Assembly (NCBI RefSeq): GCF_902806985.1
Contig: NZ_CADCXY010000001.1
Location: 186,001-250,000, forward strand
Reading direction: 5' to 3'
Source of the DNA: Pseudidiomarina piscicola
Lineage (GTDB): Bacteria > Pseudomonadota > Gammaproteobacteria > Enterobacterales > Alteromonadaceae
DNA length: 64,000 bases
In this document: positions 1 through 64,000 of the stretch, piece by piece
Numbering within the stretch: the first letter of the stretch is position 1
How the letters are laid out: every line of letters starts with the position of its first letter
Program-made: the position numbers and the translations under genes
Notes under the pieces: generated by a model
Seen by the model: the letters and a program-made list of their open reading frames with translations, nothing else
The model's database searches: none
What the model was told of the DNA's origin: nothing

Positions 1-428
1 TGCTGCTGATTGAGTTGATCGAGCAAAATAACATGTTCAAAACGTCGTTCGCGTTGGCGGTTGCGTTCAAAGCGCTCAATGGCTTCTGCTTCAATGGCAA
101 GTAAGTCAGTTAGCTTAGCGATCGTTGCAGGTAAGTCTTTAACCCGCTCCGGAACCACTTCGAGACTCAGCACTGGACGGTTTTCGGCCAGAATACGGCC
201 TTCACGATCGTAAATAATACCGCGGTTGGGGGCCAACGGAACCACTTTAATGCGGTTATCGTTTGAACGTGTTTGGAAGCTTTGAAATTGCGTGACCTGC
301 AACTGGTACATGTTGCTAATGAGCACACCAAACACCGCGACAACAATGACCAAAGCTACGACAACTCGCCGGCCAAACAGGGCTGACTCGGCGTGATGAT
401 CACGAATTGTGGTACGGCGTCTTCTCAT
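1..428 (-). CDS. mrdA: Penicillin-binding protein 2 (N-terminal part; gene runs off the window)
   Basis: Transpeptidase of the elongation machinery, anchored in the inner membrane with its catalytic part in the periplasm. Only the first ~142 codons are present. They read a basic cytoplasmic start (MRRRRTTIRDHHAESALFGR), one hydrophobic segment at about residues 22-41 and then the stretch 'APNRGIIYDREGRILAENRP', which is the conserved start of the PBP2 pedestal domain and closely resembles E. coli PBP2. The catalytic SxxK motif would lie beyond the window. The ATG at 428 is 2 nt from the rlmH stop, the same order as in E. coli (rsfS-rlmH-mrdA), so co-transcription is likely. Confidence 0.93.
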   Translation of the reverse strand, partial: MRRRRTTIRDHHAESALFGRRVVVALVIVVAVFGVLISNMYQLQVTQFQSFQTRSNDNRIKVVPLAPNRGIIYDREGRILAENRPVLSLEVVPERVKDLPATIAKLTDLLAIEAEAIERFERNRQRERRFEHVILLDQLNQQ

Positions 429-430
429 GT

Positions 431-901
431 TTAGTCACGGTGGTAAGGGTGGTTAGCGTTGATGCTCCAAGCTCGATAAAGCGCTTCAGCTACAATAACC
501 CGCACCATGGGGTGAGGCAAGGTTAAGGGCGACAGACTCCAACGTTCATCGGCGACGGCGGTACAAGCGGCTGCTAGCCCTTCAGGGCCACCAATAAGTA
601 GACTGACATCGCGCCCGTCCATTTGCCAATCGTTGAGGCGACTGGCAAGTTTCGGGGTATCCCACTTACGGCCTTCTACTTCGAGGGTTACAACCCGATT
701 GCCTTTGCCGATAGCTGCCAGCATCGCGTCGCCCTCTTGCTTGGTAAGGCGTGCAACGTCAGCATTTTTACCGCGTTTACCGGCTGCAATTTCGATTAAC
801 TGCAACTGACAGTCAGTGGGGAGTCGCTTAGCGTAGGTTTCAAACCCGGTGCTGACCCAACTTGGCATTTTCTGGCCAACTGCAATCAGCTGGATTCGCA
901 T
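431..901 (-). CDS. rlmH: 23S rRNA (pseudouridine-1915 N3) methyltransferase
   Basis: SPOUT-class methyltransferase that modifies pseudouridine 1915 in helix 69 of 23S rRNA on the 70S ribosome. The protein has 156 residues, the normal family length. The SAM-binding knot shows as GGPEG at residues 104-108, followed by [11 protein letters not shown] at about 124-134 and the C-terminal LYRAW...HPYH typical of RlmH. Its start codon overlaps the rsfS stop by one base, and mrdA follows after 2 nt, so these genes form one transcription unit. Confidence 0.96.
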
Positions 902-1224
902 TACCGTGGCGCCCAGAGTTTTTCGAGTTCGTAGAAGTCACGAATGGATTCTTGCATGACATGAACCACAACGTCACCCAAATCAACCAAAACCCACTCG
1001 GAGCTTTCCGCACCTTCAACGCCAATCGGCGGTACGCCATTATGTTTGCTTTCTGCCGCAACATGGTTGGCGAGGCTTTTTACGTGGGTTTTCGAACTTC
1101 CTGAACAAACGACCATAAAGTCAGCAATGTCAGTTTGCCCATTGACATCAAGTACCTTGATGTCACGGCCTTTGAGGTCTTCTAATTTATCAACGACAAA
1201 GTCGCGTAATTGTTCAGCTTGCAA
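901..1224 (-). CDS. rsfS: Ribosomal silencing factor RsfS
   Basis: Binds ribosomal protein uL14 (L14) and blocks subunit joining when nutrients run out. The 107-residue product matches the family over its whole length: [18 protein letters not shown] near the N-terminus, VGVEG-like 'PIGVEGAES' in the middle and the signature [12 protein letters not shown] near residues 83-94, ending ELEKLW. The start is a TTG codon, read from the match to E. coli RsfS; an AGGAG-like site lies about ten bases upstream. It overlaps rlmH by one base. Confidence 0.94.
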
Positions 1225-1300
1225 AAGTGAAACTCTCCTAAACAGACGTTTTTAACGGCAGCTAGTTTACCACGACTGATTGAGAAACGTCACCTTAAGC

Positions 1301-1930
1301 TTATGGATACAGCTGATGTTGTTTGATGTAGTGAGCCACTGCGGGCGGAACCAGGTGTTCCCAAGGTTGTTGGTGACTGATCTTCGACCTTAGAGCGGTG
1401 GCAGATACGTCAATAGCGGGGGTGTCGAGGCATAGAATACAGCCGGCCTGTTGCTGCTTGAGTGCATGACTATCGGTGACCCGTCGTTGTTGCGCGAGCT
1501 GTTCGACTTCTGCGGCCCAGCAGACATCTTGATTAGGACGTTGCATGACGGCCAAATGGGCAACCTGTACCAGTTCTTGCCAGCGGTGCCAGGTATTGAG
1601 CTTGGCAAAGGCATCGTCGCCCAGCAGAAACACTAAGGTGTCTTCGGGCCACTGCTGCTGCATTTCTTGCAAGGTGAGTAAGCTATAGGAAAGCCGTTGG
1701 CGATCGAGCTCCCATGGCTCGGCAATCACCTGAGGATAATCGGTGAAAGCCAGACGTACCATTTCCAGGCGCTGTTCCGCAGTTGCGGTTGGGCCGCCAC
1801 GATGGGGTGGTTGTGCGCTCGGCATCACATGCAAACGCTCAGCCTTAAGCTGTGTGAATGCCGCGAGGGAGGTTTGCACATGCCCCTTGTGAATGGGGTC
1901 AAAGGTGCCGCCGAAAATTACCCGTAGCAT
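1301..1930 (-). CDS. nadD: Nicotinate-nucleotide adenylyltransferase
   Basis: Transfers AMP from ATP to nicotinic acid mononucleotide in NAD synthesis, in the cytoplasm. The nucleotidyltransferase motif GGTFDPIHKGH is at residues 8-18 and the C-terminal 'DVSATALRSKI' carries the SxTxxR motif that binds ATP phosphates. Its 209 residues are normal. The start overlaps the end of holA by 13 bp, implying translational coupling. The holA-nadD order is widely conserved in gammaproteobacteria. A 76-bp gap separates it from rsfS. Confidence 0.96.
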   Translation of the reverse strand: MLRVIFGGTFDPIHKGHVQTSLAAFTQLKAERLHVMPSAQPPHRGGPTATAEQRLEMVRLAFTDYPQVIAEPWELDRQRLSYSLLTLQEMQQQWPEDTLVFLLGDDAFAKLNTWHRWQELVQVAHLAVMQRPNQDVCWAAEVEQLAQQRRVTDSHALKQQQAGCILCLDTPAIDVSATALRSKISHQQPWEHLVPPAVAHYIKQHQLYP

Positions 1931-2943
1931 GACGTTAAAAACGCAGGGTCACGCTGCGGCTGACAGAGAAGAATAATGGCTTGGCAATAGAGAGTCGCTA
2001 GCTGTTCACCCGAGTCTCGTTTAAACGCAAACTCTAACCGTACCAGTAGCTGATTTAGGCGTGCCAAGTGTTGCGGCTGAAGGCGCTGCGCAAAGGCCCG
2101 ATAGGCGCCTTCTTGATTGCGCCAGATACCTAACGCCATAAGTTCTTTAGCGGAGGGCTGCCCCTGCTGTAATTGCTGCAGTTTCTGAGCTTCGCGTTGC
2201 AGCATCCAGTTAAGAATGGCGACCTCAGTTTCCTCTTCCAGTAAGCGTTGTAACCGGCGTAAGGCGCCACTCAAGTCGCCTTGCACAATGGCGTCTTGTA
2301 GCGCAAAGACGCTAAAGCGGCTTTGGTCGTGAGCTGCTTCCATTAAAAATTCGGTGGTTAAGGGCTGCGGCGCATCCATCAGTGCCAGCTTCTGCAATTC
2401 TTGATCAAGCGCTAGTAAATTGCCCTCGAACCAATCGGCAAGTAACTGAGTTGCATCGGGCGTTAAGCTCAATTGGTAGCGTTGGGCTCGGTGCTGAATA
2501 AATTGCGGTAACTGGCGTCGTTCCGGGCTGTTGGCCTGCACGACCGGACCGGCTTGCTCTAGCAACTTATACCACTTTGCTTTGAGCTGCTCTTGTTTCA
2601 GCTTAGGGCCGGTTAGGATCAGTATTTGATCCTCAGGAAGTTGCGCGCAGTAACGCTTTAAAGCGTCAGCCCCGTCGCGCCCTGGCTTTGCCTCTGGTAG
2701 GTCTAATTCGATCAGGCGCTGGCTTGAAAATAGCCCTAAGTTGACGCTTTCCGCCTGCAACACACGCCAATCGAACTGTTTGTCTTGAATAAACCGTTCG
2801 CGTTCATCGATACCTTGCTGACGGGCTTGGGCCCGAATGATTTGTAATGCATCGTCGACCAGTAGCGGCGTATCACCAAACACACAAAGCAGGGCGGGTA
2901 AGCCATGCTGTTGCAAATGAGCTTGTAGCTGAGCTAATTGCAT
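1918..2943 (-). CDS. holA: DNA polymerase III delta subunit
   Basis: Delta subunit of the clamp loader, which opens the beta sliding clamp. The 341-residue protein follows HolA throughout. Visible are the N-terminal 'ALLCVFGDTPLLVDDAL' fold start, 'LILTGPKLKQEQLKAKWYK' near residues 107-125, and the helical C-terminal collar region with 'ALQDAIVQGDLSGAL' around 216. Delta lacks a Walker ATPase motif, as expected. It sits between lptE and nadD as in E. coli (lptE-holA-nadD). Confidence 0.94.
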   Translation of the reverse strand: MQLAQLQAHLQQHGLPALLCVFGDTPLLVDDALQIIRAQARQQGIDERERFIQDKQFDWRVLQAESVNLGLFSSQRLIELDLPEAKPGRDGADALKRYCAQLPEDQILILTGPKLKQEQLKAKWYKLLEQAGPVVQANSPERRQLPQFIQHRAQRYQLSLTPDATQLLADWFEGNLLALDQELQKLALMDAPQPLTTEFLMEAAHDQSRFSVFALQDAIVQGDLSGALRRLQRLLEEETEVAILNWMLQREAQKLQQLQQGQPSAKELMALGIWRNQEGAYRAFAQRLQPQHLARLNQLLVRLEFAFKRDSGEQLATLYCQAIILLCQPQRDPAFLTSCYG

Positions 2944-2947
2944 GGCG

Positions 2948-3421
2948 CTACTCGCTTACTTTTGCAATAACTTGACGTACCAGCTGCTGTGCCGCTTGTT
3001 CGCGCATCTCAGCAACGAGTACTTCGCGTTCGCGCGTTTTTGCCAGGGCAAAGTTAGGGTCGTCTTGATAGTCGCGGAAAACCTCAACTTGCAGCGCTTG
3101 GTTTTGTCCCTGTTGCTGGCGCAATAAATAATTGACGGTGTAAATCAATTCATATTCGGCAACTTGACCGCTGGCCGACAAACTAAGGGTTCGTCGGGTC
3201 AAGCTATCGCTAACAATTTCAACAGTGGTGACTGAGCTGTCATGCACGAGCTCGGCACCTGCTAGGCGAAAACGTTCACGCGCGGTCGCGGCGAATTCAC
3301 TAAACTGAGGTGCGTCGATACGTAACTGCTGCAAATCGGCCGGTAACTTATAGTTGCCTTGTAGCTGGAAACCACAAGCCACCAAAAGTAACGAAAATAA
3401 ACCTAGCAGCAGTGTACGCAT
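2948..3421 (-). CDS. lptE: LPS-assembly lipoprotein LptE
   Basis: Outer-membrane lipoprotein that plugs the LptD barrel and helps place lipopolysaccharide on the cell surface. The N-terminus is a lipoprotein signal with lipobox LLVAC (Cys16) followed by GFQLQG, typical of LptE/RlpB. The family is poorly conserved, but size (157 residues), the lipobox, and position between leuS and holA are those of E. coli lptE. The holA start lies 4 nt downstream. Confidence 0.92.
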   Translation of the reverse strand: MRTLLLGLFSLLLVACGFQLQGNYKLPADLQQLRIDAPQFSEFAATARERFRLAGAELVHDSSVTTVEIVSDSLTRRTLSLSASGQVAEYELIYTVNYLLRQQQGQNQALQVEVFRDYQDDPNFALAKTREREVLVAEMREQAAQQLVRQVIAKVSE

Positions 3422-3449
3422 GTCGTGTCCTAGTTGTTAATCAATGGTG

Positions 3450-6062
<2,613 letters not shown>

Positions 6063-6092
6063 TTATTCGACGACGAGAAGGTGAACTAAAAC

Positions 6093-6287
6093 TTACAATG
6101 CGTACCACATAAGCAGCATGACAACGAGGCCCGCTAGGCCGAAGAAACCGTATTCGAAGCGGTTTCTTTGCTCTGCGTCACGGTCTTCTTTGTCTCGATA
6201 AAAAACGAACATTCCGATACTAGAAACACCTAGAGTTCCTGCCGCGGTAAGAACCGCAAAAATAATTGCTGCGATGAAGTTTTCCAT
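6093..6287 (-). CDS. Small two-helix membrane protein of unknown function
   Basis: A 64-residue protein starting MENFIAAIIFAVLTAAGTLG, with a weak GGA 8 bases before the ATG. It has two hydrophobic segments (about residues 4-28 and 45-63) separated by a charged loop rich in D/E/R (RDKEDRDAEQRNRFEYG). An upstream in-frame ATG at 6317 would add ten polar residues and is less likely. It lies between lnt and leuS in the same direction. I do not recognise a family. The alternation of hydrophobic and charged segments, and the lack of any overlapping gene on the other strand, suggest it is real. Confidence 0.65.
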   Translation of the reverse strand: MENFIAAIIFAVLTAAGTLGVSSIGMFVFYRDKEDRDAEQRNRFEYGFFGLAGLVVMLLMWYAL

Positions 6288-6333
6288 GATTAATTCCACG
6301 TTTTGGTTAATGGCCACTAAAACTGCTTACAGT

Positions 6334-7872
6334 TTACTGATTTTGACGCCGATTGACTATGGGCAAAACACCAAGAAAAGCAATCAACACGGCGAATACC
6401 CAAGCGCCGTAGGCTCCCCATAGGTAGTAGGGAGTAATACCGGAGACTAAAGGCACTTCGGCCGACAACGCCGTACTTTCAAATTGTTCTGCCCGTGCTA
6501 ACCATTGGCCATGTTCGTCAACCATCGCCGTAATACCGCTATTGGTTGAACGAATTAACGGACGACCGAGCTCAATAGCTCGCATACGAGCGATTTGCAT
6601 GTGCTGTGCGGGACCATGTGAACGGCCAAACCAGGTGTCGTTACTCACGGTTAAAATAAAATCAGTGTCGCCGGTAAAGTTGGCGCGCACATGGCTAGGG
6701 AAAGCGATCTCATAACAGATGGCTGTCGTGAAGTGCCAACCATGAGCTTGCAAGGGGGCTTGGGTTGCGGGGCCACGGGTAAAAGACGACATCGGCAAGT
6801 TGAACAGCGGTGCCAATGGCCTTAATAAGTCACCAAAGGGTACAAATTCACCAATTGGCAGTAGTTGATGCTTTTGATAACGATTGCCATGGCCATGGTG
6901 GTAGCCTTCGGTGATGCCTTGCGCACCATCTTGGCCTAAGGCGATCACAGAGTTAAAGTAGCGGTCGTTTTGAATATCGATAATACCGGTGATAAACGCC
7001 GTTCCACTACTATTCATTTCTTGATCGATCGCCGCTAACACATCATCGGTGTAGGGCTCAGGCATGGTGATGGCCGATTCCGGCCAAATTACGACATCAT
7101 GATTCGGAAGTAAGGGGCGACTTAAGTCCAAATAGCGACTCAAAGTGGGCCAATGTTGATCGGGGTCCCACTTGGTCGACTGTTGAATATTGCCTTGCAC
7201 CAGACCAATGGTAGCGCTGTCACTACTACGTGAGAGTGCGGTTAAATGAGGCAAGGCGATGGGCACGAGTAACAATCCAGCCATCAGGGTCGGCGCATGC
7301 CAAGTGCGGTGCTTGAGCCATTGCACACTCAATAGTGCTAGGGTTAACAGCACCACGGTAATGCCGCTGCCACCCAACCACGCAGCGTAACTTGCAAGCC
7401 ATGTATCGGTTTGGGTGTAACCAAGTTCTAACCAAGGGAAACCGGTAAGTAGCCAACCACGCAAACTTTCGGCAACTAGCCAGGTGAGCGGAAGCGCCCA
7501 GTAGGCACTGGCGTGAACGCGAGTGCTGAGCCATCGCCAAAGATAAAATGCCAGCGCGGGAAACAGGCTTAAATAAAGAAACAACAGCAGTAGCAGGCCA
7601 ACAGTGGCGATGGGGTGCAGGCCACCGAAGGTATCAATACTCACGTAGATCCAGCTGAGCCCCGCAGCAAACCAGCCTAAACCAAAGTAATAGCCGAGTC
7701 GCCATGCGGTGCGAGGCGACTGTTCGTGCATCAGCCAAATGAGGATCGCAAAAATCGGCAGCGGCAGCCACGCTTGGCCAAAGGGTGCATAGCTAAACAC
7801 CATCAATAGCCCAAGCATACAGCAGCCAAGCCGCAGTAATGCGGCGCGGCCCCAGCCTAACTTATGCGCCAT
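6334..7872 (-). CDS. lnt: Apolipoprotein N-acyltransferase
   Basis: Inner-membrane enzyme that adds the third acyl chain to the N-terminal cysteine of lipoproteins. The 512-residue protein begins with six or so hydrophobic helices and continues into a periplasmic nitrilase-like domain. The nitrilase triad is visible: Glu in 'VIWPESAI' (about 260), Lys in 'YQKHQLLPIGEFVPFG' (about 336) and Cys in 'AICYEIAFP' (about 386). A last hydrophobic helix lies near the C-terminus. The corC stop is 2 nt upstream of its start; lnt-corC-ybeY-ybeZ-miaB is the E. coli arrangement. Confidence 0.97.
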   Translation of the reverse strand: MAHKLGWGRAALLRLGCCMLGLLMVFSYAPFGQAWLPLPIFAILIWLMHEQSPRTAWRLGYYFGLGWFAAGLSWIYVSIDTFGGLHPIATVGLLLLLFLYLSLFPALAFYLWRWLSTRVHASAYWALPLTWLVAESLRGWLLTGFPWLELGYTQTDTWLASYAAWLGGSGITVVLLTLALLSVQWLKHRTWHAPTLMAGLLLVPIALPHLTALSRSSDSATIGLVQGNIQQSTKWDPDQHWPTLSRYLDLSRPLLPNHDVVIWPESAITMPEPYTDDVLAAIDQEMNSSGTAFITGIIDIQNDRYFNSVIALGQDGAQGITEGYHHGHGNRYQKHQLLPIGEFVPFGDLLRPLAPLFNLPMSSFTRGPATQAPLQAHGWHFTTAICYEIAFPSHVRANFTGDTDFILTVSNDTWFGRSHGPAQHMQIARMRAIELGRPLIRSTNSGITAMVDEHGQWLARAEQFESTALSAEVPLVSGITPYYLWGAYGAWVFAVLIAFLGVLPIVNRRQNQ

Positions 7873-7874
7873 GG

Positions 7875-8756
7875 TTAGCTATCCGAGTCAGGCGGCGGCG
7901 AGGCTTCGGGGAAACTCACTTGTAATTGTGAGATCCGTCGCTTATCGGCACCGGTGACTTTAAATACCATCCCCTCGATGGTGATCTCTTCACCCGGTTG
8001 TGGCAGATGACCAAAGCCATGCGCCACCATACCACCAATGGTATCGTACTCTTCGTCGCCAAAGGTGGTGGCAAAATAATCGTTGAAGTCTTCAATGGTG
8101 GTTAAAGCTTTGACTGAAAACCGTGACTTACTAATACGTCGAATATCAGCCTTTGAGTCTTCGGTTTGGTCGGTTTCGTCCTCGATTTCACCGACAATTT
8201 CTTCCAGTATGTCTTCGATGGTCACTAGCCCAGAAACACCGCCATATTCATCGACCACGATGGCCATATGGTAGCGCTGTGAACGGAACTCTTTGAGCAG
8301 TACATCTACTCTTTTGCCTTCTGGGACAATCACCGCCGGTCGAATGACATCGGCGAGCGAGAAGGGACCGTCGGTTTTTTGAAAGCCATAGGCGATGAGG
8401 TCTTTGGCTAGCAAAATACCTTCAACATGGTCTTTATTCTCACTGACCACCGGGAACCGGCTGTGCTGTGACTCAATCACGATCGGTAAGAATTCTTCGA
8501 CCCCTTGGTTGATATCGATGGTGACCATTTGTGAACGTGGGATCATAATGTCGCGCACTTTAAGTTCAGCGACATCAAGTACGCCTTCGATCATTTCTTT
8601 GGTGTCGTTATCAATCAAGTCGCGTTCTTCAGCGTCTTGAATCATATCAACTAACTCTTCACGGCTGTTCGGTTCTCCGGTAAACAGTTGCAACAACTTA
8701 GTTGCCCACGATTTACTCGCAGAACCGTTGGTAGAGTGGGGGTGGTCATCGCTCAT
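7875..8756 (-). CDS. corC: CorC/YbeX-family CBS-domain protein (Mg/Co efflux related)
   Basis: Cytoplasmic CBS-pair protein linked to magnesium and cobalt efflux and, in E. coli, to ribosome maturation with YbeY. The 293 residues show two CBS repeats at roughly 66-185 ('[15 protein letters not shown]' and '[18 protein letters not shown]'), the acidic '[20 protein letters not shown]' that ends the pair, and a C-terminal CorC/HlyC domain ('[20 protein letters not shown]'). There is no membrane DUF21 domain, which distinguishes it from CorB/YfjD-type proteins. It sits between ybeY and lnt. Confidence 0.95.
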
Positions 8757-8774
8757 TAGCGGGTAATGCTCCGT

Positions 8775-9245
8775 TTAGTGACTAACTTCTGCATAAGGGT
8801 CAGAATAACCTAAGCCAGTTAGTATCGTTGTTTCGAGGCGCTCCATCTGTTCCGCCTCGGTATCTTCAATATGGTCATAACCTAGCAAATGCAAGGTACC
8901 GTGTACAATCATGTGCGCCCAATGGGCGGTCAGGGTTTTTCCCTGTTCTTCAGCCTCGCGGGCGACCACCGCAGCGCATACCACCAGATCACCCAACAAG
9001 GTGACCGGCATAGGAATGGGCGCGGTAAACGGAAACGATAGCACATTGGTCGGATAATCACGTTGCCGGTAATCCCGATTCAGCTCTAGCCCTTCGTCTT
9101 CATCGACCACGCGGATAGTAAGCTCAGCGTCACCATCTTGCCACTGATGACCAGCTAATGCGGCCTCAACCCAGCTTTGCAACTGCTCGCTGGTGGGCAG
9201 GTCGCTGGCTTGGCTCGCTATTTGTACATCAACTGTTAGAGTCAT
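8775..9245 (-). CDS. ybeY: Endoribonuclease YbeY (rRNA maturation factor)
   Basis: Single-strand-specific metalloribonuclease needed for 16S rRNA 3' end maturation and ribosome quality control. The zinc-binding signature [11 protein letters not shown] is present with His115, His119 and His125, and the upstream '[10 protein letters not shown]' (64-73) is also family-typical. The 156-residue length is normal. It overlaps the end of ybeZ by 4 bp, so translation is probably coupled. Confidence 0.96.
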
Positions 9246-10228
9246 TTGCGCTCATCAAAGTCTTCATAGGCCTGCACGATACGCTGCACCACAGGGTGGC
9301 GAACGACATCACCGGCTTGGAAAAAGGTAAAGCTAAGGTCGGTCACATTACGCAGTACTTCAATGACATGCCGCAGCCCTGACTTTTGCCCACGGGGTAA
9401 ATCGACTTGGGTAATATCACCGGTAATCACTGCACGCGAGTTAAAGCCGATCCGAGTCAGGAACATTTTCATCTGTTCGCTGGTGGTATTTTGGCTTTCG
9501 TCCAAAATAATAAAGGCATCGTTTAGGGTACGACCACGCATGTAAGCTAATGGCGCAACTTCAATAACGTTACGTTCAATGAGCTTCTCTACCCGTTCGA
9601 AGCCGAGCATCTCAAATAAAGCATCGTAGAGTGGACGTAAATAGGGATCTACTTTTTGTGCTAAATCGCCCGGTAGAAAGCCCAGCTTTTCGCCGGCTTC
9701 TACGGCTGGTCGCGTAAGCAATATCCGCCGCACTTCTTGCCGTTCTAGTGCATCAACGGCACAGGCCACAGCTAGATAGGTTTTGCCGGTACCTGCCGGA
9801 CCAATACCAAAATTCACATCATGACTAAGAATGGCTCGAACATATTCCGCTTGATTATGATTGCGCGGTTTTATCAAGCCACGCTTGGTTTTGATGTGCG
9901 TCATTTTTTCCGCGGCAGGGTCGCCATAGCCTTGTTCTAAAATATTGGCTTGTTGAATGGCTAAATGCACCTGTTGCGGCTCAATTTCACCGGCTGTGCC
10001 TTTAACTGTTGCGGTTTCTACATACAGGTCGCGCAACAGCTTTGCCGCCGCATCAACAGTATGCTTTTGGCCAATCAGCCGAAACGTACTGTTGCGATGG
10101 GTGATCTCAATGCCTAGTCGGCGTTCCACGTGCTTCAAGTTTTCGTCGAAGGGACCGCAGAGTTCCGCTAAACGCCGGCTATCTGCCGGCTCTAGCTCGA
10201 TATCAAGTGTCGTAACTGTTGGACTCAA
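9242..10228 (-). CDS. ybeZ: PhoH-like ATPase YbeZ
   Basis: PhoH-family ATPase that works with YbeY in RNA metabolism. Walker A is GPAGTGKT near residues 142-149, and the Walker B-like '[12 protein letters not shown]' is further on. The N-terminal 100 residues form the KH-like part typical of YbeZ ('[20 protein letters not shown]'). Its 328 residues are slightly fewer than the 346-359 annotated for E. coli. It lies 13 nt after miaB and overlaps ybeY by 4 bp. Confidence 0.95.
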
Positions 10229-10241
10229 AAAAACCTCTTTG

Positions 10242-11684
10242 TTAAGACTGTTGGGGTGGAACGAAACTGGCGACGCCGAGAGCGTCAGGTTGCGTTCGCG
10301 ATTGTTTGGCTAAGATGGTTTGCGGCGCGGTATCGACCCGTAGGCCCATCTCGTCTTCAACGCGTATGACGTCACCGCGCAGTGAGTTAGCAAAGGCATC
10401 GGTAATTTTCACATCAACGAAACGGCCGATCATGGTGTGGCTACCAACGAAGTTGACGACGCGGTTGTTCTCGGTACGGCCACTTAATTCCATCGGATCT
10501 TTTTTCGATGGGCCGGTGACCAAGATACGTTGCTCGGTACCTACCATGCGCCGCGCATGACCATGTGCCTGTTGATTCAACCGTTGCTGCAGAATCTGTA
10601 GCCGCTGCTTCTTGGTTTCTTCACTGACGTCGTCAGGCAAGTCTGCCGCTGGCGTGCCAGGGCGTGCGCTGTAGATAAAGCTAAAGCTAAGATCGAAGTC
10701 AACGGCTTGTATCAGGTCCATGGTTGCTTCAAACTCGGCGTCGGTTTCACCTGGGAAACCGATGATAAAGTCGGACGACATGGCAATGTTCGGGCGAACG
10801 CGCTTAAGTTTACGAATTTGCGACTTGTATTCGAGCGCAGTATGGCCACGCTTCATCAATGTTAATACCCGGTCGGAGCCACTTTGTACGGGTAAGTGCA
10901 AATGATTCACCAACTCCGGAATGGTCGTGTAGGCTTCGATAATATCATCGGTAAACTCCACCGGGTGCGAGGTGGTATAGCGAATGCGGTCAATACCGTC
11001 AATGGCGGCGATAAGATGCAATAACTCCGAAAAACGGCAGACTGTGCCATCAAAGTTTTCACCACGGAAAGCGTTCACGTTTTGGCCTAGCAGGTTGACC
11101 TCACGCACACCTTGTTCAGCCAGTTGTGCCACTTCATAGAGCACATCGTCGACCGGACGACTGACTTCTTCACCGCGGGTGTAAGGCACCACGCAGAAGG
11201 TACAGTACTTGCTACAGCCTTCCATAATCGACACAAACGCCGAAGGACCTTCCGCCTTTGGCTCAGGTAAGCTATCGAATTTTTCAATTTCCGGGAACGA
11301 GATGTCAACCATTGGGGTATGTTCGGTTTGCACCTGTTTCACCATCGCTGGAAGGCGATGCAAGGTTTGCGGGCCAAACACAATATCGACATAAGGGGCG
11401 CGGCTACGAATGTGATCACCTTCTTGTGAGGCCACACAGCCACCGACTCCAATGACGAGTTCAGGGTTTTTGTCTTTTAAATTTTTCCAACGCCCTAGCT
11501 GGTGGAAAACTTTCTCTTGGGCTTTTTCACGAATCGAGCAGGTATTGAGCAGGATAAGATCGGCATCTTCTGGCTCTTCTGCGACTTCATAGCCATGGGT
11601 CGCCTTGAGTAAGTCAGCCATTTTTGCTGAATCATACTCGTTCATTTGGCAGCCCCAAGTTTTGATGTATAACTTCTTGCTCAT
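10242..11684 (-). CDS. miaB: tRNA-2-methylthio-N6-dimethylallyladenosine synthase
   Basis: Radical-SAM methylthiotransferase that modifies A37 of tRNAs reading codons that start with U. The N-terminal UPF0004 domain carries the three cysteines for the auxiliary [4Fe-4S] cluster ('TWGC', 'LLNTC', 'GVGGC'); the radical SAM motif CSKYCTFC is at about residues 156-163; a TRAM domain lies near the C-terminus ('[21 protein letters not shown]'). 480 residues against 474 in E. coli. It heads the miaB-ybeZ-ybeY-corC-lnt run. Confidence 0.97.
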
Positions 11685-11748
11685 AACTTGTTTTGCTCAC
11701 TTGCGTTGGTGTATCTAAAAAGGGACATTATTTTAGCTTGTTCTGCGC

Positions 11749-12633
11749 TCAACTGCCAACTTTGCCACCGGTTTCTGCTTTGCGGCGGGTACGAATCGCT
11801 AAATAGCCGGCAATAGTGATGATCACAGCGCCGAACAACATGTGCCAGGTAATCGGCTCGTGCCAGAACCAATAGCCCATAAAGGCGGCGAAAATAACCG
11901 AGCTGTAGGTAAATACGCCCACTTTTGCCGCTGGGGCTAACGAAAACGCCTTGGTCATACTTAGTTGTCCAGTCACCGCTAACAAACCCATGGCAGCGAT
12001 ACCAAACCAATGCTCGGCGGCAATAGGCTGGCCCAACCAAATTAACGGCAGCCCCGATAGAAGTGTCGAAAGCGCTGAGAAATAAAACACAATTTTACTC
12101 GAAGACTCCGTTGCCGACATTTGCCGAATCAGGGTTTTGGTAAAAGCCGCAAGAGCTGCAGCAATAAAAGCGATACCGATAATAGGAGATAATTCAGCGG
12201 CAACCGGGTTCAGAAAAATAAATACGCCAATAAAACCGATGGCAATGGCCAACCAGGTTTGCGGTAAAACCGTTTCCGCCAGCCATAAGCGACCGATCAC
12301 CGGGATCAAAAAGGGCGACAGCAACAATACTAATGTGGCTTGGGCGAGAGGAATGTGCGCGATCGCATAGAAAAACAGGTACATAGCGGCAAGGCCTGCC
12401 ACCCCGCGACTCAGATGAAAGCCCCAGGCCTTGGTCTTAAAGGTTGCCGGGCCTTTGCGCCAGAGCCAGGGTAACAGCACCACAAACGCCATTAAGCTGC
12501 GGAAAAAAACTAACTGCTCGGAAGGTACATCGGTGCTTAGATATTTCACTAGGGCGCTGACGCTCGCAAAGCAAAGTTCAGCCCCAAGCACCAATAGTGA
12601 TGCAATGATCACCGTGCGTTGTGGAGTCTCCAT
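11749..12633 (-). CDS. DMT/EamA-family permease
   Basis: A ten-helix drug/metabolite transporter superfamily protein of the inner membrane. The 294 residues divide into two EamA-like five-helix repeats. Visible are 'ELCFASVSALVKYLSTDVPSEQLVFFRS' in the first repeat and 'VFTYSSVIFAAFMGYWFWHEPITW' in the second, the classic EamA end motif, followed by a basic cytoplasmic tail (RTRRKAET). The substrate cannot be told from the sequence. It lies upstream of miaB in the same direction and diverges from ubiF. Confidence 0.85.
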   Translation of the reverse strand: METPQRTVIIASLLVLGAELCFASVSALVKYLSTDVPSEQLVFFRSLMAFVVLLPWLWRKGPATFKTKAWGFHLSRGVAGLAAMYLFFYAIAHIPLAQATLVLLLSPFLIPVIGRLWLAETVLPQTWLAIAIGFIGVFIFLNPVAAELSPIIGIAFIAAALAAFTKTLIRQMSATESSSKIVFYFSALSTLLSGLPLIWLGQPIAAEHWFGIAAMGLLAVTGQLSMTKAFSLAPAAKVGVFTYSSVIFAAFMGYWFWHEPITWHMLFGAVIITIAGYLAIRTRRKAETGGKVGS

Positions 12634-12752
12634 AAGAGCCTTATCAGCGAATCAATTGAAACCGCTATGTTACCATTTTCGCATCAGACACTGTATTCTT
12701 TGAGCGGTATTTTTTATGATGCTCACAACATTGACCGAATAAGGTAAACACC

Positions 12753-13889
12753 ATGCATGTGGTAATTGTTGGTGCTGGGCTCGTTGGTGCCGCTGCGGGC
12801 TTAGCGGCGCAACAAGCAGGCTACCGAGTGACACTATTGGAACGAAATGCGGCGCCAACGGCCAAGCCAGCAGACAAGGCTTGGGACTTACGAATTTCGT
12901 CCATTCACCAACGCAATGTTGAGTGGCTACAGCAGTTAGGCGCATGGCACTCTCTAGCACCGAACAAAGTGCGTCGCTATGATGCCTTGCGAGTGACCAC
13001 ACGAGACGGTTTGTCGGTCGATTTTAATGCGGCAGAGGTGAACCAATCACAGCTTGGGGTGATGGCCGAAAACGACGCCTTGGTGCGCGCTATGTGGCAG
13101 CAATTACAACAGTTGCCGAACGTCAGTATTAGATCGGAGACGCAGGTTGAGAGTTATGCGATTGCGCAGCGCAAAGTGTATCTTAGCGATGGCCAACAGC
13201 TGAACTATGACCTCTTGCTTGGCGCCGATGGCGCGGGATCAGCCGTTGCGCAAGCGGCGCAAATTGGTAGCCGCGGCTGGGACTATGACATGCGTTGTTT
13301 GTTGGCCATCGTTAAAACCGAACAGCCGATCCCGAGTGCCACTTGGGAAGTGTTTCGGGAGTGTGGCCCCTATGCCTTATTACCCCTAGACCAGCACTTG
13401 GCGTGCTTAATCGATTATCGGTCCCAGCAAGCATGGCGCAGCGCCGATGCACTGGAGGTCGCCAAGGCGCTCGAAACAACCTTTACGCCAGCGATTGGCA
13501 CTTTTGAACTGCTGCGTCATGGTAGCTTTCCATTGCGGCGTCAACGCGCGTTACATTATGTCGATGCAGAGGCGGGCCTTGCCTTGGTTGGCGACGCTGC
13601 GCACAGTATTCATCCGTTGGCGGGGCAAGGTGTCAATCTCGGCTTTGCCGATGTTCGGGTAATCGTCGAAGAGCTGGCGCAAAAACCTTTAGATAAAGCG
13701 TTAAGGAGCTATGAACGGCGCCAAATGGCAACCAATCAGCAGATGATGCGCGCCATGGATGCAATTCACTATGGTTTTCGCTCGAAACATTTTGCTGCGC
13801 GCGCTATGGTCGCGACGGGCTTAGCTGCGGTAAGTAAACTGACACCTTTGAAACGGCGTATTATTAAACGTGCGATGGGTGAAAGTTAG
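12753..13889 (+). CDS. ubiF: Ubiquinone-biosynthesis FAD hydroxylase (UbiF-type)
   Basis: FAD-dependent monooxygenase of the UbiH/UbiF/VisC family that hydroxylates a ubiquinone ring precursor. The FAD motifs are in place: 'VIVGAGLVGAAAG' at residues 4-16, 'LLGADGAGSAVA' near 156 and 'ALVGDAAHSIHPLAGQGVNLGFAD' near 275-298. UbiF is preferred over UbiH or UbiI because of context: in E. coli ubiF also lies next to miaB and beside the metT-leuW-glnU tRNA operon, exactly as here. Ring-position specificity cannot be proven from sequence alone. Confidence 0.85.
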   Translation: MHVVIVGAGLVGAAAGLAAQQAGYRVTLLERNAAPTAKPADKAWDLRISSIHQRNVEWLQQLGAWHSLAPNKVRRYDALRVTTRDGLSVDFNAAEVNQSQLGVMAENDALVRAMWQQLQQLPNVSIRSETQVESYAIAQRKVYLSDGQQLNYDLLLGADGAGSAVAQAAQIGSRGWDYDMRCLLAIVKTEQPIPSATWEVFRECGPYALLPLDQHLACLIDYRSQQAWRSADALEVAKALETTFTPAIGTFELLRHGSFPLRRQRALHYVDAEAGLALVGDAAHSIHPLAGQGVNLGFADVRVIVEELAQKPLDKALRSYERRQMATNQQMMRAMDAIHYGFRSKHFAARAMVATGLAAVSKLTPLKRRIIKRAMGES

Positions 13890-13893
13890 ACAT

Positions 13894-13916
13894 AAAAAAA
13901 CCGCCGAAAGGCGGTT
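13894..13916 (-). terminator. Terminator of the tRNA operon
   Basis: The stem AACCGCC/GGCGGTT (13899-13905 with 13910-13916) has a GAAA loop. On the minus strand it is followed by a run of seven T (complement of 13894-13900), so it ends the minus-strand tRNA transcript. On the plus strand, for ubiF, the hairpin has only a poor U-tract behind it (TTCTAT), so use in that direction is less certain. Confidence 0.85.
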
Positions 13917-13947
13917 CTATGCGTTGCTACGGTCACCATGGTTTAGA

Positions 13948-14034
13948 TGGTGCGGAGGGAGGGACTTGAACCCTCACGTCCTTTCGGACACTAGCACCTG
14001 AAGCTAGCGCGTCTACCAATTCCGCCACCACCGC
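13948..14034 (-). tRNA. tRNA-Leu (CAG)
   Basis: Type II tRNA with a long variable arm, 87 nt including an encoded CCA (13948-13950). The anticodon loop TTCAGGT gives anticodon CAG. The acceptor stem GCGGTGG/CCTCCGC has a T-T opposition at pair 5:68; E. coli tRNA-Leu(CAG) also has a mismatch there, so it is not a sign of decay. It is the last gene of the five-tRNA operon. Confidence 0.96.
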
Positions 14035-14050
14035 AACAAGCAGGTGAGAG

Positions 14051-14125
14051 TGGCTGGGGTATCAGGATTTGAACCTGAGAATGGCGGGATCAAAACCCGC
14101 TGCCTTACCGCTTGGCTATACCCCA
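14051..14125 (-). tRNA. tRNA-Gln (TTG)
   Basis: 75-nt tRNA with encoded CCA (14051-14053). The anticodon loop reads TTTTGAT, anticodon TTG; the acceptor stem starts TGGGGTA as in E. coli tRNA-Gln. It is nearly identical to the copy at 14149-14223 and differs by a compensated T-stem pair (U-A here, C-G there). Confidence 0.97.
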
Positions 14126-14148
14126 ACTCTCGGAAAACAGCTTTTAAG

Positions 14149-14223
14149 TGGCTGGGGTACCAGGATTTGAACCTGGGAATGGCGGGATCAAAACCCGCTG
14201 CCTTACCGCTTGGCTATACCCCA
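14149..14223 (-). tRNA. tRNA-Gln (TTG), second copy
   Basis: 75-nt tRNA with encoded CCA (14149-14151), anticodon TTG. The two Gln genes in tandem parallel glnU-glnW of E. coli. The T-stem reads CCAGG/CCTGG, where the other copy has TCAGG/CCTGA. Confidence 0.97.
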
Positions 14224-14261
14224 ACTTAGGCTTAAAAACTTTGCGCTCGACCGAAGAGGGT

Positions 14262-14346
14262 TGGTGCGGACGGAGAGACTTGAACTCTCACGCCGTGAGG
14301 CACTGGAACCTAAATCCAGCGTGTCTACCAATTCCACCACGTCCGC
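14262..14346 (-). tRNA. tRNA-Leu (TAG)
   Basis: Type II tRNA, 85 nt, with encoded CCA (14262-14264). The anticodon stem-loop CTGGA-TTTAGGT-TCCAG gives anticodon TAG; the acceptor stem is GCGGACG/CGTCCGC. It corresponds to leuW in the E. coli metT operon. Confidence 0.96.
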
Positions 14347-14364
14347 CCATGCAATTATTTTGGT

Positions 14365-14441
14365 TGGTGGCTACGGCGAGATTCGAACTTGCGACCCCAG
14401 CATTATGAGTGCTGTGCTCTAACCAGCTGAGCTACGTAGCC
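14365..14441 (-). tRNA. tRNA-Met (CAT), elongator
   Basis: 77-nt tRNA with encoded CCA (14365-14367). Acceptor GGCTACG/CGTAGCC and anticodon loop CTCATAA with CAT match E. coli metT (elongator; it has a normal 1:72 pair, unlike initiator tRNA). An A-C mismatch in the T-stem is also present in E. coli metT. It is the first gene of the operon. Confidence 0.96.
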
Positions 14442-14483
14442 TTACCAAAATTTATCTAACTGCGCTCGGTGAGTGCGGCGCGT

Positions 14484-14512
14484 ATTATGCAAATCAGGGG
14501 CTCTAGCGTCAA
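14484..14512 (-). promoter_or_regulatory. Promoter of the tRNA operon
   Basis: On the minus strand there is a -35 TTGACG (14507-14512), a 17-bp spacer and a -10 CATAAT (14484-14489), followed by a GC-rich discriminator (ACGCGCCGC) typical of stable-RNA promoters under stringent control. It lies about 40 bp upstream of tRNA-Met. Confidence 0.85.
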
Positions 14513-14596
14513 CCTCTTTTTCGCAAAAATACGCGTTTAAGTGTGCGATTGATTAAAAAACCGATAGTTTGGTTAAATTATCAACGTGGATGATGT

Positions 14597-15265
14597 CTAC
14601 CAGGGTAATTTTTCACCATTGCTGTGGCGAAAGCATCCAGAACTTTCCAAATTCACTTCATCCATGCGTTGAATGAGACGACCGGCAGCTTCGGCGGCAC
14701 TAATATCGCCCCGATTATTAACCATTTCGGTTTGCACATAGCCCGGATGCAACATGGCAACGGCAATTCCGTCACTATTAAAGTCGTTGGCTAACGACAC
14801 CCCCGCGGCATTCAGGGCGGCTTTACTCATACGGTAGCCGTACTGCCCGCCAGAGCCGTTATCGGCCATAGAGCCCATACGAGACGTAATTAAGATGACT
14901 TTACTGCCCTTGGTTAAGCCTGGTTTTAGTGCTCTGGTAAGAGCCAAAGGCGCAATGGCATTGACTTCAAATTGACGGCGAATGCTTGCTTCATCAAAAC
15001 TTGTAAAGTCGTCACCTTCGAGTAGCCCGGCGTTGTTTACCAGTACATCGATGGTTTCACCGTCAAGACGCTCGGCTAATAAACGCCGTGCGTCCGCATC
15101 AGTCACGTCAATGCCATCAATAATGGCCACCCCGAGTTGTTCTAACTCGACTGATGGTTGGCGGCAAACGGCGGTTACTTGGTCGCCGCGTTGCTGAAAC
15201 TGTTGCGCTAGGGCAAGACCAATGCCGCGATTCGCGCCGGTAATGACAACATGTTTAGAATTCAT
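14597..15265 (-). CDS. Short-chain dehydrogenase/reductase
   Basis: Cytoplasmic NAD(P)-dependent oxidoreductase of the classical SDR type, substrate unknown. The start at 15265 is fixed by an AGGAG site seven bases upstream and gives MNSKHVVITGANRGIG, which contains the TGxxxGIG cofactor loop. 'NNAG' (about 81-84), the catalytic Ser in 'ILITSRMGS' and YxxxK in 'YGYRMSKAALN' follow. 222 residues is short but normal for the family. It sits 10 bp after fumC in the same direction. Confidence 0.9.
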   Translation of the reverse strand: MNSKHVVITGANRGIGLALAQQFQQRGDQVTAVCRQPSVELEQLGVAIIDGIDVTDADARRLLAERLDGETIDVLVNNAGLLEGDDFTSFDEASIRRQFEVNAIAPLALTRALKPGLTKGSKVILITSRMGSMADNGSGGQYGYRMSKAALNAAGVSLANDFNSDGIAVAMLHPGYVQTEMVNNRGDISAAEAAGRLIQRMDEVNLESSGCFRHSNGEKLPW

Positions 15266-15275
15266 TGTTTCTCCT

Positions 15276-16670
15276 TTAATCTGCGGTGCCTGGAATGCCA
15301 CCGTGGGTAAGTTGTTCAGGGTCGAGTAACTGTTCAAGCTCACTTCGTGAGAGCTCGGTCATTTCGTCGGCGACCTCAATAATTGGACGCTGTTCTTGAT
15401 AGGCCCGTTTGGCAATCGCTGCGGCTTGGTTATAACCAATAACCGAGTTAAGCGCCGTGACTAAAATTGGATTACGCGCTAAAGCATGCTCTAACCGTTG
15501 ATGCTTCACTTGGAAATCAGCAATAGCCTGGTCGGCAAGGCTGGTCATGGCCTCGCTACTAATTTCGATGGACTCTAGCAAGTGATGCGCGATCACCGGC
15601 AGCATCACGTTAAGTTGGAAGTTGCCTTGCTGCGCGGCGACGGCGATGGTTTGGTAACTGCCCGCGATATGGGCCGCGACCATCGCTACAGCTTCCGGGA
15701 TCACCGGATTCACTTTACCGGGCATGATACTGCTGCCCGGTTGTAAAGCTCGTAGTTCGATTTCGCCAAGGCCAGCCAGGGGACCGCTATTCATCCAGCG
15801 TAGATCGTTGCTGATTTTCATGAGTACCGCGCCACAGCTATTTAACGCGCCGGCTAATTGAAGACTTAGTTCTTGCCCCGCAATACCGGCAAACGCATTT
15901 TCCGCAGGGCGAAAGTTTTGTCCGACACGTGCACTTAGTTGCTGACAGAAGAGGCTTCGAAAAGCGGCTGGGGCATTGATGCCAGAACCGACTGCGGTGC
16001 CACCCTGGGGCAGCGCACGCAAGCGCTCGATAACCTCATTGACGTTACTTTGACAATGGTGCAGTTGGGTTCCCCAAGCTCTAAGCTCTTGTGCCATGGT
16101 AATAGGCATGGCGTCCATAAGGTGGGTGCGGCCGGTTTTTACCACATTCTCTAGTTCACGCGCTTTGTCTTCAATGGTTTTCTGTAAGTGCACTATCGCC
16201 GGTAGCCATTGCTCGGTAAGTGCCAGTACACAGCTGACTTGAATACAAGTAGGAATCACGTCATTGCTACTTTGACTGCAATTAACATGGTCATTCGGGT
16301 GCACAGTAGGCCCGTTATTGCGTTGAATCGACTCGGCAATAACTTCATTCATATTCATGTTGGTGCTGGTACCCGAGCCAGTTTGAAAAATATCTAACGG
16401 AAACTGTTCAGTACTCGATTCAGCAATAATGGCATCAGCGGCTGTGCGAATCGCTGTCACTTGTTCGGTATTGAGTAGGTCGAGCTCGCCATTGGCGGCC
16501 GCTGCCGCTGCCTTAATTTGCGCAAGGCTATGAATAAAGCGAGTCGGGAAGCGTAGTTTGCTCAAACTAAAGTTGCGCCGCGCACGTTCAGTTTGAGCGC
16601 GCCATAACGCATCTTCTGGTACGTCGATGCTTCCCATGCTATCTTTTTCGGTACGAAATCGAGTGGTCAT
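15276..16670 (-). CDS. fumC: Class II fumarate hydratase
   Basis: Oxygen-stable, iron-free fumarase of the TCA cycle. The start at 16670 has GGAG upstream and gives MTTRFRTEKDSMGSIDVPED, the normal FumC N-terminus, for 464 residues. The open frame continues far upstream but that part has no homology. The fumarase/aspartase signature GSSIMPGKVNP is present near residue 317, as are 'TGSGTSTNMNMNEV' and 'GRTHLMDAMP'. It diverges from the cupredoxin operon and precedes an SDR gene. Confidence 0.97.
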   Translation of the reverse strand: MTTRFRTEKDSMGSIDVPEDALWRAQTERARRNFSLSKLRFPTRFIHSLAQIKAAAAAANGELDLLNTEQVTAIRTAADAIIAESSTEQFPLDIFQTGSGTSTNMNMNEVIAESIQRNNGPTVHPNDHVNCSQSSNDVIPTCIQVSCVLALTEQWLPAIVHLQKTIEDKARELENVVKTGRTHLMDAMPITMAQELRAWGTQLHHCQSNVNEVIERLRALPQGGTAVGSGINAPAAFRSLFCQQLSARVGQNFRPAENAFAGIAGQELSLQLAGALNSCGAVLMKISNDLRWMNSGPLAGLGEIELRALQPGSSIMPGKVNPVIPEAVAMVAAHIAGSYQTIAVAAQQGNFQLNVMLPVIAHHLLESIEISSEAMTSLADQAIADFQVKHQRLEHALARNPILVTALNSVIGYNQAAAIAKRAYQEQRPIIEVADEMTELSRSELEQLLDPEQLTHGGIPGTAD

Positions 16671-16751
16671 TCTAGGCTCCTCATTGATCTGACATGTTTG
16701 CGAATCGCGTATGCAGTCAAACGATTTAATAATAATAAGCATGGGGTGCAG

Positions 16752-17411
16752 ATGCGTAACTTTCAAATGCTTGCGGGTTTTATTTTGCTGGTGCTCTCGA
16801 TGCACGCCAGCCAAGCACGGGAAATACTGGTGCGGGTCACCGATAAAAATGGTGAGGCTTTGCCGCAAGTCGTCGTCTCGACCGAACATCCGGCAGCAAG
16901 TGAGGCCAGCGCAACGGCGGTGATGGACCAAGTCGACCGTTTGTTTGCGCCCTTTATCCTCGCCATCCGCCCAGGTATGGCCGTCGATTTCCCAAACAGC
17001 GATAATATTCGACATCAGGTTTATTCATTTTCCGCGACCCGGCCATTTGAATTACCGTTGTACAGCAACCGCAATGCACCAACTATCACGTTTCCAGAAG
17101 CAGGTATTGTGGTGTTGGGCTGCAATATTCATGACCATATGCGCGCTTATCTTTACGTCAGCCCACATTTGCAGTCGTTAACAACCAACGCACAAGGTGA
17201 GGTGACTCTCGAGGTTGCTGAAGGCGCAACGGAGCTGTTTTTTTGGTACCCCAGTTTAGGTGACAGCACTACCGCAGAGCACAACCTAACTATTGCTGCC
17301 GACCAAAAGGTCGTTGACTATCAACTCGCGGTTGCTCAACAACAGCAAATGCCACCGCCGCCGTCGCCACTGCAAGAGCGCTTCAACCGGCTGAAAAATA
17401 ATGTTAACTAG
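16752..17411 (+). CDS. Cupredoxin-like periplasmic protein ('methylamine utilization'-type)
   Basis: A 219-residue exported protein with a signal peptide (MRNFQMLAGFILLVLSMHASQA). The mature part is a plastocyanin-like fold with candidate copper ligands His88 ('NIRHQVYSF'), Cys124, His127 and/or His129 and Met130 ('GCNIHDHM'). Proteins with this motif are often labelled methylamine utilization protein, but no mau genes are present. The C-terminal 40 residues are Pro/Gln-rich. The start at 16752 was chosen over 16698 because it places the signal peptide at the N-terminus. Its last 11 bp overlap the start of the GGDEF/EAL gene. Metal content and function are inferred. Confidence 0.8.
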   Translation: MRNFQMLAGFILLVLSMHASQAREILVRVTDKNGEALPQVVVSTEHPAASEASATAVMDQVDRLFAPFILAIRPGMAVDFPNSDNIRHQVYSFSATRPFELPLYSNRNAPTITFPEAGIVVLGCNIHDHMRAYLYVSPHLQSLTTNAQGEVTLEVAEGATELFFWYPSLGDSTTAEHNLTIAADQKVVDYQLAVAQQQQMPPPPSPLQERFNRLKNNVN

Positions 17412-19689
17412 CTTTCGTGCGCGACTGCTGCTGCTTTTTGTTGGCTTAGCAGGTAGCGTTTTGATTGCGACCTTAATCGCAGTGACTGTGGCCACGGAAA
17501 ACCAAGCAGAATTAACAGTTGAGCGCGAACTCACGGTAAGTGAGCGGGTGCTCGGTGAGTTGATCAGTATTCGCGGCGAGCAATTGTCGCAAGCGGCACA
17601 GGTGTTAGCCGATGATTTTGGTTTTCGTGAAGCGGTCGCCAGTGGTGATCAAGCCACATTAATTTCCGCGATGATCAATCACGGTGAGCGCATTGGCACG
17701 CAACTAATGGCGCTGTACCGCCCGGATGGAACCCAACTGGCAAGTACCCATGATCTGCCAGCCAGCAACTCGATCAACGATTACCGAGGTATTCGGCGCA
17801 TTAATGACGAGTTGTTCCAGCTCGTCACCGTACCCGTGCGGGCGCCCGATGTGATTGCCTATGCAACCCAAGGCTTTCTTGTTGATGATGTGCTGGCCGA
17901 GTCGTTAAAACAGTTAACGAACGCCGACATTACATTTTTCGATGCGCAAAGTGGGCATATTTTTGCCTCGAGCTTACCAGCGTCGCAGCGCCAAACTCTG
18001 GTTGCAGCCACGCAAGAGGAACGGGTCGAAAGCTGGCTGAATGACGAAGCTCTCGCTGGGCATTTGTCTGACTTTAGTTCGATACATCTTTTAGTTAGCA
18101 CGTCGCGCAGCGAAGCCACTCAAGAGTACCGAACCTTGCGCACCCAGTATTTTGGTTTTGGGCTGGCCTCGCTGTTGGTGGCGCTCGTATTAGCCTTGGT
18201 GACCGCGCGCCATTTTAATAAACCTTTGATGCGTTTAACGGCGGCAGCAGCAGAGCTGCAGCAGGGGCACTACCAAGGCAGCATTGAGCTTGATCGGGGT
18301 GATGAGTTTGGCCGATTAGGCGAGGCGTTCAATTCGATGCGGGGCGCCATTGCTGAACGTGAACAGCGTATTATGTATCAGCTTGAACATGATTTATTGA
18401 CCAACTTACCAAACCGTAAGTCGTTACATCAGTACCTTACGGGGGAGCTTGCAAGTCGCAAAACTGGCAGGCTGCTCATTCTTAATATTGCGCGCTTTCG
18501 TGAACTCAATGATCGGTTGGGGCAAAGGTTCGGCGATAAAATTTTGCAACAGGTTGCGCAGCGGCTGCAGGACGAGTTTAACAATGACTGTTTTGTCGCA
18601 CGCTTGGCGGGGGACGAATTTATTCTAGCGACCGCGGAAAAGGTCAGTGTTGATAACTTGCAGCAACGCCTCCACCGCTTGGTTGCAAAGCCATGGTTGG
18701 TTGACGATGCGCGCTATCGCCTCGATTTTCGAGCGGGATTAGTACATTATCCTGAGCAAGGTGATGAAGTTGATGTGCTGCTGCGCCGCGCCCAATTAGC
18801 CGCGCGCCAAGCGGCATTTACAAAGCAATTAATGGCGGTGTATAGCCATGGCAGCGACGAAGAATACATGCGCCGCTTACAGATTCTACAAGCACTGCCA
18901 GAGGCCATCGCTGAACGCAAATTGGAGTTACACTTTCAGCCTAAAATTGACTGTGCAACAGGTACTGTGGTCGGTGCTGAAGCACTTATACGTTGGCGGC
19001 ACCCGCAGCTAGGTGTGATACGACCTGATGAGTTTATTCCGCTCGCTGAGCAATCAGGCGATATTCTCGCCGTGACGCGTTGGGTTTGCGAAGCGGCGCT
19101 CAATCAGCAACAGTACTGGCTGGAGCAGGGGCGAAAGCTGCAAATGGCGATTAACTTATCGGCAAAAGACCTACAGGACAGCAGTTGGCTTAGCTTTATT
19201 AAAGCTGAGTTACAGCAGCGTCACCTCCCCGCTGAAACCTTAACCCTTGAAGTCACCGAAAGCGCGGTTATGGCCGATGTGGAACAGGCGCAGCAGCAAC
19301 TCACTGAGCTGCGGCGGCTAGGCGTGAAAATTGCGCTCGATGACTATGGCACTGGCTACGCATCATTATCGCAACTGAAACATCTACCGGTAGATGAACT
19401 GAAACTCGATCAAAGCTTTATTCGTGGATTAACTGACGTCGAAAATGATCGTGTGATTGTTCGCTCAACGCTTGAGCTAGCGCGACAATTGAAGCTCGAA
19501 ACAGTTGCCGAGGGAGTTGAAGAGGAAGCCGCGTGGCGCCTTTTACAAACGATGGGCTGTGTCACCTTACAGGGGTACTTTTTCAGTCGACCACTGGCCG
19601 CAACTGAGTTCGAAAACTGGTTAAGCACTGACGCCAGTCGCTTTTTGCAATCCTCAGAACCAAACAAAGCAGGGCATGATGAGACGTAA
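17401..19689 (+). CDS. Membrane GGDEF/EAL c-di-GMP enzyme with periplasmic sensor and HAMP
   Basis: 762 residues: TM1 at about 8-28, a periplasmic Cache-like sensor (about 29-248), TM2 at about 251-273, HAMP to about 325, a GGDEF domain and an EAL domain. The GGDEF signature is AGDEF (403-407), with no RxxD inhibitory site just ahead. The EAL motif is intact (Glu527-Ala-Leu) along with 'INLSAKDL', 'LEVTES', 'ALDDYGTGYASL', 'LKLDQSFI' and 'AEGVEEE', so phosphodiesterase activity is likely and cyclase activity uncertain. It overlaps both neighbours by 11 and 14 bp, so the operon is translationally coupled and the periplasmic proteins next to it are candidates for its sensory input. Confidence 0.9.
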   Translation: MLTSFRARLLLLFVGLAGSVLIATLIAVTVATENQAELTVERELTVSERVLGELISIRGEQLSQAAQVLADDFGFREAVASGDQATLISAMINHGERIGTQLMALYRPDGTQLASTHDLPASNSINDYRGIRRINDELFQLVTVPVRAPDVIAYATQGFLVDDVLAESLKQLTNADITFFDAQSGHIFASSLPASQRQTLVAATQEERVESWLNDEALAGHLSDFSSIHLLVSTSRSEATQEYRTLRTQYFGFGLASLLVALVLALVTARHFNKPLMRLTAAAAELQQGHYQGSIELDRGDEFGRLGEAFNSMRGAIAEREQRIMYQLEHDLLTNLPNRKSLHQYLTGELASRKTGRLLILNIARFRELNDRLGQRFGDKILQQVAQRLQDEFNNDCFVARLAGDEFILATAEKVSVDNLQQRLHRLVAKPWLVDDARYRLDFRAGLVHYPEQGDEVDVLLRRAQLAARQAAFTKQLMAVYSHGSDEEYMRRLQILQALPEAIAERKLELHFQPKIDCATGTVVGAEALIRWRHPQLGVIRPDEFIPLAEQSGDILAVTRWVCEAALNQQQYWLEQGRKLQMAINLSAKDLQDSSWLSFIKAELQQRHLPAETLTLEVTESAVMADVEQAQQQLTELRRLGVKIALDDYGTGYASLSQLKHLPVDELKLDQSFIRGLTDVENDRVIVRSTLELARQLKLETVAEGVEEEAAWRLLQTMGCVTLQGYFFSRPLAATEFENWLSTDASRFLQSSEPNKAGHDET

Positions 19690-20533
19690 AATTAGCCAAA
19701 AAAACTATGCACTAGTGCTCGGTGTTGCACTCGTTGTGGCGCCGGTAGCTCACGCCAATGACGGTAAGTTGCTTGCCACTGGGGCGGTCACCACGATTGA
19801 AGGCTCAGGCGGTGGCGGTATTGTTCCTTGGGCGACCACTGCCAGCTATGCAGAAGATGGGGAATGGGGATTCACCGTCAATGCTAACTTTGCCGATGTT
19901 GATGACTTTCAGCTCGGCGTGCAGAGCCTGAACCTTACCTATGGCAACCGAATAGAAGTTAGTTATGCCCAACAGCGGTTGGGGCTTAATACCATCGGAG
20001 GTGATCTGAAGCAGCAGATTTATGGTTTGAAAGTTAGGCTGCTAGGTGATCTGGTGTATGGCGACCTGCCGCAGGTGAGCCTCGGGGTGCAACATAAGCG
20101 CAATACGACGTTTGCGCTGCCACAAGCGGTGGGTGCGAAGCACGACAGCGGTACAGATATTTACCTAAGTGCGGCCAAAGCATGGCTGGCGGGGCCATTA
20201 GATCGAACCTGGGTGGCGAATCTAACGTTGCGGGCAACGAAAGCCAACCAGTTGGGGCTGCTGGGCTTTGGTGGTGATCAAAATGATGATTACCAAGTCA
20301 TGAGTGAGGCGAGTTTGGGGATGTTTGTGAATCGGCATTGGTTGCTGGGTGTTGAGTATCGGCAAAAACCTGACAACTTAGGCTTTGCGCGTGAGTCCGA
20401 TTGGCGAGATGTCTTTGTCGGCTGGTTTCCGACTAAGTCGGTGGCGATGGTTGTGGCTTATACCGACTTAAAAGGTATCGCCGGCCTACCGGATCAAAGC
20501 GGTGCTTATGCATCGTTGCAAATCAGCTTTTAA
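19676..20533 (+). CDS. DUF3034-family exported protein
   Basis: 285 residues with a signal peptide (hydrophobic about 9-26, cleavage near APVAHA). The mature part opens 'GKLLATGAVTTIEGSGGGGIVPWATT' in pieces typical of DUF3034 proteins, has alternating aromatic/polar strands and ends in 'YASLQISF' with a terminal Phe, as in outer-membrane beta-barrels. An outer-membrane location is inferred. DUF3034 has no established function. It overlaps the GGDEF/EAL gene by 14 bp and is followed 26 bp later by the globin gene. Confidence 0.8.
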   Translation: MMRRKISQKNYALVLGVALVVAPVAHANDGKLLATGAVTTIEGSGGGGIVPWATTASYAEDGEWGFTVNANFADVDDFQLGVQSLNLTYGNRIEVSYAQQRLGLNTIGGDLKQQIYGLKVRLLGDLVYGDLPQVSLGVQHKRNTTFALPQAVGAKHDSGTDIYLSAAKAWLAGPLDRTWVANLTLRATKANQLGLLGFGGDQNDDYQVMSEASLGMFVNRHWLLGVEYRQKPDNLGFARESDWRDVFVGWFPTKSVAMVVAYTDLKGIAGLPDQSGAYASLQISF

Positions 20534-20559
20534 TCGAATAGTTAGAGAGAGACCCGTTT

Positions 20560-20985
20560 ATGCAAAAGCATGTCGTCGCGATTATCTTAGCCATAGTGCT
20601 ATGGCAGCCGTTGTGTCAGGCGCAGGTCGGTAACAGCCTGTACCAGCAACTTGGCGAAAGAGCAGGTATCAACGAATTAATGACGACCTTTGTATTAGAG
20701 ATCGCTGAAGACGAGCGCGTGATAGAACACTTTCGGAATGTCGATATTGAGCGTTTTCATCACATGTTGGGTGAGCACTTATGTGAACTGACAGGTGGGC
20801 CCTGCACTTATACCGGTGCCGATATGGTCGAAGTACACCGAGGCATGGCCATTACTCGCAGTGAGTTTAATGCGATTGTGGAAAATCTTATTAAGGCGAT
20901 GGAACATCATCAGTTACCCACCGCGACGCAGAATCGCCTGTTGTCGACCTTAGCTGAGCTCCATGGGGAGATTGTTGGCCAGTAA
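20560..20985 (+). CDS. Truncated haemoglobin (group I) with signal peptide
   Basis: 141 residues. An N-terminal signal (MQKHVVAIILAIVLWQPLCQA) precedes a truncated globin fold: 'SLYQQLGERAGINELMTTFV' (27-45), 'HFRNVDIERFHHML', and the proximal haem histidine His93 in 'VHRGMAIT'. Two cysteines (75 and 82) lie in 'CELTGGPC'. Truncated globins bind O2 or NO and are usually cytoplasmic, so an exported form is noteworthy. It is preceded by GAGAGAG at a normal spacing from the ATG and ends the cupredoxin/GGDEF-EAL/DUF3034 operon, ahead of a terminator. A gas-sensing or NO-detoxifying role is inference. Confidence 0.87.
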   Translation: MQKHVVAIILAIVLWQPLCQAQVGNSLYQQLGERAGINELMTTFVLEIAEDERVIEHFRNVDIERFHHMLGEHLCELTGGPCTYTGADMVEVHRGMAITRSEFNAIVENLIKAMEHHQLPTATQNRLLSTLAELHGEIVGQ

Positions 20986-21010
20986 GAGCCTTTCGGCCTC
21001 ATACGCAAAT

Positions 21011-21037
21011 AAAAAAGGCCACTTTCAAGTGGCCTTT
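21011..21037. terminator. Bidirectional terminator between the globin gene and ychF
   Basis: The stem AAGGCCACT/AGTGGCCTT has a short TTCA loop. It has A6 on the left and TTT on the right, and lies between two convergent genes. The minus-strand U-tract (six T) is the stronger, so it should end the ychF transcript well and the globin transcript less strongly. Confidence 0.8.
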
Positions 21038-21066
21038 AGCAGTGGTTTTGTTAGTTACCGACGCGC

Positions 21067-22158
21067 TTAGACATTAAAGCGGAATAAAATAACGTCGCCG
21101 TCTTTAACAATATACTCTTTACCTTCTTCGCGGCGCTTACCGGCTTCTTTCGCCCCTTGTTCACCTTTATGGGCTATGTAGTCGTCGAACGCAACCACGA
21201 CGGCACGAATAAAGCCTTTTTCAAAGTCGGTATGAATTTTACCTGCCGCTTGTGGCGCAGTTGCACCCACCGGAATCGTCCATGCACGCACTTCTTTTGG
21301 ACCAGCGGTGAAGTAAGTCTGTAGGTTCAGCAATTCATAACCACCACGAATCACGCGGTTCAGGCCAGGCTCTTCAATGCCAAGGTCTGCCATGAATTCT
21401 ACTTTTTCTTCGTCATCGAGCTCTGCGATTTCAGACTCGATTTCAGCGCACACAGGTACCACGATGGCATCTTCTTTCGCTGCAATGTCGCGAACCTTGT
21501 CTAGGTATGGGTTGTTTTCGAAGCCATCGTCGTTGACGTTGGCAATATACATGGTTGGTTTCAACGTCAACAAGTTGTAAGAGCGGATAGTGGCTCGTTC
21601 GTCGGAACTTAACGCTACGGAACGTGCCATTTCGCCTTCTTCTAGTGCGGGTAGCAGCTTCTCTAAGACTTTGCTTTCTGCGACCGCTTGCTTATCGCCG
21701 CCTTTGGCTTTTTTCGACAAGCGATGAATCGCTTTTTCAACACTATCAAGGTCGGCCAATGCTAACTCGGTGTTGATCACGTCAATGTCTTCTTGCGGAT
21801 CGACTTTGCCTGAGACATGCACGATGTTGTCGTTTTCAAAGCAGCGAACAACGTGGCCGATGGCATCGGTTTCACGAATGTTGGCAAGGAATTGGTTGCC
21901 AAGGCCTTCACCTTTTGAGGCACCTTTAACCAGCCCCGCAATATCAACAAATTCCATGGTGGTTGGCAGTGTGCGTTGCGGGTTAACGATGGCTGCGAGC
22001 TGATCTAAACGGGCATCAGGAACTGCCACCACACCGGTGTTTGGTTCAATGGTGCAGAAAGGGAAGTTGGCTGCCTCGATACCAGCTTTGGTTAAGGCGT
22101 TGAACAGGGTCGATTTACCAACGTTTGGCAAACCCACGATACCGCATTTGAATCCCAT
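21067..22158 (-). CDS. ychF: Redox-regulated ATPase YchF (Obg family)
   Basis: Obg-like P-loop protein that prefers ATP over GTP and associates with ribosomes. The start at 22158 gives [20 protein letters not shown], the standard N-terminus, with G1 at GLPNVGKST and G3 in '[17 protein letters not shown]'. The C-terminal TGS domain includes '[16 protein letters not shown]'. At 363 residues it is the same length as E. coli YchF. It begins 1 nt after the pth stop, so its ribosome site is inside pth; pth-ychF is a conserved pair. Confidence 0.97.
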
Positions 22159-22159
22159 T

Positions 22160-22753
22160 TTAATTCTCGCTCTGTGCTTTGAAACTGTGTAATTGCTGTT
22201 GTGCAGCGCGCATATCACCATCGATCAACAGTTCAATGCTAGCGCAAGCTTGCGTAATGGTATCGTCCATCAAATATTGGTCCGTTGCCGGGGCTTTCCC
22301 CAGTACATAGCCAGTGACTTTACTTTTATGGCCAGGATGACCGATACCGATACGTAAGCGATGAAAGTCCGGACTGCCAAGTGCAGCCGTAATGTCTTTA
22401 ATGCCGTTATGACCACCACTGCCACCGCCGGTTTTAAACTTAGCAACACCGGGGGGAAGGTCGAGCTCGTCGTAGGCGACCAGTATTTCGTCGGGCTGGA
22501 TCTTAAAGAAATTCGCTAATGCCGCCACAGCTTTGCCGCTCTTATTCATGTAAGTCATAGGTTCAATTAAACGAACATCCCAACGACCTTTTTGAATACG
22601 AGCTGTGTGACCAAAGAATTTTGTTTCAGGTTGCAAGCTTTGTCCGTGCCGACGAGCGAACTCTTCGACTAACCAGAAGCCTGCGTTATGGCGGGTTTGC
22701 AAATATTCGGGGCCTGGATTACCCAGGCCCACGATCAAACGAATTGCAGACAT
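22160..22753 (-). CDS. pth: Peptidyl-tRNA hydrolase
   Basis: Frees tRNA from peptidyl-tRNA that drops off the ribosome. The N-terminal '[22 protein letters not shown]' region (in part residues 6-27) includes the catalytic His22; '[11 protein letters not shown]' and '[12 protein letters not shown]' complete the active site. Its 197 residues are normal. It lies 7 nt after rplY and is 1 nt from ychF. Confidence 0.97.
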
Positions 22754-22760
22754 GACGAGC

Positions 22761-23435
22761 TTATTCTTCGTCTTTCTTGTCTTCTTCGCTTTCTTTAGCG
22801 GTTGGAACTTCGGCAGAAACTTCTTCAGCTTCTACTTCTGGTTCTTTTTCAACGCGTGGAGCCGTGATAGAGACGACAGCTTGGTCGTGGTCTTCACCTT
22901 TAGTTAACTCAACCAGTTCAACACCGTTAGGGAGTTTCAGGTCAGTTAAGTGCAAGGTTTGGCCCAGCTCAAGAGCGGCAATATCAACTTCCAAGTACTC
23001 TGGTAAGTCTTTCGGTAACACGTTGATTTCCACATCGTTCACGTGGTGAACAACAACACCGCCTTCGTCTTTAACGCCTTTTGCAGTGTCTTCGTTCAAG
23101 AAGTGCAATGGAACGTGAGTATGCAGTTTCTGACCTTTCTCAACACGTTGGAAGTCAAGGTGAGTCAGTTTTGGCTTATACGGGTGGCGTTGGATATCTT
23201 TCAAGATAGCCTGATGTTTTTTGCCATCAACAACCAAGGTCAAAATGTGCGAATAGAAAGCTTCGTAATCCGCCATGTTGTTTACTTTGTTGTGATCTAA
23301 GGTTAGCGAAACAGCTTCTTTGTTCGCACCGTACAAAATTGCAGGCACTTTGTCTGCGCGACGCAGGCGGCGGCTCGCACCTTTCCCTGTATCCTTACGC
23401 AGCTCTGCTTGAATAGTAAAATCAATAGTCGACAT
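22761..23435 (-). CDS. rplY: Ribosomal protein bL25, long CTC form
   Basis: 5S-rRNA-binding protein. The N-terminal ~95 residues are the L25 domain ('[17 protein letters not shown]', '[15 protein letters not shown]'), followed by the C-terminal TL5/CTC domain and an acidic tail ([25 protein letters not shown] in total, residues about 200-224). At 224 residues it is the long form and not the 94-residue E. coli form. It lies between prs and pth. Confidence 0.95.
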
Positions 23436-23452
23436 AGTGGAGTGTCTCCGTT

Positions 23453-23492
23453 AAATAAAAATAAGTCGGTTATTCGCGACCAAATAGCCGAC
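23453..23492 (-). terminator. Terminator-like hairpin in the rplY leader
   Basis: On the minus strand, a 10-bp stem with one G-U pair (GTCGGCTATT with AATAACCGAC, 23483-23492 and 23465-23474) is followed by a T-rich tract (TTATTTTTATTT, complement of 23453-23464). It lies about 20 nt ahead of the rplY start and after prs. It may be a leaky terminator of prs or a regulatory hairpin in the rplY leader; the sequence alone does not decide. Confidence 0.6.
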
Positions 23493-23515
23493 ACTTTCCT
23501 GAAATTAATTCACTC

Positions 23516-23558
23516 AATTTCGAGGGCGCGGAATAGTACCACTGCCACCCTCGAAATT
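23516..23558 (-). other. 11-bp inverted repeat just after prs
   Basis: AATTTCGAGGG (23516-23526) pairs perfectly with CCCTCGAAATT (23548-23558) across a 21-nt loop, starting 3 nt after the prs stop. No strong U-tract follows. It probably forms an mRNA-end or processing hairpin between prs and rplY. Confidence 0.6.
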
Positions 23559-23561
23559 CAA

Positions 23562-24509
23562 TCAATACTCGAACATTGCCGAGATCGATTCTTCATTGCT
23601 GACACGGCGTAGCGCTTCAGAAAGCATACCGCTGAGCGTCAGTTGGTGAACTTTTTCTAACTTACGCATTTCGGCACTAAGTGGAATACTGTCAGTGACA
23701 ACCACTTGGTCGATATTTGACTCGCGGATATTCTTCTCGGCATTGCCCGAGAACACTGGGTGCGTTGCGTAAGCGAAAACCCGACGCGCGCCATTCGCCT
23801 TGAGTGCGTCCGCGGCTTTGCATAAGGTGCCGCCCGTATCGATCATGTCGTCAACAATAATGCAGTCGCGGTCTTGCACGTCACCGATGATGTGCATCAC
23901 TTGTGATTCGTTGCTGCGTGGACGTCGTTTGTCGATAATCGCCAAATCGATGTCGTTGAGTAATTTTGCAACGGCGCGCGCACGAACAACACCACCAATA
24001 TCGGGTGAAACCACCACTGGGTTATCAAATTCTTGCTTACGCAAATGTTCGAGTAGTACTGGGCTACCGAAGACGTTGTCGACGGGTACGTCGAAAAAGC
24101 CTTGAATTTGTTCGGCATGCAAGTCAACGGTAAGTACGCGGTCAACGCCGACACTTGATAGGAAGTCGGCAACTACTTTGGAAGTGATCGGCACGCGCGC
24201 TGAGCGTACACGGCGATCTTGTCGCGCATAACCGAAGTACGGCATAACCGCAGTAATACGGCCAGCAGATGCACGGCGCAAAGCGTCAACCATGACGATG
24301 AGTTCCATCAGATTGTCGTTGGTCGGCGCGCATGTGGATTGAATAATGAAAACGTCGGAACCGCGAACATTTTCGTTGATCATTACGCTGATTTCACCGT
24401 CACTAAAACGGCCGACTTCAGCGTCACCGAGCTTAATAAACAGTCGGTCTGCGATTTTCTGGGCGAGTTCTGGCGTGGCGTTGCCAGCAAATAGCTTCAT
24501 GTCAGGCAC
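23562..24509 (-). CDS. prs: Ribose-phosphate pyrophosphokinase
   Basis: Makes PRPP from ribose 5-phosphate and ATP for purine, pyrimidine, His, Trp and NAD synthesis. The start is read as GTG at 24509, giving (M)[16 protein letters not shown] with GAGG six bases upstream and a length of 315 residues, identical to E. coli. A longer frame from TTG at 24521 is unlikely. The PRPP-site motif '[18 protein letters not shown]' lies near residue 215, with '[14 protein letters not shown]' near 100. It follows ispE by 8 nt. Confidence 0.97.
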
Positions 24510-24517
24510 ACTAAACC

Positions 24518-25399
24518 TCAATCATGGTTGGTCAGGTTGTCAGTTGAAGCCTGCCGTAGTAGCTGGCAGACCGGGGATTCATTTAGGCCTCGCGCGACAA
24601 ATCCGGTCCATTGTGCGGGCATCCTTGCGAGCGCAGCGCGCGCCTCATCTTGGCTTTCAAATGATCCGAAAAGGCATGCTCCGGTACCCGTCAGCCGAGT
24701 TGGCGCGTATTCTACCAACCAGTCGAGGGCCTTGGCAACTTCCGGATACAATTGACGGACCAGTGGCTCGATGACATTTTGCGTTTGTTGGGTTTGCCAT
24801 TCGGTACTGGCAATGGGCGCACAGTCGCGGCGAAGGTCAGGATGCTGGAAGATCGCCGCAGTGCTGATGTGGACTCCGGGATCGAGCACTAGATACCAAG
24901 GGCTGGCCGGACTTACCGAGGTCAGTTGCTCACCAACACCGGTAGCAAAGGCCGCGTGACCATTGACAAATACTGGCACATCCGCGCCTAAGCTTAGCCC
25001 TAGTTCGCATAACTCTGCGGTGCTGATGGGCAAATCCCAAAGCTGCCTTAACGCTAAGAGCGTCGTGGCGGCGTCCGATGAACCGCCACCAAGACCGCCG
25101 CCGTAGGGCAGGCGCTTGTCTAAAATAATACGAACCCCTTGCACTTGACGCTGGTGAGCTTGGGCCCACTGTTGTAGCAAGGTGGCAGCACGAACCACTA
25201 AATTATCTTGATTGGCGAGTACTGGGTCTGAGCATTGAAAATCAATCGTTGCGCCGACTAAACGAGTAAAACTTAGGCTGTCGTGCTGATCCAAGAATTG
25301 AAAAACTGTTTGCAATTCGTGATAGCCATTGGCCCGGCGGCCGGTGATATGCAGAAATAAATTAAGCTTGGCGGGGGCCGGTAGCACTAAAGTTTCCAC
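24518..25399 (-). CDS. ispE: 4-diphosphocytidyl-2-C-methyl-D-erythritol kinase
   Basis: GHMP-family kinase of the MEP isoprenoid pathway. The ATP-binding glycine-rich motif is '[18 protein letters not shown]' near residues 91-108, the N-terminal '[23 protein letters not shown]' region is conserved, and '[12 protein letters not shown]' lies near the C-terminus. 293 residues. It overlaps the end of lolB by 13 bp; lolB-ispE-prs is the E. coli order. Confidence 0.96.
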
Positions 25400-26019
25400 T
25401 GTTTTACCTTTATTTTGATGCGCCAGGCGGCGCTTGTGAGCTCAACCTGATGGGGCAGTAATAAGTGTTGCGTAGGCTGGTAAGCAGTTAAGTTGACCTG
25501 CCAGGTTTGCGCTTGGCGAGCGACGCTATAACTACTGAGTGCTGCTACTTGGTGTGGTTCCATCGGGTGCAGTTGGTAACGCAACTGTTGCGCGCCAGGT
25601 GGTTGGCGTCCAATGATGACCTGAGTCAGTAATTCGAGTGGTAATTGGTAACCGAACAGTCGCGTCACGAGCTGTTCTGCAGTTTGGCCATAAAAGGCCT
25701 GACCGTCGGCAGCAACGTAGGTGGCGCCACTGGCATCTTGTTCAAGCCGTGCCAAAGTGCCTTTAAGTGGATGGTAAAAGCGCATGTGAGTTCGGGTAGT
25801 TGAGTGCTGCCATTCGAGGTAAACAGCGTCGCGCTCATCGTCGCGCAAATTAAACAAGGCAATTTGGCCCCGTAAGGTCCAGTCGTTAAGTTGCTGAAGG
25901 GTGGTTTGGTGCCGTTCGACGGCATTGCGATCAACGGCACGCTCTGAAATTTCCTTCGGCGGTGCCGCACAACCGCTCAGAAGTAGGGCCAACAACAGCA
26001 ATATGCGTACTTTCATCAA
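25387..26019 (-). CDS. lolB: Outer-membrane lipoprotein receptor LolB
   Basis: Accepts lipoproteins from LolA and inserts them in the outer membrane. The lipoprotein signal MMKVRILLLLALLLSGC ends at Cys17 in lipobox LLSGC, followed by AAP. The body shows 'LNDWTLRGQIALFN' and 'YLEWQHS', family-typical. Its 210 residues are normal. It diverges from hemA and overlaps ispE by 13 bp, as in many gammaproteobacteria. Confidence 0.95.
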   Translation of the reverse strand: MMKVRILLLLALLLSGCAAPPKEISERAVDRNAVERHQTTLQQLNDWTLRGQIALFNLRDDERDAVYLEWQHSTTRTHMRFYHPLKGTLARLEQDASGATYVAADGQAFYGQTAEQLVTRLFGYQLPLELLTQVIIGRQPPGAQQLRYQLHPMEPHQVAALSSYSVARQAQTWQVNLTAYQPTQHLLLPHQVELTSAAWRIKIKVKQWKL

Positions 26020-26111
26020 GTTTTCCCACAGTTGGTGTGCTTTTCATCATCCCGCCTTTCACGTACAATTAGCGGCGATTTGCAGTGCCAGAGGCTCGCT
26101 TACTTTTCATT

Positions 26112-27374
26112 ATGACTATTTTTGCACTCGGTGTTAACCATAAAACCGCTTCGGTTGATTTGCGTGAGCAAATAGCCTTCTCTCCTGAGCAACTGCATCA
26201 GGCGTTGCCAGCTTTGCGCGAGCAGACAGGCGTGCGCGAAGCGGTCATCGTGTCGACCTGTAATCGCACGGAAATTTATTGTCATGGCGACAGCAAAGAT
26301 GGCCCTTCCAGTGACTTGTTACTGGGCTGGTTGGCGGGCTACCACGGTGCTTCGGCAACGTTGTTGCAAGAACACAGTTACTGCCACACCGACGCCGATG
26401 CAATTCAACACTTAATGCGTGTCTCAAGTGGTCTTGATTCACTTATATTAGGTGAGCCACAAATTCTCGGGCAAGTGAAGCAAGCGTACCAATTTGCTAA
26501 AAACCAAGCCAGTGTTGGCGGTATTTTAGAGCGGCTGTTTCAGCAAAGTTTTCATATTGCCAAACGTGTTCGTAGTGAAACAGCCGTGGGCGAAAACGCG
26601 GTTTCGGTGGCTTTTGCTGCAGTGAATTTGGCGCGCCATATTTTTGCCGATTTAGCACAGGCCTCGGTGTTGTTGGTAGGCGCTGGTGATACCGCAGAGT
26701 TGGTCGCTCAGCATCTTACCGAGATTGGCGTACAGCGCCTAACGGTCGCTAACCGCACCCTTGTGCGAGCCGAGGCAGTCGCAACCAAATTTGGTGGGCA
26801 AGCGCATACGCTCGGCGAGTTACCGGAACTGTTGCCGCAGGCTGATATCGTGATTAGCTCGACGGCAAGCACCTTGCCTATTATTGGTAAAGGCTTGATC
26901 GAAAGTGCGCTGAAGCAGCGCCGCCGTAAACCTATGCTGCTGATCGACCTAGCTGTACCGCGTGATATTGAAGCGCAAGTGAATGACTTAAACGATGCCT
27001 ATTTGTATACGGTAGATGATTTACAGGGCATTATTGAAGAAAATATTCGCAATCGTGAAGAAGCGGCAAGTCAAGCACAGTCGATGATCAGTGAACAAAC
27101 TGAGAGTTTTGTGCAGTGGTTACGCACACTGGACCATGTCGACGTGTTGCGGAGCTTTCGACAGCAAACAGAACAACTGGCACAGGATCAACTGCAACGT
27201 GCCCGTAACCAACTTGCGGCGGGCAAGTCAGCGGAAGATGTATTGGCGGAATTTAGTCAGCGCCTCACCAACCAATTCTTACACGCACCCACGCGGATGA
27301 TGCGTGACGCCGGGGCGAAAGGTGACTTTCAAACCTTGGCCTTATTTCAACAAATCTATAATGATAACGACTAA
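26112..27374 (+). CDS. hemA: Glutamyl-tRNA reductase
   Basis: First committed enzyme of C5-type tetrapyrrole synthesis, reducing glutamyl-tRNA to glutamate semialdehyde. The ATG at 26112 gives MTIFALGVNHKTASVDLRE, the standard start; the catalytic cysteine is Cys50 in 'VSTCNRTEIY', the same position as in E. coli. 'LGEPQILGQVKQAY' and a Rossmann NADPH site ('VLLVGAGDTAEL') follow. 420 residues. It begins the hemA-prfA-prmC run. Confidence 0.97.
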   Translation: MTIFALGVNHKTASVDLREQIAFSPEQLHQALPALREQTGVREAVIVSTCNRTEIYCHGDSKDGPSSDLLLGWLAGYHGASATLLQEHSYCHTDADAIQHLMRVSSGLDSLILGEPQILGQVKQAYQFAKNQASVGGILERLFQQSFHIAKRVRSETAVGENAVSVAFAAVNLARHIFADLAQASVLLVGAGDTAELVAQHLTEIGVQRLTVANRTLVRAEAVATKFGGQAHTLGELPELLPQADIVISSTASTLPIIGKGLIESALKQRRRKPMLLIDLAVPRDIEAQVNDLNDAYLYTVDDLQGIIEENIRNREEAASQAQSMISEQTESFVQWLRTLDHVDVLRSFRQQTEQLAQDQLQRARNQLAAGKSAEDVLAEFSQRLTNQFLHAPTRMMRDAGAKGDFQTLALFQQIYNDND

Positions 27375-27386
27375 GGTTTCTTAGCA

Positions 27387-28481
27387 ATGATGAATCCTTC
27401 CATTACCCGTAAGCTCGAAGCGTTGCTTGAACGTTATGAAGAAGTTCAGCACTTACTTAGTGATCCTGGCGTGATTGCCGATCAAGACCGTTTTCGAGCA
27501 CTTTCAAGAGAGTATTCTCAGCTGGAAGAAGTCGTAAAATGTTTTCGTGATTACCAACAAGTACAAGAAGATGCCCAAGCAGCTGAAGAAATGCTAGCTG
27601 AAGACGATGCCGAGATGCGCGAAATGGGCCAACTTGAGCTTGACGAAGCGAAAACCAAACAAGAACAGCTCGAACAGCAATTACAAATTTTATTACTGCC
27701 GCGCGACCCTAACGATGACCATCCGTGTTACCTAGAGATACGCGCTGGGGCCGGTGGCGATGAAGCGGCGATTTTTGCCGGAGACTTGTTCCGTATGTAT
27801 AGCCGCTATGCTGAACAACATGGCTGGAAGGTGAGCATTGTTAATGCCAACGAAGGCGAGCACGGTGGTTACAAAGAAGTCATCGCACATATGTCGGGTG
27901 ACGGCGCTTATGGGCGTATGAAGTTTGAATCTGGCGGCCATCGTGTGCAACGGGTGCCAGAAACTGAATCCCAAGGGCGGGTGCATACCTCAGCTTGTAC
28001 GGTGGCGATTCTGCCCGAAGTGCCAGAAGCGGAAGCGATTGAAATCAACCCAGCGGATTTGCGCGTCGATACCTTTCGCGCGTCAGGGGCCGGTGGTCAG
28101 CACGTTAACCGTACCGACTCCGCCATTCGCTTGACCCACTTACCGTCAGGGTTAGTCGTGGAATGTCAGGATGAACGTTCGCAGCATAAAAACCGCGCGA
28201 AAGCGATGTCTGTGTTGCAAGCTCGTTTGCAAAAGCAAGCCGACGAAAAACGCCAACAAGAAGAGCAATCAACCCGCCGTAGTCTGGTCGGTAGCGGTGA
28301 TCGCTCGGAACGTATTCGTACCTATAATTACCCACAAGGGCGGGTCAGTGATCACCGAATAAACTTGACCTTATATCGCCTAGATGAAGTCTTAAATGGC
28401 ACACTCGATTTAATACTCGATGCCATTGTGCAAGAGCACCAAGCAGATCAATTAGCTGCATTGGCAGAATCGCAAAATTAA
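27387..28481 (+). CDS. prfA: Peptide chain release factor 1
   Basis: Recognises UAA and UAG and triggers peptide release. The catalytic GGQ is in '[13 protein letters not shown]' and the stop-codon-reading PxT tripeptide is PET in '[11 protein letters not shown]'. 364 residues against 360 in E. coli. Two adjacent ATGs (27387 and 27390) are possible. It lies 12 nt after hemA, and its stop overlaps the prmC start. Confidence 0.97.
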
Positions 28482-29362
28482 TGACCATGTTACCCACAGC
28501 GCTGTCAATCACCGCTGCGCTGCAATGGGCGCAAGGTGAACTTAGTGCGAGTACCACGCCTCGGTTAGATGCCGAGGTATTGTTAGCTGAGGTGCTGCAA
28601 CAGACGCGTACCTATTTGCATACGTGGCCGGAACGTGAGTTAGAGACCAGCCAACTCCAGCGCTATCGAACCTACGTTGCGCGTCGCAAAGAGGGCCAGC
28701 CGATCGCTCACCTATTGGGCACGCGAGAGTTTTGGTCGCTCGAGCTAAAAGTCGATGGCAGTACCTTAATTCCGCGTCCGGATACTGAGATTTTAGTGGC
28801 CCAAGCCTTGCAACTAGAACTGCCCGAACAGGCAAAGGTGCTGGACCTGGGCACAGGAACCGGCGCTATTGCGTTGGCGTTGAAGTCTGAGCGACCAGCG
28901 TGGCAAGTGTCCGCCGTGGACCAGTCTGCGGCCGCCGTAGACTTGGCTCGAAGTAATGCACAACAACTCAATTTAGCGGTAACGATACAGCAAAGCGATT
29001 GGTTTGCTGCTTTATCTTCCGCCCCCGAAGAAGGGTTTGATTGTATTGTTTCAAACCCGCCCTATATTGCCGAAGATGATCCTCATTTAGACCAAGGTGA
29101 TGTGCGCTTCGAACCGCGCACAGCGCTGGTGGCCGGCGACCATGGTTGCGCGGATCTTAGCTTTATTATCGCGCAGGCCCGCGGCTTTCTAAAACCTGGC
29201 GGTTGGCTGTTACTTGAGCACGGCTGGCAACAAGCAAACGTGTGTCAACAGCAATTTAAATCTAACGGCTACACGTCGGTGGCGAGTGCGAGAGATTATG
29301 CTAATCTGGAGCGCATTAGTTTCGCTCAGTGGCCCGCACTGCAGCAGCAAACAGGGAGATAA
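28481..29362 (+). CDS. prmC: Release-factor glutamine N5-methyltransferase
   Basis: Methylates the Gln of the GGQ motif in RF1 and RF2. The SAM-binding motif 'VLDLGTGTGAIAL' and catalytic NPPY in 'CIVSNPPYIAEDD' are both present, after the N-terminal helical domain with 'PIAHLLGTREFWSLELKV'. 293 residues. The start codon shares one base with the prfA stop (TAATG). Confidence 0.97.
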   Translation: MTMLPTALSITAALQWAQGELSASTTPRLDAEVLLAEVLQQTRTYLHTWPERELETSQLQRYRTYVARRKEGQPIAHLLGTREFWSLELKVDGSTLIPRPDTEILVAQALQLELPEQAKVLDLGTGTGAIALALKSERPAWQVSAVDQSAAAVDLARSNAQQLNLAVTIQQSDWFAALSSAPEEGFDCIVSNPPYIAEDDPHLDQGDVRFEPRTALVAGDHGCADLSFIIAQARGFLKPGGWLLLEHGWQQANVCQQQFKSNGYTSVASARDYANLERISFAQWPALQQQTGR

Positions 29363-29369
29363 GTTGACT

Positions 29370-29972
29370 ATGGCGAGCGATTTTATATTTGCCAACGAAT
29401 CACAGGAGCCGACACCTGCAGGTACTGCGCCAAGCAAAACCAAGTGGAAGCTGCTGATCGTTGACGATGAAAAAGAAGTGCATGCGGTGACGCGTTTGGC
29501 GTTAATGGATCTTACCTTCGAGGGGGCAGGGCTGGAATTTATCAGTGCGCACTCGCTGGTCGAGGCCAAAGCGCAAATTAAACAACACCCTGATTTAGCC
29601 ATCGCCTTGTTAGATGTGGTGATGGAAACCGACGATGCCGGCTTAAATGTGGCAAACTTTATTCGCCGCGACTGCAACAATCAACGAACGCGGATTATTT
29701 TGCGTACCGGGCAGCCCGGACAAGCGCCAGAGCGAGCCGTGGTCACCAATTATGATATTAATGATTATAAAGCGAAAACCGAACTGACCTCACAGAAGCT
29801 CTTTACCAGTATCATGTCTGCGTTACGCTCATACCGCGATATTATGCAGGTTGAACAGCAACGGACTCAGCTGCAACAGCGCCTAGATCAGGTTATGAAC
29901 CTACTTAAAAACAACTATCCGCAAGCGTGGCATGCGGTACAACAACAACAGCAAGAAGAGGACAACACGTGA
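29370..29972 (+). CDS. Stand-alone receiver-domain response regulator
   Basis: About 200 residues. A receiver domain occupies about 25-155: acidic pair in 'LLIVDDEKEV', phospho-acceptor Asp in 'IALLDVVMETDDAGL', 'RIILRTGQPGQAPERAVV' and the conserved Lys in 'DYKAKTELTSQKL'. The pattern resembles the receiver of DUF3369/HD-GYP regulators, but here only a Gln-rich coiled tail follows (about 155-200), with no output domain. The ATG at 29370 is 7 nt after prmC; its stop overlaps the GTG of sirB2. It interrupts the usual prmC-sirB2 adjacency. Its partner kinase is unknown. Confidence 0.88.
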   Translation: MASDFIFANESQEPTPAGTAPSKTKWKLLIVDDEKEVHAVTRLALMDLTFEGAGLEFISAHSLVEAKAQIKQHPDLAIALLDVVMETDDAGLNVANFIRRDCNNQRTRIILRTGQPGQAPERAVVTNYDINDYKAKTELTSQKLFTSIMSALRSYRDIMQVEQQRTQLQQRLDQVMNLLKNNYPQAWHAVQQQQQEEDNT

Positions 29973-30346
29973 TTCCATTTGAAGCTTTGAAACATCTCCA
30001 CGTCACTTTTGTAGTGCTAAGTGTGTTATTATTCGTGCTGCGTTTTTTCTGGCGGTGCATCGATGCCAAGGTCGCGCAACAGAAATGGGTAAAAATAGTT
30101 CCGCACGTGATTGATACGTTGTTATTACTAACGATCATCGGAATGTTGATCCATTGGCAGTTGTGGCCATGGCAAACCGCATGGTTAGGTAACAAAGTAT
30201 TGGGCCTATTTGGCTACATTTTGTTTGGTTTAGTGGCCATGAAAGCCAGCACAGCAACCTTCAGATATGGCGGTTTTGTTATCGCATTGGGTTGGATAGG
30301 CTTTTTATTCCACGTTGCTTTTTCCAAGCAAGCACTTATCGGTTAA
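29969..30346 (+). CDS. sirB2: SirB2-family membrane protein
   Basis: A 125-residue integral membrane protein with about four hydrophobic segments, starting GTG at 29969 (MIPFEALKHLHVTFVVLS), with the 'LKHLHVTFVVLSVLLFVLR' start and 'GYILFGLVAMK' typical of SirB2/YchQ. The molecular function is not established. The start overlaps the preceding receiver gene as GTGA. It is followed 12 nt later by sirB1, the conserved pair between prmC and kdsA in enterobacteria. Confidence 0.87.
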   Translation: MIPFEALKHLHVTFVVLSVLLFVLRFFWRCIDAKVAQQKWVKIVPHVIDTLLLLTIIGMLIHWQLWPWQTAWLGNKVLGLFGYILFGLVAMKASTATFRYGGFVIALGWIGFLFHVAFSKQALIG

Positions 30347-30358
30347 GAATAGGATTGT

Positions 30359-31180
30359 ATGCAGTTTTCGTACCTTGAACATGTTGATCATGAGCTACTT
30401 CCCACCATTGAAATCGTGTGGGAGGTAGGGCGTGTTTTCAATAGCGATAGCGACCATTACGTAAGCTCTTTTTATCAGCAACTTAATGCGTTGAAAGACA
30501 ACACTGATTTGGCCGACAAAGCCGGCGTCGAGCGGCTGCGTGAGCTGTGTAAGCAATTTTATTTCCAGCTTGGTTTTAGTACAGCGCCAGAGCCGTTGCT
30601 AACCAGCAAGCGGGTGTTATTAGACCGGGCGATTCGGTTACGTACTGGGGAACCCCTAACATTGGCGCTGTTGCTGCAAGAAGCGGCGTCGTACCATGGC
30701 TTAGTGTTAGAGCTGATTGATTTTCCTGGTTACCCGTTATTGCGCTTTGACCATGAGCAATGTAGCTACTTTGTCGATCCAAGTAGTGGCGACTTGTTAC
30801 TCGACCAACAAGTACAAGAGCGTTTCGAAGATGCCATCGACGAAGACGATGAAGAAAACGAAAGTTTCAGTTGGGAAGTGCTTGAAGCGGCAGAGCAAAA
30901 AATAATTATCGTGCGCTATTTATCAGAGCTTAAACATGCGTTTATTAGCGAGCGCCGTTTTGCCGACGCCCTTACCGCTGTGCACATGTTGCTGGCGGTA
31001 TTGCCAGATGACCCTTATGAAATCCGTGATCGTGGCTACATTCTAGAAGAGCTTGATTGTAACCATGTGGCGGTTGATGACTATCAATACTTTGTCGAAC
31101 AATGCCCTGATGATCCGAGCGCTCAATTATTGCGCTTACAACTTGAAAACTGGACCACACCGCAAACGGTTTTACATTAA
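30359..31180 (+). CDS. sirB1: SirB1/YchA-family transglutaminase-like protein
   Basis: 273 residues. The N-terminal two-thirds match the SirB1 family ('LRELCKQFYFQLGF', 'LDRAIRLRTGEPLTLALLLQEAA', 'LLRFDHEQCSYFVDPSSGDLL' in parts), a transglutaminase-like fold whose catalytic residues are not obvious. The last ~90 residues look like two tetratricopeptide-type helices ('RRFADALTAVHMLL', 'DDYQYFVEQCPDDPSAQLLRL'). Function unknown. It follows sirB2 in the same transcript. Confidence 0.87.
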   Translation: MQFSYLEHVDHELLPTIEIVWEVGRVFNSDSDHYVSSFYQQLNALKDNTDLADKAGVERLRELCKQFYFQLGFSTAPEPLLTSKRVLLDRAIRLRTGEPLTLALLLQEAASYHGLVLELIDFPGYPLLRFDHEQCSYFVDPSSGDLLLDQQVQERFEDAIDEDDEENESFSWEVLEAAEQKIIIVRYLSELKHAFISERRFADALTAVHMLLAVLPDDPYEIRDRGYILEELDCNHVAVDDYQYFVEQCPDDPSAQLLRLQLENWTTPQTVLH

Positions 31181-31225
31181 TGCTGTGGGTCTAACTATCC
31201 ACCAAAACAAGAATAAGAGGTAGTC

Positions 31226-32476
31226 GTGGAAGCAACTCCTATAATTACCAACGATGGCATTATTTTCGGCCTTTTAGCCGTTATTCTAGGTGCTATTTTT
31301 TATACGCAGCAAAGTACCCATTCATTCTGGAAAAAGTTTTATCAGTGGGTACCTGCATTACTGCTTTGCTACTTTGTACCGTCGTTACTGAATACCTTTG
31401 GCGTTGTTGATGGCAGTAATACTGGTATCTATCCGTTAGTGATGGATTATCTGTTACCCACCTGTTTGGTATTACTTACCTTAAGCTTAGACTTAAAAGC
31501 TATCTTACGACTTGGGCCAAAGTTGTTGATTCTATTTTTGACCGGTACCGTCGGTATTGTTATAGGTGGGCCTATCGCGCTGTTATTGGTGTCGATGATC
31601 TTCCCTGAAATGCTTGGTGGTGCGGGCCCTGAGGCCGTGTGGCGCGGCATGACAACCATTGCCGGTAGTTGGATCGGTGGTGGGGCTAACCAAGCCGCCA
31701 TGAAAGAAGTTTATGAAGTAGGTGGCGAGATATTCTCGGCTATGGTGACGGTTGATATCATCGTTGCCAACCTTTGGATGGCAGTGCTGCTCTACATGGC
31801 GGCGAACAGCAAAAAGATTGATGCGGGTATTGGTGCCGACACCAGTGCGATTGAAAGCATCAAAGAGCGTATCGAAAAATATGAGTCTGAACATCGTCGC
31901 GAAGCGAAGTTACCAGATTTAATCTTTATTTTGGCGGTCGGCTTTGGTGTTGCAGGCCTTGGCCATTTTGGTGCTGATATTATTGCGCCTTATATTGGCA
32001 ATAATGTTCCAGCGCTTGCTGACTTTAGTTTAGATAAGAAGTTTTTCTGGTTGATTGTTATCGCCACCACCTTAGGTGTGGCGTTGTCGTTCACTCCAGC
32101 TCGCAAGCTTGAGGGCGTTGGCGCTTCGAAAATAGGCTCATTGTTCGTCTATATTCTTGTTGCCACCATTGGCTTGCATATGGATGTAAGCGCTATCGTG
32201 GAAGTGCCGAAATATTTCTTAATTGGCGCCATTTGGATGCTTATCCACGCCGGTATGATGCTGATTGTTGCCCGCTTACTGAAAGCGCCAGTGTTTTACA
32301 TGGCGGTAGGCAGCCAAGCCAACGTGGGTGGAGCTGCTTCGGCGCCAGTGGTGGCGTCAGCATTTCATCCGTCATTGGCACCTGTCGGTGTGTTGTTGGC
32401 GGTCATGGGCTATGCGCTCGGTACTTATATGGCCTATATTTGTGGGCAGATCCTTCGTGTGATCGCGACAGGCTAA
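31226..32476 (+). CDS. DUF819-family membrane protein
   Basis: A 416-residue polytopic protein with about 10-11 hydrophobic segments and a charged cytoplasmic loop at about 205-232 ('ESIKERIEKYESEHRRE'). 'WIGGGANQAAMKEVY' and 'GSQANVGGAASAPVVASAF' are the signatures of DUF819 (YjcL-like) and resemble ion-binding loops of secondary transporters. The substrate is unknown. It starts GTG at 31226 after AAGAGG. It separates sirB1 from kdsA, which are adjacent in E. coli. Confidence 0.85.
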   Translation: MEATPIITNDGIIFGLLAVILGAIFYTQQSTHSFWKKFYQWVPALLLCYFVPSLLNTFGVVDGSNTGIYPLVMDYLLPTCLVLLTLSLDLKAILRLGPKLLILFLTGTVGIVIGGPIALLLVSMIFPEMLGGAGPEAVWRGMTTIAGSWIGGGANQAAMKEVYEVGGEIFSAMVTVDIIVANLWMAVLLYMAANSKKIDAGIGADTSAIESIKERIEKYESEHRREAKLPDLIFILAVGFGVAGLGHFGADIIAPYIGNNVPALADFSLDKKFFWLIVIATTLGVALSFTPARKLEGVGASKIGSLFVYILVATIGLHMDVSAIVEVPKYFLIGAIWMLIHAGMMLIVARLLKAPVFYMAVGSQANVGGAASAPVVASAFHPSLAPVGVLLAVMGYALGTYMAYICGQILRVIATG

Positions 32477-33337
<861 letters not shown>

Positions 33338-33384
33338 CCCGGAAGTTGTCTAGCGCTTGCACCTAGTGTGAACTTACTATAAAT

Positions 33385-33400
33385 TAAAACGCATGTTTTA
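33385..33400. promoter_or_regulatory. PsrA-like operator upstream of the TetR gene
   Basis: Perfect inverted repeat TAAAAC-GCAT-GTTTTA, 26 bp ahead of the regulator's start codon. The core AAAC-N4-GTTT matches the PsrA site known in Pseudomonas (G/C AAAC N2-4 GTTT G/C). A TATAAA just upstream (33378-33383) could be the -10, so binding here would repress the gene itself. Recognition by this protein is inferred. Confidence 0.6.
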
Positions 33401-33425
33401 AATGTATGTTCTAAACGGTGACGAG

Positions 33426-34052
33426 ATGGCGAAACGAGAGACAACTCAAGACAAACTTCTAAATGCAGCCGAAGCTCTGTTTGCTGAACAGGGCTTCGAG
33501 CAAACCTCCCTTCGTCAAATCACCACAGCGGCGGACGTAAATCTCGCTTCGGTGAATTATCACTTTGGCTCGAAAAAAGCACTTATCCAAGCCGTGATGG
33601 CACGCTACCTCGAAGTGTTTATGCCGGCACTGCAAACAAAACTGCAGCAGTTGGGCCAGCAAGAAAGTTTCAATACGCGCGATGTTTTCGATTGTTTCCG
33701 GGAACCCTTAAGCGGTCTAAGCCAAGTTCAAAAACATGGGCCGACACTGTTTTTAAGCTTGTTAGGGTTTGCCTATGCCGAAATACAAGGGCACTTACGG
33801 CGCTATACCATGGAGCATTTTGGCGAAGTGATGGCGCTATTATTAGAAACTCTTCATCAAGCGAATCCGCAACTAAGTCCCGTAGATATGTTTTGGCGTC
33901 TACACTTTGTGTTGGGGGCAACGGTTTTTGCTCAGGTTTCTGGACCTGCGTTACGAGAAATTGCGGCGGCCGACTTTGGCGAAGCCGTTGCAGCGGAGCA
34001 GGTAATTGATCGACTCATCCCATTTTTAGCGGGTGGAGTAGATGCCGCATAG
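33426..34052 (+). CDS. TetR-family regulator, PsrA-like
   Basis: 208 residues. The N-terminal helix-turn-helix is clear: 'KLLNAAEALFAEQGFEQTSL' and 'ITTAADVNLASVNYHFGSKKALIQAV' (about residues 8-60), followed by a helical ligand domain. The ATG at 33426 fits the family N-terminus (MAKRETTQDKLLNA). Position just upstream of fadE and a PsrA-type palindrome at its own promoter suggest a fatty-acid-responsive repressor like PsrA. The ligand and targets are not shown by sequence. Confidence 0.82.
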   Translation: MAKRETTQDKLLNAAEALFAEQGFEQTSLRQITTAADVNLASVNYHFGSKKALIQAVMARYLEVFMPALQTKLQQLGQQESFNTRDVFDCFREPLSGLSQVQKHGPTLFLSLLGFAYAEIQGHLRRYTMEHFGEVMALLLETLHQANPQLSPVDMFWRLHFVLGATVFAQVSGPALREIAAADFGEAVAAEQVIDRLIPFLAGGVDAA

Positions 34053-34092
34053 CTGGAAAGCTTTACTGACTCATTTTGCGTTGTATTGACGT

Positions 34093-34120
34093 TCACAAGT
34101 ACACAAGTTCACAAGTACAA
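34093..34120 (+). repeat. Short 8-bp tandem repeat in the fadE leader
   Basis: Three and a half copies of an 8-bp unit, [T/A]CACAAGT, run from 34093 to 34120, directly between a TTGACG element (34086-34091) and the fadE ribosome site. No -10 box is evident at the right distance. It may be a slippage-prone leader or protein-binding iterons. Confidence 0.6.
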
Positions 34121-34129
34121 GGGTAGGTT

Positions 34130-36433
34130 ATGGAAATTCTCATTCTATTAGTTGTTGCCGTAGTGCTGCTATTCGCGGTGAAAGAAATCCGTCGAAGCTT
34201 AATCAGTCGCCCTATGTTTGGGTTCTTTAAACGCGTACTGCCACCACTTTCGAATACCGAACGTGAAGCTATGACGGCTGGTGATGTATGGTGGGACGCT
34301 GAATTATTCAGTGGCCGCCCTGATTGGCATCGCTTTCACCAAGCTAAACCGCCGCAGTTTACCGACGAAGAACAAGCGTTCATTGATGACCAGTTAGAAC
34401 AGCTGTTGGCAATGCTGGATGATTTTAAAATTGTGCAGCAAGATTGTGATATGCCCAAAAAAGTATGGGACTTTATTCGTAAAGAGAAATTTTTTGCGAT
34501 GATCATCGGCAAAGAGTTCGGTGGTCTTGATTTTTCGCCTGCGGCAAATTCACACATTGTTTCACGCATTGCCACGCGCTCTATTAGCGCAGCAGTATCG
34601 GTGATGGTACCAAACTCGCTGGGCCCAGGTGAGCTACTTACTCACTATGGTACCGACGAGCAGAAGAATTACTGGCTACCGCGCTTAGCCGACGGAACGG
34701 ATATTCCATGTTTTGCCTTAACTGCACCGGAAGCGGGCTCGGATGCGGGCGCTATTCCTGACACCGGTATTATCTGTAAGGGCGCCCACGAAGGTAAAGA
34801 AGTGGTGGGTATTCGCTTGAATTGGGACAAACGCTACATCACCCTTGCACCGGTTGCGACGGTGTTGGGCTTGGCGTTTAAAATGTACGACCCAGACGGT
34901 TTATTAGGTGAGCAAGAAGATATCGGTATTACTTGTGCGTTGATTCCGACTGACCATGAAGGCGTTGAGACCGGTGAGCGTCACTTGCCGTTGAATCAAG
35001 CCTTTATGAACGGTACCACTTACGGTAAGGATGTCTTCATTCCGTTAGATTGGATTATCGGCGGTCAAGACTATGCCGGTAAAGGCTGGCGCATGTTGAT
35101 GGAATGCTTGTCGGCGGGCCGCGGTATTTCATTACCGGCATTAGCAACCGCCACGGGCCATTTAGCACAGCGCATGACCGGCGCTTACAGCTACGTACGT
35201 CAGCAATTCGGCTTGCCGATAGGTAAGTTCGAAGGGGTACAAGAAGCAATGGGGCGTATCGGCGGTACCAACTACACCATTGAGTCGATGCGCCGTTTAA
35301 CGGTTGCCGCTTTATGCGAAGGTAAGAGTCCATCGGTGATCACCGCCATGACTAAGTACCACATGACCGAAATGGGACGCGAAGTGATCGAGGCGGCAAT
35401 GGATGTGCACGCAGGTAAAGGCATTCAGCTAGGTCCGAAAAACTACTTAGGACATGGCTATATGGCGACACCGGTGTCTATCACCGTTGAAGGGGCGAAT
35501 ATTTTAACCCGTAACTTGATGATTTTTGGTCAAGGCGCCACCCGTTGTCACCCGTATGTATTAAAAGAAATGGAAGCAGCGGCGAACCCTGATGAAGAAC
35601 AAGGCTTGCGTGATTTTGACGAATTGCTGATCAAACATATCGGCTTTGCCGCGAGCAACTTCTTTGGCAGTTTCTGGATGGGCCTTTCAGGAGCTCGCTT
35701 TAACGCTAGCCCGATTAGCGGTCCAACGGCGCGCTACTATCAACAATTGACGCGTATGAGTCGTGCGTTGGCGTTAACGGCGGATGTGGCAATGTTGGTG
35801 TTAGGCGGCGATATGAAGCGCAAGGAAATGCTGTCTGCTCGCTTAGGCGATATTTTAAGCCATTTATATATGGCGTCAGCAGTGCTGAAGCGTTATGAAG
35901 ATGACGGCCGTCAGAGTGGCGACTTGGTGTTTGTTGAATACGCTTTAGAGCAGCATCTAAATAAAATTGGGGCGGCCTTTAATGGCTTCTTTGCGAACTT
36001 CCCGAATCGTGCCATCGCATGGAGCTTACGTGTGGCTATCTTCCCCTTTGGTATTCGCTACAAAGCGCCGCAGGACCAAGTATCTCAAGGCATTGCGGAT
36101 AGCATGATGGAACCAGGTGTGACCCGTGATCGGCATACGTTCTTATGTTATTGGAAAGACGATGCAAAAGACATGACCGGGCATATGGAGCTCGCATTTA
36201 CTGCGATGAAAGCACACGAGTCGATCTACAAACGTCTGAAAAAAGCTGAAAAGCGCGGTGAGATCCCAGCAGATCTGGCGGGCGACGAGCTGATAAAAGC
36301 GGCACGTAAAGCTGAGCTTTTAAGTGCTGATGAAGCGAAAAGCATGAAAAAAGTGGAACAGTTGCGGATCGCCGCGATTGGGGTTGATCAATTTGCCCCT
36401 GGAACCCTGGAAAAAAGAACGTTCGCCAAGTAG
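34130..36433 (+). CDS. fadE: Acyl-CoA dehydrogenase FadE
   Basis: First enzyme of fatty-acid beta-oxidation, inserting a trans-2 double bond in acyl-CoA with FAD. 767 residues, close to the ~814 of E. coli FadE and much longer than ordinary acyl-CoA dehydrogenases. An N-terminal hydrophobic helix (about 2-18) indicates membrane attachment. 'FALTAPEAGSDAGAIPDTG' is the FadE FAD-binding stretch and 'DVHAGKGIQLGPKNYLG' follows near 420-440; the C-terminal extra domain is also FadE-type. It lies 77 bp after the TetR gene. Confidence 0.95.
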   Translation: MEILILLVVAVVLLFAVKEIRRSLISRPMFGFFKRVLPPLSNTEREAMTAGDVWWDAELFSGRPDWHRFHQAKPPQFTDEEQAFIDDQLEQLLAMLDDFKIVQQDCDMPKKVWDFIRKEKFFAMIIGKEFGGLDFSPAANSHIVSRIATRSISAAVSVMVPNSLGPGELLTHYGTDEQKNYWLPRLADGTDIPCFALTAPEAGSDAGAIPDTGIICKGAHEGKEVVGIRLNWDKRYITLAPVATVLGLAFKMYDPDGLLGEQEDIGITCALIPTDHEGVETGERHLPLNQAFMNGTTYGKDVFIPLDWIIGGQDYAGKGWRMLMECLSAGRGISLPALATATGHLAQRMTGAYSYVRQQFGLPIGKFEGVQEAMGRIGGTNYTIESMRRLTVAALCEGKSPSVITAMTKYHMTEMGREVIEAAMDVHAGKGIQLGPKNYLGHGYMATPVSITVEGANILTRNLMIFGQGATRCHPYVLKEMEAAANPDEEQGLRDFDELLIKHIGFAASNFFGSFWMGLSGARFNASPISGPTARYYQQLTRMSRALALTADVAMLVLGGDMKRKEMLSARLGDILSHLYMASAVLKRYEDDGRQSGDLVFVEYALEQHLNKIGAAFNGFFANFPNRAIAWSLRVAIFPFGIRYKAPQDQVSQGIADSMMEPGVTRDRHTFLCYWKDDAKDMTGHMELAFTAMKAHESIYKRLKKAEKRGEIPADLAGDELIKAARKAELLSADEAKSMKKVEQLRIAAIGVDQFAPGTLEKRTFAK

Positions 36434-36443
36434 GCGAACGTTC
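36417..36443. terminator. Bidirectional terminator overlapping the end of fadE
   Basis: An 11-bp perfect stem GAACGTTCGCC/GGCGAACGTTC (36417-36427 and 36433-36443) with AAGTA loop. On the minus strand it is followed by six T, a strong end for ettA; on the plus strand AGGTTTT follows. The left arm lies inside the last codons of fadE and the stop codon is in the loop region. Confidence 0.85.
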
Positions 36444-36472
36444 AGGTTTTCTCTACTCAGGGTTAAGCTTGT

Positions 36473-38137
36473 TTAACCGATGGGTTTGTAACGCATGCGG
36501 TGCGGTTGCATCGCTTGCTCACCGAGGCTTTGTTTCATGTAAGCTTCATAGTCGGTGTAGTTACCTTCATAGAAGTTGATTTGCCCTTCATCTCGATAGT
36601 CCAAAATGTGCGTGGCAACGCGGTCAAGGAACCAGCGGTCGTGCGAGATAATCATCGCGGAACCGGGGAATTCCAACAGCGCTTCTTCTAACGCGCGTAA
36701 GGTTTCAACATCAAGGTCGTTGGTCGGCTCATCGAGCAATAACAGGTTGCCGCCGGCTTTGAGTAGCTTCGCCAAGTGCACCCGGTTGCGTTCACCACCT
36801 GAGAGCTCACCAATACGCTTTTGTTGATCATTACCGCGGAAGTTGAAGCGACCGACATAGGCGCGGCTGTTAATTTCGAAGGTGCCGATGCGCAGAATGT
36901 CTTGTCCTTCTGAGATCTCCTGCCAAACAGTATTGCTGTCGTCCATATCGTCACGGAACTGATCAACACTGGCTAATTGCACCGTTTCACCGAGCTCAAC
37001 CTGTCCTGAGTCTGGTTGTTCTTTATCTGTAACCATGCGGAACAGTGTCGACTTACCCGCGCCGTTGGGGCCAATAATGCCTACAATGGCGCCTTTAGGC
37101 ACACTGAAGCTTAAATCGTCGATCAATACACGGCCATCGTAAGCTTTCTTCAAATGCTCGACGTCGAGCACTTTGTCGCCAAGGCGAGGACCCGGCGGAA
37201 TAAACAGTTCATTGGTTTCGTTGCGTTTCTGATAATCGCCGCTTTGTAGCTCTTCGAAGCGTGACATCCGCGCTTTGCTTTTAGCTTGACGGCCTTTCGG
37301 ATTTTGTCTTACCCACTCAAGCTCTTGTTTGATACTACGTTGACGTGCTTTTTCACTTTTCTCTTCTTGTTCAAGACGTTTTTCTTTCTGTTCTAACCAA
37401 GACGAGTAGTTCCCTTCCCACGGGATACCGTAGCCGCGGTCAAGTTCAAGGATCCAGCCAGCGACATTATCGAGGAAGTAACGGTCGTGGGTAATCGCAA
37501 CAACGGTGCCTTCGTATTCGTGTAGGAAGGTTTCAAGCCAAGCCACTGATTCGGCATCAAGGTGGTTGGTCGGTTCGTCCAGTAACAGCATATCGGGCTT
37601 GCTAAGCAGCAGTCGGCAAATGGCGACACGGCGGCGCTCACCCCCCGATAAAACACTTATTTTGCTGTCCCATGGTGGCAGGCGAAGTGAGTCTGCGGCA
37701 CGTTCGAGAATATTTTCTAGATTATGCCCGTCTTTGGCCTGAATAATCGCTTCTAGCTCGCCTTGGCGCTTTGCTAAAGCATCAAAATCGGCGTTCTCGT
37801 CGGCATAAGCGGCGTAAACTTCATCGATTTCTGAAAGTGCGTTTTTAACTTCGGCGACTGCTTCTTCAACGGTTTCACGAACAGTTTTTTCTTCGTCAAG
37901 CTGCGGTTCTTGTGGCAAGTAACCGATTTCGATACCGGCAAGGGGCCGTGCTTCGCCCTCGAATTCTTTATCAACCCCAGCCATGATGCGTAACAGCGTT
38001 GATTTACCTGCACCGTTTAAACCCAGCACACCAATTTTCGCACCAGGGAAAAACGATAAGGAAATGTCTTTTAAAATTGTCTTTTTCGGCGGGACAACTT
38101 TACTCACCCGCGACATTGAGTAGATATACTGTGCCAT
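36473..38137 (-). CDS. ettA: Energy-dependent translational throttle protein EttA (ABC-F)
   Basis: ABC-F ATPase that binds the ribosomal E site and gates entry into elongation according to ATP/ADP. Two ABC domains: Walker A 'GLNGAGKSTLL' and 'GPNGAGKSTLF', signatures 'LSGGERRRVAI' and 'LSGGERNRVHL', and the charged linker with 'KKRLEQEEKSEKARQRSI'-type residues between them. The start at 38137 gives MAQYIYSMSRVSKVVPPKK, the EttA N-terminus (554 residues, 555 in E. coli); a longer frame from 38164 adds nine residues. It diverges from glyA. Confidence 0.95.
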   Translation of the reverse strand: MAQYIYSMSRVSKVVPPKKTILKDISLSFFPGAKIGVLGLNGAGKSTLLRIMAGVDKEFEGEARPLAGIEIGYLPQEPQLDEEKTVRETVEEAVAEVKNALSEIDEVYAAYADENADFDALAKRQGELEAIIQAKDGHNLENILERAADSLRLPPWDSKISVLSGGERRRVAICRLLLSKPDMLLLDEPTNHLDAESVAWLETFLHEYEGTVVAITHDRYFLDNVAGWILELDRGYGIPWEGNYSSWLEQKEKRLEQEEKSEKARQRSIKQELEWVRQNPKGRQAKSKARMSRFEELQSGDYQKRNETNELFIPPGPRLGDKVLDVEHLKKAYDGRVLIDDLSFSVPKGAIVGIIGPNGAGKSTLFRMVTDKEQPDSGQVELGETVQLASVDQFRDDMDDSNTVWQEISEGQDILRIGTFEINSRAYVGRFNFRGNDQQKRIGELSGGERNRVHLAKLLKAGGNLLLLDEPTNDLDVETLRALEEALLEFPGSAMIISHDRWFLDRVATHILDYRDEGQINFYEGNYTDYEAYMKQSLGEQAMQPHRMRYKPIG

Positions 38138-38260
38138 AGCAGCAAGAATTCCTTCGTTCGACATGAATAAGGTTTCTATTTTAACCCTTAAGTTGGCGTG
38201 AACCCAAGTATATTGGTAAACTACGCGGCAAATGATGTCCCGTTTGAAGTAGGAGCCCCA

Positions 38261-39517
38261 ATGTTAAAAAATGACATGACGATAGCAGATTATGATGCGG
38301 ATCTTTGGCAAGCGATGACCGACGAGGTCCAGCGCCAAGAAGAACACATCGAGTTGATTGCCTCAGAAAACTATACCAGCCCACGTGTGCTGCAAGCACA
38401 AGGGTCGCAATTAACCAACAAGTATGCCGAAGGTTACCCACATAAACGCTATTATGGCGGTTGTGAATACGTCGATAAAGTTGAAGACTTAGCGATTGAA
38501 CGTGCGAAAGAATTGTTCGGGGCAAAGTATGCAAACGTGCAACCACATGCCGGTTCACAAGCAAACTCTGCGGTATTCTTAGCTTTACTACAAGCGGGCG
38601 ATACGGTGTTGGGCATGAGCCTGGCTCATGGTGGTCACTTAACTCATGGCTCAAGCGTAAACTTCTCGGGTAAGCTTTATAACTCAGTGCAGTATGGTTT
38701 GGACGAGAGCACCGGTGAAATCGATTACGCTGAAGTACGTCAGTTGGCGTTAGAGCATAAGCCAAAAATGATTGTGGCTGGTTTCTCAGCTTATTCAGGC
38801 ATCATCGACTGGGCAAAATTCCGTGAAATTGCCGATGAGGTTGGGGCCTATTTCTTAGTTGATATGGCGCACGTTGCAGGTTTGATTGCTGCCGGTTTAT
38901 ACCCAAGCCCGATTCCTCATGCGGATGTGGTTACCACCACAACCCACAAAACCTTAGCTGGCCCACGTAGTGGTTTGATTCTGTCAGGTAAAGACGATGA
39001 AGCACTGCACAAGAAATTAAACAGTGGTGTGTTTCCAGGTAGCCAAGGTGGCCCGCTTTGTCATGTGATTGCAGCGAAGGCAGTCGCTTTTAAAGAAGCA
39101 ATGGAACCTGAGTTTAAAGACTATCAACAACAGGTTCTAACCAACGCCAACGCGATGGTTAAAGTGATGCAAGAGCGCGGCTACAAAATCGTTTCTGGCG
39201 GCACGCAAAACCACTTGTTCTTAGTTGATTTAATCGACAAAGATATCACCGGTAAAGATGCCGATGCGGCACTGGGTCGTGCTTTTATTACTGTGAACAA
39301 GAACTCGGTTCCTAATGACCCACGCTCTCCTTTTGTCACCTCAGGCTTGCGCTTAGGTACGCCGGCTATTACCCGTCGTGGTTTTAAGCAAGCTGAAGCT
39401 GAGCAGGTCGCAAACTGGATGTGTGATGTGCTCGATGACATCGAGAATGAAGACAAAATTGGCGAAGTTCGTGAGCAAGTGAAAGCGTTGTGTAAGCGCT
39501 TCCCAGTGTACGGCTAA
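38261..39517 (+). CDS. glyA: Serine hydroxymethyltransferase
   Basis: PLP enzyme that converts serine and tetrahydrofolate to glycine and methylene-THF. The ATG at 38261 follows AGGAG by five bases and gives [19 protein letters not shown], matching E. coli; 418 residues. The PLP lysine is in '[15 protein letters not shown]'. The frame is open upstream to 38198 but that part has no homology. It is followed by nrdR after 25 bp. Confidence 0.97.
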
Positions 39518-39542
39518 GCTGTAACAGTAAGAAGGAAAACCT

Positions 39543-39992
39543 ATGCATTGTCCGTTCTGCGGTACCCAAGATACCAAAGTGATTGATTCGCGATTGGTGG
39601 CCGATGGCGCCTCTGTGCGCCGTCGGCGTGAGTGCAGCGAATGCAAAGAACGCTTTACCACGTTTGAAACCGCAGAACTGATTATGCCGCGTATTATTAA
39701 GTCAGATGGTTCACGTGAACCTTTTAACGAAGACAAACTACGCAATGGCTTATTACGGGCGCTGGAAAAGCGTCCAGTAAGCTTGGAAGCCATGGAACAG
39801 GCGATTCAGAATGTGAAGTCTGCCTTACGTGCTACCGGCGAGCGGGAAATTACCAGCCAAGTGATTGGCAGTTTGGTGATGGAGAATCTCAAAGCCATCG
39901 ACAAAGTCGCTTACATTAGGTTTGCGTCCGTGTATCGGGCCTTTGATGATATTCGCGAGTTTGGTGAAGAAATTGCGCGGTTAAACGACTAA
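39543..39992 (+). CDS. nrdR: Ribonucleotide-reductase regulator NrdR
   Basis: Zinc-finger and ATP-cone repressor of ribonucleotide reductase genes. The N-terminal zinc ribbon is [13 protein letters not shown]...[16 protein letters not shown], with four cysteines at residues 3, 6, 31 and 34, then an ATP-cone domain ('[13 protein letters not shown]', '[16 protein letters not shown]'). 149 residues, as in E. coli. The nrdR-ribD pair is conserved. Confidence 0.97.
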
Positions 39993-40011
39993 CTTGAAGG
40001 CGGGGCAAGCC

Positions 40012-41130
40012 ATGCAAGAGCTCGACGCACAACATATGCAGCGTGCACTAGAATTGGCGCAACGCGGAGCCTTTAGTGTCGCGCCCAACCCGCTGGTCGG
40101 CTGTGTGATTGTTCGTGATGGTGAAATTGTTGGTGAAGGTTGGCATGAACGTCCCGGTGAACCTCACGCCGAAGTCTATGCTTTGCGTCAAGCCGGAGCT
40201 CTGGCCGCCGCCGCTACCGCCTACGTTACCCTTGAGCCTTGTAGTCATCATGGCCGTACGCCACCTTGTGCCGAGGCATTGATTGCCGCAGGCGTAAAGC
40301 GCGTCGTGCTGGCCATGCAAGACCCTAATCCGTTGGTGGCGGGGCAGGGCGTTGCTCTGCTTGAAGCTGCCGGAATAGAGGTCACTGCCGGCGTAGGTCA
40401 AGCCGCAGCAGAACAATTGAATCGTGGTTTCATTTCCCGGATGACCCGGCAGCGCCCGTGGTTACGACTGAAAATGGCCATGAGCTTAGATGGTAGAACA
40501 GCATTAGCTAATGGCAAAAGCCAATGGATCACCGGCAGTGAAGCACGACAAGATGTCCATGCTTACCGTGCGCAAGCAGGGGCGATCTTAACCAGTGCTC
40601 GCACCGTAATGATGGACCAAGCGCGCTTAACGGCACGTCACGCGAAAGCCGAGCGGCAGCCCTTAAGAGTCGTGCTGGACCGACAGCAAAAATTAAGTCC
40701 AGAACATGATTTTTTTGCCATTACTAGCCCCGTTTTAAGGGTTATTGATAACACAGCGGCTGACGCCAAGAGCTGGCCTGCGCATGTCTCGACCCTCGTA
40801 CTTCCAGCAACCGACAAACGGTTACCTTTGAGAACGCTGTTCAATAAACTGGCTGAAATGGAAATTAACGAGGTGTGGACCGAATGTGGGGCTGAACTTG
40901 CCGGCGCATTGATGGCCGCCGAGCTGGTGGATGAATGGGTGTTCTATATGGCCCCTAAACTGCTAGGCTCGAGCAGTCGCGCACTGCTTGAATTACCACC
41001 GTATCAAGATATAGCGCAGTGTCCTGAACTGCGCTACGAAAGCATCACTCAACTGGGTGATGATTTAAAAATTTGTGCTCGACCACAACATACCAGTGGT
41101 GGTGCCGAAAGAGGAGAAGTACAGTCGTGA
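40012..41130 (+). CDS. ribD: Bifunctional riboflavin deaminase/reductase RibD
   Basis: Deaminates and then reduces the pyrimidine intermediate of riboflavin synthesis. The N-terminal deaminase has the zinc motif 'PHAEVYAL' and '[17 protein letters not shown]'; the C-terminal reductase begins near '[19 protein letters not shown]'. The ATG at 40012 has a GGGG site upstream and gives 372 residues. The stop overlaps the GTG of ribBX (GTGA), so the two are coupled. ribE and ribH, often next to ribD, are not here. Confidence 0.96.
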
Positions 41131-42251
41131 CAACGCTACATAGTGCAGCTGAGATTATTGAAGACATTCGCCAAGGCAAAATGGTCATTCTAATGGATGA
41201 TGAAGATCGCGAAAACGAAGGCGATTTAATCATTGCAGCAGAATGTGTAACACCTGAAGCGATTAATTTCATGGCGCGCTTTGGCCGTGGGTTAATTTGT
41301 TTAACCTTGACGGAAGATCGTTGTGAGCAGTTGCAATTGCCGTTAATGGTGAACCAGAACAATGCTCCCTATGCGACCAACTTTACCGTTTCTATCGAAG
41401 CCGCGACCGGCGTAACAACAGGCATTTCTGCCGCGGATCGGGCCCGCACCGTGCAAGCAGCGGTGGCGACGGATGCGAAGCCGCAAGACTTGGTCATGCC
41501 CGGCCATATTTTTCCTCTGAAAGCCAAGCCCGGTGGTGTATTGAATCGCGCGGGTCACACCGAAGCAGGTAGTGACTTAGCTCGGCTTGCTGGTTTTGAG
41601 CCGGCGGCTGTGATCGTGGAGGTGCTAAACGAAGACGGCACGATGGCACGCCGCCCAGACCTAGAAACCTTTGCCGCAGAACATGGCTTGAAGATGGGAA
41701 CCATCGCCGATTTAATCGAATATCGTTCGATGACTGAAAAGACAGTGACCCGTAAGGCTCAGTGTCGGTTGCCGACCCGTCATGGTGAATTCGAGTTGAT
41801 TACCTACCAAGACACCATCGATAAGCAGGTACATTTTGCTCTTATCAACGGTGAGGTGAATGAAAACTCACCCGTGAACGTGCGCGTGCATTTACAAGAT
41901 ACCTTTAATGATTTGTTCTCGACTGACCGAGCCAGTCAGCGTAGTTGGCCTCTGGGCCATGCAATGGACTACATTGGTGAGAAAGGTGGTGTGTTGGTGG
42001 TCATTGGTCGTGCGCAAAACAGTGACGATATTCTCAGCCAAGTACAAAGCTTTGCTGCCGAAGACCGCGGTGAAACCAAGCCAAGTGCTGCGGCGTCGAA
42101 TGCCTCGCGCAATGTGGGTATTGGCTCACAGATTTTGGCAGATTTAGGTGTACATCAAATGCACTTGATGAGCTCTCCAAAACGTTATTCAGCGCTGTCT
42201 GGCTTTGGGCTTGAAGTTGTCGACTTTATTGAAGATCCCGAGCACGACTAA
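41127..42251 (+). CDS. ribB: DHBP synthase with degenerate GTP-cyclohydrolase II domain (RibBX type)
   Basis: Makes 3,4-dihydroxy-2-butanone 4-phosphate for riboflavin. The N-terminal RibB domain is intact: '[20 protein letters not shown]' region (acidic Mg site) at about 20-39, and '[16 protein letters not shown]'. The C-terminal ~170 residues align with GTP cyclohydrolase II ('[15 protein letters not shown]'), but the zinc motif RCDCG is replaced by '[11 protein letters not shown]' and the GCHII catalytic region is lost. It therefore should not hydrolyse GTP. Start GTG at 41127 after GAGGAG; 374 residues. The 3' end overlaps panE by 26 bp. Confidence 0.9.
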
Positions 42252-43119
42252 GGCGTTTAACCTGTTGCCAAAGCTCGTAATTATGCGGTGCAGCGAGGCC
42301 AGCTTCGGTACTCGCTGTGGCGACAAAACCATTTAGATAGTCAATTTCTGTGGTACGGCCCTGTAAGAAATCTTGCAACATCGAAGAACGGTTCTTCGCT
42401 GTTGCGGCGACCACTTTACCTGCCTGTTCGAGTATATCCTCGGTGGTTAAGCGAATACCATGATGGTGGGCGAGCTGCGTAATTTCCTGGGCAACGTAGG
42501 TCCACTGCTGGCGCGTCACCTGTTCCTCTAACTGGCCATTCAAACATTGGTGAAGCAGGGTGTAGGGATTAATTAAGCAATTTACTGCCAGCTTTAGCCA
42601 ACGTCGTGTGGCAATAGAGGTGACCACTTCGAGTGGCGGCAAGGCTTGCGCCAGTTGCTCACGAAGCTCTGTTGCTACGGTCATGTTTGGGTTTTGTGAG
42701 CCTATCCAGCTTTGCCCTTTACCCGCATGTACTACCTGCGAACCTTCCCGGTAAGCGCCATGAGTCGTCACCCAGTGTGCATCGTGGTCACCAAACAATT
42801 GCGCTTCATTGGTAAGCATACCGTTGTAGCTTATGACCAGGCGAGACTCCTGAAAACTCTGGGATTGTTTTAACTCGGCCATCAAGGGTTCAACTTGATA
42901 GGCTTTAACGGCGGCGAAGATCCAGCGTGGCCCCGACAGCTCTGTGGTTGCCTCAAGAGTTAAGGAATCATCGCCAAGTTGCAATTGCTTGGTGTTCGTT
43001 GCTGCTTGCTCGGGCCGAAGTTTTAACTCAACCGGGTAACCGAGTTGCACCAAACGCGAGGCCACAAGGCTACCAATAGCGCCGTGACCAATCACTAACC
43101 AAGGTAGCGTGTTAGTCAT
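42226..43119 (-). CDS. panE: 2-dehydropantoate 2-reductase (ketopantoate reductase)
   Basis: NADPH-dependent reductase of pantothenate/CoA synthesis. The Rossmann motif is '[15 protein letters not shown]' at the N-terminus, and the C-terminal domain includes '[18 protein letters not shown]' with the family's conserved Lys and Asn. The start at 43119 has AAAGG upstream and gives 297 residues. It overlaps the AmpG-like gene by 8 bp, so they form an operon, and is convergent with ribBX with overlapping 3' ends. Confidence 0.88.
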
Positions 43120-44479
43120 GATTAAGCCTTTGCTCATCACTCGCAGGTGTGGTGTTCGCACTAGGCGCTTGAATGCGGTGCAGGGCTTTACGCAATAGAA
43201 TCAGCAATAACAAGCCCGGTGTCACCATGACCGCGGTCAAAATAAAGAAAAGCGACCAATCACCATTAAGCCAGTCGACCACAAAACCACTGTAGGACGA
43301 CAATAGTGTACGGCCCAAGTTACCAAGCGACGCCAGCAGGGCATACTGCGTGGCGGTGAAGGCGCGATTACAAAGTAAGCTAATGAAAGCGACAAAAGCA
43401 ACTGTCGACCAAGCGCCGGTAAAGCCGTCGATAATGACCGCCGCCAGCAATAAATGCGTGTCAGGGCCCACCACAGCGATCCAGGCGAACATTAAATTAC
43501 TGGCGGCCATGGCAATACCGCCGATCAATAGCCCGCGCATGGTGCCAAGTCGGACATTGACCATACTGCCGATAATGGCGAACACGATGGTGACCCACCA
43601 CGTGACCATCTTCGAGTAAATGGCGATATCGTCATTGGTAAAGCCAACTTCCTTGTAGAACACGATACTCATGCGGCCCAAGAAAGCTTCGCCAATTTTA
43701 AACAGAAAAATAAAACTGAGTATTGCAACCGCGAGTTGCCAGCCGGCGCGTTTAAAAAACTCGGCAACGGGGTCGTAAAGCGTGGTACGGAACCAATCTT
43801 GCCAGCGCGTAAAAGGCTTGACCTCGGCGCGGTAGCGCTTAGACTCACGCACACAAAGCACGATAATCAGTTGTACGGCGAGCACCACCGCCATCACTTT
43901 GTAAGCGGCTTGCCAGTCCCATGCGGTTCCATCGACCAAGAAAAACGGTAGTGCACCGAGGCCGCTGTAACCTGTCCACCAGCCGGCGGTCGCCATCGCG
44001 GCCCCCGCTGACTGCAAGTTACTTTCGTGCTGGCCAAAGGTTTCGATACGGAAGGCATCGATGGCGATGTCTTGTGTGGCAGATGCAATGGCGATGAGTA
44101 ACGCGCTTAGTGCCACCCAAAACGCATGCTCGGCTAAATTTAGGTGACTCAAACCAAAGGTGGCAATCATCAGTGCCGTCAGACACAGAGCCAGCCAACT
44201 TCGTCGTTGTCCTAACCAACCATTTAGCCCTGGCAGTTTGACGCGATCAACCAGAGGTGACCATAAAGCATTGACGCTGTAGGCCACAAAAACCATTCCC
44301 AAAAGACCAATATCACTGCGTGAAACGCCACTTTCTTGTAGCCAAGCCGACAGCATGGAACCAATCAGCACCCAGGGGAAGCCGCTCATCATACCGAACA
44401 GGAAAATCACCCAAATCCGTGGTTCCAAATACACATTGAAGTCTTTGTACCAAGGCTGCGTTGTCTCGCTTGCCGCCAT
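43112..44479 (-). CDS. ampG: AmpG-type MFS permease
   Basis: A 12-helix major-facilitator protein of the inner membrane. AmpG imports anhydro-muropeptides for cell-wall recycling and beta-lactamase induction. 'FLFGMMSGFPWVLIGSMLSAWL' (about 28-49) and 'ASATQDIAIDAFRIE' (about 131-145) are the AmpG signatures. 455 residues against 491 in E. coli. Substrate assignment rests on these motifs only. It precedes panE and follows a cyclophilin gene by 11 nt. Confidence 0.85.
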   Translation of the reverse strand: MAASETTQPWYKDFNVYLEPRIWVIFLFGMMSGFPWVLIGSMLSAWLQESGVSRSDIGLLGMVFVAYSVNALWSPLVDRVKLPGLNGWLGQRRSWLALCLTALMIATFGLSHLNLAEHAFWVALSALLIAIASATQDIAIDAFRIETFGQHESNLQSAGAAMATAGWWTGYSGLGALPFFLVDGTAWDWQAAYKVMAVVLAVQLIIVLCVRESKRYRAEVKPFTRWQDWFRTTLYDPVAEFFKRAGWQLAVAILSFIFLFKIGEAFLGRMSIVFYKEVGFTNDDIAIYSKMVTWWVTIVFAIIGSMVNVRLGTMRGLLIGGIAMAASNLMFAWIAVVGPDTHLLLAAVIIDGFTGAWSTVAFVAFISLLCNRAFTATQYALLASLGNLGRTLLSSYSGFVVDWLNGDWSLFFILTAVMVTPGLLLLILLRKALHRIQAPSANTTPASDEQRLNHD

Positions 44480-44490
44480 TGTTGCCGACC

Positions 44491-45087
44491 TTATTGTTGC
44501 GGAAGAATTTCAGCGCTAATCAGCACCGGTGGCTCAGCTGGAAAGTCTCGCCAGCCGGTTTCGGCGTGGTAAGGCAACGACTCTACTTCGGCAAGCTTGT
44601 CTAAGGTTTCGTAACCGCTGTCAATGACCCCAAAAACCGCATAACCCCAACCATCGACTGGGTCGAGCGAAGGATTGTCTTTCACGTTAAAGAAAAATTG
44701 ACGTATTGCCGTGTGAGGATCGTTTTGGCGAGCCATAGCAATGGTGCCGTACTTATTCTTCAAACCGTTACCTGATTCGTTGGCAATTGCTGCGCCTTCA
44801 GTTTTCGCCGTCAACTCCGCGTCATAGCCGCCGCCTTGAACCACGAAACCAGGTACGATGCGATGAAATATGGTGTTGTCGTAGCTACCAATGTCAACGT
44901 ATTTGAGGAAGTTTGCTACGGTTAAAGGCGCACGATGGCGGTTCAATTCGACAATGATGTCACCATGTGAGGTGACAAATTTAACTCGCGGAAAAGGGTT
45001 ATCAGGTTGAATTTCTTTCGCGTAGCTTTGTGCGGGGCTTATCAGTAACCCAAGCCCTAGCACCAGTGATGTCACAAAGTTTTTCAT
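44491..45087 (-). CDS. Periplasmic cyclophilin-type peptidyl-prolyl isomerase
   Basis: 198 residues with a cleavable signal peptide (hydrophobic about 5-21, ending near SYAKE). The cyclophilin domain has 'NTIFHRIVPGFVVQGGGY' with the catalytic Arg, 'GTIAMARQNDPHTAIRQFFFNV' and 'GYAVFGVIDSG'. It resembles PpiA (rotamase A) of the periplasm. It is 18 nt after rlmG and 11 nt before the AmpG-like gene. Confidence 0.92.
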   Translation of the reverse strand: MKNFVTSLVLGLGLLISPAQSYAKEIQPDNPFPRVKFVTSHGDIIVELNRHRAPLTVANFLKYVDIGSYDNTIFHRIVPGFVVQGGGYDAELTAKTEGAAIANESGNGLKNKYGTIAMARQNDPHTAIRQFFFNVKDNPSLDPVDGWGYAVFGVIDSGYETLDKLAEVESLPYHAETGWRDFPAEPPVLISAEILPQQ

Positions 45088-45105
45088 AGTTCACCTTTAT
45101 TGATT

Positions 45106-46293
45106 TTAGTTTTGGCAGCGATACACCACGAACTTGGCATTGCTCGCTTGCTGATGCACCTGACTGAATAAACGTTTCAGAGAATGATAATACGGTAGAT
45201 GACGATTAGCGACCAGCCGCATTTCACCGCCTTTACGCAGTACTCGCCTCGCGTCCCGAAACATTTGCCGCGCGATGTGCTCGGTGATGGCATTTTCTTG
45301 GTGAAAAGGGGGGTTACACAGCACTAAATCAACAGACTCACTTGGTTGCTGGCTAAGACAGTCATCGGTCTTGGCTTGATAGTGTGTTGCTGAACCCAAA
45401 TTGGCGTCGATATTCAATTGGCACGAGGCGACCGCAAGATAAGATTCATCGACCCAGGTAATCGCACTTTGGGGCGAGGTTAACGCATAACTTAACCCCA
45501 GAATACCGTTGCCGCAGCCCAAATCAATGACCTGCTGGGCACCTGGCGGGGGCAGGTTATCGAGTAATAAGCGTGCGCCAATATCGAGTTGATTGCGCGC
45601 AAACACACCGGGGTAATGGCGTAACGTTAATGGGCTGCCGTCGACCTGCCATTGATTCAGAAAACGTTCAGGCGCGTTGGCAACCTGCCGAATGGTTGCC
45701 TTTAACACCCGCGACTTGCGCTGAATGAGTGAAATATCGAGGTTGTCACAGTAGCGGCTAAATAGCTCGCGCACACTCGGCGAGAAGAGCCTGCTTCGTG
45801 CCGCGGCAATTAGGGTTGTGCCAGGCTTTAACTGCCGGCTCAATTGCGCCAACTGAAACTCTAATAAAGTTTGGCTCTTGGGCAGTTTCATCAGCACCAC
45901 GTCGGTCGCGGGCGGTGCCATCGCTAACGGATCTATTTGCTTAAGTTGACAGTCGAGTTGATTCAGCTCGAGGTTGGCTTGTTGGGCGAGGTGACTAATA
46001 TAGGAAGCGCTACTGCTGGTCACCTGGGTATGCGCGACAGCCATCAATAAGGCGCCTGAGGCATCATTAACCAGAAGAGGGTATTGCACCGATGTGGTTT
46101 CCTCCTCATGGTTGATCAATGCTGTGTGCAGAAGCTCATCGGCGGCATCCCATGCTTGCAACGGGTCGCTGGTTCGATGCGGGTAGCGACGTAATTGCCA
46201 GCGCCCTGCGACCGTATGCAGCAGTGTGGGGGCAGCGCTCGTGCGTGATGTTCGATGTCTTGACTTTTCCATGGGTTGGACATTTCTCTTCAT
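45106..46293 (-). CDS. rlmG: 23S rRNA (guanine-1835 N2) methyltransferase RlmG
   Basis: SAM-dependent methyltransferase for G1835 of 23S rRNA. The N-terminal pseudo-methyltransferase half begins 'DPLQAWDAADELL'; the C-terminal catalytic half has 'VIDLGCGNGILGLSYAL' and NPPF in 'DLVLCNPPFHQENAIT', then 'LVANRHLPYYHSLKRLF'. It matches E. coli RlmG along its length and is distinguished from RsmC by these segments. 395 residues; an ATG seven codons in is also possible. Confidence 0.92.
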   Translation of the reverse strand: MKRNVQPMEKSRHRTSRTSAAPTLLHTVAGRWQLRRYPHRTSDPLQAWDAADELLHTALINHEEETTSVQYPLLVNDASGALLMAVAHTQVTSSSASYISHLAQQANLELNQLDCQLKQIDPLAMAPPATDVVLMKLPKSQTLLEFQLAQLSRQLKPGTTLIAAARSRLFSPSVRELFSRYCDNLDISLIQRKSRVLKATIRQVANAPERFLNQWQVDGSPLTLRHYPGVFARNQLDIGARLLLDNLPPPGAQQVIDLGCGNGILGLSYALTSPQSAITWVDESYLAVASCQLNIDANLGSATHYQAKTDDCLSQQPSESVDLVLCNPPFHQENAITEHIARQMFRDARRVLRKGGEMRLVANRHLPYYHSLKRLFSQVHQQASNAKFVVYRCQN

Positions 46294-46333
46294 AACATTC
46301 GTGCTATGATAACTAAAAACGTGCAGTGACTAT

Positions 46334-46357
46334 AGGTTTTAAACAAGGTTTTAAACA
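46334..46357 (+). repeat. 12-bp tandem repeat containing a PsrA-like palindrome before the KAS III gene
   Basis: AGGTTTTAAACA occurs twice in direct succession (46334-46345 and 46346-46357), ending at the GTG start codon. The junction creates AAAC-AAG-GTTT (46341-46351), a PsrA-type half-site pair similar to the operator at 33385-33400. The second copy also supplies the likely ribosome site (AAGG). Operator function is inferred. Confidence 0.55.
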
Positions 46358-47449
46358 GTGAAAAAATATGCAGAGATAACCGGTTGGGGCAAATGTTTAC
46401 CGCCAGCTGTAATGAGCAACGACGATTTAGCAACATTCCTCGATACCTCAGATGAGTGGATTAGAACTCGGACGGGCATCGAAGAACGCCGTGTTAGCGC
46501 CGTAGGAACCTCAAAATTAGCCACCGTCGCGGGCCGTAATGCATTAGCAGCGGCAGGGCTTGATGCCAGTGAGCTAGACCTGATCTTAGTCGGTACCTGT
46601 ACGCCGGATGAGCTGATACCGAACGTCGCTTCGGCAGTGCAGCGTGATTTAGGTTCTAAGTATGCGGCAGCATTTGACTTGAATGCGGCATGCAGTAGTT
46701 TTTTATATGGTATGCACTATGCAACCCAAGCGATACGCACTGGGGTCCATAAAAAAGTACTCATCATTGGTGCTGAACGCCTTACGCGCATTCTTGATTG
46801 GACCCAACGAGAAAGTGCAGTGTTGTTTGGTGATGGGGCAGGTGCAATGGTTTTGGAAGCAAGTGACACCGAAAGCGGCCTACTGGCGTCGCATGTCACT
46901 TGTGACGCTGATGCCCGAGACGTACTCGCGCTGAAATTTGGTATGAGCTTCGACCGCTTTGGTTTCGATGGCATTATGCCATTCAACTTTGTTGGCCAAG
47001 AAATTTTTAAACGTGCGGTGAAGGGCATGAATACCGCTGTTGAAAAAGTTTTCGCAGAAACCGGCTTAACCACAGCAGATATTGATTCGTTAATTCCCCA
47101 TCAGGCAAATAAACGGCTGATCGATTACCTAGCCAAAATGTGTAAAGTGCCCGAAGAGAAAACCGTGATTAATATTCAAAAATACGGAAACACTTCATCG
47201 GCAACATTGCCAATCGCGTTCTGCGAGGCCGTCGAACAGGGCATCGTGAAACCTGGTGATACCATCGTTTCGGCAGTGTTTGGTGGCGGCCTTACCTGTG
47301 GTGCCGGAATCATCAAATGGGGACAGCGCGTAACGCCTATCCGCCCGAACGATGAAGTGCTTGAAAGTACAGGTGAGTCAGCGCTTGACTTGATTTTACC
47401 GTTGCATGAGCAAACGAAATTGGCATGGGAAAAACGTGGAAATGAGTGA
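46358..47449 (+). CDS. Beta-ketoacyl-ACP synthase III-like enzyme
   Basis: Thiolase-fold condensing enzyme of the FabH family. The triad is in place: Cys112 in 'NAACSSFLY', His248 in 'IPHQANKRL' and Asn278 in 'KYGNTSSATLP'. 363 residues, longer than typical FabH (317) because of a C-terminal extension of about 35 residues. It starts GTG at 46358. The gene is not next to the fab cluster (plsX, fabD, acpP), so it may not be the housekeeping FabH. The next gene, an enoyl-CoA hydratase, overlaps by 8 bp. Confidence 0.88.
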   Translation: MKKYAEITGWGKCLPPAVMSNDDLATFLDTSDEWIRTRTGIEERRVSAVGTSKLATVAGRNALAAAGLDASELDLILVGTCTPDELIPNVASAVQRDLGSKYAAAFDLNAACSSFLYGMHYATQAIRTGVHKKVLIIGAERLTRILDWTQRESAVLFGDGAGAMVLEASDTESGLLASHVTCDADARDVLALKFGMSFDRFGFDGIMPFNFVGQEIFKRAVKGMNTAVEKVFAETGLTTADIDSLIPHQANKRLIDYLAKMCKVPEEKTVINIQKYGNTSSATLPIAFCEAVEQGIVKPGDTIVSAVFGGGLTCGAGIIKWGQRVTPIRPNDEVLESTGESALDLILPLHEQTKLAWEKRGNE

Positions 47450-48188
47450 TTTAATTCGCAGCGAACAACGAGACGGAATTTTATGGGTAAGCTTTAATCG
47501 CCCAGAGAAGAAAAACGCCATAACGCAGCAAATGTACCGCGATTTAACTGCGGCATTTGAGCACGCTGAGCGAGACAGCTCTGTTGCGGCCATTGTTTTA
47601 CAAGGTAGTAACGACTGTTTTACTGCAGGAAATGATTTGCATGACTTTTTGCAAGCAGGGGAACTTGACGAAAACGCTGCACCTTTCGAGTTTCTTTATA
47701 CTTTAAGCCGTTTAAGCGTACCTGTTGTCGCCAGTGTTGATGGCCCTGCGGTAGGTATCGGCACCACCATCTTGCTGCATTGCGATTTGGTCCTAGCCGG
47801 TAGCAATGCGATGTTAGCGTTGCCGTTTATTCACCTCGGTTTGGTTCCTGAAGCCGCATCCAGCCAGTTATTACCTTTACTTTGCGGGCATTTACGTGCT
47901 TCAGAACTGTTGTTGCTTGGCGATACCATCGACGCCACTACAGCGTTGAATTACGGCTTGGTGAACAAGGTTGTGGACAGTGACCAATTGCAAGCAGAAA
48001 CAGAAAAATTGGCGGCACGCTTAGCGAGCAAATCGATTAGCAGCTTGCGGGCCACCAAAAACTTATTAAAACAGCCGACAGAAGCCGTCGCCGATCGTAT
48101 TTCACGAGAAGCGCAAGTATTCATAAAGGCTCTGCAGTCAGACGCTGCGCGCGAGGCTATCGCGCAAAAACTCCATAAAAAAGGTTAA
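47442..48188 (+). CDS. Enoyl-CoA hydratase/isomerase family protein
   Basis: Crotonase-fold enzyme. 248 residues with 'FNRPEKKNAITQQMY', the oxyanion-hole stretch 'FTAGNDLHDFL' and 'VASVDGPAVGIGTTILLHCDLV'. The substrate cannot be told from sequence. The ATG at 47442 overlaps the end of the KAS III-like gene (ATGAGTGA), indicating one transcript and possibly a shared acyl-CoA pathway. It is followed by the 4.5S RNA promoter. Confidence 0.9.
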   Translation: MSDLIRSEQRDGILWVSFNRPEKKNAITQQMYRDLTAAFEHAERDSSVAAIVLQGSNDCFTAGNDLHDFLQAGELDENAAPFEFLYTLSRLSVPVVASVDGPAVGIGTTILLHCDLVLAGSNAMLALPFIHLGLVPEAASSQLLPLLCGHLRASELLLLGDTIDATTALNYGLVNKVVDSDQLQAETEKLAARLASKSISSLRATKNLLKQPTEAVADRISREAQVFIKALQSDAAREAIAQKLHKKG

Positions 48189-48233
48189 TCGAACCCAAAT
48201 CGTTTATTTCCTAAGCATCCGCGCTGAGTTCCC

Positions 48234-48262
48234 TTGCGAGCACGGCGTGGATCATGGATAAT
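48234..48262 (+). promoter_or_regulatory. ffs: Promoter of the 4.5S RNA gene
   Basis: A -35 TTGCGA (48234-48239), a 17-bp spacer and a -10 GATAAT (48257-48262) are followed by a GC-rich discriminator (GCGCCTCG). The transcript would start about 5 nt ahead of the mature RNA, consistent with 5' trimming by RNase P as known for E. coli 4.5S RNA. Confidence 0.8.
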
Positions 48263-48274
48263 GCGCCTCGTTAT

Positions 48275-48388
48275 GGTGGCCTTATTGGTCCCCCCGCAAC
48301 ACGAACTGGTGAATCCGGTCAGGCCCGGAAGGGAGCAGCCGTAGTCAGGGATGTGTGTGCCGGGGTGTGGCTGGTAAGGCCGCCACCC
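48275..48388 (+). ncRNA. ffs: 4.5S signal recognition particle RNA
   Basis: RNA of the bacterial SRP, which with Ffh targets membrane proteins. 114 nt, the E. coli length. The conserved tip is exact: GGTCAGGCCCGGAAGGGAGC (48317 onward), containing the GGAA tetraloop and the Ffh-binding internal loops, followed by AGCAGCC and GTGTGCCGGGG. The ends pair as a long hairpin (GGTGGCCTTA with TAAGGCCGCCACC). Confidence 0.97.
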
Positions 48389-48398
48389 TTCCTTTGGT

Positions 48399-48501
48399 TT
48401 CGTACGCTGCACTGCTCGTTATTCGTACGCTGCGCTGTTCGTGCGCTTCGCTATTCGTACGCTTCGCTATTCGTACGCTTCGCTATTCGTACGCTGCGCT
48501 A
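48399..48501 (+). repeat. 16-bp tandem array (left arm of an inverted repeat region)
   Basis: Five consecutive 16-bp units of the form TTCGTACGCT[T/G]CGCT[A/G] at 48422, 48438, 48454, 48470 and 48486, plus a sixth at 48399 set off by 7 bp. It starts just 10 bp after the 4.5S RNA gene. The unit is the exact reverse complement of the unit in the right array (48615-48705), so the two arrays can pair as one long hairpin or cruciform. Confidence 0.85.
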
Positions 48502-48565
48502 TTCGTTTTTATCCTAAATTACCGCTGTACTTGAATCGATTTTAGATCTCTGTATTTTTATACCT

Positions 48566-48608
<43 letters not shown>

Positions 48609-48614
48609 ACGATC

Positions 48615-48705
48615 AGCGCAGCGTACGAGCAACGAACAGCGAAGCGTACGAACAACGACACTCGAACAGCGAAGCGTACGAACAACGACCAGCGAAGCGT
48701 ACGAA
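48615..48705 (+). repeat. Dispersed 15-bp repeat array (right arm of the inverted region)
   Basis: Four copies of AGCG[A/C]AGCGTACGA[A/G] at 48615, 48638, 48668 and 48691, spaced by 23, 30 and 23 bp and joined by AACAACGA-type linkers. The array is the reverse complement of the left array and runs up to the kynA ribosome site, forming most of the kynA leader. Confidence 0.85.
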
Positions 48706-48728
48706 CAACGAGCAACAACGGACCAAAA

Positions 48729-49820
48729 ATGCCAAAGAATATAGAACCCGTCTATTACAGCGATTATCTCAAACTCGATAAACTGCTTGATGCGCAAGCA
48801 CCGCATAGCCCTAAGTACGGTGATGAAGCACATGATGAAATGCTATTTATTATCGTGCATCAAGTGTATGAGCTTTGGTTTAAACAAGTGTTGCACGAGT
48901 TGCGCGCTATTCATGGCGAATTTAGTGCTCCGTTACTTGATGACAAAGAACTCTATCTCGTCGCTCATCGACTACGCCGGGTATTAACCATTCAAGACTT
49001 AATGAATGATCAGGTTGGCGTTATTGAAACCATGACGCCGCAAGAGTTTCTCGAGTTTCGTGATTATTTAGTGCCCGCTTCGGGTTTTCAAAGTATCCAA
49101 TTTAAAGAGCTCGAAATTCGCCTAGGCTTAACTCGTGGCACTCGCGTTGCGTTTGATCAGCAATCGTTTTATAACCGTCTAAATGATGACGACCGCGGCT
49201 ATTTAGAGCAACTTGAAGAACAACCGACGTTGTTTGACCGGGTTGATGCTTGGTTAGCACGAATGCCTTTTCTTGAGTTCAAAGACTTTAAGTTCTGGGA
49301 TATGTACCAACACGCGGTCAATGAAGCACTTGACCACGACGAGGCCATTGTTCGCGAAACAGCCGTTGAGCCGCAACAGTTGGAAGCAGAACTTGCGGGC
49401 ATTCAAGCCAATCGAGATAACTTCGCAGCCTTATTTGATAGTGAAAAGTATCGCCAGTTGCAACAAGAGGGTAGGGTTAAGTTATCGCAAAGAGCTATGT
49501 TGAGTGCGCTTTTTATTACCCAATACCGCGAAGAACCGGCTTTCAACCTGGCCTGGCAAGTGATCACCTCACTTGCCGAAATGGACGAAAAGTTAACTAT
49601 TTGGCGCTATAAACATGCCATGATGGTACAACGAATGTTAGGTACTAAAATTGGTACCGGTGGCAGTTCTGGCCATGATTACTTACGTAAAACCACGGAG
49701 CAAAATAGGGTCTTTAAAGACTTCTTCGCAATGGCTACCTACCTGCTGCCGAAAAGCGCTCTGCCTGAATTGCCTTCGCATGTCCGTAAGGCCTTAGGAT
49801 TTTCGATCGAAACACCGTAA
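48729..49820 (+). CDS. kynA: Tryptophan 2,3-dioxygenase
   Basis: Haem enzyme that opens the indole ring of tryptophan to N-formylkynurenine. 363 residues. The family-specific 'FIIVHQVYELWFKQVLHEL' (about 40-58) and the haem-ligand region 'WRYKHAMMVQRMLGTKIGTGG' (in part, near 296-316) with 'SSGHDYLRKT' are clear. The ribosome site is weak (GGA 6 nt upstream), and the leader consists of the repeat array. No other kynurenine-pathway gene is in the window. The 3' end overlaps priC by 27 bp. Confidence 0.95.
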   Translation: MPKNIEPVYYSDYLKLDKLLDAQAPHSPKYGDEAHDEMLFIIVHQVYELWFKQVLHELRAIHGEFSAPLLDDKELYLVAHRLRRVLTIQDLMNDQVGVIETMTPQEFLEFRDYLVPASGFQSIQFKELEIRLGLTRGTRVAFDQQSFYNRLNDDDRGYLEQLEEQPTLFDRVDAWLARMPFLEFKDFKFWDMYQHAVNEALDHDEAIVRETAVEPQQLEAELAGIQANRDNFAALFDSEKYRQLQQEGRVKLSQRAMLSALFITQYREEPAFNLAWQVITSLAEMDEKLTIWRYKHAMMVQRMLGTKIGTGGSSGHDYLRKTTEQNRVFKDFFAMATYLLPKSALPELPSHVRKALGFSIETP

Positions 49821-50099
49821 AGCCCTTTGCAAGGCCAGCATTTGCAGTTCAATACGCTGCGCCAGCCAGCGCTGATTCTCAGCGTTGCTGGTGCGCTCTA
49901 GTTGACGAAGTGTTGCTTCTACTTCATTTATATAGTCTTCGGGCTGACTATGCGTGACCTTAAACAACTGCTGATCAAACCAGTCTTGAAACTGTTCTTC
50001 ATTGATTCCCAAACGCTGAATTTGCCTGCGCATCGTGTCGAGCTGCTGGCGTAGTTGCGCGATGGCATCATGCAATGTTGCGGCGGCCTGTGTGGTCAT
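49794..50099 (-). CDS. priC: Primosomal replication protein PriC-like
   Basis: About 101 residues, helical. 'WFDQQLFKVTHSQPEDYINE' and 'QRWLAQRIELQMLALQRAL' fit the PriC family (replication restart via DnaB loading), whose E. coli member is longer. The start at 50099 (MTTQAAATLHDAIAQL) is preferred; 50123 is possible. The identification rests on weak similarity. It is convergent with kynA, overlapping 27 bp. Confidence 0.65.
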   Translation of the reverse strand: MTTQAAATLHDAIAQLRQQLDTMRRQIQRLGINEEQFQDWFDQQLFKVTHSQPEDYINEVEATLRQLERTSNAENQRWLAQRIELQMLALQRALRCFDRKS

Positions 50100-50123
50100 G
50101 ATTCTCACTGAAGTAGGTTGCAT

Positions 50124-50515
50124 AAAGAACGGCTCAAGATTAGCGGATTTTAGCGCTAATGAGAAGCGAGTCGAAACTACGATAAAGAAGCACTCAATTG
50201 CGTCAACACGCCGGATTGGTGCGGTAGGGAACTTTTCGGAAAATTCAGCCTCAAAATTAGGCGATTATTTCGATGAATTAGATGATTTTGTTAATGCTCT
50301 GTAAATGCATTTATATGCAGTTTTAGCCTAGGAATAATCTAATATCGGTGGTTGACAGGGTTTGTCTTATCGTGGGAGTATTGAGCAGATTATTGCTTAG
50401 AAGTATTTAGGCAATAGCTGCAAGTGTTGATTAAACTCTATTCGTCACTCAAATAACTGGGAAGCTGGCGACATGTCGTTGTCAGCAGAAAGTTAAGTCA
50501 AATTGGTTGGGAACT
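50124..50515. other. Non-coding stretch upstream of the TonB2-type operon
   Basis: About 390 bp without a convincing gene. It holds a 7-bp inverted repeat ATTAGCG/CGCTAAT (50139-50145 and 50154-50160), a TGCAT-N4-ATGCA dyad (50306-50319), and a consensus -35-like TTGACA at 50352-50357 with no good -10 behind it. No clear Fur box is visible. It presumably contains the operon's promoter. Confidence 0.5.
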
Positions 50516-51298
50516 ATGACCAAAGTAATCAATAAAAGCAAAATCGCCGCGGCCTTAGTTGGTGCGCTAGCGATAGCAGGTAGCGCTACAGCTGCTGCAC
50601 AATCGATTTCTACGTTGCAAAACGAAGAAGCGAAAACTCACGAAGCTGATGTTCGTTCACAAGAGAAAATCAACTCGTTGTTCGAGCAGTCTCAAGAACT
50701 GTTGTACGAATACCGTGGCATTGTAGATGAGTATGAACAACTCAAAGTCTACAACGATCACGTACAACGTTTGGTTGACGATCAGAATGCACAACTGGCT
50801 TCTCTACAGCGTCAGATCGACAGCGTCGAAGACACCAAGCAAGGTGTTGTTCCGTTGATGTACAAAATGATCGACGCTTTGGAGCAGTTTGTTAAGCTGG
50901 ATATCCCTATCCACCGTGATCGCCGCATGGATCGTGTTCAACGTCTGCGCGACGTGATGGAAAACTCTAACGTAACTACGTCAGAGCAGTTCCGTCAGAT
51001 CACTGAAGCTTACCAAGCTGAAATGGACTACGGTTCTGGTTTGATCGCTTACGAAGGTAAGTTGACCTTCGAAGGTGAAGAAATCTCTGTTGACTTCTTC
51101 CACCTTGGCCGTGCTGCGTTAATGGCGCAATCGCTGGATCTGAAAAACGGTTGGATTTACAACAGTGACACTAATGAGTGGGAAGTCTTAGATGACGCTT
51201 ACTTAGGTGCACTGACGAAAGCAATCCGTATGGCGCGTAAGCAAACCGCCCCAGATCTTCTTAAACTGCCAATTTATGCAGCGGAGCGTGCAGAATGA
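50516..51298 (+). CDS. DUF3450-family periplasmic coiled-coil protein
   Basis: 260 residues with a signal peptide (about 1-29, cleaved near ATAAAQ) and a long coiled coil (about 30-100), ending in a globular part with 'GLIAYEGKLTFEGEEISVDFFHLGR'. DUF3450 proteins precede TtpC-type genes in vibrios and alteromonads. Exact role unknown, probably a periplasmic partner of the TonB2 complex. The ATG at 50516 follows GGGA. It overlaps the next gene by 4 bp (ATGA). Confidence 0.88.
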   Translation: MTKVINKSKIAAALVGALAIAGSATAAAQSISTLQNEEAKTHEADVRSQEKINSLFEQSQELLYEYRGIVDEYEQLKVYNDHVQRLVDDQNAQLASLQRQIDSVEDTKQGVVPLMYKMIDALEQFVKLDIPIHRDRRMDRVQRLRDVMENSNVTTSEQFRQITEAYQAEMDYGSGLIAYEGKLTFEGEEISVDFFHLGRAALMAQSLDLKNGWIYNSDTNEWEVLDDAYLGALTKAIRMARKQTAPDLLKLPIYAAERAE

Positions 51299-52665
51299 AC
51301 AAACTAGTGAAATCTTTGCTGGTAGCTACAGCATTCTCTCTTTCGGTTGGCGCAAGCTCTGCATATGCGCAAGAACAACCGGTTGCCGAAGCCAAGTCAC
51401 TTGAACAGTTACTTGAGCTGGTAAAAGAAAACCGTGCTGAGTCAAAGCGCATTAATGCTCAACGTGAAGCTGAATTCACTTCTGAGCGCGCAGACAAGCA
51501 AGCACTTCTTAATCAAGCGAAAAAGCAACTTGCCGATGAGCAAGCTCGTGGTCAGCGTTTGCAAACTGAATTCTCTGAAAACGAGATTGCGTTAGCGAAC
51601 AAAGAAACTGAGCTGCAGAATCAACTCGGTACTTTAGGTGAGATCGTTGGTGTTGCACGTGGTGCAGCTAGCGAAACCATCGGCCGTATCGCTACTTCAA
51701 TCGTAAGTTCACAATACCCAGGTCGTGAAGACGTACTGGAAAGTATTGCTGAAGCGCGTGAAGTTCCAACGATTAAAGAACTCGAAGAACTTTGGTTAGC
51801 TTGGCTAACTGAAATGAAAGAGTCTGGTAAAGTTGTTACTTTCCCTTCAGAAGTAACTTTGCTTGATGGTAGCTCAGAGCAGCGTGATGTTACCCGTATC
51901 GGTACATTCAACTTGTTGTCTGATGGCGAATACTTCGTCTACAACGACCAAGCTGAAGAAATTCAACCGTTGGGTAAACAGCCTGAAGGCCACATTCTTT
52001 CTGCTGCTGAATCGTTCTTGAGCAACGAGTCAGGTTACGAAGGCGTGTTTGTTGACCCGGCTCGCGGTCAAATCTTGAACCTGGCAACTCAAAAAGCAAC
52101 GCTTGAAGAACAGTATCATCAAGGTGGCACAGTAGGTTATGTGATCACTGCGGTACTTATCTTAGGTGTTCTGATTGCTATCTGGAAGATCATTACCCTG
52201 GGTTCAGAGAGTGCGAAAATCCGTGCTCAGCTTAAGAACACTGGTAATACTTCAACCAAGAACTCGCTTGGCCGTATCTTGAAAGTTTACCATGACAACA
52301 AGAGCGACGACGTTGAAAACCTTGAGTTGAAACTTGACGAAGCGATTATGCGTGAAACGCCTAGCGTCGATTCAGGTGTCAACATCATCAAGATTTTCGC
52401 CGCAATCGCACCGTTGCTTGGTCTCTTGGGTACAGTAATCGGTATGATTGGTACCTTCCAATCAATTACCTTGTACGGTACAGGTGACCCGAAAATTATG
52501 GCAGGCGATATCTCAATGGCGTTGGTAACAACGGCTATGGGTCTAATCGCAGCATTACCATTAATTCTGATCCACGCAGTTGTTGCGGGTCGTGCTAAGA
52601 AGATTGTCCACACCTTGGACGAGCAAGCTGCCGGTATTGTTGCCGCGCACGCGGAAAAGGAGTAA
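51295..52665 (+). CDS. ttpC: TtpC-type MotA/TolQ/ExbB proton-channel protein
   Basis: 456 residues. A signal peptide (about 1-25), a long periplasmic coiled-coil and globular part (about 30-270), then TMs at about 282-302 and two in the MotA/TolQ/ExbB domain ('IFAAIAPLLGLLGTVIGMIGTF' near 365-390, 'ISMALVTTAMGLIAALPLILIHAVVAG' near 404-430). This layout is that of TtpC, the extra component of Vibrio TonB2 systems. It is followed by exbB after 4 nt. Confidence 0.88.
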   Translation: MNKLVKSLLVATAFSLSVGASSAYAQEQPVAEAKSLEQLLELVKENRAESKRINAQREAEFTSERADKQALLNQAKKQLADEQARGQRLQTEFSENEIALANKETELQNQLGTLGEIVGVARGAASETIGRIATSIVSSQYPGREDVLESIAEAREVPTIKELEELWLAWLTEMKESGKVVTFPSEVTLLDGSSEQRDVTRIGTFNLLSDGEYFVYNDQAEEIQPLGKQPEGHILSAAESFLSNESGYEGVFVDPARGQILNLATQKATLEEQYHQGGTVGYVITAVLILGVLIAIWKIITLGSESAKIRAQLKNTGNTSTKNSLGRILKVYHDNKSDDVENLELKLDEAIMRETPSVDSGVNIIKIFAAIAPLLGLLGTVIGMIGTFQSITLYGTGDPKIMAGDISMALVTTAMGLIAALPLILIHAVVAGRAKKIVHTLDEQAAGIVAAHAEKE

Positions 52666-52669
52666 TCCT

Positions 52670-53194
52670 ATGCTTTACCTGATGGGGCTTTGGGAAACTA
52701 TCAGGGATTTTTTGAGCACTGGTGGCGACGTTTTATATTTCGTCATGGGAGCGCTCTTTCTCATGTGGGTACTCATGATAGAGCGCTTCTGGTTCCTTAC
52801 CGCTGTGTTCCCTAAGATGAAGAAAAACATCATCGCTAATTGGGACTCGCGGAAGGACACCACCTCTTGGTACGCTCACAGGATCCGTGAAGCATGGATT
52901 TCCGAGGCAGCTGATAAACTGAATGCACGTATGTTGTTGATCAAAACAACCATTGCCATGTGTCCTTTAATCGGACTATTGGGTACGGTAACCGGTATGA
53001 TTACCGTATTCGAAACAATGGCAACGCAGGGTACCGGTAACCCGCGTTTGATGGCCGACGGTATCTCCATGGCGACGATCCCGACAATGGCAGGAATGGT
53101 TGCAGCACTGTCCGGCATGTTTTTTGCGACTCGTTTAGAGTCACAAGTGAAACGTGCTCGTGATAAGTTGATCGACAGTTTGCCACATCATTAA
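52670..53194 (+). CDS. exbB: ExbB-type proton-channel subunit
   Basis: 174 residues, three TM segments (about 20-40, 90-112 and 130-152). 'CPLIGLLGTVTGMITVFETM' and 'ISMATIPTMAGMVAALSGMFF' are the MotA/TolQ/ExbB domain signatures. It forms the proton channel with ExbD that energises TonB. The ATG at 52670 follows AAGGAG, which excludes the longer upstream frame. Confidence 0.93.
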   Translation: MLYLMGLWETIRDFLSTGGDVLYFVMGALFLMWVLMIERFWFLTAVFPKMKKNIIANWDSRKDTTSWYAHRIREAWISEAADKLNARMLLIKTTIAMCPLIGLLGTVTGMITVFETMATQGTGNPRLMADGISMATIPTMAGMVAALSGMFFATRLESQVKRARDKLIDSLPHH

Positions 53195-53206
53195 GAGAGA
53201 AGAATT

Positions 53207-53608
53207 ATGGCACGTAAACGTATTCGTGAAGAGGAAGATGCAGCGATCGATATGACGCCGATGCTAGACATCGTATTCATCATGTTGATCTTCTTCATCG
53301 TAACGACCTCTTTCGTTAAAGAAGCTGGTATAGACGTGAACAAGCCAGAAGCTAGTCAAGCGCAGAAGAAACCTTCTGCCAACATCTTTATCGCAATTCG
53401 TGCGAATGGCGAAGTATGGATGGACAAGCGGATGGTTGATGTTGAGCGCGTAGGCGCAAACATTGAACGTTTATTGGCAGAACAGCCAACTGATATCGTA
53501 GTGATTCAGGCGGACGAAGAAGCCAAACATGGCGTTGTCGTTGAAGTCATGGATCAAATCAAGGAAGCGGGTATTGACAAGATATCCATAGCCGCAGAGG
53601 ACGATTAA
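53207..53608 (+). CDS. exbD: ExbD-type proton-channel subunit
   Basis: 133 residues. The N-terminal TM (about 20-40) contains the conserved proton-carrying Asp in '[18 protein letters not shown]', and the periplasmic domain ends '[17 protein letters not shown]'. Standard ExbD/TolR length. It lies 12 nt after exbB and 1 nt before tonB. Confidence 0.94.
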
Positions 53609-53609
53609 T

Positions 53610-54221
53610 ATGGTGCGCTTTATAGTATCAATACTATTAGGTGCTGCAGCTACGTTCCTCCTGTTCGCGTTCATGGCATTCTTGATCAGCGGGGGCGACG
53701 GGCGAAATGCACCGCCTCCGCCATCATCAGTCATCGAGATTGTTACGCAGCCGCCGGATTCGGAAGTGGATCAGCGTCGTCGGACGCCACCACCGCCGCC
53801 ACCGCCGCCAGCGCAGCCGCCCGAGACTCCGCCAAATGAACCAGATTCGTCTGATTCAGATGGTATGAACATGGACTTAGGTTTTGACGTTGATGTTGGT
53901 GGTACCGATACAGGGTTTGACGCTAGTGGTGCGATGATGCGTGATGGCGAAGCCACACCTATCGTACGTATCAACCCGCGTTATCCCCCAGCTGCGGCCC
54001 GCGATGGTATTCAAGGTTGGGTAATGCTTCGCTTTACGATTGATGAAGCTGGTGGTGTAACTGATGTTGAAGTTATTGACTCAGAACCACGCCGGGTATT
54101 CGATCAGGAAGCACGTCGAGCGCTGTTGCGCTGGAAGTACAAACCGAAAATGGTTGACGGGAAACCGGTACGCCAGCCAGGACAAACCGTCCAGCTCGAC
54201 TTTAACCTGGACCAGGAGTAA
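53610..54221 (+). CDS. tonB: TonB protein (TonB2-like)
   Basis: 203 residues. One N-terminal TM (about 4-28), a Pro-rich segment with a run of eight Pro (residues about 55-75), an Asp/Ser-rich linker, and a C-terminal TonB domain: '[22 protein letters not shown]', '[28 protein letters not shown]'. It couples the ExbB-ExbD motor to outer-membrane receptors. It is short and lacks the long PE/PK spacer of classical TonB, as in the TonB2 type. No TonB-dependent receptor lies in the window. Confidence 0.93.
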
Positions 54222-54224
54222 TTA

Positions 54225-55526
54225 ATGATGATGCACAAAAAACTCACTATGCTGATTAGTGCGAGTGTATTGTGTGGTGCGCTAGTAGCAGGTTCTCCTG
54301 TTGCTAGTGCGCAAGACATCAATTACAACTTGCCTACTCCAGAACAAGTCGAACAACGCAAGGCTAATCGTGATAACCGCACGGTTTCTGAGCGAATCGG
54401 TCGACGCATCATGGAGGCTTATGAGCTTTACAGTGAAGAAGAGGACATCGATGGCGCGATTGCCGTCTTAGAAGAACTCGAACCACGTCAAGCTTATGAT
54501 GTCGCCTACGTTAACCGTTTCCTCGGTAACCTGTACGCTGCTGATAATCAAATTGAAGCAGCGATGCGCAGAACGAGTTCAGCAGCTGATGCCAATGTGC
54601 TTGGTTGGAACGACCAAGCGGCCGCATTGAAACTGGCAGCTGATATTAGCTTGCAGCTAGAAAACTATCGTGATGCGTTATCGTATTACGACAAGTGGTT
54701 GCAGTTCACTGGTGAACCAGACCCGGAAGTTTTCTTGCGTATTGCTAACGCGTTCTATGAACTTAAGCAATTCGATAAGATCATTCGCGCCGCTGATTTA
54801 GCAATTCAACATTACGAAGAACCCAACAAGAACCCATACGTTTTGAAAGTAGCGTCGTATTACGAACGTAAAATGTATGCGGATGCAATTGACGTGTTAG
54901 AAGCAGGTCTTGAGCTACTACCAACTGAATCAGTTTGGTGGAGCCAACTGGGCATGATGTATATGCTCGAAGAAAAGATCGACAAAGCTTTGCAAACACT
55001 TGAAATTGCCTATCTTGCGGGCTATTTGGATAAAGAAAGCCAAATCAAAGCGATCATTCAGTTGTATGGTAATAACGGAATTCCGTACGATGCTGCTGAA
55101 ATGATGGTCAAACACTTGGAAGCCGGAGATGTAGAGAAAACTGCACGTCATTACTACAGTGCAGCAAGTAACTATGAAATGGCGCGTGAATACGCTCGTT
55201 CTGCTGACATGTATGCCTTAGCTGCAGAGTTAGAAGATGACGTATCACGTCGTGCTGACTACTATCGCCGTAAAGGCACTGCGCATTTACGTGCAGAAGA
55301 GTATCAGCAAGCGGCGGATGCTTACATTAAAGCGATTGACTTAGGCTACGAGAAACCGGGCAGTGTCTATATGTCACTGACTGAAGCTTACTTCTATCAA
55401 GATAAATTCAGCCAAGCGTTGAAGTATGTCTTAGAAGCTAAGAAGTTCTCGGAACAGCGCCGTAACGCGGCTAGCTGGGAATCCTATATTCGCAGCAAAG
55501 CAAGCAATCGGGGTATTTCACTCTAG
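54225..55526 (+). CDS. Exported TPR protein of the TonB2 operon
   Basis: 433 residues. A signal peptide (MMMHKKLTMLISASVLCGAL, ending near ASAQD) and then about ten tetratricopeptide-like helix pairs through the protein, for example 'YRDALSYYDKWLQF', 'ALQTLEIAYLAGYLDKE', 'QQAADAYIKAIDLGYE'. TPR proteins are frequent as the last gene of TtpC-type TonB2 operons; a scaffolding role in the periplasm is likely. It is 3 nt after tonB and is closed by a strong terminator. Confidence 0.88.
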   Translation: MMMHKKLTMLISASVLCGALVAGSPVASAQDINYNLPTPEQVEQRKANRDNRTVSERIGRRIMEAYELYSEEEDIDGAIAVLEELEPRQAYDVAYVNRFLGNLYAADNQIEAAMRRTSSAADANVLGWNDQAAALKLAADISLQLENYRDALSYYDKWLQFTGEPDPEVFLRIANAFYELKQFDKIIRAADLAIQHYEEPNKNPYVLKVASYYERKMYADAIDVLEAGLELLPTESVWWSQLGMMYMLEEKIDKALQTLEIAYLAGYLDKESQIKAIIQLYGNNGIPYDAAEMMVKHLEAGDVEKTARHYYSAASNYEMAREYARSADMYALAAELEDDVSRRADYYRRKGTAHLRAEEYQQAADAYIKAIDLGYEKPGSVYMSLTEAYFYQDKFSQALKYVLEAKKFSEQRRNAASWESYIRSKASNRGISL

Positions 55527-55559
55527 TTGTAGCAACCTTGCTAGTAAAAAAGTTGTAAA

Positions 55560-55588
55560 GCCCCGCTTCGATAGCGGGGCTTTTTTTT
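55560..55588 (+). terminator. Rho-independent terminator of the TonB2-type operon
   Basis: The stem GCCCCGC/GCGGGGC (55560-55566 and 55574-55580) with a 7-nt loop is followed by eight T (55581-55588). It separates the TonB2 operon from the MNIO RiPP operon. Confidence 0.95.
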
Positions 55589-55642
55589 GCCTTTTGCGCT
55601 ATAGTTAATCGTGAAACTACAGGAAATAATGAGGTTCCAACT

Positions 55643-56059
55643 ATGAACAATATGAAAAAATCTGTTGCCGTAACGGTCGGCGCATTATTAGCCGGCGGTA
55701 TGTCTGTACAAGCAGCAAGTGCTAATCCTTTTAGCTATTCTGATCTGGGCTCTGGCTATCAACAGCAAGAGAGCAAAGAGCGCGAAGCTAAGTGCGGTGA
55801 AGGCCGCTGTGGCGAAGACGCGAAAGCCAAAATGAAAGAGAAAGCCGAGGAAGCCAAGTGTGGTGAAGGCAAGTGCGGCGAAGGCAAATGTGGTGAAGAG
55901 CACAAAGCTAAGATGACAGAAAAAGCCGAAGAAGGTAAATGCGGCGAAGGCAAGTGTGGCGAAAAACACAAAGCTAAGATGTCTGAGCAAGCTGAAAAAG
56001 CCAAAGAAGGCAAATGTGGCGAAGGTAAATGTGGTGAAGGGAAGTGCGGCGGACAGTAG
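55643..56059 (+). CDS. Bufferin/HvfA-type precursor peptide with EGKCG repeats
   Basis: 138 residues. A signal peptide with cleavage near ASA-NP is followed by NPFSYSDLGSGY (28-39), a conserved start in this peptide class, and then ten cysteines (51, 56, 73, 78, 83, 100, 105, 125, 130, 135), each in an EGKCG-type motif (seven exact, plus EAKCG twice and EGRCG). The motifs fall in four clusters separated by a Lys/Glu/Ala linker of the form HKAKMxEKAEE with one Met each. In HvfA/bufferins the Cys of EGKCG is modified by an MNIO enzyme and binds copper. The SD is GAGG at 55631. Modification and copper binding are inferred here. Confidence 0.85.
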   Translation: MNNMKKSVAVTVGALLAGGMSVQAASANPFSYSDLGSGYQQQESKEREAKCGEGRCGEDAKAKMKEKAEEAKCGEGKCGEGKCGEEHKAKMTEKAEEGKCGEGKCGEKHKAKMSEQAEKAKEGKCGEGKCGEGKCGGQ

Positions 56060-56886
56060 GTTTAGGTTTACGCCGTGAATTCCTAACTGATGTACTGGAG
56101 CTTGAACCGCAAATAGGCTTTTGGGAACTTGCTCCAGAAAATTGGTTTCCACGAGGGTCGCAGGCTCAGCGCACGCTTGATCGGGTGCGTGAGCAGGCCC
56201 CTTTAACGAGTCATGGCCTGTCGTTGTCGATTGGTAGTCCAGATCCTATCGATGTTGGCTTTGTTAAACAGGTCAAAGCGTTCCTTGATCGGTTTAATAT
56301 CGCTATCTACAGCGAGCACCTAAGCTATTGTTCAGCGGGCGGTCACTTGTATGACTTGCTACCGATGCCATTCACCGCTGAAGCGGCATCCTATGTTGCT
56401 GAGCGGGTGAAGCAGGTGCAAGACATTATTGAACGTCCGTTGGTGCTGGAAAACGTGTCTTATTATGCCAACTTTGGCGGTGAGCTTTCGGAGCTAGAGT
56501 TCATCAATCAAGTCGCAGAAGAAGCGGACTGTAAGCTTTTGCTGGATGTAAATAACGTTTTCGTTAATAGTGTTAACCATCGCTACAATGCTCATGATTT
56601 CATCCGCAGTTTACCATCCGCACGCATTAGTTATGGCCATATTGCCGGGCATAGTGAAGAGTATGATGACCTTTTTGTTGATACCCATGGCGCGGATGTG
56701 AAGCAGGAAGTATGGCAACTATTAGCGTTTGCGTATGAATGTCATGGTATTTTTCCAACAGTCCTCGAGCGCGACTTTAATATCCCACCGTTAACACAAT
56801 TGCTGCAAGAAGCTGATAAAGTTGTGTCATGCCAAACCAATTATGAGCGACGAGATGTCAAAGCCGTTTCAACAGATCCAGCTTGA
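56044..56886 (+). CDS. DUF692/MNIO multinuclear iron oxidase
   Basis: 280 residues, a TIM-barrel of the MbnB/BufB/HvfB family that oxidises peptide cysteines. Likely iron ligands are His57 ('SHGLSLSIGS'), His92 ('YSEHLSYC'), Glu136 ('VLENVSYY'), Asp168 and Asn171 ('LLLDVNNVFVN'), His199/His203 ('YGHIAGHSE'), His215 ('DTHGADV') and Glu242 ('LERDFNIP'). The start is GTG at 56044, inside the last EGKCG codons of the precursor gene, a 16-bp overlap. It overlaps the DUF2063 gene as well. Confidence 0.9.
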   Translation: MRRTVGLGLRREFLTDVLELEPQIGFWELAPENWFPRGSQAQRTLDRVREQAPLTSHGLSLSIGSPDPIDVGFVKQVKAFLDRFNIAIYSEHLSYCSAGGHLYDLLPMPFTAEAASYVAERVKQVQDIIERPLVLENVSYYANFGGELSELEFINQVAEEADCKLLLDVNNVFVNSVNHRYNAHDFIRSLPSARISYGHIAGHSEEYDDLFVDTHGADVKQEVWQLLAFAYECHGIFPTVLERDFNIPPLTQLLQEADKVVSCQTNYERRDVKAVSTDPA

Positions 56887-57604
56887 ATTTGCCCAATGGT
56901 TAAGGGAAGAAACGACACAGGAAAAGGGATTTGGTTCAATAGAGCCACGGCGTACGGCTATTTATAAGCGCTTAATTCACGCCAATATTGAGCAATTTAT
57001 CGATTCGGGCTTCCCCGTACTACGCAAGACCCTTGACGACGCTCATTGGCAACAGCTCAAGCGTGATTTTATTGCCCAACATCGCGCGCAATCACCGTTA
57101 TTTTCAGATATTGGCCGTGAGTTCCTAAACTTTTTAGTAGCTGAGCAACAGCTCTTGAGCGAGTACCCAGACTGGCTGTTTGAATTAGCTCAGTATGAAC
57201 GAATGGAAGTAGACGTGCAGTTTGCCGATCTTGAATCCAAGTATAGACCTTTAGATAGCTTCGATGCGGCCACACCTCTGTACCTTAACCCAACGGCTCA
57301 GGTGGGTATTTTTGACTACCCTGTGGCACAAATATCGAGCTCATTTAGACCCGACAAGAAGTTGGCAACACCTTATTTTGTGTTGGTTTACCAAAACCAG
57401 CACGGCAAGGTTCAGTTTATTGAACTCAACTCTTTGACAGCTCTTGCATTAGATATGTTGCAGCAGCAACCGCTCAACTTGCAGCAATTGAGTGAGGCCT
57501 TATCCGACCAGTTGCCAAATTTCACCATAGAACAACTCTATGAAGGCTTTGCGGCGATTGCGGCAGACTTTGCAGAGCGGTTCGTGTTGTTAGACAAGTC
57601 GTAA
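56843..57604 (+). CDS. DUF2063-family partner protein (BufC/HvfC-like)
   Basis: 253 residues. The N-terminal DUF2063 domain ('EFAQWLREE', 'RRTAIYKRLIHANIEQFIDSGFPVLRKTL') is followed by a C-terminal domain with 'YFVLVYQNQHGKVQFIELN'. Such proteins guide the precursor peptide to the MNIO. The ATG at 56843 (MSDEMSKPF) is chosen; 56855 is also possible. It overlaps the MNIO gene by 44 bp. A DoxX gene (BufD/HvfD) that often follows is absent. Confidence 0.87.
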   Translation: MSDEMSKPFQQIQLEFAQWLREETTQEKGFGSIEPRRTAIYKRLIHANIEQFIDSGFPVLRKTLDDAHWQQLKRDFIAQHRAQSPLFSDIGREFLNFLVAEQQLLSEYPDWLFELAQYERMEVDVQFADLESKYRPLDSFDAATPLYLNPTAQVGIFDYPVAQISSSFRPDKKLATPYFVLVYQNQHGKVQFIELNSLTALALDMLQQQPLNLQQLSEALSDQLPNFTIEQLYEGFAAIAADFAERFVLLDKS

Positions 57605-57664
57605 TCGAGTATGATCTGCCCCGCAAAATTTAGCTAAGGCGATGAACGTCAAGAGGTACTAAAC

Positions 57665-57790
57665 ATGGCAAATGATCAAGATTTCCGTGACCCATCAGGT
57701 GCATTGATGGGCTGGTTGGCAGTTCTGGTAGTTGTTGCAGTGCCATTATTACCTGCAACCGTAAAATGGTTCCAACTCCTCAGCGCTTAA
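57665..57790 (+). CDS. Small single-helix membrane protein, unknown
   Basis: 41 residues: MANDQDFRDPSGALMGWL, then one hydrophobic helix (about 15-34, LMGWLAVLVVVAVPLLPATV) and a short polar end (KWFQLLSA). AGG lies ten bases ahead of the ATG. It lies between the DUF2063 gene (60 bp) and the receiver gene (18 bp), same direction. I do not recognise it; a role with the peptide operon or the receiver is possible but unproven. Confidence 0.65.
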   Translation: MANDQDFRDPSGALMGWLAVLVVVAVPLLPATVKWFQLLSA

Positions 57791-57808
57791 CATTCCAAAA
57801 GGCAAATT

Positions 57809-58207
57809 ATGTCAACCAAGCTATTGTTGGTGGAAGATAACGCTTCCACGCGCGCGAGTTTGCTAGAGACACTCGCAGCGACCCCCTTTGTGGTTAGCTG
57901 TGCGAATGATGGTTTAGATGGCCTTAACCAAGCCAAGGCGACGCCATTTGATGTTGTTCTTATCGATCATAAAATGCCGTTAATGGACGGCTTGAGCCTG
58001 ATCCGCACCTTGCGAACGTTACCTGCTTATGCGCAGACACCGTTAATTCTGCTATCCACCCAAGACAGTAGTCAGTTAGACGAAATGGGGCAGCGCTCAG
58101 GGGCTGACTTAAGTTTAGCGAAACCGGTAGACGGACAACGCTTACTCGAGTTGCTAGCTGACTTATGGCAGACCATGCAAACGCCTAAGCAATCGGCCCA
58201 AATATGA
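57809..58207 (+). CDS. Single-domain CheY-like response regulator
   Basis: 132 residues, a receiver domain only: 'LLLVEDNASTRASLLETL' (acidic pair), phospho-acceptor Asp in 'VVLIDHKMPLMDGLSLI', Ser in 'LLSTQDSS' and Lys in 'LSLAKPVDG'. No output domain. It is 18 nt after the 41-residue protein and overlaps apt by 4 bp (ATGA). The partner kinase is not in the window. Housekeeping context suggests no obvious target. Confidence 0.9.
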   Translation: MSTKLLLVEDNASTRASLLETLAATPFVVSCANDGLDGLNQAKATPFDVVLIDHKMPLMDGLSLIRTLRTLPAYAQTPLILLSTQDSSQLDEMGQRSGADLSLAKPVDGQRLLELLADLWQTMQTPKQSAQI

Positions 58208-58740
58208 CTCAAGCAACAGCACCAGAGATACGTCCGCTTATTCGGGCGATCCATGATTACCCTAAACCAGGTATCGTGTTCCGCGATATCACTCCGTTAC
58301 TGAGCGATGACCAAGGGTTTCAACAAACCATTGATCACCTAGCCGAACGTTATGCACAGCAGGGCATTACTAAAATTGTCGGAATAGAAGCGCGTGGCTT
58401 TATTTTTGCTACGGCACTGGCCTACGCTATGGGCATTGGCTTTGTACCGCTACGTAAACCCGGAAAGCTGCCAAGTACAACTCTGCAAAAGCGTTATCAA
58501 CTTGAGTATGGCGAGGACGCGTTAGAGATCCACGCAGACGCGTTAACCCAGCACGACAAGGTGGTGATCGTAGACGATCTCTTGGCCACCGGAGGCACAG
58601 TGCTAGCTGGCGTCGAACTCGTGAGTGACTTGGCTGCGCAGCTTCATGAGTGTGCCTTCATTATTACTTTAAATGAATTACCAGGTGTCGAGCGCCTGCG
58701 CGATGCCGCTATTCCTTACTATACCCTGTGCGAATTTTGA
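58204..58740 (+). CDS. apt: Adenine phosphoribosyltransferase
   Basis: Salvages adenine with PRPP to AMP. 178 residues. The PRPP-binding motif 'VVIVDDLLATGGTVLAG' is present near residues 120-136, and 'FRDITPLLSDDQGF' and 'GIEARGFIFATALAYAMG' are family-typical. Start overlaps the receiver gene by 4 bp. apt-dnaX-ybaB-recR-htpG-adk is the E. coli order. Confidence 0.97.
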   Translation: MTQATAPEIRPLIRAIHDYPKPGIVFRDITPLLSDDQGFQQTIDHLAERYAQQGITKIVGIEARGFIFATALAYAMGIGFVPLRKPGKLPSTTLQKRYQLEYGEDALEIHADALTQHDKVVIVDDLLATGGTVLAGVELVSDLAAQLHECAFIITLNELPGVERLRDAAIPYYTLCEF

Positions 58741-58797
58741 GGTAACGTAAGAGCATTGTTTGATCAGTGATACCCGCAGTTCTACAAGGAAGCTAGC

Positions 58798-60705
58798 ATG
58801 AGCTATCAAGTGCTCGCCCGAAAATGGCGACCGCATAAATTCGCAGAAGTGGTTGGCCAGCAGCATGTGTTGAAGCCAGTCATGAATGCGTTGCAATCTG
58901 GTCGGTTACATCATGCCTGGTTGTTGACCGGTACCCGGGGCGTGGGTAAAACCACCATTGCACGGATCTTAGCGAAAAGTTTGAACTGCGAAAATGGCAT
59001 CACGGCGGAGCCTTGTGGAACCTGTGCTGCCTGTGTTGCCATTGATGAAGGACGATTCGTCGACTTGTTAGAGATCGACGCCGCATCACGAACCAAAGTT
59101 GAAGATACCCGCGAGCTATTAGATAACGTTCAATATCGGCCAACCCATGGTCGTTACAAAGTCTACCTGATAGACGAAGTACATATGTTATCGCGCCATA
59201 GCTTTAACGCGTTGCTAAAAACGTTGGAAGAGCCGCCGGAACACGTTAAGTTTCTGCTGGCCACCACAGATCCGCAGAAGCTGCCGATTACCGTGTTATC
59301 ACGGTGTTTGCAGTTCAACCTGAAAGCGCTTGATCGACAAGAAATTTTTGATCATTTGGCCTTTGTGCTGCAGCAAGAAGCCATTCCATTTGAAGACGCC
59401 GCGCTAACCGCGATTGCGCGTGCTGCGCAGGGCAGTATGCGCGATGCCTTGAGTTTGACCGATCAAGCGATTGCGCAGAGTGAACAGCAGGTCACCATGG
59501 CGGGTGTGCAGCAAATGCTTGGTGCGGTACCAAGTTTTGAACTTGCGACACTGCTCGAGCAAGTGCTTGCAGGCAAGGGCGAAGCGTTACTATCGACCTT
59601 GACGCGGGTTGCCGGCCAAGTACCAGACTTGAGTAGCCTTCTTGCCGAATTACAGAACTTTGTGCATCAATTGGCGTTGGTGCAAGCGGTACCAGAAACC
59701 GCTGAGACCTTAGGGTTAAGTACCGAAGATCAGCACTTAGCTCAGCACCTGCCGGCGGAACTGTTACAGGTGTATTACGATATTCTTGTGCAAGGCCGCC
59801 GTGATCTTGATTATGCCGCGGATGTGCGCAGCGGTGTCGAGATGACCTTGTTACGACTTATGGCGTTCCGGCCACAGAAATTATCGATTGTTGAGCGTTC
59901 GCCAGCGGCAGTGACGCAGGTGGAAACACACCGTTCGGCGACGACAGCGGCAGCAGCAGAAGAAAAGTCCGCGGTGCCTGAGTCTCGCTTAGGCAATGAA
60001 ACTCCTGACGTACCTGTGTCAGCGATGCCAGAGCCTGCACCGGAACCGGAGCCCGTTTCAGAGCCGGTCCCAGAGCCAACACCAGAACTCGTATCAGAGC
60101 CGGCCCCTGAGCCAGAACCTGAGCCAGAACCAGAGCCAAAACCAGAGCTAAGCACGGCACCAGAACCAGAGCCAGCACCGTCACCCGAGCCGGCAACTCA
60201 ACCAGAGCCTGAGCCGCCGCAAGAAGCGGCAGCAGAGACACCGGAAGATAGTCTTTCAGCTTTGCTCGAAACGCGCGAATTGTTGCAGCAAAAAAAAAAT
60301 CCTGAAATCTTAGCGGAAACGCGCAGCGCAGCTGAAGTTGATCGTTGGGCGGCGCTCATCGATAGCGTAGAGCTCGAAGGATTGGCGCGGCAACTGGCGC
60401 GCAACAGCGTCTTGCAGAAGCAAGATAACGGTTATGTTCTGGTGGTGCGAGAGGCCTGGCAACACTTACTGAACGATGGCGCCTGTGCGACGATTCGATC
60501 GGTTTTTGCGGAGGCCCTTGATTTACAGTTATTGGACATCATTATTGGTAATGCAGAACATGCGACGCCGTTTGAAATTCAACAGCACATTGATGCCGAA
60601 CGACTCGCCCAAGCTAAACGGCTTTTAGCAAGTGACCCTTTGGTCAAAGAACTGCAACAGTCGTTCGGTGCTGAGTTACAAGAAGACTCAGTGAAACCAC
60701 TTTAG
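58798..60705 (+). CDS. dnaX: DNA polymerase III tau (and probably gamma) subunit
   Basis: Clamp-loader motor. 635 residues. N-terminal AAA+ domain with Walker A 'GTRGVGKTT' (about 45-53), a four-Cys zinc knuckle ('[16 protein letters not shown]'), DEVHML and the sensor '[11 protein letters not shown]'; collar helices; then an unusual Pro-Glu-rich linker (about 411-478) made of degenerate PEPEP repeats; then the tau-specific C-terminal domain ('[24 protein letters not shown]') that binds the polymerase alpha subunit. A ten-A run at 60290-60299 (codons 498-501) may give a shorter gamma form of about 502 residues. It is followed by ybaB after 22 bp. Confidence 0.95.
60290..60299 (+). promoter_or_regulatory. 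dnaX: Candidate programmed slippage site in dnaX (A10)
   Basis: Ten consecutive A, read in frame as CAA AAA AAA AAT, include the -1 slippery heptamer A-AAA-AAA. One base back gives AAA TCC TGA, stopping after two codons; one base forward gives ATC CTG AAA TCT TAG. Either slip yields a protein without the tau C-terminal domain, as in E. coli (ribosomal slip) and Thermus (transcriptional slip). Confidence 0.7.
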
Positions 60706-60727
60706 TAAAGACAAATAAGAGGTCAGT

Positions 60728-61057
60728 ATGTTTAAAGGTGGAATGGGAAATATGATGAAGCAAGCGCAGCAAATGCAAGAGCGCATGCAACAAGCCCAAG
60801 AAGAAATTGCCAACCTAGAAGTGACCGGTGAAGCCGGCGCCGGCATGGTTAAAGTGACAATGCTAGGGAATCACAACGTGCGTCGTGTGAATGTCGACCC
60901 AAGCTTACTTGAAGACGACGATCAAGAAATGCTGGAAGACTTAATTGCCGCGGCGATTAATGATGCCGTGCGACGTGTCGAGCAAACCACAAAAGAGCGG
61001 ATGTCAGAAGTGACCGGTGGAATGAATTTACCACCAGGTATGAAGCTACCATTTTAA
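60728..61057 (+). CDS. ybaB: YbaB/EbfC-family nucleoid-associated protein
   Basis: 109-residue DNA-binding protein of the nucleoid. Starts '[20 protein letters not shown]', with a helical dimer arm and then '[28 protein letters not shown]' (in part) typical of EbfC. It ends [11 protein letters not shown]. It sits between dnaX and recR, the conserved place. Confidence 0.97.
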
Positions 61058-61069
61058 GGGGCACTCGCC

Positions 61070-61684
61070 ATGCGATTAAGCCCAGCTATTACAGAGCTCA
61101 TGCGCGCACTAAGGACATTGCCTGGGGTGGGTCCTAAATCCGCCCAACGTATGGCGTTTCAAATTCTGGAACGCCAACGTGAGAACGGCTTACAACTGTC
61201 TCAAGCTTTGGCACAAGCCATTGAGCGGGTCGGGCACTGCGATGTTTGTCGTACTCTTACAGAGGCACAGACTTGCGAATTGTGTGCTGATGAAAAGCGT
61301 CGTAGTGCGGGCTTATTGTGTATTGTGGAAACCCCAGCAGATGTCTTAGCAATTGAGCAAACCGGACAGTACAAAGGCTGCTACTTTGTGCTGATGGGGC
61401 ATCTATCGCCCCTTGATGGCATCGGGCCGGAGGATATCGGTCTTGATAAGCTCGCCGAGCGTTTAGCTACGGAAGGCATTAGTGAAATTATTTTGGCCAC
61501 GAACCCGACCATTGAAGGCGAGGCGACGGCGCATTACATTGCGGAACTCGCACGTCAACATCACATCAATACCTCGCGCATCGCTCACGGTGTTCCTGTC
61601 GGTGGTGAGTTAGAGTATGTTGATCAAGCCACCTTAGGCCACGCGTTTAGTGGCCGAAAACGTATCGATTTTGATGCGTTTTAA
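61070..61684 (+). CDS. recR: Recombination protein RecR
   Basis: Part of RecFOR, which loads RecA on gapped DNA. 204 residues: helix-hairpin-helix ('[17 protein letters not shown]'), a four-Cys zinc finger ('[16 protein letters not shown]') near residues 57-72, and a Toprim domain ('[14 protein letters not shown]', '[16 protein letters not shown]'). It lies 12 nt after ybaB. Confidence 0.97.
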
Positions 61685-61686
61685 GA

Positions 61687-61714
61687 CTTGAATTCGTTTA
61701 TTACGTCCCCATCT
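61687..61714 (+). promoter_or_regulatory. Sigma-32 heat-shock promoter of htpG
   Basis: CTTGAAT (61687-61693), a 13-bp gap and CCCCATCT (61707-61714) match the RpoH consensus (CTTGAAA N11-16 CCCCATNT). It lies just after recR and about 40 bp before the htpG ATG at 61756. Confidence 0.88.
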
Positions 61715-61755
61715 CTGCTCTAGTGTTCATCAACAATAGTGCAGGAGAGTCCACT

Positions 61756-63648
61756 ATGGCGGAGACCCGTCAAGCAGAAACCCATGGGTTTCAGACTGAA
61801 GTGAAGCAACTGCTTCACCTGATGATTCATTCGCTTTATTCCAACAAGGAAATCTTTCTACGCGAACTGGTATCCAATGCCTCAGATGCGGCGGATAAGT
61901 TGCGTTTTAAAGCGTTGAGCGATAGTAAACTGATTGCCGATGATGCCGAGCTGCGCGTACGCGTCAGTGTCGACAAAGAGGCCGGTACCATCACCATTAG
62001 CGATAACGGTGTTGGTATGACGCGTGATGAAGTGATGAGTAACCTCGGTACCATCGCCAAGTCTGGTACGTCTGAATTTTTCAGTAAGTTGTCAGGCGAT
62101 GAAGCCAAAGACAGCCGCCTGATTGGTCAATTCGGCGTCGGTTTTTATTCTGCCTTTATCGTTGCCGATAGTGTTCTAGTTCGCACCCGCGCTGCTGGCT
62201 CACAGAGCAATGAAGGTGTTGAATGGAGTTCTCAAGGTGAAGGCGAATTTGATCTTCGTCTGATTGAGAAGGCACAACGCGGCACTGATATTATTTTACA
62301 GGTGCGCGACGATGCCCAAGACTTCCTCGATGAAAGTCGCTTAAAAGGCATTATCACCAAATACTCAGATCATTTGAGCATTCCAGTGCAAATGCCAGAA
62401 CGTGATGACGATGGCAAAGCCACCGAATGGAAAGCGGTAAACTCTGGACAGGCGCTGTGGACGCGTGAAAAAAGCGACATTGGCGATGACGAATATAAAG
62501 AGTTTTATAAAACCATCGCGCATGACTTCGAAGACCCGCTGTTGTGGAGCCACAACAAAGTAGAAGGCACCCAAGAATATACCAGCTTGCTCTATGTTCC
62601 GAAGCGCGCGCCTTGGGACCTTTGGAATCGTGAGCAGCAACACGGTATTAAATTATATGTGAAGCGGGTGTTCATTATGGACGACGCACAACAATTAATG
62701 CCTACCTATTTGCGCTTCGTACGCGGCCTTATGGATTCGAATGATTTGCCGCTGAACGTGTCGCGTGAAATATTGCAAGACAACAAAGTAACGCGCGCAA
62801 TGCGTAGTGGCAGCACCAAGAAAGTTCTTGGTATGCTGAAAAAGCTTGCCCGTGATGATGCCGAAGCCTATCAAGAGTTTTGGAATACCTTTGGCACAGT
62901 GCTCAAAGAGGGGCCTGCGGAGGACCATGCGAACCAAGAAAAAATCGCTGAATTATTGCGTTTTGCTTCAACCCATGAAGACAAGACCGAAGCGACTGTT
63001 AGCTTAGATGCTTACCTGGAGCGCATGCCTGAGCAACAAGACAAGATTTATTACATTGTTGCCGATAGCTATGAAGCGGCGCGTGATAACCCAGCGCTTG
63101 AAATCTTCCGTAAGAAAGGCATCGAGGTCTTACTTCTATCTGAGCGCATCGATGAATGGCTCATGAGTCATCTTACCGAGTACAAAGAAAAGGCTTTCCA
63201 AAGCGTTACGCGTGGCGACCTTGACCTTGGTGACTTAGAAGATGAAGAAGCCAAGCAACAGCAAGAAGAGCTTGAGAAGACCTTTGAAGAGCAAGTGAAG
63301 CGTTTTGAAAGTGCGCTTGGTGACAAGGTTAAAAGCGTTCGTGTAACCCATCGCCTAACAAGTTCGCCGGCCTGTATCGTTACCGATGAAAACGATATGA
63401 GCACGCAGATGGCGAAATTGATGGAAGCGGCTGGGCAAGCAGTGCCAGAAACGAAGTATATTTTCGAACTAAACCCGGAACACACGTTGGTACAACGCGT
63501 TGTGTCGGTGGAAGACGAAGCGAAGTTTTCCGAATGGGCACAGTTACTGCTTGACCAAGCGACACTGGCAGAGCGGGGCAGCTTGAAAGACCCAGCTCAG
63601 TTTGTGACGCGGTTAAACCGCTTAATGATGGAGCTAACAGACTTGTAA
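61756..63648 (+). CDS. htpG: Chaperone HtpG (Hsp90)
   Basis: Bacterial Hsp90. The ATG at 61756 follows GGAGAG and gives [20 protein letters not shown] for 630 residues; an upstream in-frame ATG at 61723 lies at the expected transcription start and is unlikely. The GHKL ATPase motifs are present: '[15 protein letters not shown]', 'ISDNGVGMT' and '[11 protein letters not shown]'. The middle domain has '[11 protein letters not shown]'. It is preceded by a clear heat-shock promoter. Confidence 0.97.
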
Positions 63649-63717
63649 AGCGGGCCTCTAGGCGGTAAAGTTCGACCTAAATACCATGCAAACCGAAAAT
63701 GACAAAAGAGGTTGTAA

Positions 63718-64000
<283 letters not shown>

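What the first reader, a model, noticed from the sequence alone, without database searches (positions are those of the whole stretch)
55643..57604. MNIO RiPP operon with a ten-motif EGKCG precursor
Seen: a secreted precursor with NPFSYSDLGSGY after its signal and ten Cys in EGKCG-type motifs, arranged in four clusters joined by near-identical Lys/Glu/Ala/Met linkers, followed by a DUF692/MNIO gene and a DUF2063 gene, all overlapping. Known: HvfABC and bufferin systems use such peptides, modify the Cys and bind copper. Inferred: this is a copper-sequestering RiPP of this organism. The modular repeat of 2-3 motifs plus a Met linker and the absence of a DoxX gene look distinctive.
Basis: partly seen in the sequence, partly recalled or inferred. 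Interest (0 to 1): 0.82.

Follow-up and report, generated by a model that had tools for sequence, protein, structure and literature searches.

The report
Copper-binding peptide operon, known family
A marine bacterium (Pseudidiomarina) carries a three-gene operon of a recently described family that probably turns the cysteines of a small exported protein into copper-binding rings; it is an ordinary member of that family, although some related bacteria keep the protein and have no such enzymes.

Summary
In detail: a precursor with an apparent signal peptide and ten EGKCG-type motifs in clusters of 2, 3, 2 and 3, then an MNIO and a DUF2063 partner, all overlapping. The three proteins pass the NCBIfam cut-offs for the HvfA repeat domain, HvfB and HvfC. 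It is an hvfABC-type "captophorin" operon of a Pseudidiomarina species. Best explanation: HvfB with HvfC makes up to ten 5-thiooxazoles and the exported peptide binds Cu(I). The chemistry is inferred from characterised homologues; none was tested here.

The features called distinctive are not. Clusters with linkers occur across the genus and in fontiphorin. None of 49 family genomes with an HvfB over the cut-off has an HvfX over the cut-off beside it (by eye). A copper-stress role is plausible, unproven; a marine homologue was not copper-induced.

By-product, more interesting than the window: 16 related genomes encode EGKCG proteins but no MNIO and no HvfC, 11 at the same chromosomal slot. These keep every Cys-Gly, evolve under purifying selection, and lack the leader motif (0 of 16 versus 64 of 67) and the uniform Glu before each motif.

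The parts
55557..55583 (+). intrinsic terminator after the upstream TPR gene, which sets the operon apart from it
   Evidence: a like hairpin is visible in 18 of 20 aligned upstream regions of the genus (counted by eye)
55600..55605 (+). putative -10 element TATAGT of the operon's own promoter, in a GCTATAGTT-like block shared by the closest species
   Evidence: weak, since one search lists no sigma-70 site here
55643..56059 (+). hvfA-type precursor, 138 aa, 10 Cys
   Evidence: (NF050137 64.3 bits, cut-off 19.5)
55643..55723 (+). putative Sec signal peptide (residues 1-27)
   Evidence: sequence only; cleavage site inferred
55724..55759 (+). leader motif NPFSYSDLGSGY (residues 28-39), family pattern [LM]xxG[YF]
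   Evidence: in 64 of 67 precursors from MNIO-bearing loci or genomes, 0 of 16 from genomes without any MNIO; role as recognition element inferred
55784..56056 (+). core repeat region, motif clusters 2-3-2-3 with K/E/A/M linkers
56044..56886 (+). hvfB-type MNIO (DUF692, PF05114), 280 aa, GTG start overlapping hvfA by 16 nt
   Evidence: NF003818 404.3 bits, cut-off 360; PDB 3bww, E 6.7e-71
56855..57604 (+). hvfC-type partner, DUF2063 + NGO1945_C (alternative starts 56843, 56822)
   Evidence: NF050145 231.4 bits, cut-off 142; PDB 3dee, E 3.8e-10

Best explanation
This is an hvfABC operon of the captophorin (oxazolin/fontiphorin/bulbicupramide) kind. HvfC, the partner protein, holds the precursor, probably through the leader after the signal peptide. 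HvfB, a multinuclear iron oxidase, takes four hydrogens from each Lys-Cys unit and makes a 5-thiooxazole, up to ten per peptide (expected shift about -40 Da). The modified peptide is exported by Sec and binds Cu(I) in the periplasm, as a buffer against excess copper. Shown here: the genes, their family membership, the presence of the residues reported to choose the substrate, and conservation in the genus. Inferred from homologues: the chemistry, export and copper binding. Least certain: that the selected function is copper protection.
For: NF050137, NF003818 and NF050145 all above cut-off. The window HvfB has Arg10-Arg11 and Asp244-Phe245 in the same spacing (234 residues) as FonB Arg15-Arg16 and Asp249-Phe250, the specificity and base residues of PMC13097082, and shares with 3bww the blocks HGLSLS, HLS, EN, DVNN, HIAGH and DTHG. 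All ten motifs carry Glu at position 1 and Gly after Cys, as FonB prefers. A homologue of the window MNIO (62-84% identity) is in 22 of the 25 other genus genomes, 23 of 26 with the own one; the 3 genomes without it also lack the EGKCG domain, so the two go together in this genus. In genus loci where a precursor was found it precedes the MNIO and partner genes (20 loci). Precursor dN/dS is 0.03-0.08 in 5 Pseudidiomarina pairs. Published: fontiphorin, oxazolin and gonophorin carry 5-thiooxazoles, and fontiphorin and gonophorin bound Cu (PMC13097082); bulbicupramide bound Cu(I) and not appreciably the four other metals tested (PMC12538549).
Against: The precursor fails the HvfA equivalog model (NF050188, 41.6 against 95 bits). 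No copper-regulator site was recognised upstream. The marine homologue MmrABC was not detected in the proteome with or without added copper and gave only slight protection in E. coli; its authors hesitate to assign copper protection (PMC12538549). Sixteen related genomes keep an EGKCG protein without any MNIO, so modification is not needed everywhere for the protein to be kept. The structure model of the precursor is uninformative (mean pLDDT 44.8).
Confidence: 0.85

Rival explanations
1. The peptide is modified and binds copper, but its selected role is not copper detoxification: it may serve copper delivery or storage for periplasmic cuproenzymes, or defence against oxidative or other thiophilic-metal stress.
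For: No copper induction of the marine Microbulbifer homologue (PMC12538549); no copper-type operator recognised here; the genus keeps the MNIO in 23 of 26 genomes, as for a general function.
Against: [quoted passage not shown] No cuproenzyme gene was recognised beside the operon.
Confidence: 0.3
2. The repeat protein works mainly as an unmodified, metallothionein-like thiol protein, and the modification is an optional refinement that a sister clade has lost.
For: 16 of 16 genomes with an EGKCG protein and no match to the HvfB model have no PF05114 protein and no HvfC match; 11 of 16 have the gene at the same slot; 181 of 181 Cys are still in CG; dN/dS 0.06-0.20 in 5 pairs; the 9 of 16 that could be placed form one clade, support 1.0, beside 25 hvfB-bearing tips.
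Against: The window organism keeps hvfBC, and its precursor keeps the leader motif and Glu at position 1. In the window's own genus the 3 genomes without the MNIO have also lost the EGKCG protein. Twelve further genomes with the same uncoupled kind of precursor do hold other MNIOs, so modification in trans, or by an unrecognised enzyme, is possible in part of that group.
Confidence: 0.12
3. The operon is a decaying or silent relic in this organism.
For: The Microbulbifer homologue was not detected in proteomes; 3 of 26 genus genomes have no MNIO and no EGKCG domain.
Against: All three frames are intact, precursor dN/dS in 5 genus pairs is 0.03-0.08, and 23 of 26 genus genomes keep the MNIO.
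Confidence: 0.04

Closest known systems
Fontiphorin (fonABC, Fontimonas thermophila), PMC13097082
   Same: Precursor, MNIO and PME1/DUF2063 only; Lys-Cys 5-mers; LysC peptides with 2, 3 and 2 modified sites; substrate-choosing residues of the MNIO in the same spacing
   Different: Seven sites instead of ten; two of the three window linkers carry HKAKM (the FonA linkers were not seen)
Bulbicupramide (mmrABC, marine Microbulbifer), PMC12538549
   Same: Marine bacterium; precursor, MNIO and DUF2063 genes; cassettes of EGKCG units; conserved leader modelled on the RRE of the partner; the word DoxX does not occur in the main text
   Different: Five to eight Cys, three two-Cys cassettes in the studied strain; the window has ten Cys in clusters of 2-3-2-3
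Oxazolin (hvfABC with hvfX, Haemophilus influenzae), PMC13419390 and PMC13097082
   Same: HvfA repeat domain, HvfB and HvfC families (NCBIfam)
   Different: No HvfX/DoxX found in the genome; fails the HvfA equivalog model; ten sites against six
Buf_EGKCG/oxazolin class in PMC12452194
   Same: Signal peptide, repeated EGKCG, variable motif number (up to 58 Cys reported)
   Different: The regular 17-residue repeat with two motifs described there is not met; spacing here is irregular

Membership tests
HvfA-type EGKCG captophorin precursor | KCGExKCG repeat domain (NF050137) above cut-off | tested here: met
   64.3 bits, cut-off 19.5, 5 stretches
HvfA equivalog (NF050188) | whole-length HvfA model above cut-off | tested here: not met
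   41.6 bits, cut-off 95; four other precursors tested, three from MNIO-anchored loci and one from an MNIO-less genome, score 49.7 to 74.6 and fail too
HvfB MNIO | NF003818 above cut-off | tested here: met
   404.3 bits, cut-off 360
HvfC partner | NF050145 above cut-off; DUF2063 and NGO1945_C | tested here: met
   231.4 bits, cut-off 142; both Pfam domains above cut-off
HvfABC-X operon of Haemophilus type | HvfX/DoxX gene in the operon | tested here: not met
   no PF07681 and no NF050144 match in the genome
Bufferin Buf1 (DUF2282) | DUF2282 domain in precursor; BufB-type MNIO | tested here: not met
   no DUF2282 listed in the Pfam scan at E up to 1; BufB model 279 bits, cut-off 310
Captophorin (as defined in PMC13097082) | 5-thiooxazole on Cys and Cu binding | not testable with these tools
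   needs mass spectrometry, NMR and metal binding
Captophorin (as defined in PMC13097082) | MNIO with PME1 partner and Lys-Cys 5-mer precursor in one locus | tested here: met
Copper-stress operon | copper-responsive expression | not testable with these tools
   promoter region inspected only, no known site recognised

The most novel reading that the evidence does not exclude
The EGKCG repeat protein has, at least in one clade, a selected function that does not need the MNIO. There the enzyme pair is gone from the same chromosomal slot, yet the precursor stays under purifying selection with every Cys-Gly kept, while only the enzyme-facing features (leader [LM]xxG[YF] and Glu at motif position 1) were released. 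Captophorins would then be a modified form of a metallothionein-like exported thiol protein, and those two features would mark what HvfBC reads.
Probability: 0.55. Interest if true: 0.55.

Novelty: new member of a known kind. Interest (0 to 1): 0.35.

Why it matters
The window adds one more operon to a large family and shows that its modular precursor and lack of DoxX are normal for its relatives. The comparison with enzyme-less relatives is a natural deletion experiment: it separates what the protein seems to need in order to be modified (leader motif, Glu before each motif) from what it needs in order to be kept (Cys-Gly repeats). It makes directly testable whether the unmodified protein already handles copper.

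Tried and rejected
Pfam finds no domain in the precursor over its cut-off, so its membership rests on NCBIfam. The idea that the linkers form conserved His-Met copper sites was dropped: HxxxM occurs in 8 of 20 genus precursors and in 1 of 46 rows from other loci (some of those rows repeat a species). A structure model of the precursor from 10 genus sequences has mean pLDDT 44.8 and pTM 0.14, so no fold search was run; it says nothing about a beta-helix. The downstream receiver-domain protein (57809-58207) was left out of the system: no match to it lies between hvfC and apt in many hvfB loci, and it is present at six MNIO-less loci. The 41-codon ORF at 57665-57790 was left out: it was found in 3 of the 20 genus loci looked at (by one motif). 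A copper-regulator site upstream was looked for by eye in an alignment of 20 upstream regions and not recognised; one of the 20 (L085) is not a true upstream region, because the script cut it inside the gene.

Full report
WHAT IS THERE. The ORF 55643-56059 encodes a 138-aa precursor with an apparent signal peptide, NPFSYSDLGSGY at residues 28-39, and ten Cys. All ten Cys are in [KR]CG with Glu at motif position 1: seven EGKCG, two EAKCG, one EGRCG. In 10,000 shuffles of the mature part the mean count of [KR]CG was 0.4 and the maximum 5, against 10 observed. The motifs form clusters of 2, 3, 2 and 3. The MNIO gene begins inside the precursor gene (GTG 56044) and the DUF2063 gene inside the MNIO gene. 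Upstream, a terminator (55557-55583) follows a TPR gene, before which lie ORFs that I read as ExbD and TonB from recall.

WHAT IT IS. NCBIfam places all three proteins above curated cut-offs: the HvfA repeat domain NF050137 (64.3 against 19.5 bits), HvfB NF003818 (404.3 against 360) and HvfC NF050145 (231.4 against 142). The BufB model is below its cut-off (279 against 310), and so is the full-length HvfA equivalog model (41.6 against 95). Solved relatives are 3bww for the MNIO (E 6.7e-71) and 3dee for the partner (E 3.8e-10). The nearest named relative in a scan that may leave out the window's own genome is Pseudidiomarina halophila, 83% identity in the MNIO, so the window is most likely from a Pseudidiomarina species; its genome has 2,510,096 bases in 16 contigs and one PF05114 match.

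HOW IT PROBABLY WORKS. Gadgil et al. (PMC13097082; I read the abstract, parts 1-3 of 4 of its results section, and searched passages) showed that such enzymes with their PME1 partner convert Lys-Cys units to 5-thiooxazoles, with a loss of 4 H per site, and that products bind copper; they propose the name captophorins. They report that FonB Arg15/Arg16 bear on the Glu at motif position 1 and that Asp249, next to Phe250, is the proposed base. The window HvfB has Arg10/Arg11 and Asp244/Phe245 with the same spacing of 234 residues. Of Manley et al. (PMC13419390) I read the abstract and introduction. From this I infer up to ten thiooxazoles, Sec export, and Cu(I) binding. None of these steps was tested here.

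THE FEATURES CALLED DISTINCTIVE. Cluster-and-linker architecture: 23 genus loci hold the MNIO. Three of them gave no precursor under the script's criterion, two of these because the MNIO lies at a contig end; 20 gave one. In 19 of the 20 there are 6 to 10 motifs in 2 to 4 clusters; the twentieth (L085) was parsed only in part. In fontiphorin the LysC peptides carry 2, 3 and 2 sites; bulbicupramide precursors have cassettes and five to eight Cys (PMC12538549, passages). Antoine et al. (PMC12452194; abstract and outline, sections 14, 15 and 20, and searched passages) report EGKCG precursors with up to 58 Cys. Lack of DoxX: PF07681 and HvfX (NF050144) have no match in the genome. In the genus, 11 of 26 genomes have a DoxX protein, 9 on another contig than the MNIO and 2 at least 390 kb away. 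In the family sample, 49 of 98 genomes have an HvfB over the cut-off; comparing listed positions by eye, none of the 49 has an HvfX over the cut-off beside it and 41 have one elsewhere (weaker matches are a capped list). The other arrangement does exist: in L060 (Sedimenticola) HvfX follows hvfC.

THE SLOT. Of 31 named MNIO loci, 25 have a match to the window's Apt downstream of hvfBC, among them Pseudidiomarina, Alteromonas, Paraglaciecola, Shewanella, Paraferrimonas and Catenovulum; several of the other 6 are cut short by contig ends. The place is therefore old.

GENOMES WITHOUT THE ENZYMES. Of 98 genomes of the family, 76 have the EGKCG domain and 73 a match to the HvfB model. The 76 fall into 48 with an HvfB over the cut-off, 12 with MNIO matches only below it, and 16 with none. 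The 16 (10 genera; 14 at least 90% complete and at most 5% contaminated) have no PF05114 protein (0 of 16) and no HvfC match (0 of 16). All 16 have an open EGKCG frame with 8 to 17 Cys. In 11 of 16 the gene lies at the window's slot, next to ExbD-TonB-TPR and/or receiver-apt-dnaX matches; in 5 of 16 it does not (L104, L139, L140, L141, L145).

The leader pattern [LM]xxG[YF], sought anywhere in the protein, is in 64 of 67 distinct precursors from MNIO-anchored loci or from genomes with an HvfB over the cut-off, and in 0 of 16 here. Of the three misses one frame begins at the first base of its contig, one close to the contig start, and one has a masked leader. Left out of the 67 before the count: eight loci in which no precursor was found (L029, L035, L040, L041, L049, L074, L081, L084) and the loci of the other two groups. 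The 67 are not an even sample: they include the best-scoring loci. Motif position 1 is Glu in 708 of 708 counted motifs of the 67, but in 86 of 181 here, with Lys in 76 (only motifs with Lys or Arg before Cys were counted). The middle group of 12 genomes, with other MNIOs not beside the EGKCG gene, has precursors of the second kind: leader pattern in 0 of 12, Glu at position 1 in 57 of 133 and Lys in 48. For those 12 modification in trans cannot be excluded.

In the 16, 181 of 181 Cys are in Cys-Gly. dN/dS is 0.06 to 0.20 in 5 same-genus pairs; in 8 pairs of the MNIO-linked kind it is 0.02 to 0.08 in 7 and undefined in 1. Aligning repeats may lower these values. In a FastTree tree of Apt plus DnaX, rooted at the midpoint, the 9 of 16 loci that hold both genes form one clade with support 1.0 beside 25 hvfB-bearing tips. 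With hvfB-bearing lineages on both sides, one loss of hvfBC is the simplest reading; it also means that the contrasts above are probably one evolutionary event, not 16.

A result against a general enzyme-independent role: in the window's own genus, the 3 of 26 genomes without the MNIO have no EGKCG domain either. There the precursor did not outlast the enzyme.

Antoine et al. counted 67 of 2583 EGKCG genomes without MNIO and proposed activity without modification, or loss of function. The slot, the selection, and the released leader and Glu speak for the first in this clade. My five literature searches listed no paper on this contrast that I recognised; that is a limited search of an open-access library, and I did not read most of the listed papers.

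FUNCTION REMAINS OPEN. The marine relative was not seen in proteomes with or without copper and protected E. coli only slightly (PMC12538549 section 10). Upstream regions of the genus share a terminator (18 of 20 by eye) and, in the closest species, a GCTATAGTT-like block, but no copper-type operator that I could recognise. A copper-buffer role is likely but not established for this organism.

VERDICT. A correct observation of an ordinary member of a recently described family. The by-product, a clade that keeps the peptide without its enzymes, deserves more attention than the window itself.

Noticed in passing
L105-L107, L137, L138, L142-L144, L146-L148 (same slot); L104, L139-L141, L145 (elsewhere): Sixteen related genomes keep an EGKCG repeat protein but have no MNIO and no HvfC; leader motif and uniform Glu at motif position 1 are gone, Cys-Gly is kept.
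   Followed up: yes
L015, L024, L149-L158: Twelve genomes with MNIOs only below the HvfB cut-off carry the same uncoupled kind of EGKCG protein, not beside an MNIO.
   Followed up: partly
family sample: HvfX-family proteins over the cut-off occur in 69 of 98 genomes, away from hvfB where there is one, and in 13 of the 16 MNIO-less genomes; what they work with there is unknown.
   Followed up: no
57665-57790: A 41-codon ORF for a small hydrophobic protein (MANDQDFRDPSG...) follows hvfC and is kept in two close relatives (L064, L065); no Pfam family over the cut-off.
   Followed up: partly
L003 1372-2235: An EGKCG precursor with 26 Cys in nearly identical 18-residue repeats.
   Followed up: no
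L059 3471-3830: An EGKCG precursor with a twin-arginine type signal (TIGR01409, 20.7 bits, cut-off 16.7).
   Followed up: no
L056, L057, L058 (Shewanella), near 3400-3900: Precursors with an added acidic segment (such as EGEGSIQAEAQDQAEAEAQGAPMPAPDAK) between leader motif and core.
   Followed up: no
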